Source: Burkholderiales bacterium | GTDB taxonomy: Bacteria > Pseudomonadota > Gammaproteobacteria > Burkholderiales > Burkholderiaceae_C | Assembly (NCBI GenBank): GCA_017307855.1 | Contig: JAFKGD010000001.1 | Span: 310,001-374,000, forward strand | DNA: 64,000 nucleotides | Direction of reading: 5' to 3' | Shown: piece by piece, positions 1-64,000 of the stretch | Position numbering within the stretch: position 1 is the first letter of the stretch | Layout of the letters: every line of letters begins with the position of its first letter | Made by a program: the position numbers and the translations under genes | The notes under the pieces: generated by a model | What the model saw: only the letters and a program-made list of their open reading frames with translations | What the model was told of the DNA's origin: nothing | Database searches by the model: none

Positions 1-540
1 TTCCGATGGGCGCGCGGGGCCGACATCACCGGTGACGACTGGGATTTCTTCTATCGCTGCTACGAGCGCACCTATCTCGAACACGGCAACGCGCCGTACC
101 TCACGCGCGACTTCTTCCGCCGCATGCAGCGTGCGATGCCGGAGAACTGGCTGCTCTTCATCGCCGAACATGACTCGCCCGGCGGCCCCCAGCCCATCGC
201 CAGCAGCCTCATCGCGCTGGGCCGCGACGCCGACGGCGCCCTCGCCTGCTACGGCCGCTACTGGGGCGCGCTGGCCCGCGTCGATTGCCTGCATTTCGAG
301 GCCTGCTACTACCAGCCCATCGAATGGTGCATCGCCCACGGCGCGGTGCGTTTCGAAGGCGGGGCGCAGGGCGAGCACAAGATGGCGCGCGCCCTCATGC
401 CCGTGAAGACCACCAGCGCCCACTGGCTGGCGCATCCGGCCTTCGCCGACGCGGTGGAACGCTTCCTGGAACGCGAGGGAACCGGTATCGGCAACTATCT
501 GGAACACCTCGAAGGCCGCAGCCCGTTCCGCCAGGGCTGA
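1..540 (+). CDS. GNAT/FemAB-like protein (DUF482 family), 3' part only
   Basis: The reading frame is open from the first base to the TGA at 538-540, so only the last 179 residues are inside the window. The segment ARVDCLHFEACYYQPIEWCI, followed by a FEGGAQGEHKMARAL stretch and a YLEHLEGRSPF end, is typical of the COG3146/DUF482 family of predicted N-acyltransferases related to FemAB-like peptidoglycan bridge enzymes. The FEGGAQGEHK block is the family's best conserved part. Biochemical function is not established for the family. The gene is followed by a convergent ppa with a shared hairpin between them. Family assignment is fairly sure; substrate unknown. Confidence 0.8.
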   Translation, partial: FRWARGADITGDDWDFFYRCYERTYLEHGNAPYLTRDFFRRMQRAMPENWLLFIAEHDSPGGPQPIASSLIALGRDADGALACYGRYWGALARVDCLHFEACYYQPIEWCIAHGAVRFEGGAQGEHKMARALMPVKTTSAHWLAHPAFADAVERFLEREGTGIGNYLEHLEGRSPFRQG

Positions 541-555
541 AGCGCAACCCGCCAA

Positions 556-582
556 AGCAAAAGCGCCGCTGTCGCGGCGCTT
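556..582 (-). terminator. Rho-independent terminator of ppa
   Basis: A perfect 9-bp stem (AAGCGCCGC at 561-569, GCGGCGCTT at 574-582) has a 4-nt loop. Read on the minus strand it follows the ppa stop codon and ends in TTTTGCTTT. On the plus strand there is no T run, so it serves mainly ppa, though it could also slow transcripts of the upstream gene. Confidence 0.75.
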
Positions 583-608
583 CGTTCATGGTGCAGGGGG
601 AGGCCCGT

Positions 609-1145
609 TCAGGGATGGGCCTTCTTGTAGGCCTCGATGCCGTCGGCGATTTCCTTGCGGGCGGCCTCCGGGCCTTCCCAGCCCAGCACCTTGACCCACT
701 TGCCGGGTTCGAGGTCCTTGTAGTGCTCGAAGAAGTGCGCGATGGTCTTCAGCCGCAGCGGGTTCAGGTCTTCGGGCTTCTGCCACTGCGTGTAGATCGA
801 CAGGATCTTGTCGGTGGGCACGGCCAGCACCTTGCCGTCCACGCCAGCCTCGTCTTCCATCTTCAGGATGCCGATGGGACGGCAGGGCACCACCACGCCG
901 GGCAGCAGCGGCACGGGCGTGATCACCAGCACATCCACCGGATCGCCGTCGCCCGAGATGGTCTGCGGCACGTAGCCGTAGTTGGTGGGGTAATGCATCG
1001 CGGTGCTCATGAAGCGGTCCACGAAGATCGCGCCGGATTCCTTGTCCACCTCGTACTTGACGGGATCGCCATTCATGGGGATCTCGATGACCACGTTGAA
1101 GTTGTCGGGCGGGTTCTTGCCGGCGGGGACTTTATCGAGCGACAT
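609..1145 (-). CDS. ppa: Inorganic pyrophosphatase, soluble family I
   Basis: 178 residues, the usual length of bacterial family I PPases, which hydrolyse pyrophosphate to two phosphates with Mg2+ in the cytoplasm and so pull nucleotide-polymer synthesis forward. The signature DGDPVDVLV with its metal-binding aspartates is present, as are the upstream [14 protein letters not shown] and [11 protein letters not shown] blocks. The chosen ATG gives MSLDKVPAG, the standard start; the open frame continues upstream but without family similarity. It is divergent from hppA, so both ways of disposing of pyrophosphate are encoded back to back. A hairpin terminator follows. Confidence 0.97.
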
Positions 1146-1347
1146 GTGTAGTTCGGTGGGTGATGCGGGAAAACCCGGCATTCTACCGGGCCACCTCACA
1201 CGGGGCTGACAGCGCGGCCTCCCATGGCGCGGCACCGGTTCAGGGCTAACCCTAGTTCCGGCACGAAAGCGCGGCGATGCCGCCACATCGCGCCGGGTTT
1301 GCCGGTAAATTGCAGCGGTTGGCCAATCGTCTCCAGCCGGGAGCCAC

Positions 1348-1390
1348 GAGGAAGCAACGCAGCGGAAGCCCCACTGCGTGGCGCTTCCTC
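1348..1390 (+). promoter_or_regulatory. Large stem-loop in the hppA leader
   Basis: Two nested perfect arms, GAGGAAGC (1348-1355) with GCTTCCTC (1383-1390) and CGCAG (1358-1362) with CTGCG (1374-1378), form a long hairpin ending 29 nt before the hppA start codon. No T run follows, so it is not a terminator. It lies in the probable 5' leader and could affect translation or mRNA stability; this is inference. The rest of the 274-bp gap from 1146 to 1419 shows no gene. Confidence 0.5.
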
Positions 1391-1419
1391 CAAGCAAATA
1401 CAACTGACAGGAGACAGGC

Positions 1420-3483
<2,064 letters not shown>

Positions 3484-3542
3484 TGCCGCGGCGGCGAGAA
3501 TTTCGCCGCAAGATGTCGATTCCGGCCGGGCCGGATCGTCGT

Positions 3543-3574
3543 GAGGCGGGAGGGCAACCTCTTCGCCTCTTTTT
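3543..3574 (+). terminator. Rho-independent terminator of hppA
   Basis: GAGGCG (3543-3548) pairs with CGCCTC (3564-3569), with an inner GAGG-GCAA-CCTC stem, followed by TTTTT. Two further GC-rich hairpins (3491-3509 and about 3521-3535) precede it without T runs. Confidence 0.8.
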
Positions 3575-3649
3575 CATCGCCGGGCCGCCCCAGGATGAAA
3601 CGTCCCCCTCAGGCGGTACGGGAGCCATTCTTCATTTCACGAGCTCACC

Positions 3650-4099
3650 ATGACCACTGGAACCGTCACCTTCCACCGCATCCTGCGCTGCCCCCCGGAG
3701 CGCGTGTTCAAGGCCTTCACCACGCCCGCCGCCATGTGCAAATGGCTTCCGCCGCACGGCTTCGCGGGCGAAGTGCATCACATGGACGCGCGTGCCGGCG
3801 GCAGCTGGCGCATGAGCTTCATCCACCTGGCGTCCGGCAAGGTGCATTCGTTCGGCGGTGGGTATCTGGTGTTCGAGCCGGGCCGGCGCCTGGCATACAC
3901 CGCCCGTTTCGATGAGGCGATGGGGTTGCCCGGGGAAATGACCACTGCGGTCGACTTGGCCACCGTGAGCTGCGGCACCGAGATGCGCGTGCAGCAGTCG
4001 GGCATTCCGTCACAGATTCCCACCGAAATATGCTGCCTGGGCTGGCAGGAATCGCTCGCGCTGCTCACGCTGCTGGTCGAGGCCGACATCCCGGCCTGA
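3650..4099 (+). CDS. SRPBCC / AHSA1-type START-fold protein
   Basis: 149 residues. The N-terminal pattern RILRCPPERVFKAFTTPAAMCKWLPP, a later GGSWRM strand and a C-terminal LGWQESLALLTLLVEADI helix fit the activator-of-Hsp90-like (AHSA1, polyketide-cyclase-like) branch of the SRPBCC superfamily, which binds hydrophobic ligands in a helix-grip pocket. These small proteins are common in soil proteobacteria and often have no known ligand. Some relatives sit next to ArsR regulators; none is visible here. The ribosome site is weak. It is followed after 45 bp by an aldehyde dehydrogenase on the same strand, but the context gives no clear function. Confidence 0.8.
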   Translation: MTTGTVTFHRILRCPPERVFKAFTTPAAMCKWLPPHGFAGEVHHMDARAGGSWRMSFIHLASGKVHSFGGGYLVFEPGRRLAYTARFDEAMGLPGEMTTAVDLATVSCGTEMRVQQSGIPSQIPTEICCLGWQESLALLTLLVEADIPA

Positions 4100-4144
4100 G
4101 CCAGCGCGGCCGCCACGCTCGCCGGCTTGCGCCACAATCGCCGG

Positions 4145-5578
4145 ATGCAGCTGAACTACATCGCCAATGCGTCCGTGCCTTCGGATTCGGGTCGCACGAT
4201 TCCCGTGATCGACCCATCGGATGGCCAGCCGTTCGACGAGATCCAGCGCGGCAATGCGCAGGACATCGACCGGGCCGTCGCCGCCGCTCGCCAGTGCCTG
4301 GACACCGTCTGGAGCCGGCTGAGCGCTGCCGAGCGCGGGCGCCTGCTGATGCGCCTGTCGGCCAAGGTGGCCGACCACGTGGACGAACTCGCCGCCATCG
4401 AGCAGCGCGACTGTGGCAAGCCGGTGAAGCAGGCGCGCGCCGATGCGCTGGCGCTGGTGCGCTACTTCGAGTTCTACGCCGGCGCCTGCGACAAGCTGCA
4501 CGGCGAGACCCTGCCTTACCAGGACGGCTACAGCGTGATGACGTGGCGCGAGCCGCACGGCGTCACAGGCCACGTCATCCCCTGGAACTACCCGATGCAG
4601 ATCTTTGGCCGCAGCGTGGGCGGCGCGCTGGCCGCCGGCAACGTGTGCGTGGTCAAGCCGTCGGAAGACGCCTGCCTGTCGCTGCTGCGCGTGGCACAAC
4701 TGGCGGCCGAGGCAGGCTTTCCGGCTGGCGCCATCAACATCGTCACCGGCTACGGCCACGAGGTGGGCGACGCGCTGGCACGCCATGAAGGCATCGACCA
4801 CATCAGCTTCACCGGCAGCCCGTCGGTCGGCACCATCATCCAGCAGGTGGCGGCCGAGCGCCACTGTCCAGTCACGCTGGAGCTGGGCGGCAAGAGCCCG
4901 CAGATCGTCTTCGCCGATGCCGACCTCGATGCGGCCGTGCCGGTGATCATCAACGCCATCGTGCAGAACGGCGGACAGACCTGTTCGGCCGGCTCGCGCG
5001 TGCTGATCGAGCGCAGCATCTATGAGCCGCTGCTCGAGCGCCTGGCCGCCGCTTTCGAGAACCTGCGCGTGGGCCCTGCCGCCATGGACCTGGACGTGGG
5101 TCCGCTGATCCGCGCCAGCCAGCAGCAACGCGTGTGGGATTTCCTCTCCGACGCCCAGGTGGCCGGGATCCCCATGATGGCCCAGGGCCGCATCGTCGAC
5201 GAAGCGCCAGAATCAGGTTACTACCAGGCCCCCACCCTGCTGCGGGACGTGCCCGTGGGGCACCGGCTGGCACAGGAAGAAGTCTTCGGCCCGGTTCTCT
5301 CGGCGATGGCATTCCAGAACGAAGACGAGGCGGTAGCCCTGGCCAACGCCACGCGTTTCGGGTTGGTGGCAGGAGTCTGGACGCGCGACGGATCGCGCCA
5401 GTTCCGCATCGCCAAGCGCGTCCACAGCGGCCAGGTGTTCATCAACAACTACGGCGCCGGCGGCGGTGTCGAGCTGCCCTTCGGTGGCGTGAAGAGCTCA
5501 GGCTACGGCCGTGAGAAGGGGTTCGAGGCGCTCTACGGCTTCACCACGCTCAAGACGGTGGCATTCCGGCACGGTTGA
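4145..5578 (+). CDS. NAD(P)-dependent aldehyde dehydrogenase
   Basis: 477 residues. Catalytic Cys lies in NGGQTCSAGSR and the general-base Glu in VTLELGGKSPQIV; the nucleotide-binding HVIPWNYPMQIF block and the FTGSPSVG loop (which binds NAD(P)) are also present, so the enzyme should be active in oxidising an aldehyde to the carboxylate. The family is large (betaine, gamma-aminobutyraldehyde and others) and the closest substrate class cannot be told from motifs alone; the overall look (LRDVPVGHRLAQEEVFGPVLS) suits an amino-aldehyde or similar polar substrate. The ATG at 4145 is chosen over an in-frame TTG at 4127. No regulator or pathway partner is adjacent. Confidence 0.92.
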   Translation: MQLNYIANASVPSDSGRTIPVIDPSDGQPFDEIQRGNAQDIDRAVAAARQCLDTVWSRLSAAERGRLLMRLSAKVADHVDELAAIEQRDCGKPVKQARADALALVRYFEFYAGACDKLHGETLPYQDGYSVMTWREPHGVTGHVIPWNYPMQIFGRSVGGALAAGNVCVVKPSEDACLSLLRVAQLAAEAGFPAGAINIVTGYGHEVGDALARHEGIDHISFTGSPSVGTIIQQVAAERHCPVTLELGGKSPQIVFADADLDAAVPVIINAIVQNGGQTCSAGSRVLIERSIYEPLLERLAAAFENLRVGPAAMDLDVGPLIRASQQQRVWDFLSDAQVAGIPMMAQGRIVDEAPESGYYQAPTLLRDVPVGHRLAQEEVFGPVLSAMAFQNEDEAVALANATRFGLVAGVWTRDGSRQFRIAKRVHSGQVFINNYGAGGGVELPFGGVKSSGYGREKGFEALYGFTTLKTVAFRHG

Positions 5579-5755
5579 ATCTGCGCCGGACGGGGTCGCG
5601 CAGGGAGCCTGCGTTACATATCCAACATTCGGCAACGTTTGAACACGAAAAGTCATAGGCGGGATCAAGGTTGGGCGACCCCGGCCGTTGATCTGTGAGA
5701 CCGACGACATCCCCCTGCATCCGTATCCACGACGTCCAGCAGGCACAATCCGGCC

Positions 5756-6892
5756 ATGGCTGAGCGCTTCATTCCCTTGGTCGACCTGCGCAGCAGCATC
5801 GTGCGCGCGGCACGACCCCGCCTTCCGGAACCGGGCTCGGCGTTGGTCGACATGCGGGGACGCCCGCTGCGCGATCTCCGCATCAGCGTGACGGACCGCT
5901 GCAATTTCCGTTGCAGTTACTGCATGCCCAAGGAAGTGTTCGACAAGGATTACCGCTACCTGCCGCATGCCTCGCTGCTGTCCTTCGAGGAAATCACCCG
6001 CCTGGCGCGGCAGTTCGTTGCGCTGGGTGTGCGCAAGATCCGCCTCACGGGCGGGGAGCCCCTGCTGCGCAAGAACATCGAGACGCTGATCGCCCAGCTG
6101 GCCGCCCTGCGCACACCCGAGGGTGAGCCGCTGGACCTCACGCTCACGACGAACGGCTCCCTGTTGCGCCGCAAGGCGCGGATGCTGCGCGATGCCGGGC
6201 TGCAGCGCGTCACCGTGAGCCTGGACGGACTGGACGATGCCGTATTCCGCCGCATGAACGATGTCGACTTTCCCGTGGCCGAGGTGCTCGATGGCATCGA
6301 GGCCGCGCGCGAGGCGGGCCTGGGCCCGATCAAGGTCAACATGGTGGTCAAGCGCGGCACCAACGAGCACCAGATCCTGCCGATGGCACGCCACTTCCGC
6401 GCCACGGGCGTGGTCTTGCGCTTCATCGAATACATGGACGTGGGCAGCACCAATGGCTGGCGCATGGACGAAGTGCTGCCATCCTCCGAAGTCGTCGCGC
6501 GCATAGGCGCCGAACTGCCGCTGGTGCCGCTGTCTTCCAGCGTGTCGGGCGAGACCGCCGAGCGCTGGGGCTACGCCGGCGCCACCGGCGTGCACGATCC
6601 CTCGCTGGGCGAGATTGGCGTGATCGGCAGCGTCACCCAGGCCTTCTGCGGCGACTGCAACCGCGCCCGTCTCTCGACCGAAGGCCAGCTCTACACCTGC
6701 CTTTTCGCCACGCGCGGCCACGACCTGCGCGCCGTGCTGCGCGATGGATCGGACGACAACGCTCTGGCCGGCGCCGTAGCCGCCGTCTGGCAGCAACGCA
6801 CCGATCGCTATTCGGAGCTGCGCGCCGACCCCACGGCCGCGCCGATGCTGGCTGGCCTGGCCCGCGTCGAGATGAGCTACATCGGCGGCTGA
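5756..6892 (+). CDS. moaA: GTP 3',8-cyclase (molybdenum cofactor step 1)
   Basis: 378 residues, radical-SAM enzyme turning GTP into 3',8-cyclo-GTP, the first step of molybdopterin synthesis with MoaC. The N-terminal [4Fe-4S]-SAM motif is [11 protein letters not shown] (CxxxCxxC); the second cluster that binds GTP is in [11 protein letters not shown] plus a later Cys (LYTCLF). The chain ends in SYIGG, the usual GG tail required for activity in this family. It is longer at the N terminus than E. coli MoaA by about 35 residues, a common feature in this order. mobA follows after 7 bp. In the 177-bp gap upstream I see only a short U-less hairpin (5599-5613) and no recognisable Moco riboswitch. Confidence 0.97.
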
Positions 6893-6899
6893 CCCGCGC

Positions 6900-7553
6900 A
6901 TGGCGCAGCCTGCCCGTCCGATCGATACGGTCCCCGCACCCACGCGCGACACCGTCACCGGCCTGGTGCTCGCTGGCGGCCAGGGCAGCCGCATGGGCGG
7001 CGTCGACAAGGGCCTGGTGCCGTGGCACGGCCAGGCGCTCGCTCGCCGGGCGCTGGAGCGGCTGATGCCTCAGGTCGGCTCGCTGGCCATCAGCGCCAAC
7101 CGGAACGTCCAGACATACGAGTCGTGGGGCGTGCCCGTCTGGAGCGACACACTGGCGGGCTTCGCCGGGCCCCTGGCTGGCTTGCTCACCGGTCTCACGC
7201 GCGCCACGACAAGTTGGGTGATCACCGTTCCGTGTGACAGCCCGCGCTTTCCGTCCGATCTGGTCGCGCGCCTGGCCCGCGCGGCGCTCGCGCGTGGCGC
7301 CCCGCTGGCGCTGGCCGCCAGCCGTGACGGCCAGGGTCGGCTGCAGCCCGAGCCCGCGTTCTGCCTTGCCCATGCTGGACTGAGACCAGGGCTGGAGCAA
7401 TTCCTTCAAGCTGGCGGCCGCCGGGTTCGGCAATGGGCCGAGGCCGAGGGCGCCGTGCTCGTGGCCTTCGATCTTCCGCAGGACGACGCGCAAGGCTTTG
7501 TCAACGCGAATACCGCGGACGATCTGGCGGCGCTGACGCCGCCGCCCTGCTGA
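6900..7553 (+). CDS. mobA: Molybdenum cofactor guanylyltransferase
   Basis: 217 residues. Attaches GMP to molybdopterin to give MGD for DMSO-reductase-family enzymes. The nucleotide-binding start GLVLAGGQGSRMGGVDKGLV (residues about 21-40) is diagnostic, and VPCDSPRFP carries the metal-binding Asp. It starts 7 bp after moaA, so the pair is one transcript linking the first and last steps of the cofactor path. The middle steps (moaC, moaD/E, moeA) are not in the window. Confidence 0.95.
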   Translation: MAQPARPIDTVPAPTRDTVTGLVLAGGQGSRMGGVDKGLVPWHGQALARRALERLMPQVGSLAISANRNVQTYESWGVPVWSDTLAGFAGPLAGLLTGLTRATTSWVITVPCDSPRFPSDLVARLARAALARGAPLALAASRDGQGRLQPEPAFCLAHAGLRPGLEQFLQAGGRRVRQWAEAEGAVLVAFDLPQDDAQGFVNANTADDLAALTPPPC

Positions 7554-7566
7554 AGCTGCTCGCGCC

Positions 7567-7608
7567 AGAAAAAAAGCCGCAGCCCGGTTCCCACCGGGGC
7601 TGCGGCTT
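7567..7608 (-). terminator. Rho-independent terminator of the yqj-like operon
   Basis: AAGCCGCAGCCC (7574-7585) pairs with GGGCTGCGGCTT (7597-7608). On the minus strand the hairpin follows the last gene's stop by about 17 bases and ends in a run of T. On the plus strand there is no T run, so it would help mobA only weakly. Confidence 0.85.
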
Positions 7609-7625
7609 CGTCCGGCAGAAGGCCG

Positions 7626-8006
7626 TCAGTAACGACGCGCGAGCATCGGCAGCAACCAGCTGGCCGTGCGCATCAGCCGGCGCGGCCCGATGGCCAGCAC
7701 CAGCGCCACGGCCGCCACCGCCACGGCCGGATGGCGCATGGCGACCTGCAGCGTCACGCTGCGGGGGAATGGGTCAGCCGGCGGCAACGTTTGAACGGGT
7801 CGGGCCACCGCAACGCGCGCGGCCGATTCCGCGACATCGGCGGCCGCGCTCGCAGCAGCACTGGCCGCGTTCGCGGCGTCGGCCGCAAGGCCCGCCTGCC
7901 AGCGCTCGCGCTGGCGCTTGACGCGGGCCACCACCACGGCCTTGTGCGCGTCGCGCACACCCATTGCCGTGGGCGGAAGGGAGGAAGACGGAGGCAAGCT
8001 GCTCAC
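7626..8006 (-). CDS. Small Ala-rich membrane protein, YqjK-like position
   Basis: 126 residues, unknown function. It starts with GTG that shares its bases with the TGA of the upstream gene (GTGA overlap), which indicates translational coupling. An N-terminal Ser/Pro stretch is followed by a basic, alanine-rich helix (about 20-75) and one hydrophobic segment near residues 90-108 (AVAVAAVALVLAIG). The position as third gene after DUF883 and holin-family genes matches YqjK of the E. coli yqjDEK operon, although sequence similarity is not evident by eye. Likely an inner-membrane stress-related protein; the function is an inference from context. Confidence 0.7.
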   Translation of the reverse strand: MSSLPPSSSLPPTAMGVRDAHKAVVVARVKRQRERWQAGLAADAANAASAAASAAADVAESAARVAVARPVQTLPPADPFPRSVTLQVAMRHPAVAVAAVALVLAIGPRRLMRTASWLLPMLARRY

Positions 8007-8404
8007 AGGCGCTCCTTCAGTTGAACCCAGTCGCGGGCAAGTTCCTGCCGCGTGAGCGAGAACGCCTCGCGGCCGTCGCGGCACGTGCGCACCAGTGTCG
8101 CCACCAGGCCCGCCCATACCAGCAACCACGCGAGCGCGACGCACCACGCGGCCTGTACACGGTAGCCGGATTCCCAGAAGTGCACCATGACCGCCATGGA
8201 GAACACGGTCAGGGTCACGATGGCCAGTGCAGACGCCAGTACGCCCAGCACCACCATGCGCGTCAGGCGCTCCTTCTCTTCCTGCCACTCGATGGAAATC
8301 AGCTCGGCCCGGTCTTCCGCCGCTACCGCGGCTTCGGCCGCGAGACGCCGGTAGCGCGCCAGGCGCGCATCGATGCCGAGGATCCTGAGCCAGTCCACAG
8401 CCAC
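8003..8404 (-). CDS. Phage-holin-family (YqjE-like) membrane protein
   Basis: 133 residues with two hydrophobic helices, about 55-80 (LGVLASALAIVTLTVFSMAVMV) and 86-108, and charged ends. This is the layout of the YqjE / Actinobacteriophage-holin-3 superfamily, which in proteobacteria is a chromosomal envelope protein and not part of a prophage. It lies between a DUF883 gene (4-bp gap) and the YqjK-like gene (start/stop overlap). Stationary-phase and osmotic-stress links are known for the E. coli operon; the same role here is inferred. Confidence 0.8.
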   Translation of the reverse strand: MAVDWLRILGIDARLARYRRLAAEAAVAAEDRAELISIEWQEEKERLTRMVVLGVLASALAIVTLTVFSMAVMVHFWESGYRVQAAWCVALAWLLVWAGLVATLVRTCRDGREAFSLTRQELARDWVQLKERL

Positions 8405-8408
8405 CCGA

Positions 8409-8744
8409 TCAGCGGCGCGACATCAGGAAACCGATCAGCGCGCCCAGGCCCAGGGCCACACCGGCCACGCGCCACGGCTCTTCGTGGGCGTACTTGTCAG
8501 CGACCTCTGCAGCTTCCTTGGCGCGGCGCGCGGCTTCGCGGGCGCGCTCGGCCGCCTCGTGAGCCAGGCTGGAAGCGGTATCGCGGACGCTCTCGATGCC
8601 TTCCTCGACGCGTTCCCGGATGGCGCGCACTTCGGGCAGGGCGGAAATCTCTTCCTTGTCCAGCAGCGTGCGCAGATCGGCAAGCAGGTTTTCGAGTTCG
8701 GCCTGCGAGGCGGCTGCGAGGTTCTGGGTCTTGGAACGGGGCAT
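8409..8744 (-). CDS. DUF883 (YqjD/ElaB-family) membrane-anchored protein
   Basis: 111 residues: a long charged amphipathic helix (residues about 10-85) and a C-terminal membrane anchor ending GLGALIGFLMSRR. YqjD and ElaB of E. coli have this shape and tether ribosomes to the inner membrane in stationary phase. The final arginine-rich end after a glycine-containing helix is the family hallmark. First gene of the three-gene operon; an AGGAG-like ribosome site (TTCAGGAGAAAGAGC) precedes the ATG. Confidence 0.88.
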   Translation of the reverse strand: MPRSKTQNLAAASQAELENLLADLRTLLDKEEISALPEVRAIRERVEEGIESVRDTASSLAHEAAERAREAARRAKEAAEVADKYAHEEPWRVAGVALGLGALIGFLMSRR

Positions 8745-8785
8745 GCTCTTTCTCCTGAAGTTGCAATGAAAACGTGCAAATCAGT

Positions 8786-11700
8786 TTACTTGGCGATGTA
8801 GTCCGTACTTGTAACGTGAAGCCGATCGGGCTCTTCTCTGACAGAGGCCGTCTTGGCCCCCGGCACGGTGGGACGGGCCAATAGGGAATACATGGTCGGC
8901 ACCACGAATACGGTGAGTAGCGTGCCCAGCGACATGCCGCCCACGATCACCCAGCCGATCTGCTGGCGGCTTTCGGCCCCGGCCCCGGTGGCAATGGCCA
9001 GAGGCACGGCGCCCAGCACCATGGCGCCGGTGGTCATCATGATCGGGCGCAGCCGCTGCGACGCCGCCTGGACCAGCGCATCCACCATCTCCAGGCCGTG
9101 CTCGCGCAACTGGTTGGTGAACTCCACGATCAGGATGCCGTGCTTGGTGATCAGCCCCACCAGCGTGATGAGGCCGATCTGCGAGTACACGTTGAGCGAT
9201 CCGCCCGACCACTTGAGCGCCAGCAACGCGCCCACCATCGACAGCGGCACGGCCAGCATGATCACCAGCGGATCGACGAAGCTTTCGAACTGAGCGGCCA
9301 GCACGAGGAAGATGAACACCAGCGCCAGCACGAACACCACCGCCAGCGCGCCCTGGGAGTTGCGGAACTCGCGCGAGGTGCCGTTGAGGTCCGTCGTGTA
9401 GCCGGGCTTGAGCACCTTGGCCGCGGCCTGGTTCATGTACGCCAGCGCCTCGCCCAGAGAGTAGTCGGGCGAAAGGTTGGCCGAAATGGTGGCCGAGCGC
9501 CGCTGGCCGAAGTGGTTCAGCTCGCGCGGGCTCACCGTCTCGCGCACCGTCACCAGCGACGACAGCGGGATCATGGTGTCGTTGCGTCCCCGCACGTAGA
9601 TGCTGTCGATGTCTTCCGGCGTGGTGCGGCCCGAGGCCTGCGTCTGCACCACCACGTCGTATTGCTCCGCGTCGCGCTTGTAGCGCGTGACGTTGCGCCC
9701 GCCCAGCATGGTTTCCACGGCGCGCGCCACCACGTCCACCGACACTCCCAGATCGGCCGCGCGGGTGCGATCGACGTCCAGGCGCAGCTCGGGTTTGTTC
9801 AGGCGCAGGTCGACGTCGGGCTGGAGGATGCCGGGCTGCTTGGCCAGCTCTTCCATGAACGCGCGCACGACCTGGTTGAGGTTCTGGTAGGAGTCCGACG
9901 TCTGGATGACGAAGTTCACCGGCCGGTCGCGGAAGCCCTGCCCCAGCGACGGCGGCGTGATCGGAAAAGCCATCACGCCCGGCAGCGCGGCCAGCCTGGG
10001 GCCCAGTTCGCGCGCCATCTGCATGGTGCTGCGGCTGCGTTCGTCCCAATCCACAGTTCGGTAGGTCACGTTGCCCTGCGATACCGAGGGGTTGCCGACG
10101 TTGGCGAAGATCTTGTCGAACTCCGGATACTGCTCTCCGAGCTTCTCCATGGCTGCGGCATACCGGTCGGTGTACGCGAGCGTGGAACCATCCGGCGCCG
10201 TGAGCGTGGCCGAGATCACGCCCCGGTCTTCCATCGGCGAGAGTTCCTGCCGCATGCCCGGAAACACCAGCGCGATCACCAGGCCGATGAACAGCATCCC
10301 GCCCACAACGATCCAGCGCGCCTGCACGAAGAAGCGCTTGAGCGCCGTGGCCGCCCCGCCCCGCTGTGCCTGTTCGGGCGAAGGCTTCCAGCCGGTCGAA
10401 ATGATCCAGCGCAGCACCTGGCCGTAGCCGTTCGACATGCGCGTGAGCAGCCGCTCCATGCCGCGGTCGAAACGCCCTGGGTTGGGGTTGTGCTTGAGCA
10501 GCAGCGAGCACATCATGGGCGTCAGCGTGAGCGCGACGAAGCCCGACACCACCACTGCCCCCGCCAGCGCCAGCGCGAACTCGACGAACAGCCGGCCGGT
10601 GCGTCCCGGCGTGAAGGCCAGCGGCGCATACACCGCCACCAGCGTCAGCGTCATGGTGATGACCGCAAAGCCGATCTCGCGCGCGCCCTTGATGGATGCC
10701 GAGAACGGATCGAGCCCTTCCTCGATGTGGCGGTAGATGTTCTCCAGCATCACGATGGCGTCGTCGACCACCAGGCCGATGGCCAGCACCAGGGCCAGCA
10801 GCGTGAGCGTGTTGATCGAGAAGCCCGCCAGCGCCATCAGCGCGAAGGTGCCGATCAGACTGACCGGAATCGTGACGATGGGAATGATGGACGCGCGCAG
10901 CGTGCGCAGGAACACGAAGATCACCAGTGCCACCAGGGCCACGGCCTCGGCGATGGTGCGGTAGACGTTCTTGATCGACCGGTCGATGAAGACTGAGTTG
11001 TCGTTGGCGATGGCGATCGACACGCCGGCCGGCAGGTCCTGCTCCAGCCGCGGAATCATCGCGCGCACGCCGGACGACAGGTCGAGCGGGTTGGCCGTGG
11101 CCTGGCGGATGACCCCGGCCGAGATGGCGGGGCGGCCGTTGAGCCGCACGGCGCTGCGCTCGTCGGCGGCGCCCTCTTCCACCCGCGCCACGTCGCGCAA
11201 CTTCACGGGGAAACCGTTGACGCTGCGGATGATGATGTCGGCGAACTGGTCGGGCCGCACCAGATCGGTCTGCGAGGTAACGCTGAACTCGCGCTGCTGC
11301 GATTCGATGCGCCCACCGGGCACTTCGAGGTTGCTGCGGCGGATGGCGTCTTCCACGTCCTGGGTGGTGAGGCGGTAGGAGGCCAGCTTGGCTGGCTCCA
11401 GCCACACGCGCATGGCGTACTTGCGTTCGCCGAAGATGCGCACGTCGGCCACACCCGTCACCGTCTGCAGGCGCGGCTTGGCGATGCGGCTGACCACGTC
11501 GTTGATCTGCAGCGGCGTCAGGCTGTCACTGGAGAAAGTGAGAAACACCACGGGAAAGGCGTCGGCCTCCACCTTGGCGATCACCGGCTCGTCGATGGAT
11601 TGCGGCAGCCGGTTGCGCACGCGGGCCGTGCGATCGCGCACCTCGGCAGCAGCGGCGTCGGCATCTTTCTCGAGCCGGAAGCGCACCGAGATCTGGCTCT

Positions 11701-11962
11701 GCTCGGCACGGCTGATGGAGGTGATGACGTCCACCGCATCGATGCCGGCGATGGAATCTTCCAGCACCTTGGATATCTGTGATTCGATCACCTCGGCCGA
11801 AGCGCCCGGGTACCGCACCGTCACGGTGACCACGGGCTCGTCGATCTTGGGATATTCGCGCACCGTGAGGCGGTCGAAGCTCACCAGGCCGACCAGCAGC
11901 ACCAGCAGCGAAAGCACGGTGGCGAACACCGGCCGGCGGATCGATATTTCAGGCAACTGCAT
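8786..11962 (-). CDS. RND multidrug efflux permease (HAE1 family)
   Basis: 1058 residues, the usual size of AcrB/MexB-type inner-membrane proton antiporters. The N-terminal signature MQLPEISIRRPVFATVLSLL and the PGASAEVIE porter-domain block are typical. The adjacent aspartates of the proton relay are in GLVVDDAIVMLENIYRH (TM4). Two large periplasmic loops flank TM1-2 and TM7-8. Closest by eye to the broad hydrophobe exporters and not to heavy-metal CzcA types, which carry a different TM4 motif. It is downstream of its periplasmic adaptor with a 39-bp gap. No outer-membrane factor gene is nearby, so a TolC/OprM-type protein must come from elsewhere. Confidence 0.95.
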   Translation of the reverse strand: MQLPEISIRRPVFATVLSLLVLLVGLVSFDRLTVREYPKIDEPVVTVTVRYPGASAEVIESQISKVLEDSIAGIDAVDVITSISRAEQSQISVRFRLEKDADAAAAEVRDRTARVRNRLPQSIDEPVIAKVEADAFPVVFLTFSSDSLTPLQINDVVSRIAKPRLQTVTGVADVRIFGERKYAMRVWLEPAKLASYRLTTQDVEDAIRRSNLEVPGGRIESQQREFSVTSQTDLVRPDQFADIIIRSVNGFPVKLRDVARVEEGAADERSAVRLNGRPAISAGVIRQATANPLDLSSGVRAMIPRLEQDLPAGVSIAIANDNSVFIDRSIKNVYRTIAEAVALVALVIFVFLRTLRASIIPIVTIPVSLIGTFALMALAGFSINTLTLLALVLAIGLVVDDAIVMLENIYRHIEEGLDPFSASIKGAREIGFAVITMTLTLVAVYAPLAFTPGRTGRLFVEFALALAGAVVVSGFVALTLTPMMCSLLLKHNPNPGRFDRGMERLLTRMSNGYGQVLRWIISTGWKPSPEQAQRGGAATALKRFFVQARWIVVGGMLFIGLVIALVFPGMRQELSPMEDRGVISATLTAPDGSTLAYTDRYAAAMEKLGEQYPEFDKIFANVGNPSVSQGNVTYRTVDWDERSRSTMQMARELGPRLAALPGVMAFPITPPSLGQGFRDRPVNFVIQTSDSYQNLNQVVRAFMEELAKQPGILQPDVDLRLNKPELRLDVDRTRAADLGVSVDVVARAVETMLGGRNVTRYKRDAEQYDVVVQTQASGRTTPEDIDSIYVRGRNDTMIPLSSLVTVRETVSPRELNHFGQRRSATISANLSPDYSLGEALAYMNQAAAKVLKPGYTTDLNGTSREFRNSQGALAVVFVLALVFIFLVLAAQFESFVDPLVIMLAVPLSMVGALLALKWSGGSLNVYSQIGLITLVGLITKHGILIVEFTNQLREHGLEMVDALVQAASQRLRPIMMTTGAMVLGAVPLAIATGAGAESRQQIGWVIVGGMSLGTLLTVFVVPTMYSLLARPTVPGAKTASVREEPDRLHVTSTDYIAK

Positions 11963-12001
11963 GGCGGGCGCCTTTCTGCGGTATTTCGCGGCGGGCGCGG
12001 T

Positions 12002-13348
12002 TCAGGCCGGGTTGCGTGGCGCAGCGCGCGTCACCGGCGCAGCAGCGGGCACGGCAGGTGCAGCAGCCGGGGTGCCACGCGCACCGCCGGCCACATCGAT
12101 CTGGCACGGATTGCCGGGGCGGACCGCGGCGGGTGCTGCAGCAGGCGGACCTGTGCGCGCAGCCGGCGCGGCCGCGCCTGCCGGTGCCGGTGCCGCTCCC
12201 GCTCCTGCCGCCGCCACATTCACGACCCGCACGGCGGCGCCATCGCGCTGCAGGCGCTGCTGCCCCGCGGTGACCACCTGATCGCCCACGGCCAGTCCGT
12301 CGAGCACTTCGACACGACCGGGCTGTCGCACGCCCAGGCGCACCTCGACCCGGCGCGCGGTCGGTGGCGCGCCCTCTTCGCCCTGTACCACGCGGTAGAC
12401 GAACTGGCGCGCACCCTGCGGCACCAGCGCTTCCTCGGGCACCACGAGCGCCTGCTCGCGCTCGCTGAACACGGTGTTCACGCGCGCGAACATGCCCGGC
12501 CGCAGCGCGAGTTCGCGGTTGTCGACGCAGCCGCGCACGGCCACCGAGCGGCCATTGGCGTCGATCAGCGGATCGATGGCGTGCACAACGGCGACGAAGC
12601 GACGGCCGGGCAAGGCATCCATCTCCAGCACGGCGCGCTGGCCGCGCTGGATCTTGTTCTGGAAGCGCTCGGGTAGGCGGAAGTCGACGTACACCGCGTC
12701 CAGGTCTTCCACGTTGACGATGTCGGTGCCGTCCTTGAGGTAGTCGCCCACGTTGACATTGCGGATGCCAGCCACACCGTCGAAGGGCGCCATGATGCGC
12801 AGCCGCTCCGCGGTGGCGCGCGCCAGCGCCAGCTTGGCCTGGGCGACCTGCAGGTTGGCGGCACTCTCGTCCACCGAGCGCTGGCTGATGAAGCCCTGCG
12901 CCACCAATTCGCGGTTGCGCTTGTCGTTGGCTTGCGCGATCGACAGTTCGGCCTGCGCCTGCTGCACCTGGGCCTGCGGCAACTGGTCGTCGAACTGCAC
13001 CAGCAACTGGCCGCGGCGCACGCGCTCGCCGTCGCGGAAGTTGATCTGCGTGACGCGCCCGCTCACCTCGGGCCTCACCATCACACTGCGGCGCGACCTC
13101 AGGCTGCCCACGGCCTGGGCATCGTCGGCCAGACGGGCCACGGACACCCTGGCCGCCTCGACCGCGACCGGCCCACCGCCGGCACCCGGGGCACGGCCCG
13201 TGGGCGGCCCCGCATCGGGACGCCCCGTCGCTGCGACGGAGCCCGACGATGCGGGCGACGCAGGCTTGTTCTGGTACCACCAGGCCGCGCCGGAAGCCGC
13301 AGCAATGCCGGCCACGGCCACGGCCGTGTAGATAATTCTGGATGCCAT
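12002..13348 (-). CDS. RND efflux periplasmic adaptor (MFP) subunit
   Basis: 448 residues. An N-terminal membrane anchor (IIYTAVAVAGIAAASGAAWW) without lipobox Cys is followed by a low-complexity linker, a lipoyl half-motif (VRPEVSGRVTQINFRDGERVRRGQLLVQFD), a coiled-coil hairpin (about residues 115-165) and the second lipoyl and beta-barrel parts (IMAPFDGVAGIRNVNVGDY). The last about 90 residues are Ala/Pro-rich with no recognisable fold, longer than the family norm. First gene of the efflux operon. No TetR or MerR repressor is adjacent, and the 132-bp gap upstream shows no obvious operator. Confidence 0.93.
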   Translation of the reverse strand: MASRIIYTAVAVAGIAAASGAAWWYQNKPASPASSGSVAATGRPDAGPPTGRAPGAGGGPVAVEAARVSVARLADDAQAVGSLRSRRSVMVRPEVSGRVTQINFRDGERVRRGQLLVQFDDQLPQAQVQQAQAELSIAQANDKRNRELVAQGFISQRSVDESAANLQVAQAKLALARATAERLRIMAPFDGVAGIRNVNVGDYLKDGTDIVNVEDLDAVYVDFRLPERFQNKIQRGQRAVLEMDALPGRRFVAVVHAIDPLIDANGRSVAVRGCVDNRELALRPGMFARVNTVFSEREQALVVPEEALVPQGARQFVYRVVQGEEGAPPTARRVEVRLGVRQPGRVEVLDGLAVGDQVVTAGQQRLQRDGAAVRVVNVAAAGAGAAPAPAGAAAPAARTGPPAAAPAAVRPGNPCQIDVAGGARGTPAAAPAVPAAAPVTRAAPRNPA

Positions 13349-13480
13349 GTCGGAATGCGCACGTTGCGCGCAGCAAAGAGGGGCAGACCGGCGGTCGCCG
13401 GCCCGTTCGACCTCAATGTATCAGGACGTGACATCGCCAGAAACAGCGCTTACCCCGCTGTTGGCCCGGCGCGACGCTGT

Positions 13481-13921
13481 TCAGCGCGCCTGCTCGACGC
13501 CGCGGTTGGCCAGCGCGTCGGCGCGCTCGTTGCCGGGATCGCCGTTGTGGCCACGCACCCAGCGCCAATCGATGCGATGGCCACCGCCGGCCACCAGCGC
13601 ATCCAGTTCCTGCCACAGGTCGGCGTTCTTCACGGGCTGCCTGGCCGCCGTCTTCCAGCCCTTGGCTTTCCAGCCCGGCAGCCATTCGGTGATGCCCTTG
13701 AGGACGTACTGGCTGTCCAGGAACAAGGTGACCTCGCAGGGCCGCTTCAGCGCCTTCAGCGCCTCGATCACCGCCGTCATTTCCATGCGGTTGTTGGTGG
13801 TGCCCTTCTCGCCGCCGAAGAGTTCCTTCTCGGTGGTGCCCGACTGGAGCAGCACGCCCCAGCCGCCGGGGCCTGGGTTGCCCTTGCAGGCGCCGTCGGT
13901 GTAGATCACGATGTGGTTCAA
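13481..13921 (-). CDS. rnhA: Ribonuclease HI
   Basis: 146 residues; cuts RNA in RNA:DNA hybrids. The four catalytic acids are seen in [17 protein letters not shown] (Asp), [12 protein letters not shown] (Glu), FLDSQYV (Asp) and GNERADALA (Asp). I choose the TTG start because the family begins right before IVIYTDG and because an AAAAGGG ribosome site lies about 8 nt upstream; the in-frame ATG at 13990 would add 23 residues of no similarity. Located next to a methyltransferase and gloB, the same neighbourhood as rnhA-yafS-gloB in E. coli, although dnaQ is not adjacent here. Confidence 0.95.
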
Positions 13922-14000
13922 GGCCGGTTGCCCTTTTCGTTGAGTTGAAGTTGTCGTCTGCGGATGGCTGCGGGCGGCAACCCAGGCCACCCACGGAAAG

Positions 14001-14804
14001 TCACTCGGCCGGCACCCGGCCGCGCCTGTTGCGCTGCGCCGCCGTGACGGGGGCGGGCGCCAGCTTGGGCGCTGTCTTCCATCCCGGATCCATCAGGCGC
14101 ATGCCATGGACGCGCTTGGTCGCCACCACGCAATAGGCCGCGCCGAAGATGGGCCACCAGCGTTCGCCTGCACGGTCCATCCACTGCATTCGCCCCAGCC
14201 AGCCTTCGCTGGAGAACGCGGGCCGCCAGCAGCCGAAGCGGCCCGATTCGACCTCGAAGCCCAGGAGGCGCAGCCAGTCGCGCAGCCGCCAGTAGCCGAT
14301 GAATTCGCCTTCCTGCGGCAGGAACAGCCGCTTCGTCCCCAGGCGGCGCCACAAGTGGGCCCGGCGTTGAGAGAGTCCCCAGAGGCTGGCAGGGTTGAAT
14401 CCGGTGATGACCACGTGGCCCTCAGGCACCAGCACGCGTTGCACCTCGCGCAGCGCGGCGTGCGGCTCCAGGCTCAATTCCAGCGTGTGAGGCAGCACCA
14501 CCAGGTCCAGGCTTGCCTCGGCGAACGGCAGCGCCTCGAAGGCCGTGGCGAATGCGGCTTTCGGCCCGGCCGCTCCGCCGGGCATCGGCGCGTCGCCCGT
14601 TCCCCGGGCCAGCCAGCGGTGCGGCATGCGGTTGGCGCGCAAAGCATCGAGCGCGGGCAGACCGAGCTGCAACGCGTGGTAACCGAACAAATCGGCCACG
14701 GCAGCATCCATGCACGACTGTTCCCAGTCGAGCAGGTAGCGACCCGGGGGGGTCTCGAGCCACGCGTCGAGGCCGGCGTGCGTCCCTATAATTTCGTGGC
14801 CCAT
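14001..14804 (-). CDS. Class I SAM-dependent methyltransferase (YafS-like position)
   Basis: 267 residues. The Rossmann core is degenerate at motif I, but [35 protein letters not shown] matches the post-motif region of class I methyltransferases (Methyltransf_11-like). The N-terminal [13 protein letters not shown] is a hallmark of the beta/gammaproteobacterial family found between gloB and rnhA. Substrate unknown. The chosen ATG lies inside the CATG shared with the gloB start on the other strand; an in-frame ATG at 14837 (MSENAGSGIN) is also possible and would overlap gloB by 35 bases. Both strands therefore use the same four bases for initiation, or the genes overlap head to head. Confidence 0.82.
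14787..14792 (+). promoter_or_regulatory. Perfect -10 box just before gloB
   Basis: TATAAT is 10 bases before the gloB ATG. Transcription from it would start near 14799, giving an mRNA with only a few bases before the start codon. No good -35 hexamer is seen around 14764-14769. The AT-rich motif stands out in GC-rich coding sequence of the methyltransferase on the other strand. Confidence 0.5.
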
Positions 14805-15576
14805 GAAGTTGATCCCGCTGCCCGCGTTCTCCGACAACTACATCTGGTTGCTGCACGACGGCAGCCAGGCGCTCGTGGTCGACCCGGGCGAGGCTGCACC
14901 GGTTTTCGAAGCGCTGCAGCGCGAAGGGCTGCAACTGCGGTCGATTCTAGTCACCCACCACCACGCCGATCATGTGGGCGGCGTCGCCGAGTTGCGCGAA
15001 GCGACCGGCGCCGAAGTCTTCGGCCCCGCGGCCGAGGCCATGCCCGAGCCGATCGTGCGCGTGGCCGGCGGCGAAGTGGCGCGCGCGCTCGGGCTCGACT
15101 TCCAGGTGATCGACGTGCCCGGCCATACCGCCGGCCACATCGCCTACTACCACCCGGCCATCGACGGCGCACCGGTGCTGTTCTGCGGCGACACGCTGTT
15201 CTCGGGCGGGTGCGGGCGGCTGTTCGAAGGTACGCCGGCGCAGATGCTCGATTCGCTGGACCGCCTGGCCGCCCTGCCCGGCGACACGCGTGTGTGCTGT
15301 GCACACGAGTACACGCTGTCGAATCTCCGATTTGCGCGCGCCGTGGAACCCGGCAACACGGAATTGATCCACTACCTCGCGCATTGCGAGGCGCTGCGTG
15401 CCGACAATCGGCCCACGCTGCCCGCAAAGCTCGCGCAGGAGCGGGCGATCAACCCGTTCCTGCGCTCGCGCGAACCCGCCGTCGTCGCCGCCGCCCGTGC
15501 GCGCGACGCTGACCAGTCAACCAGCGAAGCCGGCGTGTTCGCCGTGCTGCGCCAATGGAAGAACGAATTCAGATGA
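14803..15576 (+). CDS. gloB: Hydroxyacylglutathione hydrolase (glyoxalase II)
   Basis: 257 residues; hydrolyses S-D-lactoylglutathione to D-lactate and glutathione, the second step of methylglyoxal detoxification. The metallo-beta-lactamase metal motif is THHHADH (about residues 51-57), with further ligands in DVPGHTAGH, FCGDTLFSGGCGR and [24 protein letters not shown] is the standard N terminus, which fixes the start. Its start codon overlaps that of the divergent methyltransferase. The stop overlaps the mltD start (ATGA). Confidence 0.97.
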   Translation: MKLIPLPAFSDNYIWLLHDGSQALVVDPGEAAPVFEALQREGLQLRSILVTHHHADHVGGVAELREATGAEVFGPAAEAMPEPIVRVAGGEVARALGLDFQVIDVPGHTAGHIAYYHPAIDGAPVLFCGDTLFSGGCGRLFEGTPAQMLDSLDRLAALPGDTRVCCAHEYTLSNLRFARAVEPGNTELIHYLAHCEALRADNRPTLPAKLAQERAINPFLRSREPAVVAAARARDADQSTSEAGVFAVLRQWKNEFR

Positions 15577-17108
15577 CCCTTGCCCCCCGCGCCGCGCTGG
15601 CCTCCCTGCTGCTATGGCTGGCAGGCTGCGCGACCACCGGTTCGCCGACGGCCGGAGACACCGCTCCCGCCGCCGCGGCCACCCCGCCCGTCACCTCCGC
15701 TGCCACGCCACGCCTGCCGGCCGTGTACCCAGCGGGCCCGCTGGCGCCGATCCAGGCATCCGAGGCCGCCTCGCGTGCAGTCATGCAGTTGCAGCCGCCG
15801 CCCGACCTCTGGGAACGCATCCGGCGGGGCTTCGCCATGAACAACCTCGAGGGCGACCTCGTGCGCACGCACGAGCAGTGGTACAGCAGCCGCCCCGACT
15901 ACATCCAGCGCATGACCGAGCGCTCGAGCAAGTACCTGTTCCACATCGTCGAAGAACTCGAGCGCCGCAACATGCCCGCCGAGCTGGCCCTGCTGCCGTT
16001 CATCGAGAGCGCCTTCAACCCTCAGGCCGTCTCAAGCGCCAAGGCGGCCGGCATGTGGCAGTTCATGCCTGCCACGGGCACCTATTTCGACCTCAAGCAG
16101 AACGTCTTCCGCGACGACCGCCGCGACGTGCTGGCGTCCACGCGCGCCGCGCTGGATTACCTGCAGAAGCTCTACAACATGTTCGGCGAGTGGGACCTGG
16201 CCCTGGCCGCTTACAACTGGGGCGAAGGCAGCGTGTCGCGCGCCATCGCGCGCAACAAGAAACTGGGCCTGGGCACGAGCTACGTCGAGCTCAACATGCC
16301 GGCCGAAACGCGCAGCTACGTGCCCAAACTGCAGGCCGTCAAGAACATCGTGGCCGACCCGGCGCGTTTCGGCAACCAGTTGCCGGTGATCGAGAACCAC
16401 CCGTACTTCCAGAGCGTGGAGATCACCCGCGACATCGACGTCGAACTGGCGGCGCGCCTGGCCGACGTGACCGTGGCCGACTTCCGCGCGCTCAACCCCT
16501 CTGCCCGCCAGCCCGTCATCCTGGCAGCCGGAACCCCGCAGATCCTGCTGCCCTGGGACAACGCCGAAGTCTTCAAGCGCAACGCCCTCGCCTACGCGGA
16601 TGGCCAGTACGCCAGCTGGACCGCCTGGACTGTGCCCACCAACATGAGCGCGGCCGCCGCAGCGCAGCGCGTGGGCATGAGCGAGGCCGACCTGCGCAGC
16701 GCCAACAGCATCCCGCCGCGCATGTTGATCCGCGCAGGCTCCACGCTCATCGTGCCGCGCACGGCCAAGATGCAGCAGGACGTGGCGAGCCACATCGCCG
16801 ACAACGCCCAGCTCAGCCTCACGCCCGAGAACATCACGCGCCGGACGCTGGTGAAGGCCGGCAAGAAGGACTCGGTGGCCACCATCGCGCGCCGGTACAA
16901 GCTCAGCGCCGCCAACGTGGCCGAGTGGAACGACGTCGGCCGCAACGCCGCGTTCAAGGCCGGCCAGCAGGTCGTCGTCTACCTGCCGGTGCGCGCTGCG
17001 GCGGCGTCGAAGTCCGCCGCCTCCAAATCGGCCAGCCGCTCCACGGCGGCCAAGAAGCAGCCGACGAAGTCGCAGCGCGGCGGCACGCCCTCGAAAAAGA
17101 AGCGTTGA
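15573..17108 (+). CDS. mltD: Membrane-bound lytic murein transglycosylase D, LysM type
   Basis: 511 residues. Lipoprotein signal LLLWLAGC with lipid-modified Cys19. The SLT domain (about 105-260) has the catalytic Glu145 in PFIESAFNPQAVS and the AAGMWQFMP and LALAAYNWGEGSV blocks of family 1D lytic transglycosylases, which cleave glycan strands to 1,6-anhydromuropeptides. A LysM-like repeat region (about 350-410) and a clear LysM near 430-475 (LVKAGKKDSVATIARRYKLS) bind peptidoglycan, then a Ser/Lys/Ala tail follows. The ATG that overlaps the gloB stop is chosen because it opens directly into the signal peptide. Translationally coupled to gloB, the same pairing as in E. coli. Confidence 0.95.
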   Translation: MTLAPRAALASLLLWLAGCATTGSPTAGDTAPAAAATPPVTSAATPRLPAVYPAGPLAPIQASEAASRAVMQLQPPPDLWERIRRGFAMNNLEGDLVRTHEQWYSSRPDYIQRMTERSSKYLFHIVEELERRNMPAELALLPFIESAFNPQAVSSAKAAGMWQFMPATGTYFDLKQNVFRDDRRDVLASTRAALDYLQKLYNMFGEWDLALAAYNWGEGSVSRAIARNKKLGLGTSYVELNMPAETRSYVPKLQAVKNIVADPARFGNQLPVIENHPYFQSVEITRDIDVELAARLADVTVADFRALNPSARQPVILAAGTPQILLPWDNAEVFKRNALAYADGQYASWTAWTVPTNMSAAAAAQRVGMSEADLRSANSIPPRMLIRAGSTLIVPRTAKMQQDVASHIADNAQLSLTPENITRRTLVKAGKKDSVATIARRYKLSAANVAEWNDVGRNAAFKAGQQVVVYLPVRAAAASKSAASKSASRSTAAKKQPTKSQRGGTPSKKKR

Positions 17109-17145
17109 ACGGCAGCGACCCGCAGGTTGCGCGCCACGGTCGGGA

Positions 17146-17988
17146 TCAGAGCCTTTCGGTCTCGCCCGCGCGTGACTGCCACTTCATGAGGCGCCGCTCG
17201 ATGCGCCCGACGAGGCCATCGAGCAGCAACGCGAACGCCGTCAGCACGGCGATGCCAGCGAACACGGTGTTCACATCGAACGTGCCTTCGGCCTGCAGGA
17301 TCAGGTAACCCACACCGCGCGCCGATCCCAGGTACTCGCCCACCACGGCACCCACGAAGGCCAGCCCCACCGAGGTGTGCAGGCTGGAGAACACCCAGCT
17401 GGTGGCACTGGGCAAGTACACCGTGCGCAGCAGTTGCCGCTGGGTTGCACCCAGCATGCGCGCATTGGCCAGCACCGTGGGGCTGACCTCGCGCACGCCC
17501 TGGTAGACGTTGAAGAACACGATGAAAAACACCAGCGTCACGGCCAGCGCCACCTTGCTCCAGATGCCCAGGCCAAACCACAGGGCGAAGATCGGCGCCA
17601 GGATTACGCGCGGCATGGCATTGGCCGCCTTTATGTACGGATCGAGGATCGCGCTGGCCAGCGGCGCCAGCGCCAGCCACAGGCCGAACGCCAGGCCCAG
17701 CACCGTGCCGATGCCGAAGGCCAGCACCGTCTCGAGCAGCGTCACGCCCAGGTGGCGGTAGATGTCGGCATTGCCCTTCAGGCCTTCGGGGAACAGCATG
17801 CTCTCGCCGAACCCCCACGGCATGAACCAGGACCACACGCGGCCTGCCACCTTGATCGGCTCGCCCATGAAGAAGGCCACGGTGTCGTTGCGCGACGCGA
17901 TATGCCACGCCACCAGCACCGCCAGCAGCAACCCCACCTGTGCGGTGCGCAGCATCCAGCCCGAGGGCTCGCCGTGGGCATTGCGCAT
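17146..17988 (-). CDS. ABC transporter permease, nitrate/sulfonate/taurine type
   Basis: 280 residues, six membrane helices. The BPD_transp_1 EAA-like loop is EVSPTVLANARMLGATQRQLLRTVYLPSA, which docks to the ATPase. Similar to SsuC/TauC. Last gene of a three-gene importer (SBP, ATPase, permease) with 2 bp to the ATPase. Substrate cannot be fixed: no sulfonate monooxygenase, nitrate assimilation or thiamine genes are nearby. Convergent with mltD across 37 bp. Confidence 0.92.
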   Translation of the reverse strand: MRNAHGEPSGWMLRTAQVGLLLAVLVAWHIASRNDTVAFFMGEPIKVAGRVWSWFMPWGFGESMLFPEGLKGNADIYRHLGVTLLETVLAFGIGTVLGLAFGLWLALAPLASAILDPYIKAANAMPRVILAPIFALWFGLGIWSKVALAVTLVFFIVFFNVYQGVREVSPTVLANARMLGATQRQLLRTVYLPSATSWVFSSLHTSVGLAFVGAVVGEYLGSARGVGYLILQAEGTFDVNTVFAGIAVLTAFALLLDGLVGRIERRLMKWQSRAGETERL

Positions 17989-17990
17989 CG

Positions 17991-18806
17991 TCAGGCGGCC
18001 TTCCCCAGTTGCTGGGTGTAGCCCTTGAGCACCTCGTCGCGCAGTACGGACCAGATCTGCGCGTGCAATTCGATGAAGCGTGCATCGACGCGAACCTCCG
18101 CCACATCGCGCGGGCGCGGCAGGTCGACAACGAACTCTCCGATCGGCCGCGTGGCCGGGCCGGCCGAAAGCACCACGACGCGATCGCTCATGGCGATGGC
18201 TTCATCGAGATCGTGCGTGATGAACAGCACCGCTTTCTTCTTCGCCGCCCACAGATCGAGCACCTCGTTTTCCATGAGCTGCCGTGTCTGAACGTCGAGC
18301 GCCGAAAACGGCTCGTCCATGAGAATGATGTCGGGATCCAGCGCCAGTGTCTGCGCCAGCGCCGTGCGCTTGCGCATGCCGCCGGACAGCTGGTGCGGAT
18401 AGCGGTCTTCGAAGCCGTTGAGGCCCACGCGGCCCAGCCAGTCCTGCGCCTGGACGCGCGCCTCGCCGTCGGGCACACCGCGGTACTGCAGGCCCGCCAT
18501 CACGTTGGCGATGGCATTGCGCCACGGCATGAGCGCATCGGCCTGGAACATGTAGCCGGCGCGCCGGTTGATGCCCGACAGCGGCTGGCCGAACACCCTC
18601 ACCTCGCCGGCCGACGGTTGCAGCAGGCCTGCGCCCACGTTGAGCAGCGTGGACTTGCCGCAGCCGGTGGGGCCGACCACCGAGACGAATTCGCCCGCGC
18701 GTACCCGCAGCGTGGTGTCGGCCACCGCGGTGTACCGCTGGCCAGGGTTCTCGCGATCGCGGAACGTGCAGCGGACGTCGATCAGCTCGAGCGCGTAACC
18801 GGACAT
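17991..18806 (-). CDS. ABC transporter ATP-binding protein, SsuB/TauB type
   Basis: 271 residues. Walker A is GPTGCGKST, the signature motif LSGGMRKR, Walker B IILMDEPFSALD and the switch His in FITHDLDEA, so it should be a competent ATPase powering the adjacent permease on the cytoplasmic side. The AGYMFQADALMPWRN Q-loop segment is typical of the nitrate/sulfonate/taurine group. The C-terminal about 40 residues extend beyond the core as in that group. Confidence 0.94.
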   Translation of the reverse strand: MSGYALELIDVRCTFRDRENPGQRYTAVADTTLRVRAGEFVSVVGPTGCGKSTLLNVGAGLLQPSAGEVRVFGQPLSGINRRAGYMFQADALMPWRNAIANVMAGLQYRGVPDGEARVQAQDWLGRVGLNGFEDRYPHQLSGGMRKRTALAQTLALDPDIILMDEPFSALDVQTRQLMENEVLDLWAAKKKAVLFITHDLDEAIAMSDRVVVLSAGPATRPIGEFVVDLPRPRDVAEVRVDARFIELHAQIWSVLRDEVLKGYTQQLGKAA

Positions 18807-18829
18807 CGGTGCGGTCTGCCGTGTGCCGA

Positions 18830-19882
18830 TCAGGCCTTGTACTTGTCCTTGGCGCGGCGCGCGAACTCGTTGGTGTAGGCACGCGCGAGATCGATCTTGT
18901 CGGCCTTCACCGAGGGGTCGAAGCTCGCGAGCACCTTGACCGCAGTCTTCGCGCCGTCATCCGGGATGAGTCCGTCGAGCGCGAACGACTCGCGCACCTT
19001 GCCGAAGGCGGCCAGGTACAGCGCACGGTCGCCAAGCAGGTACGTCTCTGGCACGGTCTTGATGATGTCGGACGGCCCGGCCGTCTGCAGCCACTTGAGG
19101 GCATGCACGATGGCATTGGCCAGCGCCTGGCAGGTGCCAGGATTGCGCTGCACGAATTCCTGCGGCGCATAGAGACAGGCGGCCGGCATCGGCCCCCCGA
19201 AGACGTCCTGTGTGCCCTTGAGCGTGCGTGTGTCGCTGACGATGCGCACGTCGCCCTTCTGCTCCAGCATGGTCATCACCGGGTCGATGTTGCTGATCGC
19301 GTCGATCTGGCCCGACCGCAATGCAGCGAGCGCGCCGGCCGAGGTACCCACGCCGATGAAGCTCACGTCGGACGGCTTCAGGCCCACGCGCGAGAGCAGC
19401 AGGTTGGCCATCATGTTGGTGGACGAGCCCGGTGCCGACACGCCGATCTTCCTGCCCTTGAGGTCGGCCAGGCCCTTGTAGTCGGGCATGGCCTTGACCG
19501 ACACGCCCATGGCGATCTGCGGCGCACGGCCCTGCAGCACGAAAGCCTGGAAATACTGGTTCTTCGACTGCAGGTTGACTGTGTGCTCGAAGGCGCCCGA
19601 ACACACGTCGGCCGAGCCGCCCACCACGGCCTGCAACGCGCGCGCGCCACCGGCGAAGTCGGAAATCTCGACATCGAGGCCTTCGGCCTTGAAGTAGCCC
19701 AACTGCTCGGCGAGCGTGAGAGGCAGGTAATAGAAGCCCGCCTTGCCGCCCACGGCGAGGGAGACCTTGCTCTTCTCGGGCTTGGGTTGGGCCCGCAGCA
19801 GCGAAGGCGCGGCCAGCACGGCCGGTATCGCCAGGCCCGCCTGCGCGAATGCGCGGCGCGTGATTCGGATGTTGTCGTGCAT
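18830..19882 (-). CDS. ABC transporter substrate-binding protein (NMT1/SsuA-like)
   Basis: 350 residues. The N terminus ITRRAFAQAGLAIPAVLAAPSLLRAQ has a twin-arginine pattern (R9-R10) and a hydrophobic core, suggesting Tat export of a folded protein. The body (LAEQLGYFKAEGLDVEISDFAGG, then GVGTSAGALAALRSGQIDAISN) is the NMT1/SsuA-like periplasmic-binding fold used for sulfonates, nitrate, taurine and thiamine precursors. First gene of the importer operon. The 120-bp upstream gap holds a GGGAACATCCCGCG stretch but no confident promoter. The ligand is unknown. Confidence 0.9.
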   Translation of the reverse strand: MHDNIRITRRAFAQAGLAIPAVLAAPSLLRAQPKPEKSKVSLAVGGKAGFYYLPLTLAEQLGYFKAEGLDVEISDFAGGARALQAVVGGSADVCSGAFEHTVNLQSKNQYFQAFVLQGRAPQIAMGVSVKAMPDYKGLADLKGRKIGVSAPGSSTNMMANLLLSRVGLKPSDVSFIGVGTSAGALAALRSGQIDAISNIDPVMTMLEQKGDVRIVSDTRTLKGTQDVFGGPMPAACLYAPQEFVQRNPGTCQALANAIVHALKWLQTAGPSDIIKTVPETYLLGDRALYLAAFGKVRESFALDGLIPDDGAKTAVKVLASFDPSVKADKIDLARAYTNEFARRAKDKYKA

Positions 19883-20002
19883 GTCGCGTCCCTTGTCTGC
19901 TTGTTCTGGCGCAAGCTTAGGAGCGGCCCGACGGTGCGCCTATCGGGAACATCCCGCGGTGGCCCGCGGCCAGCGCGCGCCGGCCTCGCGCGCCGCGAAG
20001 GC

Positions 20003-20416
20003 TCAGCGCCAGCCGATGAAGAGGATCGCGATGTTGACGAGCAGGCCCAGCGCCCACACCGCGCTGCGCGCCGTGCCCGCTCCGCCCACATAGAGCGCGA
20101 TGTAGACCAGCCGCAGCACCACGTAGGCAAACGCCAGGAGATCGAGCAGCGACTGCCGCGCGCCCAGTTGATGGGCAATGATCACCGCCGCCATGAAGAA
20201 CGGCAGGCCCTCGAAGCTGTTGGCCTGCGCCGCGTTGGCTCGTGCCCGCCAGCCCTCCTGCCGCGCCAGCCAGGCGCGCGGATCGACGTTGTCGAAGCCG
20301 CCGTCACGGCTCGACACCTTCATGCGTCCGGCCTTGGCCAGCCAGGCGCAGCCCATGGGCAGCAGGGCCGCCACCAGCAGGCACCAGTAGGCGAAAGTGA
20401 AGTGCGGAGTGTTCAT
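20003..20416 (-). CDS. MAPEG-family membrane protein
   Basis: 137 residues with four hydrophobic helices. RANAAQANSFEGLPFF is the conserved MAPEG (membrane-associated eicosanoid/glutathione metabolism) motif following the first loop. Bacterial members are often glutathione-dependent or of unknown activity. A downstream recR gene is separated by 34 bp on the same strand; functional linkage is not evident. Confidence 0.88.
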   Translation of the reverse strand: MNTPHFTFAYWCLLVAALLPMGCAWLAKAGRMKVSSRDGGFDNVDPRAWLARQEGWRARANAAQANSFEGLPFFMAAVIIAHQLGARQSLLDLLAFAYVVLRLVYIALYVGGAGTARSAVWALGLLVNIAILFIGWR

Positions 20417-20450
20417 GCGGGGCTCCGCCGGGTCGTGCCCGGCAACGGGT

Positions 20451-21041
20451 TCAGCGCCGGTCCACCAGCGCGTGCGCGATGGTGCCGAGATCGACGTATT
20501 CCAGTTCGCTGCCGGCAGGCACGCCGCGTGCCAGGCGCGTGACTTCGAGGCCGCGCGACTTCAGGCCTTCCCCGATCACGTGGGCGGTGGCCTCACCCTC
20601 GGCCGTGAAATTGGTGGCCAGAATCACTTCGCGCACCACGCCGTCGGTGGCCCGGTCGAACAGTTTCTTCAAACCGATCTCATGCGGTCCGATGCCGTCC
20701 AGCGGACTGAGCCGCCCCATCAGCACGAAGTACAGGCCACGATAGGCCGCCGTGCGTTCCACGGCCGACTGGTCGGCCGGCGTCTCCACCACGCAGAGCT
20801 TGCCGGCGTCGCGTGACGGATCGAGGCAGGTGTCGCACACCTGGTGCTCGGTGAAGGTATGACAGCGCTCGCAGTGGCGGATACCGTCGGCGGCGCTGGC
20901 CAGCGTGCGCGAGAGCACGCGCGCGCCCTCGCGGTCGTGCTGCATCAGGTGGAACGCCATGCGCTGCGCTGATTTGACGCCCACGCCCGGCAGGCGCCGA
21001 AGCGCCTCGATCAGCGCGGCGAGCGACGCGTTGTCAGCCAT
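20451..21041 (-). CDS. recR: Recombination protein RecR
   Basis: 196 residues. Works with RecF and RecO to load RecA at single-strand gaps. N-terminal helix-hairpin-helix ([19 protein letters not shown]), zinc finger (CERC ... CDTC, about 57-72) and Toprim domain with [10 protein letters not shown] are all present and full length. It lies downstream of ybaB and dnaX, a classical bacterial gene order. Confidence 0.97.
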
Positions 21042-21064
21042 GAACCCATCCTGATCCGCGAGAA

Positions 21065-21097
21065 GTCAGGGCCGCACGGCCGCCCGAAGGCCCTGAC
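21065..21097. repeat. Intergenic hairpin between ybaB and recR
   Basis: GTCAGGGCC (21065-21073) pairs with GGCCCTGAC (21089-21097). It is followed by a GC-rich stretch (about 21098-21150, CCCCATCGGGGGG and GATACGCGAAGCGATGAGCG) that resembles dispersed intergenic repeats of the family Comamonadaceae; that resemblance is from memory and unverified. No T run, so probably an mRNA-processing or stabilising structure. Confidence 0.45.
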
Positions 21098-21152
21098 GCG
21101 CCCCATCGGGGGGCAGCGATACGCGAAGCGATGAGCGTGGGGGCCCACATGT

Positions 21153-21485
21153 TCAGAAGGGGAATTTCATGCCGCCGGGCAGGCCCGGCATGCCGGCGGT
21201 GATCTTGCCCATCTTCTCCTGCGAGGTTTCCTCGGCGCGGCGCACGGCGGCATTGAAGGCGGCGGCCACCAAGTCCTCGAGCATGTCCTTGTCGTCGGCC
21301 AGCAGGCTGGGGTCGATGGTGACGCGGCGCACGTCGTGCTTGCACGTCATGACCACCTTCACGAGGCCGGCACCGGATTCGCCTTCGACCTCGATGTTGC
21401 CGAGCTCTTCCTGCGCTTTCTTCATGTTGTCCTGCATGGCCTGCGCCTGCTTCATGAGTCCGGCGAGTTGTCCTTTGTTGAACAT
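21153..21485 (-). CDS. YbaB/EbfC nucleoid-associated protein
   Basis: 110 residues. [28 protein letters not shown] opens the family coiled-coil, and [30 protein letters not shown] is the central sheet. The dimer binds DNA without strong sequence preference and coats the nucleoid. The chosen ATG is the family start and has an AGGAAA-type ribosome site. Sits between dnaX (47-bp gap) and recR. Confidence 0.95.
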
Positions 21486-21532
21486 GGGGTTTCCTTTTTC
21501 CTGGAGGTTCGGGTGTTCGGGATACCGGTCGG

Positions 21533-23557
21533 TCAGTGACCGGCTCGGGGCGCGGGCTTGATGCTGCCAGGCACGATCCGTGCGCCGTAGTCTCGCATCA
21601 TCGCCTGCACGAAGGGATCGCCGAGGATGATGTCCTCGGCCTGCCGCTGGCGTTCGGCCGCGGCCTCGGCGTTGCGGCGCGCGGGGCTGTCGGACACACG
21701 ACCGATCTCCACCGCCAGTCGCACGGCATGGCCGGCGCCCGCCAGCGCGGACTGCAGCCGGTCGCGGCTGTTGCCCTGGTTGAGCGATTCGCGCTCCACG
21801 CGCAGCAGCCACTGGTCGGTGTCCCGCGCCACCAGCTGGGATTGCAGGGCCAGCTCGCGCACCAGCGCCGTGACGGCCTCCGCCTGCACCAGTTGGCGCA
21901 CCACCCCGTGCCAGAAATCGCCCTCTTCCGTACGCTCCACGCGCACGGCCGCCGTGGCGGCGGCAACCACGTCCTGGCGCGGCTCGGCCTGCTGGCGCAC
22001 GGGCACGGGCATCACTGGGGCGGCAACCGGTGCCTCGGCGCGTGCCGGCACGGCGTCGGGCCGCGGCCGGTCGACCACGGGCAGCACGCGCCCGGGCGGC
22101 GCGGAGACGGGGCCGGTGCGCAGCACGACGGGCGGCCGCGTGGGTGCGGCCAGGGGCGGATCGTCGCCCTCTTGCGCCATTGCATCGGCCATCGCTTCGG
22201 CCATGGCGTCTGCGGCCGACAGATGCGGGCGGGCTGGCGCGACACGGGGAGCCGCTGCAGGAAGGGGGGCGGCGGCAAGCGTCTCGGCCCGGCGCGGCTC
22301 GGCCACCGGGGCCGGATGCGATGCAACCGGTGCCTCGGCGCGCAACACGACGGCCACCGGCGCCGCCGCAGGCGCGGGCGCAGGCCGCGAGGGGGCTGCA
22401 AGGCGCGCCTCAGCCGTGTTCAGAGTTTTTTTTTCAGCCTGGCCGGCGGCGGCGTCACGCGGCTTGAAGGCCAGCAGCCGCAGCAACACCATGGTCAGAG
22501 CCGCGTATTCATCGGGCGCGAGGCCGAGTTCGGCGCGGCCGTGCAGGCACAGGCTGTACAGCAGTTGCGTCTCGTCAGGCGGCATCACGCCGGCCAGACG
22601 CGCCATCTCCGCGCTCTCCGGATCGTCGTCGGGCGCATCGGCCTGCGGCACGGCCTGCAGCACAGCCATGCGCTGCAGCACCATGCTCATGTCCTCTAGC
22701 GTGGAGCCGGCCGACAGGCCGTTGAGCCGAAGCGTCTCCGACGCCTCGACCACCGCGCGACCATCGCCGCGGGCCAGCGCATCGATGATGCGCAGCACGT
22801 GGCCACGGTCGGCGCTGCCGAGCATCTGGCGCACACCGGCCTCATCGAGCTTGCCGGATCCGAAGGCGATCGCCTGGTCGGTGAGTGAGAGCGCATCGCG
22901 CATGGATCCACGCGCGGCACGGGACAGCAGGCGCAACGCGCCCGGCTCGGCCGGCACGCCTTCGACATCGAGCACGCGCGTGAGGTGCTCGTGCACCGTC
23001 TCGGGCGCCATCGGCCGCAGGTTGAACTGAAGGCAGCGCGAGAGCACCGTGACCGGCACCTTCTGCGGATCGGTGGTGGCCAGCACGAACTTGAGGTATT
23101 CGGGCGGCTCCTCCAGCGTCTTGAGCATCGCGTTGAACGCGGTGTTCGTGAGCATGTGCACTTCATCGATCATGAAGACCTTGAAGCGGCCCTGCACCGG
23201 CTTGTAGACGGCCTGCTCCAGCAGGCCCTGCACCTCGTCGACGCCACGGTTGGAGGCGGCGTCGAGCTCGGTGTAGTCGACGAAACGGCCGGCATCGATG
23301 TCGGTGCAGGCCTGGCACACGCCGCAGGGCGTGGCCGTGATGCCGCCCTGGCCGTCGGGGCCCTGGCAGTTGAGCGACTTGGCCAGCACGCGCGACACCG
23401 TGGTCTTGCCCACGCCGCGCGTGCCGGTGAACAGATAGGCGTGGTGCAGGCGCTGCTGCGTGAGCGCGTTGGAGAGGGCCTGCACGACGTGCTCCTGGCC
23501 CACCATCTCCGAGAAGGTCTTCGGACGGTATTTGCGGGCGAGCACCAGATAGGACAT
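21533..23557 (-). CDS. dnaX: DNA polymerase III subunits tau and gamma
   Basis: 674 residues (tau form). Clamp-loader ATPase: Walker [12 protein letters not shown], zinc module [11 protein letters not shown], Walker B MIDEVHML and sensor 1 [10 protein letters not shown] are intact. [15 protein letters not shown] is the family start, so the upstream extension of the frame is not used. After the three clamp-loader domains comes a Pro/Ala-rich linker (about 380-560) and a C-terminal domain that would bind the alpha subunit and DnaB. An A9 run at codons 375-378 allows a frameshift that ends the product at about 378-382 residues, which would be gamma. Upstream of ybaB and recR. Confidence 0.97.
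22394..22434 (-). promoter_or_regulatory. dnaX slippery A9 run plus downstream hairpin
   Basis: On the coding strand the bases 22434-22426 are nine A, read as GAA AAA AAA ACT, which contains the slippery heptamer A AAA AAA in the correct frame. A hairpin (GGCTG 22415-22411 with CAGCC 22398-22394, extended by AGG/CCT) starts 10 nt later. In the -1 frame five codons are read before TGA; in the +1 frame one codon then TGA. The placement is at the end of clamp-loader domain III. Either ribosomal frameshifting (as in E. coli) or transcriptional slippage (as in Thermus) would yield gamma. Confidence 0.75.
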
Positions 23558-23621
23558 CCGCCCGATTCTACGGGGCCGCCCCGGTCCGGCCCCGCGGCGG
23601 CCATCCCCGATAATCGCGCCC

Positions 23622-24761
23622 ATGACTTCTGCCTCCACCGGCCACGGCACGCCCGCAGCCACCGACACGCTGAGCTACGACCAGGCCGGCGTCAACTACG
23701 ACCTGATCGATCCCCTCAAGGTGAGCGCACAGCGCGCCGCCGCCGCCACCGCCTCGCATCTGCTGGGCCATGGCTTCACCGAGATCGCCGCTTCGCGTGG
23801 TGAATCGGCCTATGTGGTCGACGTGGGCCCGTTCTACCTGGCCAGCATCGTCGAATGCCTGGGCAGCAAGGCCCTGGTGGCCGACGAAATGGGCGCGCTC
23901 ACCGGCCGCAGCTACTACGACGGCATTGCGCAGGACACCATCGCCATGGCCGTCAACGACCTGATCACCGTCGGCGCCACGCCCCTGGTGGTGCAGGCCT
24001 ACTGGGCAGCTGGCGGCTCCGACTGGTTCGGCGACGCCCGGCGCGCCCAAGCCCTGGTGGCCGGCTGGAAGAAGGCCTGCGACACCTGCGGTGTGGCCTG
24101 GGGTGGCGGCGAGACGCCCGCCCTGGCCGGCATTGTCGAAGCAGGCCGCATCGACCTGGCGGCCTCGTGCACCGGCCTCATCAATCCCAAACAGCGCCTT
24201 TCGGTCGGCGACAAGCTGGGCGCGGGCGACACCATCGTGCTGCTGGCCTCCAGCGGCATCCATGCCAACGGCCTCTCGCTCGCGCGCAAGCTGGTCGAGC
24301 GCCTGCCCGGCGGCTACCTGACCGAGATCGAACCCGGCCTAACCTACGGCGACGCCCTGCTCGCCCCCACGGTGCTGTATTCGCCAGTGACCGAGGCGCT
24401 CTACAAGGCCGGCATCACGCCGCACTACTGCGCCAACATCACGGGCCACGGCTGGCGCAAGCTGCTGCGCCATCCGGGCGAGTTCACGTATCGCATCAAC
24501 AAGGTGCCGCCCGTCACGCCGGTGCTGCGCTTCATCCAGCAGCACGCGAAACAGGATGACCGCGAGGCCTACAGCACGCTCAACATGGGTGCAGGCTTCG
24601 CGCTCTTCGTGCCGGCAGCCGACGCACGGCGCACGGTGGAAGTAGCCCAAGCCTGCGGCGTCGATGCCATCGTGGCGGGCCAGGTCGAGGCGGGTCCGAA
24701 GCAACTGGTGATCGAGCCTATCGGCGTCACTTTCGGCAACGACGACCTGCAGTTGCGCTGA
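23622..24761 (+). CDS. PurM-like AIR-synthase-related protein
   Basis: 379 residues of the PurM/PurL/SelD/HypE ATP-binding superfamily. LSYDQAGVNYDLIDPLK aligns with the start of PurM (AGVDIDAGN), and the dimer and ATP-site blocks are recognisable (DEMGALTGRSYYDGIAQDTIAMAVNDL, GGGETPAL, GIHANGLSLARKL, NITGHGWRKLLR). Differences in the first block and its extra length suggest a paralogue of phosphoribosylformylglycinamidine cyclo-ligase and not the main PurM, but an AIR synthase role cannot be excluded. It is followed directly by the 4.5S RNA gene and divergent from dnaX. Confidence 0.85.
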   Translation: MTSASTGHGTPAATDTLSYDQAGVNYDLIDPLKVSAQRAAAATASHLLGHGFTEIAASRGESAYVVDVGPFYLASIVECLGSKALVADEMGALTGRSYYDGIAQDTIAMAVNDLITVGATPLVVQAYWAAGGSDWFGDARRAQALVAGWKKACDTCGVAWGGGETPALAGIVEAGRIDLAASCTGLINPKQRLSVGDKLGAGDTIVLLASSGIHANGLSLARKLVERLPGGYLTEIEPGLTYGDALLAPTVLYSPVTEALYKAGITPHYCANITGHGWRKLLRHPGEFTYRINKVPPVTPVLRFIQQHAKQDDREAYSTLNMGAGFALFVPAADARRTVEVAQACGVDAIVAGQVEAGPKQLVIEPIGVTFGNDDLQLR

Positions 24762-24800
24762 GTTGAAGCCTTGCGGCGCGGCAGGGCATGCCGCGTCGCC

Positions 24801-24806
24801 TACAAT
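24801..24806 (+). promoter_or_regulatory. Likely -10 box of the SRP RNA gene
   Basis: TACAAT lies 4 bases before the predicted 5' end of the RNA, the spacing expected for a sigma-70 -10 element. The -35 region (about 24778-24783) is GC-rich and poor. Confidence 0.55.
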
Positions 24807-24810
24807 CGCG

Positions 24811-24909
24811 GGTGACGGGCCTCCCCGCATGGTGAAGCAGCCAACCGGGTCAGGTGGGGAACCAAGCAGCCCTAACTGTGTAGTCAGTGCCGGGGTCGGG
24901 CTCGTCACC
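24811..24909 (+). ncRNA. ffs: Signal recognition particle 4.5S RNA
   Basis: About 99 nt. The conserved apical motif reads GTCAGGT-GG-GGAA-CC-AAGCAGCC: internal loop A/C-rich strands and GGAA tetraloop are exactly as in bacterial SRP RNA, while the closing base pairs are GG/CC where E. coli has CC/GG, a compensatory change. The ends GGTGACGGGC (24811-24820) and GGGCTCGTCACC (24898-24909) pair to close the hairpin, followed by TTCTTTTTT, which acts as terminator. The RNA binds Ffh and directs membrane proteins to FtsY/SecYEG. Confidence 0.96.
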
Positions 24910-24917
24910 TTCTTTTT

Positions 24918-26348
24918 TCATTCGCACGGCTGGAACCGCACGCATGCGGCCACCGCCCGGATCGTCACCAGCGTGTTTTCCCCCTCGATGCGCTCCGCAC
25001 GGAACTTCACGTTCGCGCCGGCTTCCAGCCCCGCCAGCATGTCCCTGTCCCGCACCCTGAAACGGTACGTGGTGAATGGCAGCTTTGCACCGGGCATGAT
25101 CTTCAGGTACGCATAGAGCCCGCCGCCCTCGTCCGCGACGGACCGTAGTTCCGCGCGGGTCTCGGCCGGCGGCGGATTGGGCGTGTCCGCCACGGTCGCG
25201 GTCGTGTCGGCGGCCCGGCCTCCAGCATGCTCGCGCGTGGCGCCGACGACCTGTTCGAGCAGCGACCGCTGGATGCGGCCGATGCCGCCGTCGTCGTACT
25301 CGCCCGCCGTAGCCACCACCACCAGGTCCAGCGCGGGCCCCAGGAACACGCGCTGCCCGCCATTGCCCAAGGCACCTTGCCAGAGGACCGGGCGGCCCTC
25401 GACCTGAATGCGCCCCATCCACCACTGGTAGCCATAGCCGCCCGTCATGCACGGCGTCATGGCGGCACCCACCCAGGCCTGCGGCACGATCTGCCGGCCC
25501 TGCCAACGCCCGCCATCCAGCACCAGCCGGCCGAGGCGGGCCATGTCGCGGGGCCGCAGGCGCAGCCCGCTGTCGCCGCGCGTGCGCCGGCGCAGGTCAC
25601 GGCCCCATTCCCAGGACACGATGCCCAGGGGACCGAACAGCTTCTGCCGCGCGTAGTCCTGCAGGTCCTGCCCCGTGCGTGCCTCCAGCAGCAGCGCGAG
25701 CACGGCCGTCAGGCCGCCGTTGTAGTTGAAGCGCTCTCCGGGTGTTGCCTGCAGGCTGCGGCCGAGCACGTGGCGCGCGACGTCGCTGCTCCACAGCAGG
25801 CCGCTCGCATCGTTGCCACGACGGGCATAGCCGCCGCTTTCGTCCCACGCCAGCCCGCTGCGCATGCACAGCAGGTCGCGCACGGTGATCTTCTCGCGCC
25901 CCTCGCGGCGCAGGTCCGCCAGTGCGGGCAACAGGTCGAGAACCGGCGTGTCAACGGGCGGCACGACGCCTTCGGCTTCGGCGATGCCCCACAGTAGAGC
26001 CACGACCGACTTGGTGACCGAGCGCACGTCGTGCAGCGTCGAAGCATCGAACGCCACGCGGCTCGCAAAGAGGGAATACGTCGACCGGTCACCGCCTGCG
26101 CGGTAAGCCTCGGCGACGAGTTCTCCGCCACGCTCCACGAGGAGGGAATGCAGGTTGCGCGGGCTGTCAGCGAACGCCTGCAGCGCATCGCACAGGGCCT
26201 GCGGCGCAAAGCCGGCCTGCGTCGGATCGGGCTGGATGCGCCAGCCGTCGTCAGCACGGGCCGGGGCCTCGCACGGCCCCGCTGCGGCCGCGGGCACGGC
26301 GACGCCTATCGAGAGGCAGGCAAGGAACGCGGCCAGCACGAGGCGCAT
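24918..26348 (-). CDS. Beta-lactamase-family serine hydrolase with C-terminal CusF-like domain
   Basis: 476 residues. Signal peptide MRLVLAAFLACLSIGVAVPAAAA predicts periplasmic or secreted location. The class C beta-lactamase/esterase (COG1680) domain has the nucleophile motif SVTK (Ser110, Lys113), a YNG motif in FNYNGG and GALGNGGQ near the third box. The last about 75 residues (from about 400) look like the small five-stranded CusF copper-binding barrel (FRVRDRDMLAGLEAGANVKF), but the metal ligands of CusF (Trp and two Met in WPxMTM) are replaced by L, T and Y in LPFTTYRF. I find this fusion unusual. ATG at 26348 has AGGAG 5 nt upstream. The stop lies next to the SRP RNA terminator. Confidence 0.85.
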   Translation of the reverse strand: MRLVLAAFLACLSIGVAVPAAAAGPCEAPARADDGWRIQPDPTQAGFAPQALCDALQAFADSPRNLHSLLVERGGELVAEAYRAGGDRSTYSLFASRVAFDASTLHDVRSVTKSVVALLWGIAEAEGVVPPVDTPVLDLLPALADLRREGREKITVRDLLCMRSGLAWDESGGYARRGNDASGLLWSSDVARHVLGRSLQATPGERFNYNGGLTAVLALLLEARTGQDLQDYARQKLFGPLGIVSWEWGRDLRRRTRGDSGLRLRPRDMARLGRLVLDGGRWQGRQIVPQAWVGAAMTPCMTGGYGYQWWMGRIQVEGRPVLWQGALGNGGQRVFLGPALDLVVVATAGEYDDGGIGRIQRSLLEQVVGATREHAGGRAADTTATVADTPNPPPAETRAELRSVADEGGGLYAYLKIMPGAKLPFTTYRFRVRDRDMLAGLEAGANVKFRAERIEGENTLVTIRAVAACVRFQPCE

Positions 26349-26492
26349 GAAGACTCCTGAATCCGCAGCGCTGCGACGATAAACCGGAACTGCCACGCAC
26401 GGCATACCGATTGCCCCTAGCCCGGGCACGGTCCCGATGCGCATCGGCTGCGGCGTCGTGATAATCCCCCCAAACTCCTTGGGGCACCGCGC

Positions 26493-27272
26493 GTGCAAAC
26501 CGTTCTTCCCGGCTATTCGTTCGTGCTGGTGACCATCTCGCTGGTGGTGGCCGCCATCGGCTCGTTCATCGCCTTCCACACCCTGCGCACGGCAGCGCTG
26601 GCCGGTGCCGGCACACCGTGGAAGAGCGTCGCGCTGGCGGCGGTCGCCATGGGCGGCATCGGCATCTGGTCGATGCATTTCGTGGGCATGCTGGCGCTGT
26701 CGCTGCCGGTGCCACACGGCTATTCGTTGTGGGAGACGCTCACCTCGCTGGCCCTGGCCATTGCGGCAACGGCGGCGGCGTTCGCGCTGCTGGCGGCGCG
26801 GCCGCATGATCCGTTGCGGTTGCTGCTTTCCTCGGTATTGCTCGGCCTGGGCGTGTGTGCCATGCACTACCTGGGCATGCTGGGGATGCGCTTCGACGGG
26901 TACATCGTCTGGTCGTGGCCGATCGTGCTGGCCTCGCTGGTTCTCAGCGTGGCGGGCGCCGGCGGCGCGCTCTGGCTGGTGTTCGCGGCCCATTCACCCA
27001 GGGCATTGCGCGCCGCGCCGCTGGTGATGGCGGCCGCCGTGTCGGGAATGCACTATGTGGCGATGACGGCTGCCGGCTTCGTCTGCTCCACGGCATCGCG
27101 CAGCATCCCGGGACAAGGCGTGGTCGCCTCGACCGAACTCACCAATGTGCTCATGATTTCCCTGGTGGGCATGATGGCCGTGCTGGCACTCGACCAATGG
27201 TTGTGGGCCGATCCGCACATGAGCCGCCGCCGAAACGGCGAGCGACATCGGGACAGCGCCCGCAAATCCTAG
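26493..27272 (+). CDS. Stand-alone MHYT-domain membrane sensor
   Basis: 259 residues with seven predicted membrane helices. The three MHYT-type motifs occur at WSMHFVGMLAL, CAMHYLGMLGMRF and GMHYVAMTAAGF, the arrangement of the MHYT domain proposed to sense O2, CO or NO through bound copper. Usually it is fused to GGDEF/EAL or kinase domains; here no output domain follows, only a short basic tail. It starts with GTG. Its stop codon overlaps the stop of the convergent histidine kinase at CTAG, which may hint at joint function but not at co-transcription. Confidence 0.9.
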   Translation: MQTVLPGYSFVLVTISLVVAAIGSFIAFHTLRTAALAGAGTPWKSVALAAVAMGGIGIWSMHFVGMLALSLPVPHGYSLWETLTSLALAIAATAAAFALLAARPHDPLRLLLSSVLLGLGVCAMHYLGMLGMRFDGYIVWSWPIVLASLVLSVAGAGGALWLVFAAHSPRALRAAPLVMAAAVSGMHYVAMTAAGFVCSTASRSIPGQGVVASTELTNVLMISLVGMMAVLALDQWLWADPHMSRRRNGERHRDSARKS

Positions 27273-28741
27273 GCGCTCCCTGCCGGCACGGTGCGGCTTT
27301 CAGCGGGCAGCTCGCCGGCTGCCGTTCCCAGCGTGAAGAAGAACGTGGTGCCCACACCCACCTGCGAGTGGGCCCAGACGCGTCCACCGTGCAGCGACAC
27401 GATCCGGCGCACGGTCGCCAGTCCGATTCCAGTGCCGGGGAACTCCTCCGCCGCGTGCAGACGCTGGAAGGTGCCGAAAAGCTTGTCGGCATACGCCATG
27501 TCGAAGCCGGCGCCGTTGTCGCGCACGAAGAAGGCCGGAGAGCCGCCGTCGGCCGGGGCGTCCTGTCCGAAATCGATCTCGGCTGCGGGTTGCCGGCCGG
27601 TGAACTTCCACGCGTTGCCCAGCAGGTTCTCCAGCAGCGCCCGCAGCAGGCGGGCATCCCCCAGCACCATCAGGCCGTCCTGCACCCCGATGCGCACCTG
27701 CCGGCCCGGCTCGGCTTCGGCATGCCCGGCAAGGATCTCGCGTGCCACGGCGCTCAGGTCCACCGGCGCCCTGCGCACAGCGGCGCGCGAGAGCTGCGCG
27801 AGCGACAGCAGCGCCTCGATGAGGTCACTCATGCGCGTGACGTTGGCGCGGATACGCGCGAGGCTGTGAATGGCCTGGGCCGGAGCATTGGCGCCCAGCG
27901 TCTTCTGCAGGATGTGGCTGAACCCGTTGATGGCGTTGAGCGGACCGCGCAGGTCGTGGGAGACGGTGTACGAATAGGCTTCCATCTCCTGGTTGGCCTC
28001 CTGCAGCTGCCGGGTGCGTTCGCGCACCCGCTCTTCGAGGCGCGCATTGAGCTGGCGCACTTCCTCCTCGGCGCGCTGGCGGTCACGCACCTCGCGCTGC
28101 AGGCCCGCATTGGCCACGCGCTGGCGGTCGAGCGCGGCTTCGAGCCTGCGCAGCACCAGCGCAATGGCGGTGGTGATGATGGAATTCACGAACAGGAAAT
28201 TGAGCGTGATGATGAACCACCGGAACAGCGGCACCGGCTCGACGCCCGGCAGGTGCTGCGGACTGAGGCCCGCCAGGTAGCCGACGGCCATCAGCGTGAC
28301 GCCGTTCATGGCGAGGGTGAGTACGGCGCCGCGCAGTCCAAGCAGCACCGAGGCCATGACGGGGAACGCAGCCAGGTAGATCAGGCTGACCACGCCCACG
28401 TTGGCGAGGAACCAGGTGCCGATGGCATAGATCAGCAGCAGGAAGCCCCAGGCCCGCACCGCGTACGGCCATGTGCGCATGCGCCACAGCACGAGCAGCC
28501 AACCGAGGGCTGAGAGATCGACCACGATGACGGAAGGCACACCCGTTCGCAGGGCGGACCAGAGACTGGGCAGGGCCACCACCGCGCCGCACAGCAGCGC
28601 GTAACGCAAGATGGAGACGAGGAATTGCTCGCGCCACTGCGCCATTGCGTCGCCGTCGGTGTCCGCTGCCAAGGCTCGCCCCCCGTCTTCGATGTCATCG
28701 CAGTTGTAACCCATCCGCCCGATTTGCCCAAGCCGGGTCAT
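27269..28741 (-). CDS. Membrane sensor histidine kinase
   Basis: 490 residues. Five to six membrane helices (about 40-200, MASE-like input without a large periplasmic loop), a coiled-coil (205-255), then the HisKA box YTVSHDLRGPLNAINGF with the phospho-acceptor His262 and a HATPase_c domain ([49 protein letters not shown]). No partner response regulator is adjacent; the convergent neighbour is the MHYT protein. Start at 28741 is the longest ATG; a start at MGYNCDD (28714) is equally possible. Confidence 0.92.
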   Translation of the reverse strand: MTRLGQIGRMGYNCDDIEDGGRALAADTDGDAMAQWREQFLVSILRYALLCGAVVALPSLWSALRTGVPSVIVVDLSALGWLLVLWRMRTWPYAVRAWGFLLLIYAIGTWFLANVGVVSLIYLAAFPVMASVLLGLRGAVLTLAMNGVTLMAVGYLAGLSPQHLPGVEPVPLFRWFIITLNFLFVNSIITTAIALVLRRLEAALDRQRVANAGLQREVRDRQRAEEEVRQLNARLEERVRERTRQLQEANQEMEAYSYTVSHDLRGPLNAINGFSHILQKTLGANAPAQAIHSLARIRANVTRMSDLIEALLSLAQLSRAAVRRAPVDLSAVAREILAGHAEAEPGRQVRIGVQDGLMVLGDARLLRALLENLLGNAWKFTGRQPAAEIDFGQDAPADGGSPAFFVRDNGAGFDMAYADKLFGTFQRLHAAEEFPGTGIGLATVRRIVSLHGGRVWAHSQVGVGTTFFFTLGTAAGELPAESRTVPAGSA

Positions 28742-28869
28742 CCCGTCGGCGACGGCCGGACAGCGTCGCTTGCGGGTTGGGCGTGCCCTGCGGGAGGGGT
28801 GGGGTCGGACGGATGCAGACGGGCCAGCGGCCCCTCAAGACCCGCTGGCAGCGGCGACAGACAAAGGCG

Positions 28870-29781
28870 TCAGCCCCAGACCACCGAGCGCATCGAGATC
28901 GAAGCCGCCTGGAAATTGCCATTGAAGAAGCGCACCGGCTCCCTGCCATCGGCAGCACCGGCCGCATGCAGCAGCGGCAGGTAATGGTCGTGCGTGGGAT
29001 GCGCCAGGCGCGCCAGCTCGCCGGATTTCTGGAAGCCGTCCAGCGCATCGAGGTTGCCGCTCTGCAACTGGCCGGCGACCAGGCGGTCGAACTCGATCGC
29101 CCAGTCGTAAGCCTGGTTGCTCGCGGCCTGCCGCTGTGTGGCGCGCAGGTTGTGCACGATGTTGCCGCTGCCCACGATGAGGACGCCGCGCTCGCGCAGC
29201 GCTCGCAACTGGCGGCCCAGCGCGTAGTGCTCGGCCGGCGGGCGGTGGTAGTCCATCGACAGCTGGATGACCGGGATGTCGGCCTTGGGGAACATGGGCT
29301 TGAGGACCGACCACGTGCCGTGATCGAAGCCCCATTCGTGCATGTCCAGGCCCACGGGCTGGTTGGCGTCGGGCGAGCGCAGGTCGCGGCCGATTTCGGC
29401 GGCGGCGACAGGCGCGCCAGGCGCCGGGTATTGCTGGTCGAACAGCTCCTGCGGGAAGCCGCCGAAGTCGTGGATGGTGGGCGGCTTGTCCATGCCGGTG
29501 AGGTACCAGCCGCGCGTGATCCAGTGCGCCGAAATGCACAGGATGAGCTGGGGCCTGGGGTATTTGGCACCGAACTCCGCGCCCAGCGCCTGCCAGCTGC
29601 GCCGGTATTCGTTGTCGCCGATGGCGTTCATGGGACTGCCATGCCCGACGAACAGCACGGGCAGGCGCGGGCTCTTCTTCAACGATTTCAGCCGCTCGAA
29701 GGCTGCGGCGCTGGCGGGCTGGGTGGTCATCAGGGGCAGCACGGCGCTCGCGGCGCCGGCCATCATGGTTCTGCGTTGCAT
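28870..29781 (-). CDS. DODA-type class III extradiol dioxygenase with Tat-like signal
   Basis: 303 residues. Metal-binding histidines are found in LFVGHGSPMNAI (His47) and CISAHWITRG (His86) with further His in GSGNIVHNL and HPTHDHYLPLL, as in the 4,5-DOPA dioxygenase/YgiD family of zinc- or iron-dependent ring-cleaving enzymes. E. coli YgiD is cytoplasmic; this protein has QRRTMMAGAASAVLPLMTTQ before the domain, a twin-arginine export pattern ending in ASA. I choose the ATG at 29781, which opens directly into that signal. Substrate is probably a catechol; unknown here. Confidence 0.85.
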   Translation of the reverse strand: MQRRTMMAGAASAVLPLMTTQPASAAAFERLKSLKKSPRLPVLFVGHGSPMNAIGDNEYRRSWQALGAEFGAKYPRPQLILCISAHWITRGWYLTGMDKPPTIHDFGGFPQELFDQQYPAPGAPVAAAEIGRDLRSPDANQPVGLDMHEWGFDHGTWSVLKPMFPKADIPVIQLSMDYHRPPAEHYALGRQLRALRERGVLIVGSGNIVHNLRATQRQAASNQAYDWAIEFDRLVAGQLQSGNLDALDGFQKSGELARLAHPTHDHYLPLLHAAGAADGREPVRFFNGNFQAASISMRSVVWG

Positions 29782-29922
29782 GGTACGCGAGGGTTGTCGG
29801 ACTACGCCTACATGGAGAGTGCCTCCGGTTACAAGTTCCCGGCCAAGCCTGTCTAAAAGGTGACAGATCGGCCATGCCCATGCGTACTTCCACCCTCGCA
29901 AGGGTCATGCACCGCTGCTATA

Positions 29923-29933
29923 TTGCACTGCAA
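29923..29933. promoter_or_regulatory. Candidate PhaR-type palindrome upstream of phaZ
   Basis: TTGCA-C-TGCAA is a perfect inverted repeat with one central base, 18 bp before the phaZ start and overlapping a TATATT element (29919-29924). PhaR repressors of PHB metabolism bind TGCA-rich palindromes in related bacteria; assignment is inferred from position and sequence. Confidence 0.45.
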
Positions 29934-29951
29934 CATAACTCGCAGAATCCG

Positions 29952-31406
29952 ATGCTCTACCAGATCTACGAGGCGCAGCGCGCCCTCATGGAGCCCTTCG
30001 CCGACTTCGCGCAGGCGGCTTCCAAGCTCTACAGCAACGCGGCCTCGCCGCTGGGCCAGAACCCGTTGGCGCAACGAGTCTCGGCCGGCTTCGACCTGCT
30101 CTACCGGCTGGGCAAGGATTACGAGAAGCCCGTCTTCGGCCTGCAGACGGTGGACGTCGAGGGCAAAGAGGTCGCCATCCACGAGCGCGTCGAACTGGAC
30201 AAGCCGTTCTGCGAACTGCGCCGCTTCAAGCGTTTCACCGACGACCGCGAGACGCTGGCGCGTATCAAGGGCCAGCCGGCCGTGCTGATCGTCGCGCCGT
30301 TGTCGGGCCATTACGCGACGCTGCTGCGCGATACCGTCAAGACGATGCTGCGCGGCCACAAGGTCTACATCACCGACTGGAAGAACGCGCGCACCGTGCC
30401 GCTGTCCGAAGGCGAGTTCCACCTCGACGACTACGTCAACTACGTGCAGGAATTCATCCGCCACGTGCAGAAGCTCTACGGTAACTGCCACGTGATGAGC
30501 GTGTGCCAGCCCACGGTGCCGGTGCTGGCGGCCGTGTCGCTGATGGCCAGCCGGGGCGAGAAGACGCCGCTGTCGATGGTGATGATGGGCGGCCCGATCG
30601 ACGCCCGCAAGTCGCCCACGGCCGTCAACAACCTGGCCATGAACAAGAGCTTCGAGTGGTTCGAGAACAACGTGATCTACCGCGTGCCCGAGAACTTCCC
30701 GGGCGCCGGCCGCCGCGTCTACCCCGGCTTCCTGCAGCACACGGGTTTCGTGGCGATGAACCCCGACCGCCACGCCAAGAGCCATTACGAATATTTCGAG
30801 GACCTGATCAAGGGCGATGACGCCAGCGCCGAGGCGCACCGCAAGTTCTACGACGAGTACAACGCCGTCCTCGACATGGATGCCGACTACTACCTGGAAA
30901 CCATCGACACGGTGTTCCAGCAGTTCAAGCTGGTGCAAGGCACGTGGGACGTGAAGAACCCTCAGGGCCAGCTCGAACGCGTGCGTCCCCAGGACATCCG
31001 CACCACCGCGCTGCTCACCGTCGAAGGCGAACTCGACGACATCTCGGGCTCGGGCCAGACCGAGGCCGCGCATGGCCTGTGCTCGGGCATCCCGGCTGCT
31101 GCGCAGAAGCACCTGGAGGCCAAGGGCGCGGGCCACTATGGCATTTTCAGCGGCCGGCGCTGGCGCGAAATCGTCTATCCGGTGGTGCGCGACTTCCTGC
31201 TCGAACACAACCGCCCGATGACGGCGGCCACGGCGCGCCCCCAGGCGGCAGCATCCTCCAGGCGGTCCACGGTTGCGGCAAAGACGCCCGCACGGACGGT
31301 AGCTGCCAAGACTGCGTCGGTGAAGCCCGCGACGGCGAAGACGGTATCGGCGAAAACCGCACCGGCGCGACGAGCACCCGCCCGCAAGCGCCGCGCCGTG
31401 GCCTGA
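29952..31406 (+). CDS. phaZ: Intracellular poly(3-hydroxybutyrate) depolymerase with H1-like tail
   Basis: 484 residues. [16 protein letters not shown] is the normal N terminus of PhaZa-type depolymerases, so the start at 29952 is preferred over the open frame from 29874. The catalytic Cys185 is in [14 protein letters not shown], where the lipase-box serine is replaced by Cys as in Ralstonia PhaZa1; the Asp and His of the triad fit in [14 protein letters not shown] and [15 protein letters not shown]. No signal peptide, so it acts on granules in the cytoplasm. The family is about 420 residues; here about 60 extra C-terminal residues rich in Ala/Lys/Thr/Pro (repeats like AAKTPART) resemble histone H1. 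Confidence 0.95.
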
Positions 31407-31450
31407 CCTGCTCCGCCGTGCCGGTCCCGGTACGGCGACAATCGGGCCCC

Positions 31451-32110
31451 ATGTCCGCCCTTGCCGAACGCCTGCTCGATGCCCTGCCCCAGACGCAGTG
31501 CACCCGCTGCGGCTACCCCGACTGCGCCGGCTACGCCCAGGCGCTCGCCGATGGCAAAGCCGCGCTGAACCAGTGCCCGCCCGGCGGTGCGGAGGGCGTG
31601 GCGCGGCTCGCAGCCATCCTCGGCCAGCCCGTGCGGCCCCTGAGCGCGGAGCACGGCGTCGAAGGTCCGCGCACGCTGGCCGTGATCGACGAGAACTGGT
31701 GCATCGGCTGCACGCTGTGCATCAAGGCCTGCCCGACCGACGCCATCGTGGGCAGCAACAAGCACATGCACACCGTGATCGAACCCTGGTGCACCGGTTG
31801 CGAACTCTGCATCCCCGCGTGTCCGGTCGATTGCATTTCGCTGGAGAACGTGACTGGCGAACGCACCGGCTGGGCCGCCTGGTCGCAGGTAGATGCCGAC
31901 GCCGCGCGGCAACGCTACGAGCGCCGCACCGAGCGGCAGGCCCGCGAAGCCACCGAACACCAGCAACGGCTGCAAGCCAGGGCGCACACCAAGCTGGCCG
32001 ATCTGCCCGCCCACACCCACGGCGCGCAGGATGCCGACGAACTCGCGCGAAAACGCGCCGTGATCGAAGCCGTGCTGGCCAAGGCCCGCGCGCGCCAGGG
32101 CGGCGCCTGA
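31451..32110 (+). CDS. rsxB: RsxB/RnfB-type electron transfer ferredoxin protein, soluble form
   Basis: 219 residues. The Fe-S domain [16 protein letters not shown] is followed by two 4Fe-4S sites, [12 protein letters not shown] and [12 protein letters not shown], and a charged C-terminal extension (about 145-219). E. coli RsxB carries an N-terminal membrane anchor; this protein starts directly at [14 protein letters not shown], as in many betaproteobacteria. No other rnf/rsx gene is in the window, so its partner is unclear; in this group the orphan protein may serve as a ferredoxin for other systems. Follows phaZ after 44 bp and a weak hairpin. Confidence 0.93.
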
Positions 32111-32122
32111 CGCAAAGACTGG

Positions 32123-32605
32123 CTAACGCGCCGCAGTGGCCAGTGCGTTGAACGCGGCCACCACCTCGGGTGGCGCTTGCACCAGTTCGATGAGCACGCC
32201 CTCACCGCCGACGGGTGACGCGTCATCGCCCCGCGGGTGAATGAAGCAGATATCGAAGCCGGCGGCGCCACGGCGGATGCCGCCGGGTGCGAAGCGCACG
32301 CCCTGCCCTCCCAGCCATTCGACTGCGCGCGGCAGGTCGTCGATCCACAGGCCCACGTGATTGAGAGGCGGGCTGTGAACGGCCGGCTTGCGGTCGGGGT
32401 CGAGCGGCTGCATCAGATCCACCTCGACCTTCAGCGGCCCGCTGCCCACCGCGCAGATGTCCTCGTCGACGTTCTCGCGCTCGCTGCTGAAAGTGCCCGT
32501 CACTTCCAGCCCGAGCAGATCGACCCACAGCCGCGCGAGGCGGCGCTTGTCGGCGGCGCCGATGGCGATCTGCTGGAGCCCCAGCACCCGGAAGGGGCGC
32601 GTCAT
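32123..32605 (-). CDS. VOC-family (glyoxalase-fold) protein
   Basis: 160 residues. [35 protein letters not shown] begins the first beta-alpha-beta-beta-beta unit and [18 protein letters not shown] the second, as in methylmalonyl-CoA epimerase and glyoxalase-like members. Metal ligands H/E are partly conserved (NHVG, LIELVQ) but the first-position histidine is replaced by Gln (LQQIAIG). Last gene of the propionate operon, 8 bp after the isocitrate-lyase-family gene. A link to C4 or C3 acyl-CoA metabolism is inferred. Confidence 0.82.
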
Positions 32606-32613
32606 GGACGGGC

Positions 32614-33474
32614 TCAGGTGTAGCGCTTCTCGAGCGCGTCCCACTCGGGCTTGCCGACCAGGCGCTGGCGCTCGGCGAACGTGGCCACCAGGCCACTCGA
32701 CTCCTGCACCTCCCGCTCGTCGCGCAGCGTGGTCAACACCTTCTGCATGCCGGCCACAGCACCCTGCAACGCGGCATTCGCATAGAGCACGATGCCGTAG
32801 CCCAGTTCGGACAACTCCTTCGCGTTGAAGATCGGCGTCTTGCCGCCGATCACCAGGTTCATAAGCTGCGGCGTGGGCAGGCGTTGGGGCAATGCACGGA
32901 TCTCGTCGGCCGTGGTCACGGCCTCGACGAAGAGGATGTCGGCGCCGGCCTCGGCGAACTTCTGCGCGCGCTCGATAGCGGCCTCGAAGCCCTGGGTGGC
33001 GCAGGCGTCGGTGCGGGCCATGATGAGCAGGTCGGGGTCGGTGCGCGCATCGACAGCGGCCTTGATCTTGGAGACGGCCTCTTCGGTGGAAATGACTTCC
33101 TTGCCGTTGAAGTGGCCGCAGCGCTTGGGCGCGACCTGATCCTCGAACTGGATGCAGTCGGCGCCCGCGCGTTCGAGCACGCGCACGGTATGGCGCACGT
33201 TGAGTGCATTGCCGAAGCCGGTGTCGGCATCGACGATCAGCGGCACGCGCACGGCATCGCGGATGCGCGCCGTGTGATCGGCGATCTCGGCCAGGCCCAT
33301 GAAGCCCTGGTCGGGCATGCCGAACCACATGTTGGTGACGCCGGCGCCGGTGACGTAGATGGCCTCGTAACCCAGGTCTTCGATGACCTTGGCCGACAGC
33401 GCGTTGAAGGCGCCCGGCACGAGCAGGCCGCGACGGGCTTCGGCCAGGAACTTGAGTTGCTTGCGGGTGGACAT
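32614..33474 (-). CDS. Isocitrate lyase/PEP mutase-family protein (possible methylisocitrate lyase)
   Basis: 286 residues. The family catalytic loop is CGH in [14 protein letters not shown], and Mg2+-binding acids sit in VDADTGFGN and QFEDQ. The segment [21 protein letters not shown] is more like 2,3-dimethylmalate lyase or oxaloacetate decarboxylase-type members than like canonical PrpB (whose loop reads KRCGHR). Because it is in the propionate operon with prpC, acnD and prpF and no canonical prpB is seen, it may supply the final lyase step, but this is an inference. The ATG at 33474 opens the standard domain; the upstream extension is not used. Confidence 0.8.
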
Positions 33475-33500
33475 GTGTGTGCGTCTCGGTTCTCGGGATT

Positions 33501-34694
33501 TCAGAAACTGTCGCCAGGCACGCGCACCTGGCCTTCCATCAGCACGCGCGCGCTGCGGCTCATCAGGGCCTTGGTCACCGTCCACTGCCCCCCGGCCTGC
33601 CGTGCCTCGGCGCCCACGCGCAGCGTGCCGGAGGGATGGCCGAAGCGCACGGACGCGCGCTCGCCACCGCCAGCGGCGAGGTTGACCAGCGTGCCGGGAA
33701 TGGCCGCCGCCGTGCCGATGGCCACGGCCGCCGTGCCCATCATGGCGTGGTGCAGCTTGCCCATGGAGAGCGCACGCACCAGCAGGTCCACATCGGCTGC
33801 ACCGATCTGTTTGCCGCTGGATGCCGCATAGGCCGCCGGCGGCGCGACAAAGGCGACCTTGGGCGTGTGCTGGCGCTTCGCGGCTTCATCGAGGCTCTTG
33901 ATGAGCCCCATGCGCAGCGCGCCGTGCGCGCGGATGGTCTCGAAGCGCGCCAGCGCGGCCGCATCGCCGTTGATGGCGTCCTGCAGTTCGGTGCCGGTAT
34001 AGCCGATGTCGGCGGCATTGAGGAAGATGGTGGGAATGCCCGCGTTGATCAGCGTGGCCTTGAAGGTTCCGATGCCGGGCACATCCAGGTCGTCCACCAC
34101 CTGGCCGGTGGGGAACATCGCGCCGCCGCCCTCGCCGTCGCCCTCTTCCGCCGGGTCCATGAATTCGAGCTGCACCTCGGCCGCCGGGAAGGTCACGCCG
34201 TCGAGCTCGAAGTCGCCGGTCTCCTGCACCTCGCCGCCCGTCATGGGCACATGGGCCACGATGGTCTTGCCGATGTTGGCCTGCCACACGCGCACGGTGC
34301 AGATGCCATCGCGCGGGACGCGCGCCGCATCGACCAGACCGTTGCTGATCGCGAACGGCCCGACGGCGGCCGAGAGGTTGCCGCAGTTGCCGCTCCAGTC
34401 CACGAAGGGCTGGTCGATGGAGACCTGGCCGAACAGATAGTCGATGTCGTGGCCGGGGCGCGTGCTCTTCGACAGGATCACCGCCTTGCTGGTGCTCGAC
34501 GTGGCACCGCCCATGCCGTCGGTCTGCTTGCCATACGGGTCGGGACTGCCGATCACGCGCAGCAGCAGCGCGTCGCGCGCCGGGCCGGGCTGCTGGCAGC
34601 GCGCCGGCAGATCCTGAAGGCGGAAGAACACGCCCTTGCTGGTGCCGCCGCGCATGTAGGTGGCGGGAATGCGGGTCTGGTTCACGAATGCCAT
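33501..34694 (-). CDS. prpF: PrpF, aconitate isomerase-like 2-methylcitrate pathway protein
   Basis: 397 residues. [18 protein letters not shown] is the characteristic start, and [15 protein letters not shown] with [18 protein letters not shown] are conserved in PrpF, which isomerises methylaconitate so that AcnD can complete the methylcitrate cycle. The two GNCGN-like loops build the substrate site in this diaminopimelate-epimerase fold. 10 bp downstream of acnD. Without PrpF, AcnD cannot replace PrpD, so this pair defines the AcnD-dependent route. Confidence 0.96.
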
Positions 34695-34704
34695 CTTGCT
34701 GTCC

Positions 34705-37344
34705 TCAGGCTGCCGCATGTCCGGCCAGGAAATCCTGGGCGAAGCGCTGCAGCACGCCGCCCGCTTCGTACACCGACACTTCCTCGGCCGTGTCCAGGCG
34801 CGAGGTGACGGGCACGTCCAATGTGTTGCCGTCGCGCCGGTGGATGCGCAGGGTGAGCGTGGCGCGCGGCGTGCGCTCGCCGATCACGTCGTAGCTCTCG
34901 GTGCCATCCAGACCCAGCGTGAGACGCGTGGTGCCCGGCTGGAACTCGAGCGGCAGCACGCCCATGCCGATGAGGTTGGTGCGGTGGATGCGCTCGAAGC
35001 CCTCGGCCACCACGGTCTCGACGCCGGCCAGGCGCACGCCCTTGGCAGCCCAGTCGCGCGACGAGCCCTGGCCGTAGTCGGCGCCGGCGATGACGATGAG
35101 CGGCTGGCGGCGTTCGAGGTAGGTCTCCATCGCCTCCCACATGCGCACGACCTTGCCTTCGGGTTCGATGCGGGCGAGCGAGCCGGCGCGCTGACTGCCG
35201 TCGGCATTGCGCACCATCTCGTTCTTCAGCGTCGGGTTGGCGAAGGTGGCGCGCATGGCCGTGAGGTGGTCGCCGCGGTGCGTGGCGTAGGAGTTGAAGT
35301 CCTCCTCGGGCAGGCCCATGCGATGCAGGTACTCGCCGGCCGCGCTGTCCATCAGGATGGCGTTGGAGGGCGAGAGGTGGTCGGTGGTGATGTTGTCCGG
35401 CAGGATGGCCAGCGGCCGCATGCCGGTGAGCGTGCGCGGGTTGGCCGCCAGCGCGCCCACGCCTTCGGTGTCCCAGTAGGGCGGGCGGCGGATGTAGGTG
35501 GACTGCGGCCGCCAGTCGTACTGCGGGCTCACACGCTCGCCGTCGTCCACGCGCAGCGCGAACATGGGTTCGTACACCGCGCGGTACTGCGCCGGCTTCA
35601 CGGCCGCGCGCACCACGGCGTCGATCTCCTGGTCGTCGGGCCAGATGTCCTTGAGGCGGATCTCGCGCCCGTCGACCACGGCCAGCACGTCCTGCTCGAT
35701 GTCGAAGCGCATCGTGCCGGCGATGGCATACGCCACCACCAGCGGCGGCGAGGCGAGGAAGGCCTGCTTGGCATACGGATGGATGCGCCCGTCGAAGTTG
35801 CGGTTGCCCGAGAGCACGGCGGTGGCATACAGGTCGCGGTCGATGATTTCCTGCTGGATCTTCGGATCGAGCGCGCCCGACATGCCGTTGCAGGTGGTGC
35901 AGGCGAAGGCCACGATGCCGAAGCCGAGCTGTTCCAGGTCGGCGAGCAGGCCGGCTTCCCGGAGGTAGAGCTCGACCGCCTTGGAGCCCGGCGCCAGCGA
36001 CGACTTGACCCACGGCTTGCGCACCAGCCCCAGCCGGTTGGCGTTGCGCGCCAGCAGGCCGGCCGCGATCACGTTGCGCGGGTTGCTGGTGTTGGTGCAG
36101 CTGGTGATGGCCGCGATGATCACCGCGCCATCGGGCATGAGGCCCTGCGCCTCCTGCGCGCGCGCCTGGTCCAGGCCGGTCGCGATGCCCCGCTCGGCCA
36201 GCGCCGAAGTGGGCAGGCGCCGGTGCGGGTTGGACGGCCCAGCCATGTTGCGCACCACGGTGCTGAGGTCGAACGACAGCACGCGTTCGTACTCGGCGTC
36301 CATCAGCGTGTCGGCCCAGAAGCCCGCGGCCTTCGCGTAGGTCTCGACCAGCCGGACCTGCGCCTCGTCGCGGCCGGTCAGGCGCAGGTACTCCAGCGTC
36401 TGCTCGTCGATGGAGAACAGCGCGGCAGTGGCGCCGTATTCGGGGCACATGTTGGAGATGGTCGCCCGGTCACCGATGGTGAGGCTCTTCGCCCCGTCGC
36501 CGAAAAATTCGAGGTAGGCGCCGACCACTTTTTCCTTGCGCAGGAATTCGGTGAGCGCCAGCACGATGTCGGTGGCCGTGATGCCCGGTTGGCGGCGGCC
36601 CGTCAGCTGCACGCCCACGATGTCGGGCAGGCGCATCCACGAGGCGCGGCCCAGCATCACGTTCTCGGCCTCCAGACCGCCCACACCCACGGCAATCACG
36701 CCCAGCGCATCGACGTGCGGCGTGTGGCTGTCGGTGCCCACGCAGGTGTCGGGGAACGCGACCTGGCCGCCCTGCCCGTCGTCCTGCACGTAGACCACCG
36801 GCGACATCTTCTCCAGGTTGATCTGGTGCATGATCCCGTTGCCCGCGGGGATCACGTCGACATTGGCGAAGGCCTTCTTCGTCCACTCGATGAAATGGAA
36901 ACGGTCCTCGTTGCGGCGGTCTTCGATGGCGCGGTTCTTGGCGAACGCATCGGGATCGAAGCCCCCGCACTCCACGGCCAGCGAATGGTCGACGATGAGC
37001 TGCACGGGCACCACCGGATTGACCTGCGCCGGATCGCCGCCCTCGGCCGCGATGGCATCGCGCAGGCCAGCCAGATCGACCAGCGCCGTCTGCCCGAGGA
37101 TGTCGTGGCAGACCACGCGCACCGGGTACCAGGGGAAGTCGCGGTCGCGCCGGCGCTCGATGAGCTGGCGCAGCGAGTCTTCGAGGATCGCCGGATCGCA
37201 GCGGCGCACCAGGTTCTCGGCGTGCACGCGCGAGGTGTAGGGCAGGCGCGCCCAGGCGCCGGGCTGCAGCGCATCGACCGCCTCGCGGGCGTCGAAATGG
37301 TCCAGCGCGGTGCCGGGCAGGTTTTTTCTGTACGAGGTGTTCAT
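34705..37344 (-). CDS. acnD: Fe/S-dependent 2-methylcitrate dehydratase
   Basis: 879 residues, aconitase fold. MNTSYRKNLPGTALDHFDAREAVDAL starts AcnD proteins, and the cluster ligands are AITSCTNTS and FACTTCNGMSG. It dehydrates 2-methylcitrate to 2-methylaconitate in the Fe-S route of propionate oxidation, needing PrpF as helper. The catalytic domain 4 (GADYGQGSSRDWAAKG, with the catalytic Ser) is intact. It lies between prpC (48-bp gap) and prpF. Confidence 0.97.
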   Translation of the reverse strand: MNTSYRKNLPGTALDHFDAREAVDALQPGAWARLPYTSRVHAENLVRRCDPAILEDSLRQLIERRRDRDFPWYPVRVVCHDILGQTALVDLAGLRDAIAAEGGDPAQVNPVVPVQLIVDHSLAVECGGFDPDAFAKNRAIEDRRNEDRFHFIEWTKKAFANVDVIPAGNGIMHQINLEKMSPVVYVQDDGQGGQVAFPDTCVGTDSHTPHVDALGVIAVGVGGLEAENVMLGRASWMRLPDIVGVQLTGRRQPGITATDIVLALTEFLRKEKVVGAYLEFFGDGAKSLTIGDRATISNMCPEYGATAALFSIDEQTLEYLRLTGRDEAQVRLVETYAKAAGFWADTLMDAEYERVLSFDLSTVVRNMAGPSNPHRRLPTSALAERGIATGLDQARAQEAQGLMPDGAVIIAAITSCTNTSNPRNVIAAGLLARNANRLGLVRKPWVKSSLAPGSKAVELYLREAGLLADLEQLGFGIVAFACTTCNGMSGALDPKIQQEIIDRDLYATAVLSGNRNFDGRIHPYAKQAFLASPPLVVAYAIAGTMRFDIEQDVLAVVDGREIRLKDIWPDDQEIDAVVRAAVKPAQYRAVYEPMFALRVDDGERVSPQYDWRPQSTYIRRPPYWDTEGVGALAANPRTLTGMRPLAILPDNITTDHLSPSNAILMDSAAGEYLHRMGLPEEDFNSYATHRGDHLTAMRATFANPTLKNEMVRNADGSQRAGSLARIEPEGKVVRMWEAMETYLERRQPLIVIAGADYGQGSSRDWAAKGVRLAGVETVVAEGFERIHRTNLIGMGVLPLEFQPGTTRLTLGLDGTESYDVIGERTPRATLTLRIHRRDGNTLDVPVTSRLDTAEEVSVYEAGGVLQRFAQDFLAGHAAA

Positions 37345-37392
37345 GGGGCGCGCGGCGCCCTGCGGCGCCACCGGTCAACGTTGCTTTTCTTT

Positions 37393-38556
37393 TTACTTGC
37401 GCTCGGCGATCGGCACGAAGGCCAGGTCTTCGGGGCCGGTGTAGTTGGCGCTCGGGCGGATGATCTTGTTGTCGATGCGCTGCTCGATGATGTGCGCCGC
37501 CCAGCCGCTGGTGCGCGCGATGACGAACAGCGGCGTGAACATGGCCGTGGGCACGCCCATCATGTGGTAGCTGACGGCGCTGAACCAGTCGAGGTTGGGG
37601 AACATCTTCTTGATCTCCCACATCACGCTCTCCAGCCGCTCGGCGATGTCGAACATCTTCATCGATCCCGCCTCCTGCGACAGCGACCTGGCCACGCCCT
37701 TGATGACCACGTTGCGCGGGTCGCTCACGGTGTAGACCGGATGGCCGAAGCCGATCACGACCTCCTTGGCCTCGACGCGGCGGCGGATGTCGGCCTCGGC
37801 CTCGTCGGGCGTGTCGTAGCGCTTCTGGATTTCGAAGGCCACCTCGTTGGCGCCGCCGTGCTTGGGGCCGCGCAGTGCGCCGATGGCGCCGGCCACGGCC
37901 GAGTGCATGTCGCTGCCCGTGCCGGCGATCACGCGCGAGGCGAAAGTGGACGCGTTGAACTCGTGCTCGGCATACAGGTTGAGCGAGGTGTGCATGGCGC
38001 GCACCCAGGCCGCCGAGGGCGCGTGGCCGTGCAGCAGGTGCAGGAAGTGGCCGCCGATGGAGTCGTCGTCCGTCTCCACCTCGATGCGCAGGCCGTTGTG
38101 GCTGAAGTGGTACCAGTACAGCAGCATGGAGCCCAGCGAGGCCATCAGGCGGTCGGCGATGTCGCGCGCGCCGGGCGTGTTGTGGTCGTCCTTCTCGGGC
38201 AGCACACAGCCGAGCACCGAGACGCCCGTGCGCATCACGTCCATCGGGTGCGCGGCAGCCGGCAGCGCCTCCAGCGCCGCGCGCACGGCGGCCGGCAGGC
38301 CGCGCAGCGACCGCAGCTTGGCCTTGTAGCCGCGCAGTTCGGCCTCGGTGGGCAGCTTGCCGTGCACCAGCAGGTAGGCGATTTCCTCGAATTCGCAGAC
38401 CTCGGCGATGTCGAGGATGTCGTAGCCGCGGTAGTGCAGGTCGTTGCCGGTGCGGCCCACGGTGCACAGCGCCGTGTTGCCGGCGGTCACGCCGGAGAGG
38501 GCCACGGATTTCTTGGGCTTGAACGTCGCGGGTGTGGTTTCGGCAGCGTTGGTCAT
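37393..38556 (-). CDS. prpC: 2-methylcitrate synthase
   Basis: 387 residues. Condenses propionyl-CoA with oxaloacetate. The catalytic histidines and acid fit [30 protein letters not shown] and [14 protein letters not shown]; the [12 protein letters not shown] wording is that of PrpC rather than of the large type II citrate synthase. The ATG chosen shares bases with the stop of the upstream thioesterase (ATGA), which fixes the start. Citrate synthase side activity is common in the family. Confidence 0.95.
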
Positions 38557-38951
38557 TCGGTTTCCTTGGTTTGCTGAATCGGGCGATCGACGGATGCGGG
38601 GCGGCCGGCGGCGTCCACCGCCACCAGTTCGAACACACCCTCGAGAACTTGCTGGCGCACGGCGTCGGCCGCTTCCGCCCACCCCTGGACTTCGGCGGTC
38701 ATCGATGTGCGGCCCACGCGCGAGACGGCGGCGCGCAGCGTGAGCACGTGGCCGACCGGCACCGGCGCCAGGAACTTCACGCCATTCACGCCGGCGATCA
38801 CCACGTCACAGGTGGCGCGGCGGCGTCCCGCGAGGAATGCCGCCTTGGCCATGAGCTTGAGCGCGTTGCCGGCGAACAGCGTGCCGTAGTGGTTGGCGTC
38901 TTCCGGAAAGATGATTTCCGTGAGCTCGATCGTGGTGGGAGGTGTCGTCAC
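38553..38951 (-). CDS. Acyl-CoA thioesterase (hotdog fold), first gene of the propionate operon
   Basis: 132 residues. [28 protein letters not shown] has the DxNxxG catalytic pattern of YciA-type acyl-CoA thioesterases, and [17 protein letters not shown] continues the strand order. It may cleave short acyl-CoAs such as propionyl-CoA to keep free CoA available. Start is GTG ([10 protein letters not shown]); an in-frame ATG at 39029 would extend into the operator region. It overlaps prpC by 4 bp, so the thioesterase leads the operon. Confidence 0.88.
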
Positions 38952-39036
38952 GCGGGCACTCGGCAGGTGATGGGCAGAAAGTTGAGTCTTAAAAAGCGTG
39001 CAGCCACAAGGTTGAGCGCCGCCCGCCATTCTAGTT

Positions 39037-39052
39037 ATTCATAATTATGAAT
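39037..39052. promoter_or_regulatory. Perfect 16-bp palindrome, likely operator of the prp operon and GntR gene
   Basis: ATTCATAATTATGAAT is a perfect inverted repeat, AT-rich within GC-rich DNA, placed between the divergent thioesterase-led operon (start 85 bp away) and the GntR regulator gene (32 bp before its ATG). GntR-family dimers bind such palindromes. Autoregulation and control of the operon by the adjacent GntR protein is inferred. Confidence 0.7.
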
Positions 39053-39084
39053 GCAAAGCTTTCAGCGCGATTACACTCGCCGCC

Positions 39085-39720
39085 ATGTCCGCCGTCTCCC
39101 TGACTCCCCGTCCGCTCTATGAAGAAGTGGCTGAACTGCTGCGCCAGCGCATCTTCCGGCGTGAGCTCGAGCCCGGCAGCTGGATTGACGAACTCAAGCT
39201 GGCACAGGAATACGGCATCAGCCGCACGCCGCTGCGCGAGGCCATCAAGGTGCTGGCCGCCGAAGGCCTGGTGACGATGAAGGTGCGCCGCGGCGCGTAT
39301 GTGACCGAAGTGTCGCAGCGCGACCTGGCCGAGGTCTACCACCTGCTCTCGCTGCTCGAATCCGATGCCGCCCGCGTGGTCGCCACGCGCGCCACGCCGG
39401 CCCAGCTGGCGGAGCTGGCCGGCCTGCACGCCGAACTCGAAACCGCCACTGGCGACCGCGAACGCTTCTTCGAAATCAACGAACGCTTTCACATGAAGCT
39501 GCTGGAGGTGGCCGACAACCGCTGGCGCAATCAGATGGTGGCCGACCTGCGCAAGGTCATGAAGCTCAACCGCCACAACTCGCTGCTCAAATCCGGCCGC
39601 GTCGGCGAATCGCTGGCCGAACACCGCGCCATCATGCGGGCGCTTGATGCGCGCGATGCGGAAGGGGCCGCTGCCCGCATGCAGGAGCATTTCGACAACG
39701 GGCTCGAAGCGGCGGGCTGA
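39085..39720 (+). CDS. GntR/FCD-family transcriptional regulator
   Basis: 211 residues. Winged helix at the N terminus (ELEPGSWIDELKLAQEYGISRTPLREAIKVLAAEGLVTMKVRRGAYV, cut here to its key parts SRTPLREAIKVL) and a C-terminal FCD all-helical effector domain with metal- or carboxylate-binding His/Asp (ESDAARVV, NERFHMKLLEVA, SLAEHRAIMRALDARD). It is divergent from the prp operon across the palindrome at 39037-39052 and so probably senses a propionate-pathway acid, for example 2-methylcitrate. Confidence 0.93.
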   Translation: MSAVSLTPRPLYEEVAELLRQRIFRRELEPGSWIDELKLAQEYGISRTPLREAIKVLAAEGLVTMKVRRGAYVTEVSQRDLAEVYHLLSLLESDAARVVATRATPAQLAELAGLHAELETATGDRERFFEINERFHMKLLEVADNRWRNQMVADLRKVMKLNRHNSLLKSGRVGESLAEHRAIMRALDARDAEGAAARMQEHFDNGLEAAG

Positions 39721-39753
39721 GCGCCCTGCCCTGCCCGCTGCGCCAGCGGCGGA

Positions 39754-40767
39754 TCAGGCCGCGGCCATCGACGGCCGCTCGTGCGCCAGCGCCATCACCT
39801 CGCGCGCCGGGCGCGTTTTCAGGCGGTGGTCGCTCCACACCTGGCGCCAGCGGCGTGCGCCGGGCAGCCCGTTGTACAGGCCCAGCATGTGGCGCGCGAT
39901 CGATTGCCACGCCGTGCCATGGGCGGCGGCCTCGCGCTCCATGTAGGCCACCATGCGCGCTTCGATCTCTTCACGCGTGAGCACGAACGGCGCGCATGCC
40001 GGGTCGAAGGCGCCGTCCCATTGCGTGAGGCTCCATGGCTCGTGATAGGCCTCGCGGCCGATCATCACGCCGTCCAGCCCGGCATCGATCTGCGCACGCA
40101 TCTGCGCCACGCCCTTGATACCGCCATTGACGTGAATGGACAGGTGCGGGAAGTCGCGCTTGAGCTGGTGCACCAACTCGTATCGCAGCGGCGGTACCTC
40201 GCGGTTTTCCTTCGGCGACAGCCCCTGCAACCACGCATTGCGCGCATGCACGATGAAGGTGTCGCAGCCGGCCTCGCTCACGATGCCGACGAAATCGCGC
40301 ACGAAGTCGTAGCTCTCGGTGCGATCGATGCCGATGCGGTGCTTTACCGTCACGGGAATGTCCACCGCATCCACCATCGCCCTCACGCCCTGCGCCACCA
40401 GGTGCGGCTCGGCCATCAGGCAAGCGCCGAACGCACCGCGCTGCACGCGCTCGCTGGGGCAGCCGCAGTTGAGGTTGATTTCGTCGTAGCCCCACTGCGC
40501 GCCCAGCCGCGCCGCCTGCGCCAGGTCGGACGGCTCGCTGCCGCCCAGCTGCAGCACCACGGGATGTTCCTCATCGTTGAAGCGCAGGTGCCGCGCCACG
40601 TCGCCGTGGATCAGCGCGCCCGTGGTCACCATCTCGGTATAGAGCACCGCCGTGCGCGAAAGCAGGCGATGGAAGTAGCGGCAGTGGCGGTCCGTCCAGT
40701 CCAGCATCGGCGCGACGGAAAGAACAGGCGGGCCAGCCTGCCGGGATGACGAGACTTCGTCGGGCAT
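39754..40767 (-). CDS. dusA: tRNA-dihydrouridine(20/20a) synthase
   Basis: 337 residues. FMN-dependent reduction of U20/U20a in tRNA. SVAPMLDWTDRHCRYFHRLL is the DusA start (DusB and DusC differ), the catalytic Cys is in LNCGCPSERVQRGAFGACLM and phosphate-binding residues in NGGIKG and MIGREAYHEPW. The 145-bp upstream gap to the next gene shows nothing recognisable. Convergent with the GntR gene. Confidence 0.96.
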   Translation of the reverse strand: MPDEVSSSRQAGPPVLSVAPMLDWTDRHCRYFHRLLSRTAVLYTEMVTTGALIHGDVARHLRFNDEEHPVVLQLGGSEPSDLAQAARLGAQWGYDEINLNCGCPSERVQRGAFGACLMAEPHLVAQGVRAMVDAVDIPVTVKHRIGIDRTESYDFVRDFVGIVSEAGCDTFIVHARNAWLQGLSPKENREVPPLRYELVHQLKRDFPHLSIHVNGGIKGVAQMRAQIDAGLDGVMIGREAYHEPWSLTQWDGAFDPACAPFVLTREEIEARMVAYMEREAAAHGTAWQSIARHMLGLYNGLPGARRWRQVWSDHRLKTRPAREVMALAHERPSMAAA

Positions 40768-40912
40768 GAAGGATTCGGAGATCAAGGGCACCGGGCACTG
40801 CACGCGGTGTGCGCGCGGATCGACAGCCGGGCCCGGCGCGGGCAACGGCAGGCCGCATTCTCGCAGTTGCCCGAAGACCGATGGGCCGCGGTGGATTCTG
40901 CGGACGGACGCC

Positions 40913-41317
40913 TTAACCCGACCGCTTGAAGATCGCCGCCATTTCCCCGAAGGAAACCGGCTTGATGAGAACGTGGTCGAAGCCGGCGGCCTGGATTCGC
41001 CGCACGTCGTCGGGCATGCAATGCGCGGTGTAGCCGACCAGCAGCACGCTCGGCCCGGTGATGCGCCGGATGCGGCGCGCCAGTTCATCGCCCGGCAGGC
41101 CGGGCATGCGGACGTCGATCAGCATCACGGCGGGCATCTTCCTGTGAAGAAGTGCCAGGGCACGCTGGCCGCTGTCGCAGTCTTCCACCTTCCAGCCCAG
41201 CAGCTCGAGATGGGCGCGCGCCAGGATCCGGTTGACTTCGACGTCGTCCACCACAAGGGCCAGATCCTCCGTCACCGGCGGAGGTGGCGGCTGCGTGAGG
41301 AAATCGTCTTCGTCCAT
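40913..41317 (-). CDS. Single-domain receiver (CheY-like)
   Basis: 134 residues. Receiver residues: acidic pair in VVDDVEVN, phospho-acceptor Asp in MLIDVRMPG, Thr in LVGYTAH and Lys in LIKPVSFGE. No output domain, so it must act by protein contact or phosphorelay. The start is placed where ATG shares the A with the previous TGA (TGATG), meaning coupling to the small unknown protein upstream. Confidence 0.88.
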   Translation of the reverse strand: MDEDDFLTQPPPPPVTEDLALVVDDVEVNRILARAHLELLGWKVEDCDSGQRALALLHRKMPAVMLIDVRMPGLPGDELARRIRRITGPSVLLVGYTAHCMPDDVRRIQAAGFDHVLIKPVSFGEMAAIFKRSG

Positions 41318-41697
41318 CAGTTGCACCAAAGGTTGCGGGCACAGATGCCATCGATCATCGGCGTGTCCGCTGTTTGCACGGGCAGCAACGACAACTGGTT
41401 GCCGAACAGGGTCGGCTGATCGCAGGGAAATCCTGTGAAGCCGCCATTCACCAGCGCCGCGAGCATGCCGCGCGCGACGTTGGCGCGGGTGATGGTCACA
41501 TCGGCGTGCACGTCGGCCTCAGTGACGCGGTAGATGAAGCCCTCGTCCCCGACCATGATGAGCAGTTCTTGCCCCACCTGATAGAAGCCATCGAAGTGCA
41601 GGGTGACGACGCCGGCATGGCGATTGTGGGTCGCCACGCGAAAGACCGATGCCTCGGGCGAAGGGAGCGAGCCGTGGGCGTTGACGAGATTGAGCAT
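41317..41697 (-). CDS. Unknown 126-residue protein in the two-component cluster
   Basis: I do not recognise this protein. It has mixed alpha/beta character with a hydrophobic middle (FYQVGQELLIMVGDEGFIYRV), several His/Asp/Cys (GFTGFPCDQP, GICARNLWCN) and no signal peptide or membrane helix. It has a clear promoter (41726-41754) and a TGATG junction with the receiver gene downstream. The coupling suggests it works with the receiver, for example as a ligand-binding or adaptor partner; nothing more can be said from the sequence. Confidence 0.7.
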   Translation of the reverse strand: MLNLVNAHGSLPSPEASVFRVATHNRHAGVVTLHFDGFYQVGQELLIMVGDEGFIYRVTEADVHADVTITRANVARGMLAALVNGGFTGFPCDQPTLFGNQLSLLPVQTADTPMIDGICARNLWCN

Positions 41698-41725
41698 GGT
41701 GGTTGAATTTCACGACGATGAAGAA

Positions 41726-41754
41726 ATTCTAAACACCAAAATCATTCAAATCAA
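41726..41754 (-). promoter_or_regulatory. Sigma-70-like promoter
   Basis: Read on the minus strand: -35 TTGATT (41754-41749), 17-bp spacer, -10 TAGAAT (41731-41726), in an AT-rich 92-bp gap before the unknown gene. Transcription would also cover the receiver gene. Confidence 0.65.
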
Positions 41755-41789
41755 CTAAAACACAATCCTTTGATCAATCATCAGCCGGA

Positions 41790-42413
41790 TTACGGCATTT
41801 GTTCACGCTTCACGACCATCTGCCGGTGGGCTTCCAGAAAGCCCAGCAGGCGCCCGGCCTGCAGCGGCTTCTGGTAGAGGATCGTGCCCTCGGGCAGCCC
41901 GCCCCTGCCCTGCACCTCGCTGGAACCCAGCGAGCTGATGACGAGGGTGCTGATGGAGCGGTACTCGGGCTTCTCGCCCACGAGCCTCAGCAGCCGGAAG
42001 CCATCGAAAGGCTCCATCTGCAGGTCGGTGATCAGAACGTCAGGGCGCAGCCGCTCCATCTGCATCACCGCCTCCAGGCCATCCCCTGCGACGCGGCACT
42101 CCACATCCGGCAGCGATTCCTCGATCAGTCCGTGGATCTGCGCGACCAGCACCTCGTCGTCCTCCACCAGGAGGACCCGCATCGGCCGGGCACCGTGCCC
42201 GCCTGGCGGCACGGAACCCGAGGCGACGGGAGCCAGAGCCGCTCCGCCCATCCGCACACGAAGCGCCTCCAGCGCCTCTCTGGGAATGCGCCGGTGGCCT
42301 CCGGCGGTCTTGACGGCCGCCAGCTGGCCCGAGTCGACGAGTTTTTGCAGTGACGTCCGGGAGAGGCCGAGCACTTCGGCCGCCTCTCCGATGCCGACGT
42401 AGTCAGTCCTCAT
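41790..42413 (-). CDS. Response regulator with N-terminal excisionase-type HTH and C-terminal receiver
   Basis: 207 residues in reversed domain order. Residues 1-52 (GIGEAAEVLGLSRTSLQKLVDSGQL, KTAGGHRRIPREALEAL) form a MerR/excisionase (HTH_17) DNA-binding domain. A Pro/Gly linker leads to a receiver (about 78-200) with LLVEDDEVLV, phospho-Asp in VLITDLQM, Ser in ISSLGSS and Lys in LYQKPLQ. Most response regulators carry the receiver first. Upstream on the same strand is the frameshifted HPt gene, and the hybrid kinase is divergent, so it may be the relay's output. Confidence 0.88.
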   Translation of the reverse strand: MRTDYVGIGEAAEVLGLSRTSLQKLVDSGQLAAVKTAGGHRRIPREALEALRVRMGGAALAPVASGSVPPGGHGARPMRVLLVEDDEVLVAQIHGLIEESLPDVECRVAGDGLEAVMQMERLRPDVLITDLQMEPFDGFRLLRLVGEKPEYRSISTLVISSLGSSEVQGRGGLPEGTILYQKPLQAGRLLGFLEAHRQMVVKREQMP

Positions 42414-42472
42414 GGTCTGGCCCGATCAGATGGAAACCGCCATGGTACTCAAATTCAACGATTCTGGAGAAT

Positions 42473-42801
42473 TCAAGGAATTCGCGCGCGCATTTCGTGC
42501 AGCAAATCGTCGAGATGCAACACCAACTGCCGGCGCTGCCTGTCCCGCCATTCGGCCTGCGCTGCCAGCGGACTGTGCTCGACCTCCAGCAGGAACGCGC
42601 CGACGCGGCGGGCCCCCATCGCCGAGCACGCGCCGCGTAACTTGTGGACACACTCCTGCCAGGCCCACGCATCCTCTGCGGCGTCGAAGGAACTCAAGAT
42701 CTCCGGCAGTTGCGCTCGAAGGCGGCTCGCATCAGCCGGCGGACTTTGTCGCTCGGCGCAGAGGCGGTCAGTGCGGCGATGTCGAGAATGGCTGGCGTCA
42801 T
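42473..42801 (-). pseudogene. HPt phosphotransfer protein broken by one-base frameshift
   Basis: Reading from the ATG at 42801 gives MTPAILDIAALTASAPSDK, then RRLMRAAFER, and a stop at 42694. The other frame continues the expected HPt fold: LPEILSSFDAAED, AWAWQECVHKLRGACSAMGARR, LLEVEHSPLAAQ, to a stop at 42473. The phospho-acceptor would be the His in VHKLRGACSAMGA. A single-base shift near 42710-42711 joins them into a normal HPt of about 109 residues. Either a true pseudogene, a sequencing error, or a shorter TTG-started protein (42697) lacking the first helix. It sits between the HTH-receiver gene and the hybrid kinase. Confidence 0.7.
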
Positions 42802-42840
42802 GGCTGGGGAAATTCCGGGGCGGCCGCGTCGCGCGTGTAC

Positions 42841-42869
42841 TTGAGCGCGCAGGCGATTTGCAGCATTAT
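42841..42869 (+). promoter_or_regulatory. Candidate promoter of the hybrid kinase gene
   Basis: TTGAGC (42841-42846), 17-bp spacer, CATTAT (42864-42869), 41 bp before the GTG start, in AT-rich DNA. Moderate match to sigma-70 elements. Confidence 0.4.
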
Positions 42870-42909
42870 TTATGTAACACAAAAATTCCAATTTCACAGG
42901 GGCAGGCCA

Positions 42910-45900
42910 GTGGCGATTTCTTCCGGGTGGATAGACACCGTACGTGGCTTGCGCCCCCGGAACTGGTCATTGCGACTCAAGCTCGCCGTGCTGATGGTGA
43001 TAGGCGCGGCGGCCCCGCTGCTGGTGTCCACCTATATCGAGGCCGTGCAGATCCGCACCCAATCGATGGCGGACATTCAGCAATTGCTGGAGGCGCGCAC
43101 AGAGCAGATCGGCCATGAAATCGACCGTATCCATTCCGGCTACCTCACGGCGGCCAGCCGGATGGCGCAGTTCGCAGACATACGCAATTTCTGCGCATCC
43201 CCCCAGTCGGCGGTACGCGCGGCGGCGGCCCGCACGCTGCTGCGCACCTTCCCCTCCAGCGACGCGGCCGTCGCGGGCGCCGGCATCATCGGTCGCGAAG
43301 GGCGCGTGGCCCTGGCAACCGATCTGGCGCTCGAATCCATCCCGACGCAGCGGCAGTCGGCCGTTGCCAGGGCCTTTTCGGGCGAGCGGGCGATCGCCGG
43401 CGTGGACACCCCCGTCGCCCTCGCCGAGCAATCGGGCCTCGTGTCCTACCTCGTTCCCATCCACACCGATCAGGGGCCTGCGCGCTGCGTGGCCGTCCTG
43501 TGGGTGCGGACCGATCCCTTCTGGGCCGGCCTCAAGGCCGCCGCTGGGCAGGCCGGCGCGGGAAGCTATGCCGTCCTGTACGACGCGCTGGGCGTCCGCA
43601 TCGGCCACACCTTCGACGACGCCAATCTCTATCACCCGGGCGCTGAACTTGACCGCCAGACCATCGAGACACTGGTTCAGGAAGGACGGTTCGGCACCCG
43701 CACGCGGGCTTTGCTCGAAGAAGCCAAACCTTTCGCCGAGCAGTTCAGGCGCGCGCGGGACGTGTCACCGGATCGCGCGGTGTTCCGCGGCATCAGCCCG
43801 GTCAACAGCGAATGGACGATGGGCGTGGCACGCCGCCTGGCCACCGTGCCCTGGACCGCGTTCGTCATGGTGCCCGAGGCGGTCATCGAGAACGGCATCG
43901 CGCGGAAAGTCCGCGAGAAAGTCCTGCTGGCGGTGGCCATCGTTTCCATCGCCGCGCTGGCGGGCGCCTTCTTCGCCACAGGCCTGCTGTGGCCAATCCG
44001 CGTCATGCAGGAGGCAACCACCCGGCTGACGACCGACCCGGCAACCCGGGTGCCGCTGCGCGGCGAAGACGAACTCGGCCAACTGGCGACCAGCTTCAAC
44101 GTCATGGCCGCGCGCCTGCAACAGCAGGAACTGGCATTGCGGGAAGCGAACGACCGGCTGGAGCGGACCGTACAAGAGCGAACCGCCGCGCTCAGCGACC
44201 AGCAGCAATTGCTGGCGGCGATCATCGACAACACGGCCGCGCCCATCTACGTCAAGGACCTGGAGGGGCGCTTCGTGCTGGTCAACCGCCACTTCCTGCA
44301 GATATTCAACGTGACGCGGGAGCAGGTCATCGGGCAGACGGACCACATCCTGATGGACGCGGCCGCGGCCGATGCTGTGCGCGCAACCGACATGAAGGTC
44401 ATGCGCGACAACGCGCCCGTCACGCTCGAAGAAACGGTGCCCCAGGCTGACGACGTCCACACCTACCTGTCCGTGAAGTCTCCCTACCGCGACAAGGATG
44501 GCCGAGTGATCGGCCTCTTCGGCGTCTCCGCCGACATCACGGAGCGGCAGCGCGCACAGGCCCGCCAACGTGCCCAGCTGGACCGGCTCAACCTGCTCGA
44601 CCAGATGACGACGGCCATCGCCCGGGGCCAGCAGCTCTCCGGCCTCTACGATGAGCTGGCGACCAGCCTGGAGGCGCGCATGCCCGTCGACTTCGCATGC
44701 GTGATGGGCTGGGACGAGCAGGATCCCGGCACGCTCGTCGTGCGCAGTGTCGGTGCACGGGGTCAGGCGCAGGCCGCTGCGCTGGGCCTGCCGGGCGGCG
44801 GGCAGGTACCCATCGGCCAGAACGGCCTGTCGCGCTGCGTCGGGGGCGTGCTGGTGCACGAGCCGGACACGGCGCTCATCCCCCACCCTTTCGCGCAGAA
44901 GTTCGCCAGCCTGGGGCTGAGATCACTGGTGCTGGTGCCCCTGTCGTCCGACGGCAAGACGTTCGGGCTGCTGCTGGCGGCCCGGGCGAACGCGGGCGCC
45001 TTCGACAGCGGCGACTGCGAGTTCCTGCGGCAACTGGGTGACCACACCTCGCTGGCGGCGCACCAGGTCCGCCTCTATGAAAAGCTGCAGGATGCCTATG
45101 CGGACCTGCAGGCCAGCCAGCAGCGGGTGCTGCAGCATGAGCGCTTGCGGGCACTCGGCGAGATGGCCAGCGGCATCGCGCACGACATCAACAACGCGCT
45201 TTCTCCGGTCTCCATGTACGCCGAAGCCCTGCTGGCCAGCGAGCATAGCCTGGCACCCAGATCTCGGCACTACCTGGAAGTGATCGCCCGGGGCATCGAC
45301 GACGTCGCCGCCACGGTGGCCCGGATGCGCGAGTTCTACCGCCAGGAGCCCGACGACGCCGTGCGGGAGTCGCTCGACCTCAACGAGGCCGCGCGCCACG
45401 CGGCCGAACTCACCGAAGCACGGTGGCGCGACCAGGCCCTCCGGGAAGGCCGCTCCATCGAGATGGCGCTGCGGCTCGACAGCGCGGCCGTGAAAGTGCT
45501 GGCCGTGAGCGCGGAAATCCGCGAGGCGCTCGTGAACCTGATCTTCAACGCCGTGGACGCCCTGCCGGGCGGCGGCACGATCACGCTCGCCACCGGCGTG
45601 GAGACGGGCGCCGATGGCCGGTCTCACCCCTGGATCGAGGTGCGCGACAACGGCACGGGGATGGACGAAGAGACGCTGCGCCGCTGCCTCGAGCCGTTCT
45701 TCACCACCAAGGGGCGGCGCGGCACGGGGCTGGGACTGGCCATGGTGTATGGCATCGCGCAGCGCCACGGCGCCCAGCTCAGTGTAGAGAGCGTGCCCCG
45801 GCACGGCACCACGGTGCGCATGGCGTTCGGCGCCCAGCCGGGCAACGAATCGCTGCCGGTATCCATCGATGCCGACGAGGCGCGCGCGCTGGCAGCACCG

Positions 45901-46305
45901 CTGCGCATCCTGGTCATCGATGACGACTCTCAGATCCTGCAGTCATTGCGGCTGCTGCTGGAGTCGGATGGTCATGCGGTCGTCATCTGCGAGGGCGGTG
46001 CCGCCGGCATCGCGGCTTTCGAGGAGCGAAGCCTTTCCCGCCAGCCGTTCGACCTGGTCATCACCGACCTCGGCATGCCGGGCGTCGGGGGCGCCGAAGT
46101 CGCAGCGGCCGTCAAGCGGTCGGCGCCCACGGTGCCCGTGCTGCTGCTGACGGGCTGGGGCCAGCGGCTGCTCGACGACGGCGAGCTGCCGCCCCATGTC
46201 GATGCGGTGCTCGAGAAGCCACCCAAACTGCGTGTCCTGCGCGCCGCCCTGCGCTCGGCCACGGCCACCGGCCGGCCATCCACGGCTGCCCCCCCAACAC
46301 CATGA
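42910..46305 (+). CDS. Hybrid sensor histidine kinase (HAMP-PAS-GAF-HK-REC)
   Basis: 1131 residues. TM1 (about 23-43), a large periplasmic dCache-like sensor (44-330), TM2 (about 338-360), HAMP (360-412), PAS (about 430-550, IIDNTAAPIYVKDLEGRFVLVN), GAF (about 560-715), HisKA with phospho-acceptor His758 in GIAHDINNALSPVSMY, HATPase_c (VRDNGTGMDEETLRRC, RGTGLGLAMVYGI) and a C-terminal receiver with Asp1053 in LVITDLGMPG. The GTG start has an AGGGGCAGG ribosome site; the frame is open further upstream but antisense to the HPt gene. Stop overlaps the next gene (ATGA). The built-in receiver needs an HPt, and the only one nearby is frameshifted. Confidence 0.93.
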   Translation: MAISSGWIDTVRGLRPRNWSLRLKLAVLMVIGAAAPLLVSTYIEAVQIRTQSMADIQQLLEARTEQIGHEIDRIHSGYLTAASRMAQFADIRNFCASPQSAVRAAAARTLLRTFPSSDAAVAGAGIIGREGRVALATDLALESIPTQRQSAVARAFSGERAIAGVDTPVALAEQSGLVSYLVPIHTDQGPARCVAVLWVRTDPFWAGLKAAAGQAGAGSYAVLYDALGVRIGHTFDDANLYHPGAELDRQTIETLVQEGRFGTRTRALLEEAKPFAEQFRRARDVSPDRAVFRGISPVNSEWTMGVARRLATVPWTAFVMVPEAVIENGIARKVREKVLLAVAIVSIAALAGAFFATGLLWPIRVMQEATTRLTTDPATRVPLRGEDELGQLATSFNVMAARLQQQELALREANDRLERTVQERTAALSDQQQLLAAIIDNTAAPIYVKDLEGRFVLVNRHFLQIFNVTREQVIGQTDHILMDAAAADAVRATDMKVMRDNAPVTLEETVPQADDVHTYLSVKSPYRDKDGRVIGLFGVSADITERQRAQARQRAQLDRLNLLDQMTTAIARGQQLSGLYDELATSLEARMPVDFACVMGWDEQDPGTLVVRSVGARGQAQAAALGLPGGGQVPIGQNGLSRCVGGVLVHEPDTALIPHPFAQKFASLGLRSLVLVPLSSDGKTFGLLLAARANAGAFDSGDCEFLRQLGDHTSLAAHQVRLYEKLQDAYADLQASQQRVLQHERLRALGEMASGIAHDINNALSPVSMYAEALLASEHSLAPRSRHYLEVIARGIDDVAATVARMREFYRQEPDDAVRESLDLNEAARHAAELTEARWRDQALREGRSIEMALRLDSAAVKVLAVSAEIREALVNLIFNAVDALPGGGTITLATGVETGADGRSHPWIEVRDNGTGMDEETLRRCLEPFFTTKGRRGTGLGLAMVYGIAQRHGAQLSVESVPRHGTTVRMAFGAQPGNESLPVSIDADEARALAAPLRILVIDDDSQILQSLRLLLESDGHAVVICEGGAAGIAAFEERSLSRQPFDLVITDLGMPGVGGAEVAAAVKRSAPTVPVLLLTGWGQRLLDDGELPPHVDAVLEKPPKLRVLRAALRSATATGRPSTAAPPTP

Positions 46306-47480
46306 CCGACGACACCCAGACGCCGCCCGGCAACCCCACGCCCGTGACAAGACTCCTGATCGTCGACGACGAACCTCTGCACCTGCAGGCGCTGGGCGAT
46401 GTGCTCGGCGAGCAGGGCTATGCGGTCGATCTCGCTGCAGACGCACGTGAAGCGCTCGAACTGCTGCGCCGCGGTCCTTACGACCTGCTGCTGACCGACC
46501 TCGACATGCCGGGCCTCAACGGTTTGGCCCTGCTGCGCGAGGCCGCCATGCTCGATCCGCTGCTGGTGAGCGTGATGATGACCGGCAAAGCCAGCGTCTC
46601 GAGCGCGGTCGAGGCCATGCAGGCAGGCGCGATCGACTACATCGTCAAGCCCTTCAAGCTCGCCACCGCCCTGCCGGTGCTGAAGCGGGCGGTGGAAATC
46701 GGCGTGCTCCGGCGCCGCCGCAACGAACTGGAGGAGCGCGTGGCTCACCAGATGGAGGAGCTTCGCCAGGCCAACCGTGACCTCGAATCGTTTGCCCGCT
46801 CCGTCTCGCACGACCTGCGCGCCCCCCTGCACGTGATCGCGGGCTTCACCAGCCTGGTGCTGCAGCGCCATGCCGGCCAGCTCGATCCCACTGCCCTGCA
46901 TTTCCTGGAACGCGTGCGCGCCGCCGCCGGACAGATGGGCCAGCTCATCGACGGATTGCTCTCCCTCTCGCGCCTGGGGCGCCAGGCCCTGCACATCGTC
47001 GACGTGGACGTGGCGGCCATGGCACGCGAAGTGGCGGCGATGGCCGACGACTCGGGCGCCCGCCATGGCGCCGAGATCACCGTATCGCCCACGCTGCCGG
47101 TGGTCCAGGCCGATCCGGTGCTGCTGCGGCAGGTGATCTTCAACCTGGTGAGCAACGCCTGCAAATTCTCCTCGCGCAGCGACTCGCCCAAAGTCTGGAT
47201 CGAATGCGATGCCGATGCCTCGCCCGTGGTGTTCCGCGTGCGCGACAACGGGGCCGGCTTCGAGGCCAGCCAGGCACGGGAACTGTTCGAGCCCTTCCAT
47301 CGCCTGCACAGCGCGGACGATTTCCCCGGCATCGGACTGGGGCTCTCCATCGTGCACCGCATCGTCACCCGGCACGGCGGACGCGTCTGGGCCGAATCGT
47401 CGCCGGGCGAAGGCGCCACCTTCCACTTCACGCTGGCTGCGCCAGCGCAGCCGGTGAAGGCGGATCGTCAGGCCGGCTGA
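46302..47480 (+). CDS. Receiver-histidine kinase protein
   Basis: 392 residues: N-terminal receiver ([18 protein letters not shown], Asp in [13 protein letters not shown], Thr in VMMTGKA, Lys in YIVKPFKLA), a coiled-coil linker, HisKA ([18 protein letters not shown]) and HATPase_c ([26 protein letters not shown]). No membrane segment, so a cytoplasmic relay or kinase driven by its own receiver. Overlaps the hybrid kinase by 4 bp, so the two are co-translated. Convergent with the first MCP, overlapping it by 13 bp. Confidence 0.92.
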
Positions 47481-49105
47481 GGCAGCGCGGACGCGCCCAG
47501 TTCCGGTACAGCCTCAGGCGAGGGCCGCGCGGCGCCGGCCTGCATCGTCACGGCCGGCAGGCGGAAGTTGGCAACCAGGACGGACAACGCCTGCGCCTGA
47601 TAGCGCAGGCTCTCGGCCGCCGCCGCGCTCTGCTCGACCAGCGCCGCGTTCTGCTGCGTCACGCGGTCGAGCTGGGTCACGGCGTCCCCCACTTGCGCGA
47701 TCCCCTTGGTCTGCTCGATGGACGCACCCGAGATCTCGCCGACGAGGTCGCGCACGCGCACGACCTGGGTGAGGATGGTTTCCATGCTCGTGCCCGCCTG
47801 CGTGGCCTGGCTGGTGCCCTGTTCCACCTTGGACATGTTGGCGCCGATCAGCGAGCGGATCTCCTTGGCGGCATCGGCGCTGCGCTGGGCGAGCGAGCGG
47901 ACCTCGCTGGCCACCACCGCGAAGCCGCGGCCCTGCTCGCCCGCGCGGGCCGCCTCCACCGCCGCGTTGAGCGCCAGGATGTTGGTCTGGAACGCGATGC
48001 CGTCGATCACGCCGATGATCTCGGCGATCCGGCCCGAGGCATGGGCGATTTCCTGCATGGTGTCCACAACCCGCGCCACCACCGATCCGCCCTGCGTCGC
48101 GGCCTCCGCCGTGGATCCGGCCAGCGAGCTCGCCTGCTGCGCGGACTCGCTGTTGCTCCTGACGATGCTGACCAGCTCCTCCATCGAGGCGGCGGTCTGC
48201 TCGAGATTGCCGGCCTGCTCCTCGGTGCGCTGGCTCAGGTCGGCATTGCCGGTGGCGATCTCGCTCGATCCCGTGGCGATGCTGTCGCTGCTGTCCCGCA
48301 CCTGGCGCACGACTGCCGACAGGCGGTCATTCATGGCCGCCAGCGCCTTGAGCACGGCGGCCGCCTCGTCGCGGCCCTGCGTGTCCGGCTGCGACGTCAG
48401 ATCCCCGGCCGCCACGGTCTCGGCCACCTGCACTGCCTGTGCCAGCGGCACGACGATCGAGCGCGAGATGAACACGGCCAGAGCGATCCCGATCAACAGG
48501 GCCGTCGCCAGCAGCCCCGCCGCGAACAACAGCGCATCCCGGTAGCCCGCGCGGGCTTTCGCCGCCGCGCCATCGGAGCCCTTGAGGTTGATATCGACCA
48601 GTTCGCCGATGCCGGCCAGCGCTGCGTCGAACGCCGTGGCGGCGTCGCCCGAGGCGAGATTGCGCGCATCGGCCAGCCTGGCCGCGCCACCGTCGAGCAA
48701 GGCCTGCACGTCGCCTTCGGCACGCGCATAGGCCTGCCATTGCCGGCCGAAAGCTTCGTAGGCTTTCAGTTCGTCAGGCGATGAGATCAGCTTCTCGTAG
48801 CGCGCCAGCAGCGGCGGCATGCGGGCGCTCATGTATTCGTCGCGCAGCGCCTTGAGCCGCTCTCGCGTCGCGTCGTCGCCCGCGGACAGGCGTGTCAGCG
48901 CCACACGGCGCGCGGCGTTGGCGCTGGCCCGCAGGTCACTCAGTACCTGCACGCTGGGCAGCCAGTTCTCGCTGAGGTCGAGCACGCTGTCATTCACGCG
49001 CTGGGTGGAGCGGATGCCGGCGAGGCCGGTGGCGAGCAGCAGCAGCAACAACACGGTGAAGGCCATGGCGAGGCGCTGGCCGATGGTCAGGTTTCTGAGT
49101 TTCAT
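47468..49105 (-). CDS. Methyl-accepting chemotaxis protein, 4HB sensor type
   Basis: 545 residues. TM1 (about 10-30), a helical periplasmic 4HB_MCP domain (about 35-190), TM2 (about 192-212), HAMP, and a signalling domain with the tip [25 protein letters not shown] (written here in parts: [24 protein letters not shown]). The C terminus ends in ALPQPA and lacks the CheR/CheB docking peptide that the other MCP has. Downstream of cheB after 54 bp, possibly the last gene of the operon. A 158-bp stretch is almost identical to the other MCP. Confidence 0.95.
47862..48019. repeat. MCP signalling-tip DNA repeat, copy 1
   Basis: 158 bp that match 54905-55062 at all but two positions (47873 A/G and 47942 C/T, both synonymous by frame). 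It codes for the receptor tip region of the first MCP. Confidence 0.9.
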
Positions 49106-49159
49106 GATGGTTCGTTCGACAGGTTCGACTTTCGTGGCTGCAAGCGTGGCCCGGCGCCT

Positions 49160-50212
49160 TCAGATGCGAAGGCGCTGGCCGCTGCGGATGTGCTGCAGCA
49201 GGCGCGGCGCGATCTCGTGCAGCGGCAGCACCTGATCTACCCCGCCGGCCGCCACGGCCTCGCGAGGCATGCCGTACACCACGCAGGTGTCCTCGTTCTG
49301 GGCGTAGGTCCTGGCTCCGGCCTGGTGCATCGCCGCCATGCCGGCCGCGCCATCGCGCCCCATGCCGGTCAGGATCACGCCGGCCGCATTGGCGCCGGCC
49401 AATTGCGCGGCGGAATGGAAGAGCACGTCCACCGACGGGCGGTGGCGGTTGACGGGCTCGGCATCCGACAGGGCCGTCACGTAGTTGGAGCCGTCACGGC
49501 GCAGCAGGAGATGCGAATGCCCCGGCGCGACGAACGCATGCCCTGGCAGGATGCGCTCGCCGCCGGCGGCTTCGCGCACGGTGAGCGCGCAGGAGCGGTC
49601 CAGCCGGGCCGCGAACGAGGGCGTGAATTGCGCCGGCATGTGCTGCACGATCAGGATCCCGGGGCTGTCCGGCGGCATGCCCGCGAGCAGTTCCCGTATC
49701 GCCTCGGTGCCGCCGGTCGAGGCGCCCACGACGATCAGCTTCTCGCTGGAGACGAACGCCGGCCCGCCCAGGCGGGGTGCGGGGCGCGGGACGCTGCTGC
49801 GCACGCCCACCCGCGCGGCCGCCGCGGCGCGCAGCCGCGCGCAGATGTCCGCTGCGTAATCGCGCATGCCGTTCTCGATACCCAGCCGCGGCTTGGTGAC
49901 GAAATCGACGGCCCCGAGTTCGAGGGCGCGCAGCGTGAGCTCACCGCCTCGCTCGGTCAGGCTGGAGACCATCAGCACGGGCATCGGCCGGGTGCGCATG
50001 AGCGACTCCAGGAAGTCCAGCCCGTTCATCACCGGCATCTCGACATCCAGCGTCAGGACATGGGGCCGCAGCGCCTCGATCTTCTCGAGCGCATGGACCG
50101 GGTTGGGCGCGGTGCCGACGACTTCCATGTCGTGCTGCGCGCCGATGATCTCGGTGAGTACCTTGCGGATCAGCGCCGAATCGTCCACCACCAGTACGCG
50201 GATCCTGTTCAT
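49160..50212 (-). CDS. cheB: Chemotaxis methylesterase/deamidase CheB
   Basis: 350 residues. Receiver domain ([14 protein letters not shown], phospho-Asp56 in [12 protein letters not shown]) followed by the methylesterase domain with catalytic Ser in [12 protein letters not shown], His in [10 protein letters not shown] and Asp in [11 protein letters not shown]. Removes receptor methyl esters when phosphorylated by CheA. Overlaps cheD by 4 bp. Last che gene of the operon proper. Confidence 0.97.
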
Positions 50213-50823
50213 GGTCCCTCCTGGAACAGCTCGACGGTGCCGGCGATCGGCGTCGCGACCAGCTGGCGGCGATAGCTGGATTCATGGCTGAGCCACTGGC
50301 GCGGCGTCTCTCCCGCCAGCCGCCTCACGCGGGCCTCGCCGGTCCGGGGAAAGTACGCGACCTTGCGGGCGCAGGTGTCCTCCAGGTCGCGCGCCAGCAG
50401 CGGAATGCCTTCGCGGGCCAGGAACTCCAGCACGAACTGCGCGTTGCGCCGCCCGATGCCGGCCTGCGTCATGCCCGCGACCACGTTGGCTCCGCCGAAG
50501 ACCTTGGCCTCCAGCCGGTCGCGCCGCGCGCCGTTCTTGACCAGCTGGTTGATCAGCACCTCCATCGCATAGGCGCCGTAGCGGGCCGGCTCGGAGGCGA
50601 AGGCGTCGTCGCCGGCCTCGGGCAGCATGAAGTGGTTCATGCCACCGATGCCGGAGTGCCGGTCGCGGATGCAGGCGGCCACGCAGGAGCCGAGCACGGT
50701 CACCAGCACCTTGTCTTCGCCGGTGATGTGATAGTGGCCCGGCAGAACCTTGATCGCGGGCTTTCCGAACACCGGATCGAAGTAGGCATTGCCGGATGGC
50801 GATTGCACGAGACCGGTCGTCAT
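50209..50823 (-). CDS. cheD: Chemoreceptor glutamine deamidase CheD
   Basis: 204 residues. Catalytic Cys47 in [14 protein letters not shown] and His64 in GGMNHFMLP, 17 residues apart as in Thermotoga CheD (Cys27, His44). It converts receptor Gln to Glu and, in CheC-containing species, is bound by CheC. The operon also encodes a CheX/CheC-like protein, which fits that pairing. ATGA overlaps with cheR upstream and cheB downstream. Confidence 0.96.
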
Positions 50824-51671
50824 GCCGCCCTCCCCGCCGCGCCCGGCACGGGCTGATACACGGTATGGCCGCGCAGCCGGAAGATGTCGGCCGCCTGGAA
50901 GAAGGTCTCCGAATGCCCGGCGAACAGCAGGCCGTCCGGATGCAGCAGCGGCACGAAGCGCCGCAGCACCTGCAGTTGCGTGGCCTTGTCGAAATAGATC
51001 ATCACGTTGCGGCAGAAGATCACGTCGAACGGACGCAGGTCGGGCCACTGCGGCGCCAGCAGGTTCAACGGGCCGAACCGCACCAGGGCCGCCACCTCCG
51101 GCCTCACCCGGACCTTGCCCGCGGCGGCGCCCGTACCCCGCAGGAAGAACTGCCGCAGCCGGCTTTCTTCGAGGTGTTCGACCCGGCTGGCGTCATACAC
51201 GCCGGCGCGGGCGGTGGCCAGGACTTCGGTGTCCAGGTCGGTCGCCACGATGTGCGCGGCGGGCGTGCCGGCGCCGGCGGCTTCCATGAGCGTGATGGCG
51301 ATCGAATACGGCTCCTCGCCGGTGGAAGCCGCGCAGCACCACACCCGCAGCGGCCGGTCGCGCCACACCCGGCGCGCGTGCTCGGCCAGGATCGGGAAGT
51401 GATGTGCCTCGCGGAAGAACGACGTCAGGTTGGTCGTCAGGGCGTTGGTGAAGGGCTCCCACTCGGCGCTGGCCGGGTCGTCCAGCTCGGCCAGATAGCG
51501 GCTGAAACTGTTCATGCCGCGCTCGCGCAGCCGGCGCGACAGGCGGCTGTACACCATCTCCTGCTTGCTGGACGCCAGGGCAATGCCCGCCCGGCCACGG
51601 ATGAGCTCGCGCACCCGCCCGAAGTCGGCCAGCGTGAACTCGAACTCGCGCGTGGCGGCGGCGGATGTCAT
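50820..51671 (-). CDS. cheR: Chemotaxis receptor methyltransferase CheR
   Basis: 283 residues. Methylates receptor glutamates with SAM. N-terminal helical domain (DFGRVRELIRGRAGIAL) and the SAM site in VWCCAASTGEEPYSIA, then VATDLDTEVLATAR and VIFCRNVMIYFD. The MCP with a DWESF tail in the same operon would recruit it through its beta-subdomain. Overlaps cheD. Confidence 0.96.
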   Translation of the reverse strand: MTSAAATREFEFTLADFGRVRELIRGRAGIALASSKQEMVYSRLSRRLRERGMNSFSRYLAELDDPASAEWEPFTNALTTNLTSFFREAHHFPILAEHARRVWRDRPLRVWCCAASTGEEPYSIAITLMEAAGAGTPAAHIVATDLDTEVLATARAGVYDASRVEHLEESRLRQFFLRGTGAAAGKVRVRPEVAALVRFGPLNLLAPQWPDLRPFDVIFCRNVMIYFDKATQLQVLRRFVPLLHPDGLLFAGHSETFFQAADIFRLRGHTVYQPVPGAAGRAA

Positions 51672-51673
51672 GT

Positions 51674-52162
51674 TCAGGCCGCCTCGATGCCGGCGACCAG
51701 GGCATCGACATCCAGCAGGATCAGCATGCGATCGCCCTGCATGCCCAGGCCGGTGATGCAGCTGGCATCGATGGCAGCCATCTCCGGACCCGGCCGGACC
51801 TGGGAGGCCGGCAGCGTCACGACGTCCGAGACACCATCGACCACGATGCCGATCACGCGGGTGCCGACATTGACGATGATGTGCACGGAGGTGCCCTCGC
51901 CTTCGGCGGTCGGCAGGCCGAAGCGCACCCGCAGGTCCATCACCGGCACGATGATGCCGCGCAGGTTGATGACGCCCCTGACGTGGGCCGGCGCGTTGGC
52001 GATGCGCGTGACGGGTTCGCGTCCACGGATCTCCTGGACTTTCAGGATGTCGATCCCGTAGTGCTCGCCGCCCAGGCGGAAGGTCAGGAGCTCCTGGCCC
52101 GCCTCGGAGGCCTCGGACAGGGCCGCGGCGGCGGACATTTCTGGAAGGGCCATTGCATTCAT
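51674..52162 (-). CDS. cheW: CheW coupling protein
   Basis: 162 residues. Links CheA to receptors. LLTFRLGGEHYGIDILKVQEIRG and RGIIVPVMDLRVRFGLP are the two SH3-like subdomain marks. An extra N-terminal stretch of about 20 residues is Ala/Ser-rich. Preceded by an AACGAGGAA ribosome site; cheR starts 2 bp after its stop. Confidence 0.96.
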   Translation of the reverse strand: MNAMALPEMSAAAALSEASEAGQELLTFRLGGEHYGIDILKVQEIRGREPVTRIANAPAHVRGVINLRGIIVPVMDLRVRFGLPTAEGEGTSVHIIVNVGTRVIGIVVDGVSDVVTLPASQVRPGPEMAAIDASCITGLGMQGDRMLILLDVDALVAGIEAA

Positions 52163-52188
52163 GCGGTGTTCCTCGTTGGGGATGGGTT

Positions 52189-54006
52189 TCAGGCCACGCA
52201 CTCGCGGGCCGTCGGAGACAGGGCCATGTCGCACAGCTCGGCGGGGTCGAGGATGAGCGCCACGCGCCCATCGCCCAGGATGGTTGCGCCCGACACGCCC
52301 TGGACCTTGCGCCAGTTGGCCTCCAGGCTCTTGATCACCACCTGGTGCTGGCCGCACAGCGCGTCGACCAGCAGCGCGAACTGGCGCTTGCCGGCATCGA
52401 CGATGACCAGGATGCCGTCCTCTTCCTGGTGCCGTGCGCCCTCGATGCCGAACAGCTCATGCAGCGCCACCACGGGCAGGTATTGGCCACGCACCTGCAC
52501 CACGCGGCCGCGGCCGGTGACCGACTTCACGCCACCGGCAGCCGGGCGCACGGACTCGACGATGCCCGACAGGGGCAGGATGAACATCTCCTGGCCGACG
52601 GTGACGGAGAGCCCGTCGAGGATGGCGAGGGTCAGCGGCAGGCGCACGGCAATGCGCGTTCCCTGGCCCGGCGCGCTGTGGATTTCCACGCGCCCGCCCA
52701 GCGCGGCGATGTTGCTGCGCACGACGTCCATGCCGACGCCCCGGCCCGACACGTCCGTCACGGCCTCGGCGGTGGAGAAGCCCGGCTCGAAGATCAGGTT
52801 CCAGACCTGGCTGTCGGTGGGGTTCTCCGGCACGCCCATGCCGCGCTCGAGGGCCTTGTCCAGGATGCGGCTGCGAGAGAGTCCCCGGCCGTCGTCGGCC
52901 ACCTCGATCACGATGTCGCCGCCCTGGTGCGAGGCCGACAGGGAGATCGTGCCGGCCGCCGGCTTGCCGCAGGCGATGCGCTCGGCGGCGGATTCGATGC
53001 CGTGGTCCAGGCTGTTGCGCACCAGGTGCGTGAGGGGATCGACGATCTTCTCGATCAGGCCCTTGTCCAGCTCGGTGTGCTCGCCGCTCATGCGCAGATC
53101 GACCGACTTGCCCAGCCGGGCCGCGAGGTCGCGGACGACGCGGGGGAAGCGGTTGAAGACGGCCGAGATCGGCATCATGCGGATCGCCATGGCGGCCTCC
53201 TGCAGGTCGCGCGTGTTGCGGTCGAGCTGGGCCAGCGCCGACGAGAGCCGCTCGCCCAGGCGCACGTCGCCGCCGCCAGCGGTCTGCGCCAGCATGGCCT
53301 GGGTGATGACCAGTTCGCCCACCAGGTTGATCAGCTGGTCGACCTTCTCCACGCTCACGCGGATCGAGCTGTGCTCGGACGCAATGGGCGCGGAAGGCGC
53401 CGAACCGGCTGCCGCACTGGCGACAGTGGCAACGGCCGCCGGCGGCACATCGCCGGCCGCCGCGGCGCACTGCTGCACGGGCGCTGCAGCCGGCGCAGGC
53501 GCAGCGGCAGGCACGCCGGCAGACGCAGGCAGGTCGTCGAAGAATCCGAAAGCCGTCCCTTCGCCCTTGGCAGGCGCGCGGGCTTCGGCCGGTGCCGGTG
53601 GCGTGGCCGGCGCCTGTGCGTCGCCGGCCAGTTCGGCCAGGCGACGGCACAGGCGCTCGCCTTCCGCTGCGCCCGCCTGGTCCGGCTCTTCGCGCGCGGC
53701 GATCAGGCTGCCGATGTGATCGGTGGCCTGCAGCAGCGCATCCACCATCGGCGTGGTCAGCGACAGCTGCCGGTTGCGCAGCCGGTCCAGCAACGATTCG
53801 AGCACGTGCGCCACGCTGGTGACCGACGACAGGCCGAAGGTGGCCGAGCCGCCCTTGATCGAATGCGCGGCACGGAAGATGTCGTTGAAGTCGGCGGGCG
53901 TGGCGTGCGCCACGTCCAGGGCCAGCAGGCGCGCTTCCATGGCGGCCAGGTGCTCCTGGGCCTCTTCGACGAAGATCGCCAGGAATTCGCTCATGTCCAG
54001 ATTCAT
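52189..54006 (-). CDS. cheA: Chemotaxis histidine kinase CheA
   Basis: 605 residues. P1 HPt with phospho-acceptor His48 in RAAHSIKGGSATFG, a low-complexity Pro/Ala linker (about 150-220, no clear P2), P3 dimerisation helices, P4 kinase (HLVRNSLDHGIESA; EVADDGRGLSRSRI; GRGVGMDVV) and a CheW-like P5. The ATG at 54006 is preferred over the GTG at 54009 because GGAGG is better spaced. It phosphorylates CheY and CheB. Confidence 0.96.
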   Translation of the reverse strand: MNLDMSEFLAIFVEEAQEHLAAMEARLLALDVAHATPADFNDIFRAAHSIKGGSATFGLSSVTSVAHVLESLLDRLRNRQLSLTTPMVDALLQATDHIGSLIAAREEPDQAGAAEGERLCRRLAELAGDAQAPATPPAPAEARAPAKGEGTAFGFFDDLPASAGVPAAAPAPAAAPVQQCAAAAGDVPPAAVATVASAAAGSAPSAPIASEHSSIRVSVEKVDQLINLVGELVITQAMLAQTAGGGDVRLGERLSSALAQLDRNTRDLQEAAMAIRMMPISAVFNRFPRVVRDLAARLGKSVDLRMSGEHTELDKGLIEKIVDPLTHLVRNSLDHGIESAAERIACGKPAAGTISLSASHQGGDIVIEVADDGRGLSRSRILDKALERGMGVPENPTDSQVWNLIFEPGFSTAEAVTDVSGRGVGMDVVRSNIAALGGRVEIHSAPGQGTRIAVRLPLTLAILDGLSVTVGQEMFILPLSGIVESVRPAAGGVKSVTGRGRVVQVRGQYLPVVALHELFGIEGARHQEEDGILVIVDAGKRQFALLVDALCGQHQVVIKSLEANWRKVQGVSGATILGDGRVALILDPAELCDMALSPTARECVA

Positions 54007-54043
54007 CACGTCCTCCGGTGCGCCGATCGCTTCGCCTCGGCGG

Positions 54044-54409
54044 TCAGGCCAGCACGCGGCCGATGACCGAGAGCAGCATCTGCGGATCGAACGGCTTGAC
54101 CATCCAGCCGGTGAGGCCGGCCGCGCGGCCGGCCTGTTTCATCTCGGCACTCGACTCGGTGGTGAGCATCAGGATGGGCGCGCTGCGGTAGTTGTCCAGC
54201 GCGCGCAATTCACGCGTCAGCGTCAAGCCGTCCATGTTGGGCATGTTCTGGTCGGTGATGACGAGGTCCACCTGCGCGCTGGAGGCCTTGCTGAGCCCGT
54301 CGACGCCGTCGACGGCCTCGATCACGTCGTAGCCGCCCATGCGCAGGGTCGTGGCGACCATCTGGCGGATGGAGGTGGAGTCGTCAACGGTAAGTACGGT
54401 CTTGGTCAT
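54044..54409 (-). CDS. cheY: CheY-like response regulator (second copy)
   Basis: 121 residues. TVDDSTSIRQMV, phospho-Asp in LVITDQNMPNMDG, Thr in MLTTESS and Lys in WMVKPFDP, the conserved tyrosine/tryptophan region is W in LTGWMVK. Placed between the MCP and cheA, it is the kind of CheY typical of operons with an alternative motility or non-flagellar output, but could equally be the flagellar one. The other CheY of the operon begins it at 57407. Confidence 0.93.
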   Translation of the reverse strand: MTKTVLTVDDSTSIRQMVATTLRMGGYDVIEAVDGVDGLSKASSAQVDLVITDQNMPNMDGLTLTRELRALDNYRSAPILMLTTESSAEMKQAGRAAGLTGWMVKPFDPQMLLSVIGRVLA

Positions 54410-54426
54410 GGCGGGTCCTGTCCGGC

Positions 54427-56133
54427 TCAGAAGCTTTCCCAATCGGCGTCGGCCCCGGCGGCGGCCAGCGCGGGACGCGCCATGGCGCGGGCTCCGGGCG
54501 TGGTGGGCTTCTGTGCGGCGGGCAGCTTCCTGGCGGGTCGGGCAGCGGCCACGGCGGCCGGAGCCATCGTGGCAAGCGGCTGGACGTCGGCCTGCGAACC
54601 GGTGCGGAAGACCGCGACCGAGCGGACCAGCTGATCGGCCTTGCTGCGCAGGATGTCTGCTGCCGCGGCGGATTCCTCCACCAGCGCGGCGTTCTGCTGC
54701 GTCGCCTGATCCATCTGCGTGACGGCCTGGCCGACCTGCGCGACGCCATCGCTCTGTTCGCGGCTGGCTGCGCTGATCTCGCCCATGATGTCGGTCACGC
54801 GGCGCACGGCCTCGACGATCTCGGCCATGGTGCGGCCAGCCTGGTCGACCAGGCTGGTGCCCTGCTCCACCCGCTCGACGCTGGCGCCGATCAGCCCCTT
54901 GATTTCCTTGGCGGCGTCGGCGCTGCGCTGGGCGAGCGAGCGGACCTCGCTGGCCACCACCGCGAAGCCGCGGCCCTGCTCGCCTGCGCGGGCCGCCTCC
55001 ACCGCCGCGTTGAGCGCCAGGATGTTGGTCTGGAACGCGATGCCGTCGATCACGCCGATGATGTCCGAGATCTTCTGCGAGCTGTCGTTGATGTCCTTCA
55101 TGGTCTCGACCACGCGGCCGACCACGTCGCCGCCATTGACCGCCACCGACGAGGCCCGCATGGCCAGCTGGTTCGCCTGCTGGGCGTTCTCGGCGTTTTG
55201 CCGCACCGTGGAGTTGAGCTCTTCCATCGATGCCGCGGTTTCCTCCAGCGCCGAGGCCTGCTGCTCGGTGCGGCCGGACAGTTCGTTGTTGCCGCTGGCG
55301 ATCTGCCCGCTGGCCGAGGCGACGCTGTCCGCGTTGCGCCGCACTTCGTCGACCAGGCCAGCCAGTGTCTCGCGCATGGTGGCCAGGGCGCGCAGCAGCG
55401 TGGCCACTTCGTCGCGGCCATCGGCCGTGATCGCCGACGTGAGATCGCCGGCGGTGATTGCCTCGGCCGCGCGGACCGCCCGGCCGAGCGGCACGGTGAT
55501 GGAACGCGTGGCCAGGTAAGCCAGCAGCGCACCCAGGACCACCGCGAGCAGGCCACCCAGGCCCATCAGCCACTGGCTGCGGTGCGCGTCCGAGAGGGTC
55601 TGGCCGGCCTCGACGTCGCTCGCGCGGACCATGCCGTCGATGGCTGTGGACAAGGCGGAGAGATAGGTTTCGGCGCGCGGCGCGAGATCGCGGTCGATGG
55701 CGGCGGTCACGTCCTGCCCGGCAAGCTTGGCCTTGACGATCTCGCCGCGGCGCAGCGTGTAGGCCTCGCGCGCCGCCGTGACCTTCTCGAGCAGCACCCT
55801 GAGTTCGGCCTCGGTGACCAGGCCATCGAGTGTCTTGAGCATGCTGCCGACGTCGGCGCTGGTCTTCTCGATGTCCTTCTGCAACGATGCCACGTAGGCG
55901 GCATCGTTGCTGTGCAGCAGGGCCTGCGTGCGGACGTAGTTCAGCCGGATCTCGGCCGCCCACTCGCGGGCCATGACCTCGCGCTTCTGCACCACGGCGC
56001 GCTGGGTTTCGAATTCGCCGGCCAGCAGGCCCAGGCGCTGCATCCCCAGCAGGGCAACAAGCCCCGTCACCGCGACGAGCAGGCCGAAAGCGATGGCCAG
56101 GCGGCCGCCTATCTTGAGTTGAGTGAGTTTCAC
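54427..56133 (-). CDS. Methyl-accepting chemotaxis protein with C-terminal DWESF peptide
   Basis: 568 residues. TM1 (about 10-30), helical periplasmic 4HB-type sensor (about 35-190), TM2 (about 193-213), HAMP and signalling domain with the tip [11 protein letters not shown]. It ends ...ADADWESF; the E. coli receptors Tsr and Tar end NWETF, which binds CheR and CheB. So it likely is a high-abundance-type receptor able to help methylate others. A Pro/Ala linker precedes the pentapeptide. Start is GTG with AAGGGGA upstream; the open frame further upstream is not used. Confidence 0.94.
54905..55062. repeat. MCP signalling-tip DNA repeat, copy 2
   Basis: 158 bp matching 47862-48019 except at two bases; see copy 1. 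Synonymous positions are conserved as well, which is unusual for divergent paralogues. Confidence 0.9.
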
Positions 56134-56149
56134 GCGATTCCCCTTCGTT

Positions 56150-56563
56150 TCAGAAAAATTCAAGATCGCCCACCACCACCGGCGCCAGCGCCACCGGCCG
56201 GCGGCAACGGGCCAGGGCGGCGAGCGCCCGTGCGGCAGACGCGAGTTCATCGTCGAGCCCGCCCGGTGGAACCCGGCCCGGCGCCAGCCCATGGCCCACC
56301 GCCAGCAGCACATTCACCCGATAGCGCGCGTGATCGAGCATCTGGCCTGCGATGTCTTCCGACTGCAGGGCCACGATGGCACCCTCGACATGGCGCTGGC
56401 GATGCGGGTTCTCGGGGTCGGCCAGCACGAGCAGGTGCTCGCGCAGGCCGTCGCGGGCCAGTGAGAGGCGATGGCGGGCGGCATCGATCTCGCGCTCCAC
56501 GGCGTCGAGTTGCTGCAGCACGCCCTGGAACACCTCGTGCAGGCCGGAGTTGACGGGCTCCAT
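56150..56563 (-). CDS. Small CheZ-like candidate phosphatase
   Basis: 137 residues, mostly helical, no homologue recognised by name. Residues 62-78 ([17 protein letters not shown]) resemble the CheZ active-site helix (AQDFQDLTGQ): Asp70 and Gln74 take the places of the catalytic Asp143 and Gln147 of E. coli CheZ, which lie four residues apart. The C terminus is VVVGDLEFF, an acidic-aromatic end recalling the CheY-binding tail of CheZ (DDLLDSLGF). Much shorter than CheZ (214 residues). It sits between the CheX-like gene (13 bp) and the MCP (16 bp). A phosphatase role is an inference from the motif and the context. Confidence 0.65.
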
Positions 56564-56576
56564 GGTCGTGCTCCGT

Positions 56577-57041
56577 TCAGGACGCCAGACGCAGGGCCAG
56601 CCAGCCCTGGCCGTAGCCATCGATGTCGATACGCAGCGCGGTCGCCTCGCCCTGCAACAGCTCGGGCGTGCAGGACTGCGGCGGCAGGTGCATTTCGCGC
56701 AGCGTGACGCGGGCGCCGTCGCGCGCCAGGAAGAGGCGCGAGGCGACGTTGAGCACCTCGCCGAAGGTCTCGCGCAGGTTGTCGTCCAGAGTCCTGGAGC
56801 GCACCGCCTCTTCGGCCGCCTCGGCGGGAATCAGCGCGAAGGCCGCAGCCGCTCGCCCAGCGAAGCCGATGTCGGCCAGGCAGACGCCCAACAAGGCGCC
56901 GTCACTGCCACGGTAGGCGCCGGCAAACTGCAGCGTGCCCTTGGGGGGGCTGCCGGCGACCGCTTCCACTTTGCGGCGCAGCAGTCGCGTGAGTTGCGCG
57001 CCGACCTGCGTGGCGTTGGGCAATTGGAGTGCGCTGCTCAT
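56577..57041 (-). CDS. CheX/CheC-like candidate CheY phosphatase
   Basis: 154 residues, the length of Thermotoga CheX. One catalytic-type motif: ETFGEVLNVASRLF has Glu95 and Asn98, and Pro121 comes 23 residues after Asn98, matching the family pattern [DS]-x3-E-x2-N-x22-P; only the first position is Glu91 and not Asp/Ser. Strands around GVCLADIGFAGRAAAAF support a CheC-like fold. CheX and CheC dephosphorylate CheY-P. Its place after cheY (3-bp gap) and in an operon with cheD fits. Confidence 0.72.
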   Translation of the reverse strand: MSSALQLPNATQVGAQLTRLLRRKVEAVAGSPPKGTLQFAGAYRGSDGALLGVCLADIGFAGRAAAAFALIPAEAAEEAVRSRTLDDNLRETFGEVLNVASRLFLARDGARVTLREMHLPPQSCTPELLQGEATALRIDIDGYGQGWLALRLAS

Positions 57042-57044
57042 GGC

Positions 57045-57407
57045 TCAGCCCAGGTAGTGGTCCAGCGCGTCGCGGAAGTCGTCCGAAGTGAACGGCTTGC
57101 CGATCAGGAAGGCCGCGCCGTGCACCATCGCTTCGTCGCGCATCTCGGGGCTGACTTCGGTGGTCACGAATCCGAAGGTGGTCGCGCGGCCGTTCTCGCG
57201 CAACTCGCGCAGGAACTCGATGCCCGTCTTGGAGGGCATGTTCCAGTCCGAGAGGATGAGATCGGGGGACTCGTTGAGCGTTGCCGTCAGTGCCTGGCTG
57301 CCGTCGGCGGCCTCGATGATCTGGTGGCCCCGGTAGCCTGCCTCGCGCAGCATGTGCGCGATCACCTGGCGCATCACCCGGCTGTCATCTGCAATCAGGA
57401 TCTTCAT
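57045..57407 (-). CDS. cheY: CheY-like response regulator (first gene of the che operon)
   Basis: 120 residues. ILIADDSRVMRQVIAHML, phospho-Asp in LILSDWNMPSKTG (the DWNMP form of E. coli CheY), Thr in FVTTEVS and Lys in FLIGKPFTS. First gene of the operon, upstream DNA with direct repeats and an inverted repeat. It is the likely substrate of the phosphatase candidates next to it. Confidence 0.94.
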   Translation of the reverse strand: MKILIADDSRVMRQVIAHMLREAGYRGHQIIEAADGSQALTATLNESPDLILSDWNMPSKTGIEFLRELRENGRATTFGFVTTEVSPEMRDEAMVHGAAFLIGKPFTSDDFRDALDHYLG

Positions 57408-57445
57408 GCTGAACCTCTTTCTGAATGTGGTGATTGTAATTGATT

Positions 57446-57490
57446 AAAACGATTTAACACAGGAAATTGTGTCAATTTTAACGATTTAAC
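57446..57490. promoter_or_regulatory. Direct repeats and inverted repeat upstream of the che operon
   Basis: AACGATTTAAC occurs at 57448-57458 and at 57480-57490, 32 bp apart (three helical turns). Between them lies TTAACACA-ggaaat-TGTGTCAA (57454-57475), an inverted repeat with one mismatch. AT-rich DNA in a GC-rich genome; likely a regulator site. A related TTAATGATTTAA is at 59277-59288 near the kinase start. Confidence 0.55.
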
Positions 57491-59267
57491 CGATTGAATC
57501 TCGGTACGGCGTCTGGCGCGCCGTCGCCGCCTGGGGCGACAGGGGAAGGAAGAGGCTGACCTGGGTTCCCAACCCCTCTTCCGAGGCGATCGTGATCGTT
57601 CCGCCCATCAGCTCCATCAGCTCCCTGGACAGCGCCAGCCCCAGTCCGGAGCCGCGGTCCTCCAACTGCTCCGACGGTTCGCCGATCGTGTTGAAGCGGT
57701 CGAACACCCGGGGCAGCATGGCTTCGGGAATGCCCACGCCCGTATCCACCACGCTGATCACGAACATGTCGTGCTGGAATGCGCCGGCCACGAAGATGCC
57801 GCCGGCCTGCGTGAACTTGATTGCGTTGTGCAGGACGTTGTTGAGCACCTGGACGAACTTGGTGCGGTCGGTACGCACCTCGACCAGGTTCTGCGGCGGC
57901 AGCGTGAGCGACAGGGCCAGCTTCTTCTTGTCGGCGCTGACGCGGTGCACGTCGACGATGGCGCCCAGCAGTTCGCGCATTTCCACGGTTTCGATGGCGA
58001 CCTCCATGCGGCCGGCCTCGATCTTGGCCAGGTCGAGGATCGTGCTCACCAGCGCATGCAGGTGCTTGCCGCTCTTGTGGATCAGGTCCGCATACTTGAA
58101 GACGACGGCGTCGTGCACGACCTCCCGGATGAGTTCGGAGAAGCCGAGGATGGAGTTCAGCGGCGTGCGCAGTTCGTGGGAGACGGACGCCAGGAAGTTG
58201 GACTTCATCTGGTTCGCCTCCAGCGCCTTGGCGCGGCTTTCGCGCAACTGGCGGATCAGCCGCCGCTGCTCGTTGCCCAGCCGGGCAATCGTGAACGCCA
58301 GCGCGGTCAGCACGAGGGTGATGACCATGGCCAGCATCAGTGCGTAGCGCAGGGTCGTATCGAAGACCGACGCCAGCGTGGGGTAGGCATAGCCGACGAG
58401 CACCGTCAGCGGATAGCTGCCCACGTGCTGGAAGGCATAAAGCCGGTCGAGCCCGTCCACCGCGCTGGGCGCGTGGTACATGCCGCCGCCGCCGCCCTGG
58501 AGCTGCTTCCATGAGGGGCTGCCGGAGATGTCCTGGCCCCAGCTGATCTCGTCGCCGCGCATGCGCAGGCGATGGACGCCGTCGTCGCCGACGATGGCCA
58601 CCACGCTGCCGGCCACGAGCCCGTCGTAGTTGTGGAAGTAGCGCTGCAGCACGGTCGGATCGATGCTGCCGACGATCGCACCCTGGAAGCGCCCGCCCTC
58701 CCCGAGGATCGGACGCACCAGCTGCACGGACACGCGCCCGGAAACGCGGCCGACCACGGTCTGGCCGATGAACAGGCGGTCGCGCGGATCTTGCGCCACC
58801 GCGCGGAAGTGCGGCCGGTCGGCGATGGACACCGGGGCCGAGCCGCTCAACGGCAGCGTGCTGGCCACGATGGTGCCTTGCGCATCGGCGATGGCGACCT
58901 GCTGCAGCGCAGGACCGAGTTCGCCGAGCTCGGCCGCCAACCTGGCCTGCGACGGCAGGCCGCCCGACGCCCGGTAGTCCACCTGGAGCTGGCCGAGCAG
59001 GCGGTCGATGACGAACACATTCAGCCCAACGTATTCCGCGAAGCCGCGGGCGTTGAGTTCGGCCTTGCTGCTCAGATCCTGCTGGTTCTGGCGGAATTCG
59101 CCATAAACCATGCTGCTCAGCGTGCCCCAGAGAAGCAGCAGGAAGATGGCATGGGTGCCCCAGATCAGCCGGCTCACGCCGGCGCGGGACACGATCAGCC
59201 AGAGGCGGTCGAGCAGCTTGCGCCCTGTAGGCGGCAAAGCTCTGATGAAGGCAATGTTGTGCGACAT
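57486..59267 (-). CDS. Cache-type membrane histidine kinase
   Basis: 593 residues. TM1 (about 36-56), a periplasmic dCache/PDC-like domain (about 60-300: ADRPHFRAVAQDPRDRLFIGQ is the Cache ligand signature), TM2 (about 308-330), HisKA with His364 in FLASVSHELRTPLNSI and HATPase_c (VLNNVLHNAIKFTQAGG; DRGSGLGLALSRELM). No receiver of its own. It is upstream of the che operon on the same strand with a 78-bp gap. The ligand domain suggests small organic acids or amino acids. The first cheY or another receiver could be its partner. Confidence 0.93.
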   Translation of the reverse strand: MSHNIAFIRALPPTGRKLLDRLWLIVSRAGVSRLIWGTHAIFLLLLWGTLSSMVYGEFRQNQQDLSSKAELNARGFAEYVGLNVFVIDRLLGQLQVDYRASGGLPSQARLAAELGELGPALQQVAIADAQGTIVASTLPLSGSAPVSIADRPHFRAVAQDPRDRLFIGQTVVGRVSGRVSVQLVRPILGEGGRFQGAIVGSIDPTVLQRYFHNYDGLVAGSVVAIVGDDGVHRLRMRGDEISWGQDISGSPSWKQLQGGGGGMYHAPSAVDGLDRLYAFQHVGSYPLTVLVGYAYPTLASVFDTTLRYALMLAMVITLVLTALAFTIARLGNEQRRLIRQLRESRAKALEANQMKSNFLASVSHELRTPLNSILGFSELIREVVHDAVVFKYADLIHKSGKHLHALVSTILDLAKIEAGRMEVAIETVEMRELLGAIVDVHRVSADKKKLALSLTLPPQNLVEVRTDRTKFVQVLNNVLHNAIKFTQAGGIFVAGAFQHDMFVISVVDTGVGIPEAMLPRVFDRFNTIGEPSEQLEDRGSGLGLALSRELMELMGGTITIASEEGLGTQVSLFLPLSPQAATARQTPYRDSIG

Positions 59268-59356
59268 GCCTTCATTTTAATGATTTAAATGATTATGTGC
59301 GGCGTTTTTTGTGATTTAGTTGGCTTGGCAGCGTTTTTTATGGCCGATCCAGCGGC

Positions 59357-59767
59357 TCAGCGTGTGGGCCTGTGTACCGACGCCCAGGCCACCACCATCA
59401 ATGCGCCGATCACCGTGATGTGCTCCATCGCCACGTAGAACTCCTTGGTGCGCAGCGGCTCCTCGGTGATGGTCCAGAAGGCATGGGCGATGGGGATGGT
59501 GAGCGCGGTGAAAACAGCCAGCGCACCGGCGCCCAGCCAGGTCCAGCGGTTGGCGATGATCAGCGCCGAGCCCACCAGTTGCACGGTGAGTGTCGCGGCG
59601 TTGAACAGCGCTGCCGGCTGCAGGCCGAAATGCGCCATTTCGGCCGTGCCGCCGGCAAAGTCGAACAGCTTGGCCAGACCGCTGGCCCAGAACATGAACG
59701 TCAGCACGGTGCGTGCGAGGTAGCCGAACCAGTTGGCGGCCAGCAGGGATTCGATGATCGATGGCAT
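59357..59767 (-). CDS. DoxX-family membrane protein
   Basis: 136 residues, four membrane helices. TVLTFMFWASGLAKLFDFAGGTAEMAHFGL is the DoxX/TQO-small-subunit pattern. DoxX members are linked with membrane redox and thiol stress. ATG with GGAGAAGGAG upstream. A PmrA/QseB-like box is 57 bp upstream of the start. Downstream of it the gap to the kinase gene (89 bp) has repeated GCGTTTTTT. Confidence 0.88.
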   Translation of the reverse strand: MPSIIESLLAANWFGYLARTVLTFMFWASGLAKLFDFAGGTAEMAHFGLQPAALFNAATLTVQLVGSALIIANRWTWLGAGALAVFTALTIPIAHAFWTITEEPLRTKEFYVAMEHITVIGALMVVAWASVHRPTR

Positions 59768-59823
59768 GGGTGTGCTCCTTCTCCGGGTGTTGTGATGAGC
59801 CGCCATCGTAGCCCGGCACGATG

Positions 59824-59840
59824 CTTAAGGCAGGCCTAAG
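59824..59840. promoter_or_regulatory. PmrA/QseB-type direct-repeat box before doxX
   Basis: CTTAAG (59824-59829), N5, CCTAAG (59835-59840): half-sites 11 bp apart, one mismatch to the CTTAAG-N5-CTTAAG box of OmpR-type regulators PmrA and QseB. Located 57 bp upstream of the doxX start codon. Confidence 0.5.
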
Positions 59841-59879
59841 GCAGCCGGCGCACACTGCGTCGCAGGCAGCCCGTTCTTA

Positions 59880-59942
59880 GATGCTCTTCCCTCCTCCTCC
59901 CTGAGGGCTGTCTTTCACCCGCTTCGGCGGGTGTTTTCTTTT
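59880..59942 (+). ncRNA. Candidate CU-rich small RNA with strong terminator
   Basis: No gene on the plus strand ends here, yet a good plus-strand terminator does (59916-59942). Before it is CCCTCCTCCTCCC (59889-59901), an anti-Shine-Dalgarno-like stretch as in CcsR-type small RNAs of other proteobacteria. The 5' end is unknown and no clear -10 box is seen; TTAGAT at 59875 is a weak possibility. Low confidence. Confidence 0.35.
59916..59942 (+). terminator. UUCG-loop terminator on the plus strand
   Basis: CACCCGC (59916-59922), TTCG loop, GCGGGTG (59927-59933), then TTTTCTTTT. Both flanking genes are on the minus strand, so it must end a plus-strand transcript. Confidence 0.75.
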
Positions 59943-60430
59943 CAGCGCCCGCTATCGACGGGCGCGAGCTGCTGCGGCGGCTGAGGCAGATCCACCAGCA
60001 CGCAGGTCTTGCCCGTGCGGCGGCAGTGGTCCTGCACGCGCCAGTAGGCGTCATGGCCCAGGCAGCCGGTCTGGCAGATGACCAGATCGGCGGCGATCAG
60101 CGCAGCCTCGAGGGCGTCGGCATCCCTGCCGGCGGGCCGCCGAGACAAGAGGTGGACATCCAGCGGTCGGGCGTGCGGCGTTCGGGGAAAGTCCAGCCCC
60201 CAGGCCCGTTGCGTTTCTCGCACGAGGGCCTGGGCGCGTACGTGAATGAGCTCGGCGGTGAGCCGGTCGATCTGCGCCTGCTGCGCCGCCAGCCGTTCGC
60301 TGCAGCGCAGTTGCGCTCGGCCGTAGGCGGCCATCAGCGCCTGATGCTCGCGCGCCAGCGGTGACAGGCCGGCGTCGCAGACCGCCAGTTCTTCAGCCAG
60401 GGGCGCCATGCGGGCGGATCTTTCGTCCAT
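59942..60430 (-). CDS. DUF2325 protein, Cys/His-rich C terminus
   Basis: 162 residues. A charged coiled-coil (about 10-75) is followed by the DUF2325 domain, ending DLVICQTGCLGHDAYWRVQ, DHCRRTGKTCVLV. Cys119, Cys123, His126, His135, Cys136 and Cys143 could bind a metal. Unknown function. It begins 3 bp after the ZIP transporter stop, so it is co-transcribed with it and under the same Fur box. A metal-handling role is an inference. Confidence 0.82.
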   Translation of the reverse strand: MDERSARMAPLAEELAVCDAGLSPLAREHQALMAAYGRAQLRCSERLAAQQAQIDRLTAELIHVRAQALVRETQRAWGLDFPRTPHARPLDVHLLSRRPAGRDADALEAALIAADLVICQTGCLGHDAYWRVQDHCRRTGKTCVLVDLPQPPQQLAPVDSGR

Positions 60431-60433
60431 GCG

Positions 60434-61351
60434 TCAGCCCAGCGCCGTGTCCAGCAGCATCATGAGCACGAAGCCGATCATGAGCCCCCCGGTGGCATGA
60501 GCTTCGTCCCCCTTGCGGTGAGACTCGGGAATGATGTCGTGGCTGATGACGAACAGCATGGCGCCCGCGGCAAAGCCCAGCCCCCACGGCAGCAGCGCCG
60601 CCGAGTAGGACACCACCACCGCGCCGATCACGGCCCCCACCGGCTCGACCAGGCCCGACGCCATGCCCAGGCCCACGGCCACCGCGCGGCGGTACCCCGC
60701 CGCCAGCAGGGCGACCGCCACCACCAGCCCCTCGGGCACGTCCTGAATGGCGATGCCGGCCGACAGGGCCCCCGCGCGTATCGGGTCGTTGCCCGCATAC
60801 GCCACGCCGATGGCCAGGCCTTCGGGCAAGTTGTGCAGTGCGATGGCAAAGACGAACAGCCAGGTGCGGCGCAGCTTGCGCGAGTTCTGCCCCTCGACGC
60901 CCTTGATGAAATGCTCGTGGGGCACGAAGCGCTCCATCGCCAGCAGCGCCGCAGCGCCCAGCAGGATCGACGCGCCCATCACGCCGCCCGCGCCCCAGGC
61001 ACCGGCGCCGCCGGCGCGCGCGGCCTCGAGCCCCGGAAGGATGAGCGAGAACGAACAGGCGGCCAGCATGACGCCGGCGCCGAAGCCGAAGAGCGTGTCC
61101 TGCGTGCGGTCCGACAGTCGCTGCGACAGCATGACCGGCACCGTGCCCAGCGCGGTGGCGAACGCGGCCAGCAAACCGCCCTTGAGCGCGGCGCCGACCA
61201 CGGGCTGCGCCGCCACGTAGTCCGCGAACCGCAGTCCCAGTGCTCCCAGCCCCGCGAGCACGATGGCGATGCCGATCCAGCGACCCAGGCGCAGCCCACG
61301 CGCGCTGGCGTCAGGGACAGGAGCGGGCGATGGTGTGGGCGCGGTGCTCAT
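60434..61351 (-). CDS. ZIP-family metal transporter
   Basis: 305 residues, about eight membrane helices. The two metal-site motifs are IALHNLPEGLAIG and AIQDVPEGLVVA, with VISHDIIPESHRK at the C terminus, as in ZupT-like importers of zinc, iron, manganese or cobalt. N-terminal Pro/Ser stretch is unusual but short. A Fur-type box is about 75-90 bp upstream, which would favour iron- or manganese-dependent control; many ZupT genes are instead constitutive or Zur-controlled. Confidence 0.93.
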   Translation of the reverse strand: MSTAPTPSPAPVPDASARGLRLGRWIGIAIVLAGLGALGLRFADYVAAQPVVGAALKGGLLAAFATALGTVPVMLSQRLSDRTQDTLFGFGAGVMLAACSFSLILPGLEAARAGGAGAWGAGGVMGASILLGAAALLAMERFVPHEHFIKGVEGQNSRKLRRTWLFVFAIALHNLPEGLAIGVAYAGNDPIRAGALSAGIAIQDVPEGLVVAVALLAAGYRRAVAVGLGMASGLVEPVGAVIGAVVVSYSAALLPWGLGFAAGAMLFVISHDIIPESHRKGDEAHATGGLMIGFVLMMLLDTALG

Positions 61352-61425
61352 CAGGGCGCGATCGGGCTTGCTTGGGACATGTGGGCTGCGTATGGGCTGG
61401 TAACTCCCATAGACTGGTCATCAAA

Positions 61426-61440
61426 TGATAATTATTCTCA
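61426..61440. promoter_or_regulatory. Fur box upstream of the ZIP-DUF2325 operon
   Basis: TGATAAT-T-ATTCTCA matches the 7-1-7 Fur consensus TGATAAT-N-ATTATCA in all but one position, and flanking AAA/TTT extend the symmetry. It is in an AT-rich gap (61352-61513) of 162 bp. Confidence 0.72.
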
Positions 61441-61513
61441 TTTAAATTGTCCAGCGCCCCGTTTCGCGGCCCGCAGCGGAGCGGTCTCACCGCCCCTGCC
61501 AGCGCCTGTCGAT

Positions 61514-62719
61514 TCAGCCCTGTGCCTCGATCGGCAGCCAGACGCTGAAGGTCGCGCCCTTGCCCGGCTCGCTGCGCAGCGTGAGCGAGCCTCCGTGCGC
61601 CTGCACGACCTCCCGCGCGATGTACAGGCCCAGGCCCATGCCGGGCGGGCCGTCGTGCCCCACCGCGCGCTCGAACTGGCCGAAGACGCGCTCCTGGTGC
61701 ATGGGTGCGATGCCCGGCCCCTGGTCGCGGACGTCGATACGGGCGCCGGCCTTTCCGTCAGGGCCTGCTGCCAGCGTCGCGCGGATGGTGATGGGCGAGC
61801 CTGGCGCGTGGCGCAAGGCGTTGGAGATCAGATTCGCGAACACCTGCTCGATGCGGAATTCGTCCCATTGCCCCACCAGGTCGGCCGGCAGGCCGAGCGC
61901 GAACGACACACCCGCCTCACTGGCCTGGTGCGAGAGCGAATCCACCGCGCGCTCGACCAGCGGCTTGAGTTGCACGCGACCCGTACGCAGCACCAGCCGC
62001 GAGCCGCGCAGGCGCGACACGTCGATCATGTCGTCGATGAGGCGCACCATGCTCTGGATCTGCCGCTCTTCGCGCTGCACCATGGCTTCCATGTTGCGCG
62101 GCGAGAGCGCCTCCGCGTCGCCGCGGCCCAGGTGCACGCGGCGCATCTGCACCTCCAGGAACAGCGTGTGCAGCGGCGTGCGCAACTCGTGCGAGACGGC
62201 CGAGACGAAATCGTCGCGCATGCGCACGGCGCGCTCGAGGTCGGCCTGGGCCTCGCGCAGCCGCTTGACCAGCTCGTCCTGTTCGCGCCGTGCCTCGCGC
62301 AGCGCCTCCAGCTGCACACGCACGGCGCGCTTCTGGCGCCACAGGTCGACGAAAACGCTGACCTTGCCCTGCACGGCCTGGATGTCCAGCGGCTTGTGCA
62401 GGAAATCGACCGCGCCGCTCTCGTAGCCCTGGAAGGAATACTTCAGATCTTCGCTGGCCGCCGTCACGAAGATGATCGGAATGTGCCGCGTTCGCTCGGT
62501 GCCGCGCATGAGCTCGGCGAGCTCGAAGCCGTTCATGGTCGGCATCTGCACGTCGAGGATCGCCAGCGCGAACTCGTGCTCCAGCAGCAGGGCCAGCGCC
62601 GCTTCGCCCGATTGCGCCTGGTGGATGGTTCGGCCATCGCCACGAATCAGCGCTTCCAGCGCCAGCAGGTTTTCGGGCAGGTCGTCGACGATCAGGATGT
62701 TGGCAGGCGTGTCAGGCAT
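61514..62719 (-). CDS. Receiver-histidine kinase protein
   Basis: 401 residues: receiver (ILIVDDLPENLLALEALI, Asp in LAILDVQMPTMNGFE, Thr in FVTAASED, Lys in LHKPLDI), coiled-coil (about 125-165), HisKA with His177 in SAVSHELRTPLHTL and HATPase_c (NLISNALRHAPG; GMGLGLYIAREVVQ). Cytoplasmic. It overlaps the catalytic CheB gene by 8 bp. Together with the CheR and CheB genes it resembles the CheB-CheR-kinase signalling proteins of other bacteria split into three genes. Confidence 0.92.
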   Translation of the reverse strand: MPDTPANILIVDDLPENLLALEALIRGDGRTIHQAQSGEAALALLLEHEFALAILDVQMPTMNGFELAELMRGTERTRHIPIIFVTAASEDLKYSFQGYESGAVDFLHKPLDIQAVQGKVSVFVDLWRQKRAVRVQLEALREARREQDELVKRLREAQADLERAVRMRDDFVSAVSHELRTPLHTLFLEVQMRRVHLGRGDAEALSPRNMEAMVQREERQIQSMVRLIDDMIDVSRLRGSRLVLRTGRVQLKPLVERAVDSLSHQASEAGVSFALGLPADLVGQWDEFRIEQVFANLISNALRHAPGSPITIRATLAAGPDGKAGARIDVRDQGPGIAPMHQERVFGQFERAVGHDGPPGMGLGLYIAREVVQAHGGSLTLRSEPGKGATFSVWLPIEAQG

Positions 62720-63332
62720 GTCGGCGTTCCAGGTCTTGCAGCAGTTGGTGGATCTCGGCCAGCGTGAACTGGGCGTGGGATGGGTGCAGCCGCAGTGCGG
62801 CCTCGGGCATGGTGGACACGCGCGCTTCTGCGGGCGCCTGTACCGCGGTGAGCCCGCCGGCCCGCGCGGCCGCGCGCAGGCCCTCGGCGCCGTCCTCGTT
62901 CGCCCCGGTGAGCAGCAGCGCCGCCAGGCCCGAGCCCCAGGCGTCGGCGGCCGATGTGAACAGGAGGTCGATCGAAGGTCGCGAGTGGTTCACTGCCGGA
63001 TCGCAGGACAGCGAAAAGCTGTGATCCTGTTCGACCAGCAGGTGATAGCCCGGCGGTGCGAAGTACACGGTGCCGCAACTCACCGGCTCCTTGTCGCGCG
63101 CCTCGCGCACATCCAGCGCCATGTGGTGCTGGAACACTTCGGCCAGCACGCTCTCGCGGTCGTCGGGCAGGTGCAGCACCACCACGATGGGCAGGCGGTA
63201 GCCGGCGCGCAGGCCCGGCAGCAGAGCCAGCAGCGCCTCGACGCCGCCGGCCGAGGCGCCGATGCAGATGGCCTGCACGGGCGGATCGCGGCGGGCCAGG
63301 AGGCTGGTGGCGGTCAACGTGGCCGTCGTCAT
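62712..63332 (-). CDS. Catalytic-only CheB (methylesterase domain without receiver)
   Basis: 206 residues. Methylesterase catalytic residues: Ser in CIGASAGGVEALL, His in VVVLHLPDDRESVL and Asp in LTGANEDGAEGL. The receiver domain normally at the N terminus is missing; start at 63332 opens the catalytic domain directly. It would therefore not be controlled by phosphorylation in the usual way. ATGA overlap with cheR upstream and 8-bp overlap with the receiver-kinase downstream. Confidence 0.9.
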   Translation of the reverse strand: MTTATLTATSLLARRDPPVQAICIGASAGGVEALLALLPGLRAGYRLPIVVVLHLPDDRESVLAEVFQHHMALDVREARDKEPVSCGTVYFAPPGYHLLVEQDHSFSLSCDPAVNHSRPSIDLLFTSAADAWGSGLAALLLTGANEDGAEGLRAAARAGGLTAVQAPAEARVSTMPEAALRLHPSHAQFTLAEIHQLLQDLERRHA

Positions 63333-64000
63333 TCGGCCACCTTGCGGTAGATGCGCTCGCGGCGGTTCACGGTCTCGAAACCCTCGGCATGGCGCGAGAA
63401 CTCGATGCTCTCCTTGCTGCCCAGTCCCAGGAACCCGCGGTGGCACAGCGATTCGTGGAACAGGCCGAGCGCCCGGTCCTGCAGGCCCCGGTTGAAGTAG
63501 ATGAGCACGTTGCGGCACGAGACCAGGTGGGTCTCGGAAAAGACGCTGTCCGTGGCCAGGCTGTGGTCGGCGAAAGTGACGTTGGCGCACAGCGAACGCT
63601 CGAACAGCGCATTGCCATACGCCGCCGTGTAGTAGTCGGAAAACGCCGCCGTGCCGCCGGCCTTCTGGTAGTTGGCCGTGTACTGCCGCATCGCGTCGAT
63701 CGGGAAGATGCCCTCGCGCGCCTTGGCCAGGGACACCGGGTTGATGTCGGTGGCATAGATGAAGGCGCGCTCGGCCAGGCCCTCCTCGCGAAGCAGGATG
63801 GCCAGCGAGTAGACCTCTTCGCCTGTGCTGCAGCCGGCCACCCAGATGCGCACCGAGGGGTAGGTGCGCAGCACCGGGACCACGTGCTGGCGCAGCGCCA
63901 GGAAGTACGCCGGATCGCGGAACATCTCGCTCACCGGGATCGTCATGTACTGCAGCAGCTGCGCGAATGCCTCGCGGTCGTGCAGGATGCGCTCCTGCAG
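63329..64000 (-). CDS. CheR-type methyltransferase, N terminus beyond the window
   Basis: The frame stays open to the right edge, so 223 residues with the stop at 63329 are seen. VRIWVAGCSTGEEVYSLAIL binds SAM, IYATDINPVSLAKARE and LVSCRNVLIYFN complete the domain. N-terminal residues before MTIPVSEMFRD (LQERILHDREAFAQLLQY, in parts) fit the CheR N-terminal domain. Paired with a receiver-less CheB. Distinct from the operon cheR at 50820-51671. Confidence 0.92.
   Translation of the reverse strand: MQERILHDREAFAQLLQYMTIPVSEMFRDPAYFLALRQHVVPVLRTYPSVRIWVAGCSTGEEVYSLAILLREEGLAERAFIYATDINPVSLAKAREGIFPIDAMRQYTANYQKAGGTAAFSDYYTAAYGNALFERSLCANVTFADHSLATDSVFSETHLVSCRNVLIYFNRGLQDRALGLFHESLCHRGFLGLGSKESIEFSRHAEGFETVNRRERIYRKVAE

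Follow-up and report, generated by a model that had tools for sequence, protein, structure and literature searches.

A stand-alone relative of a chemoreceptor C-terminal module, and candidate CheZ-type phosphatase, beside a CheX-like gene in a Burkholderiales chemotaxis operon

Two candidate CheY phosphatases of unrelated kinds are encoded directly after a cheY gene in a Burkholderiales chemotaxis operon. One of them, P0002, is predicted to have the fold of CheC and CheX; the other, P0001, appears from profile comparison to be a stand-alone relative of a module that ends many chemoreceptors. In the reading that we favor, to which we give a probability of roughly 0.6, P0001 is a free-standing, trimmed CheZ-type phosphatase module and P0002 is a CheX-type phosphatase, the two being encoded with two CheYs in an F7-type operon. 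Of greater interest is the wider result, which lends itself to direct testing: many receptors end in a putative CheZ-like module. Throughout the text, the window denotes the whole 64,000-nucleotide stretch of DNA that was analyzed.

Results

Layout of the operon

The gene order in the window is kinase, cheY1, P0002, P0001, MCP, cheY2, cheA, cheW, cheR, cheD, cheB, and a second MCP-like frame (Table 1), the last of these being called by sequence and order and not by Pfam. The cheY1 and P0002 genes are separated by 3 bases and the P0002 and P0001 genes by 13 bases. The coordinates, minus-strand orientation, and sizes that the original prediction had given for cheY and for the 154- and 137-residue genes were correct. 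For the MCP downstream of P0001 we propose the GTG at 56133 as the start, as read from the sequence; the protein has the C-terminus DWESF, a pentapeptide of the CheR/CheB type. On the basis of gene order, the operon would be classed as an F7-type che cluster, and flagellar control in a Burkholderiales-type bacterium is its probable role.

Table 1. Positions of the operon features within the window
Feature	Coordinates	Strand	Basis or remark
Histidine kinase gene	57486..59267	minus	Precedes cheY1
cheY1	57045..57407	minus	Response_reg E 9.6e-23 (Pfam); single-domain response regulator, triad gene 1
CheX-like P0002, 154 aa	56577..57041	minus	Candidate CheY-P phosphatase, predicted CheC/CheX fold
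P0001, 137 aa	56150..56563	minus	Putative CheZ-like stand-alone module, predicted helical hairpin, tail G-D-L-E-F-F
P0001 motif codons A65-L-Q-S-E-D70-I-A-G-Q74	56342..56371	minus	Computed from gene start 56563
MCP after P0001	54427..56133	minus	MCPsignal E 1.6e-56, HAMP E 1.2e-10 (Pfam, longer frame)
cheY2	54044..54409	minus	Tree clade with CheYs adjoining module-bearing receptors, support 0.98
cheA	52189..54009	minus	CheW, H-kinase_dim, HATPase_c, Hpt (Pfam)
cheW	51674..52162	minus	PF01584 E 3.5e-37
cheR	50820..51671	minus	Sequence and order; annotated cheR at equivalent place in plasmid locus L006
cheD	50209..50823	minus	Sequence and order; annotated cheD in L006
cheB	49160..50212	minus	Sequence and order; annotated homolog in L006

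The triad of cheY1, CheX-like gene, and P0001 recurs

The order cheY1, CheX-like gene, P0001-type gene is repeated in loci L006 to L014, which derive from a Comamonadaceae plasmid (L006), a Rubrivivax MAG (L007), a β-proteobacterial MAG (L008), and Pseudacidovorax (L009-L014); the triad-bearing genomes number nine, the window's own included. For four gene pairs, dN/dS was ∼0.1 for cheY (three pairs, dS being 0 in the fourth), 0.16 to 0.27 for cheX, and 0.34 to 0.46 for the P0001-type genes, that is, below 1 for all three genes wherever it was computable and highest for the P0001 type. Because the order recurs and dN/dS is low in the compared pairs, we conclude that the three genes are real and not chance frames. 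We rejected the idea that P0001 represents part of a frameshifted MCP, because it occurs as a separate gene in L006 to L014. The faster evolution of the P0001-type genes relative to their neighbors was counted against a CheZ-type reading.

The CheX-like protein is rare. A search with P0002 matched 3 of 299 genomes of the family (the window's own, G200, and one probable chance match), a three-row profile of CheX-like proteins matched 2 of 399 genomes of the order (the window's own and G474), and the gene was present in 1 of 72,556 plasmid records; a pattern-based scan of genome contigs yielded nine loci. At the G474 locus (L016), cheY1 and the CheX-like gene are present with no P0001-type gene after them. 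A CheY1 of 52 to 73% identity precedes the CheX-like gene in L007 to L011 and in L016. A Bryobacterales CheX-like fragment at the end of its locus (L015), lacking a che neighbor in the available sequence, was excluded from the counts. The match at L005 (E = 9e-4) was judged by eye to be likely due to chance, since its frame spans unrelated-looking genes and no che gene is present.

P0001 conserves an Asp/Gln pair in a predicted helical hairpin

Asp70 and Gln74 occur in P0001 where the original prediction had placed them. In alignment A5 (eight rows from different loci) the only invariant P0001 columns are Ala65, Gln67, Asp70, and Gln74, and in the larger alignment A7 (32 rows, 23% mean identity) they are Gln67, Asp70, Gln74, and Phe137. 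A lack of conservation of Asp70 and Gln74, which had been named beforehand as evidence against a CheZ-like role, was not what we observed, both residues being invariant in 32 of 32 rows of A7. This alignment leaves out L009 and the near copies at L012-L014, L055, L058, L061, and L064. The L009 triad copy of P0001 has no tail, and this too was counted against a CheZ-type reading. Elsewhere the tail is acidic-aromatic and conserved, with a sequence unlike the C-terminal peptide of CheZ.

P0001 was modeled with helices 6-47 and 55-90 forming a hairpin, plus a third helix (pLDDT 79), and Asp70 and Gln74 are located in the second long helix of the predicted hairpin. With regard to the CheZ-like core that had been anticipated, the monomer hairpin is compatible with one-half of a CheZ bundle, but no CheZ was found among the best 50 of 354 Foldseek matches, the best of which had an E value of 0.25. 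Because simple hairpins are poorly told apart by Foldseek, we regard this result as neither support for nor refutation of a CheZ-like fold. Searches of P0001 against Pfam gave nothing above cut-off and sub-threshold chance matches only (BMFP, T3SS_needle_E), those against NCBIfam gave no match, and those against the PDB gave chance matches only. PDB profile searches with A5, which returned chance matches, and with A7 listed no CheZ. The match of A7 to the designed protein Tako8 (E = 3.5e-10) was rejected, since a single 11-residue chance match is repeated in it eight times.

P0001 is related to a C-terminal module of receptors

The A5 profile (E ≤ 0.01) matched 66 of 369 genomes of the class including the window's own, equivalent to 65 of 368 others. 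The match list contains 86 rows, one of which is the window; 54 of the 85 non-self rows were read (29 with loci, 20 weaker ones chosen for length, and 5 more), and the other 31 include partial and probable chance matches. The D-x3-Q motif, behind [LMF]-Q-[FYS]-x, was present in all 54 rows, a count to be read with the fact that frame selection for the 29 matches with loci favored frames holding the motif. The C-terminus was LF or FF in 29 of 29 and 20 of 20 of the matches with loci and the weaker matches, respectively. Four of the weaker matches, with Tyr, Leu, Met, or Gln preceding LQF, failed the strict pattern; as each has LQF[EQ]D-x3-Q, they were retained after visual inspection. The strict MCP-core pattern was passed by 15 of the 20.

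Most of the better A5 matches are receptors, in frames of ∼400 residues. Their module comprises L-Q-F-[EQ]-D-x3-Q plus a tail ending LF or FF, and it is usually encoded near cheY, cheA, or cheB. When ∼400-residue proteins (P0008; L037, L039, L042, L045, and L059; L070-L076, L073 and L044 being one gene) were scanned with Pfam, MCPsignal was found in 13 of 13 and no Pfam sensor domain was found above cut-off in any of them. Free-standing relatives of P0001, ∼190 to 230 residues in length, are encoded at L043, L048, and L050. A match to CheY/receiver, CheA, CheB, CheR, or CheD lies within ∼1.5 kb at 26 of 30 loci (L002 and L037-L065), and no che-type neighbor was present in the available DNA at L042, L046, L047, and L058. 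Searches of plasmids by tblastn with a receptor and with the receptor module found nothing. On comparison of the stand-alone proteins with the receptor modules, hhalign gave 97.2% and an E value of 2.9e-11 over 99 columns reaching the tail, and the E values of seven reversed or shuffled controls were 0.13 to 0.38. At the level of sequence profiles, there is thus good support for P0001 and the C-terminal module of ∼400-residue receptors in che operons being homologous. The original description of the protein as a new minimal form of CheZ is best replaced by that of a receptor-borne module occurring as a free copy.

The link to CheZ runs through the receptor C-termini

P0001 by itself does not establish the idea of a small CheZ, as P0001-type proteins gave no significant result when their profile was compared directly with CheZ. 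The CheZ model (PF04344) had no match to P0001 at E values up to 10. By hhalign, the P0001-type rows gave E = 0.66 with canonical CheZ (7 rows) and E = 0.12 with a wider CheZ set (13 rows); an earlier, smaller set that missed most canonical rows had given 0.018, and the weaker value of 0.12 was the one weighed. The receptor coiled-coil control gave E = 0.005, which is better than the values for either CheZ set. For the receptor modules, the comparison gave 40% and E = 3e-4 with the 13 CheZ rows and E = 0.003 with canonical CheZ, the latter being no better than the coiled-coil control (0.002); only the wider set surpassed that control. In the accessible text of PMC7750401, AXXFQ directly before DXXXQ is given as a conserved CheZ signature. 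P0001 reads A-L-Q-S-E, with Ser and Glu where the signature has Phe and Gln, and many of the receptor-borne relatives read A-L-Q-F-Q or A-L-Q-F-E before D-x3-Q. Because P0001 matches neither the family model nor AXXFQ, we advise against classifying it as a member of the CheZ family.

The Pfam CheZ model, applied to 54 whole genomes, gave ten sub-cut-off matches besides true CheZ genes. The seven that were read (all except G751:C10, G990:C2, and G888:C44) are ∼400-residue receptors from six genomes (G718, twice; G910; G1009; G915; G800; and G897), with E values of 3e-6 to 2e-4 per genome, all over [AHS]-x-Q-F-Q-D-x3-Q. An all-Pfam scan of the seven gave MCPsignal at E = 1.5e-22 or better and CheZ at E = 5e-5 to 6e-4 in each, the latter below the curated cut-off. 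In three of the seven, unrelated helical families are matched as well, over other parts or longer stretches and with similar E values, which is a warning about values of this size. All seven are of the Q-F-Q-D subtype and not of the subtype nearest P0001; a CheZ match was obtained in one of five other receptors scanned (L037, L039, L042, L045, and L059), at E = 0.41. A CheY2-type gene, 47 to 51% identical to the window's CheY2, adjoins six of the seven. In our assessment these independent Pfam matches tip the balance toward a link with CheZ, one that is weaker than the receptor-module homology and that would run via the receptor C-termini and not from P0001 directly. We consider it somewhat likelier than the converse that P0001 works like CheZ.

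P0002 has a predicted CheC/CheX fold

Pfam assigned 0 families to P0002 and its two homologs P0005 and P0007, searches of P0002 against NCBIfam and PDB sequences gave chance matches only, and a PDB profile search with a P0002-type profile found nothing. An AlphaFold2 model was obtained from nine rows (pLDDT 88.6, pTM 0.86). When this model was compared with the PDB by Foldseek, 14 chains had E ≤ 0.001, all of them FliM or C-ring, FliY, CheC, or CheX; ranks 1 to 35 were FliM or C-ring, FliY, CheC, CheX, or CheC-like entries, among them the Borrelia CheX-CheY complex. The CheX/CheC-like identity originally suggested for P0002 is supported by this resemblance of its predicted fold to CheC, CheX, FliY, and FliM. 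With respect to the CheX pattern [DS]-x3-E-x2-N-x22-P, Glu95, Asn98, and Pro121 had been placed correctly, but the [DS] is absent, residue 91 being Glu in 8 of 8 rows of alignment A6. Glu95 and Asn98 (E-x2-N) are invariant in these eight rows and Pro121 is not conserved. By prediction, P0002 is a CheC/CheX-fold protein, and its presumed activity is that of a phosphatase.

Phosphatases and chemotaxis systems of the genomes

The genome of the window had no PF04344 match at E = 0.001, and 40 of 59 other genomes searched carry PF04344. Pfam-detectable CheZ was found in 0 of 9 triad genomes (the window's, G200, and those of L007-L011, L013, and L014), a count in which six genomes are Pseudacidovorax and seven are of unstated completeness. 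FliM is present in 9 of 9. Besides the CheA of the triad operon, one strong match each was found in G000, G200, G1054, G1055, and G1056, in frames of 2,050 to 2,157 residues that we take to be ChpA-like by size; the one other strong match in the window's genome is in a 2157-residue frame. Two CheA pieces at contig ends were found in G1057, one of them within a frame of 1,693 residues; the second CheA of G1051 is weak (29% identity), G1052 has no CheA beyond that of the triad operon, and G1053 has two further CheAs plus a long one. On the basis of this CheA survey, flagellar chemotaxis is probably run by the triad operon in seven of the nine genomes, and no recognized CheZ serves that operon in those seven. 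A connection of the triad with loss of the CheY-binding peptide of FliM was rejected, as the triad genomes G1051 and G1052 have FliM with the peptide.

Of the 65 non-self genomes matched by the A5 profile, 51 with the receptor module were tested for canonical CheZ, and 45 of these had it. Such co-occurrence is as expected if the receptor module belongs to a second system, and the module therefore need not serve the flagellar CheY. The original prediction held that species normally use either CheZ or CheC/CheX; this stands as a trend, being stated for most systems in the accessible text of PMC10542144, but it has an exception in Campylobacterota, where both CheZ and CheX are described in the accessible text of PMC9321776. 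Because of that exception, the coexistence of two phosphatase types is not new in itself.

Partner choice of the two CheYs

A tree of 27 CheYs (FastTree, midpoint root) was built from frames of 105 to 165 residues only, and the CheY1 of L006, several CheY2 proteins, L031, and L040 are absent from it. With a support of 0.98, CheY2 and its triad counterparts cluster with CheYs whose genes adjoin receptor modules. A separate clade (support 0.95) unites CheY1 with the CheX-linked CheYs and lies on the side of CheYs adjoining canonical cheZ. On the basis of these groupings, linkage suggests that P0001 pairs with CheY2 and the CheX-like protein with CheY1. The occurrence of CheY1 and CheX together without P0001 in L016 fits this pairing.

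Discussion

If P0001 acts as a CheZ-type module, its two long helices would dimerize to give a four-helix bundle. Gln74 would place the attacking water and Asp70 would grip CheY, in the manner of the Asp/Gln pair of CheZ, which in the Escherichia coli protein is Asp143/Gln147. The acidic-aromatic C-terminal tail would serve as a tether for CheY (CheY2-P). The likeliest substrate of P0001 would be CheY2, because relatives of CheY2 elsewhere adjoin receptors with the same C-terminal module, and P0002 would act on CheY1 as a phosphatase of the CheC/CheX fold.

Other explanations were weighed against this one. P0001 might bind CheY or the receptor array without being an enzyme, functioning as a scaffold, a localizer, or a competitor for CheY-P, with P0002 alone ending the signal. 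Such a role is consistent with the weak direct similarity to CheZ, the fast evolution of the P0001-type genes, the tail-less copy of L009, and the existence of a second candidate, P0002, that has a clear predicted fold and occurs without P0001 beside it in L016. We nevertheless regard it as unlikely, in that a pure binder would not require both Asp70 and Gln74, the residues needed by CheZ, and both are invariant in 32 rows at 23% mean identity. Somewhat less probable again is that the module has a structural role as a coiled-coil part of the receptor signaling complex and is unrelated to CheZ, with D-x3-Q as a helix-packing motif. Three observations argue against a packing element: in seven receptors the stretch matched by the CheZ HMM takes in the module motif, the triad and L043, L048, and L050 encode the module without a receptor, and conservation of the tail extends to its last residue. 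Pointing toward one are the location of the module after the MCP signaling domain, the coiled-coil control that in hhalign did as well as or better than canonical CheZ, and the generic helical bundles that make up the listed Foldseek matches.

We give very little credence to a third proposal, that the acidic-aromatic tail is a CheR/CheB tether and P0001 a recruiter of adaptation enzymes and not a CheY phosphatase. The last two residues of P0001 are indeed aromatic and follow acidic residues, and the neighboring MCP ends in the pentapeptide tether DWESF, but the second of the last five residues is Leu in P0001 and Val, Ile, or Leu in most rows of A7, and not aromatic. Pseudomonas aeruginosa McpA also has valine at the second position of its pentapeptide and showed no interaction with any of four CheR proteins, as described in the accessible text of PMC7184735.

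The preferred reading, with P0001 as a CheZ-type module, bears on the receptors as well. Gene order, size, and tail, likened to the description in the accessible part of PMC7184735, suggest that the module-bearing receptors are McpA-like F7 receptors. The C-terminus of the latter is described there (2020) as conserved, with an "important yet unclear biological role"; F7 clusters of stages 1 and 2 are reported to have cheY and no cheZ, and at stage 3 the mcpA-like gene is lost and the F6 cheY/cheZ pair is kept in the genome by all species (PMC7184735). For one such receptor, VCA1088, no experimental report exists according to the accessible text of PMC7534058, and a phosphatase role for the McpA-like C-terminus was not found in our searches of the open-licence literature. 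Tentatively, and at slightly less than even odds, we propose that the C-terminus of McpA-like F7 receptors is a CheZ-type CheY phosphatase and that in a few Burkholderiales P0001 is what survived after the receptor part was lost, beside a CheX that replaces the usual cheY/cheZ output pair. The reverse direction, in which the module was fused to receptors later, is possible.

If correct, this proposal would give a testable function to a strikingly conserved and unexplained receptor C-terminus, define a receptor with a built-in signal terminator, and supply the missing phosphatase of the stage 1 and 2 F7 systems, which have cheY and no cheZ, thereby indicating how their signal could end. The minimal CheZ-type unit would lie below Pfam detection, and surveys of chemotaxis phosphatases that use Pfam cut-offs would under-count. 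Whether this touches the published claim that, in stage 1 and 2 genomes, F6 clusters are the only ones to contain cheZ depends on the CheZ detection used there. The operon would also represent a natural system in which CheX-fold and CheZ-type enzymes may split two CheYs between them.

Among known systems, CheZ (PF04344) resembles P0001 in having D-x3-Q in the second helix of a hairpin (predicted for P0001) and a short C-terminal tail; P0001 lies in an operon with cheY and occurs where canonical CheZ is missing. P0001 differs in its length (137 residues versus ∼165 to 250 for the CheZ proteins compared), in a tail that ends DLEFF versus DDLLxSLGF, and in having no significant direct profile match. 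A small or remote form of CheZ is on record from Helicobacter pylori (as cited in the accessible text of PMC9321776 and PMC7750401). P0002 shares with the CheC/CheX/FliY family (CheC-like clan) its predicted fold, one E-x2-N, and a gene adjoining cheY; unlike that family, it is below Pfam detection, has Glu for Asp/Ser four residues before the catalytic Glu, and does not conserve the Pro of the pattern. The F3 systems of Campylobacterota, as described in the accessible part of PMC9321776, likewise have both phosphatase types in one organism, CheZ plus CheX, but the genes there are scattered and the CheZ is a recognized one, whereas here both genes follow one cheY in a che operon. There may also be a likeness to the McpA-like F7 receptors (PA0180, VCA1088, and SO_2117), which, in the accessible text of PMC7184735, PMC7534058, and PMC9855816, parallel the module-bearing MCPs of ∼400 residues that often adjoin cheY/cheA or cheB and of which many end x-[VI]-x-x-F, in keeping with the valine described for the second position of the McpA pentapeptide; P0001 differs from them in standing without the receptor part.

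Relatives of the module and of the CheZ- and CheX-like genes

The free-standing proteins homologous to the module, the P0001-like C-terminus of receptors (MCPs) of ~400 residues, are ~190–230 residues long and end in GDVTLF or GEIELF (L043, L048, and L050). Because their genes adjoin cheB or cheY in these other genomes, detached modules occur outside the triad too. Seven receptors (L070–L076) carry a C-terminal Q-F-Q-D-x3-Q motif, have ...FF or ...LF as their last residues, and give sub-threshold hits to the Pfam CheZ model; a gene of the CheY2 type, named for the second CheY of the window, adjoins six of the seven. These receptors may represent a second, putative receptor-phosphatase subfamily.

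The P0001-type protein of Pseudacidovorax intermedius NS331 retained D-x3-Q and ended early, without the acidic-aromatic tail; this genome encodes two CheA proteins in addition to that of the triad. The orphan CheZ-type proteins of L030 and L032 (181–189 residues) terminate in DVDSLLKDLMP. Their surroundings looked metabolic by eye, with a dihydroxy-acid-dehydratase-like gene on one side and a thioredoxin-domain-like gene on the other, and no che genes were seen nearby. The Bryobacterales CheX-like fragment (37% identity over the best segment), from a host distant from the remaining taxa with this gene, is shortly followed by a gene resembling that for phosphopantetheine adenylyltransferase.

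Features within and beyond the window
Feature	Position	Strand	Remark
Orphan CheZ-type protein	L030:3665-4210		CheZ E 6.6e-8
Orphan CheZ-type protein	L032:3896-4465
P0001-type gene, P. intermedius NS331	L009:6462-6782
CheX-like fragment, Bryobacterales contig	L015:12-293
Receiver-histidine kinase hybrid	61514-62719	-	window, upstream of operon
CheB- and CheR-type-looking frames	62712-63590, 63329-63946	-	by appearance
Free-standing module proteins	L048:1108-1788; L050:1111-1794; L043:1498-2073
FliM of the window's genome	G000:C5, L017:1420-2379

Signalling genes upstream of the operon and FliM

The minus-strand region 61514-63946, upstream of the che operon, is a possible second signalling cluster. 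The CheY-binding peptide of FliM, LSQ-x-E-[VI]-D-A-L-L, was absent from the FliM N-terminus in the window's genome and in the three Pseudacidovorax genomes read (L083–L085). Two other triad genomes (L077 and L078) each encode one FliM with this N-terminal peptide.
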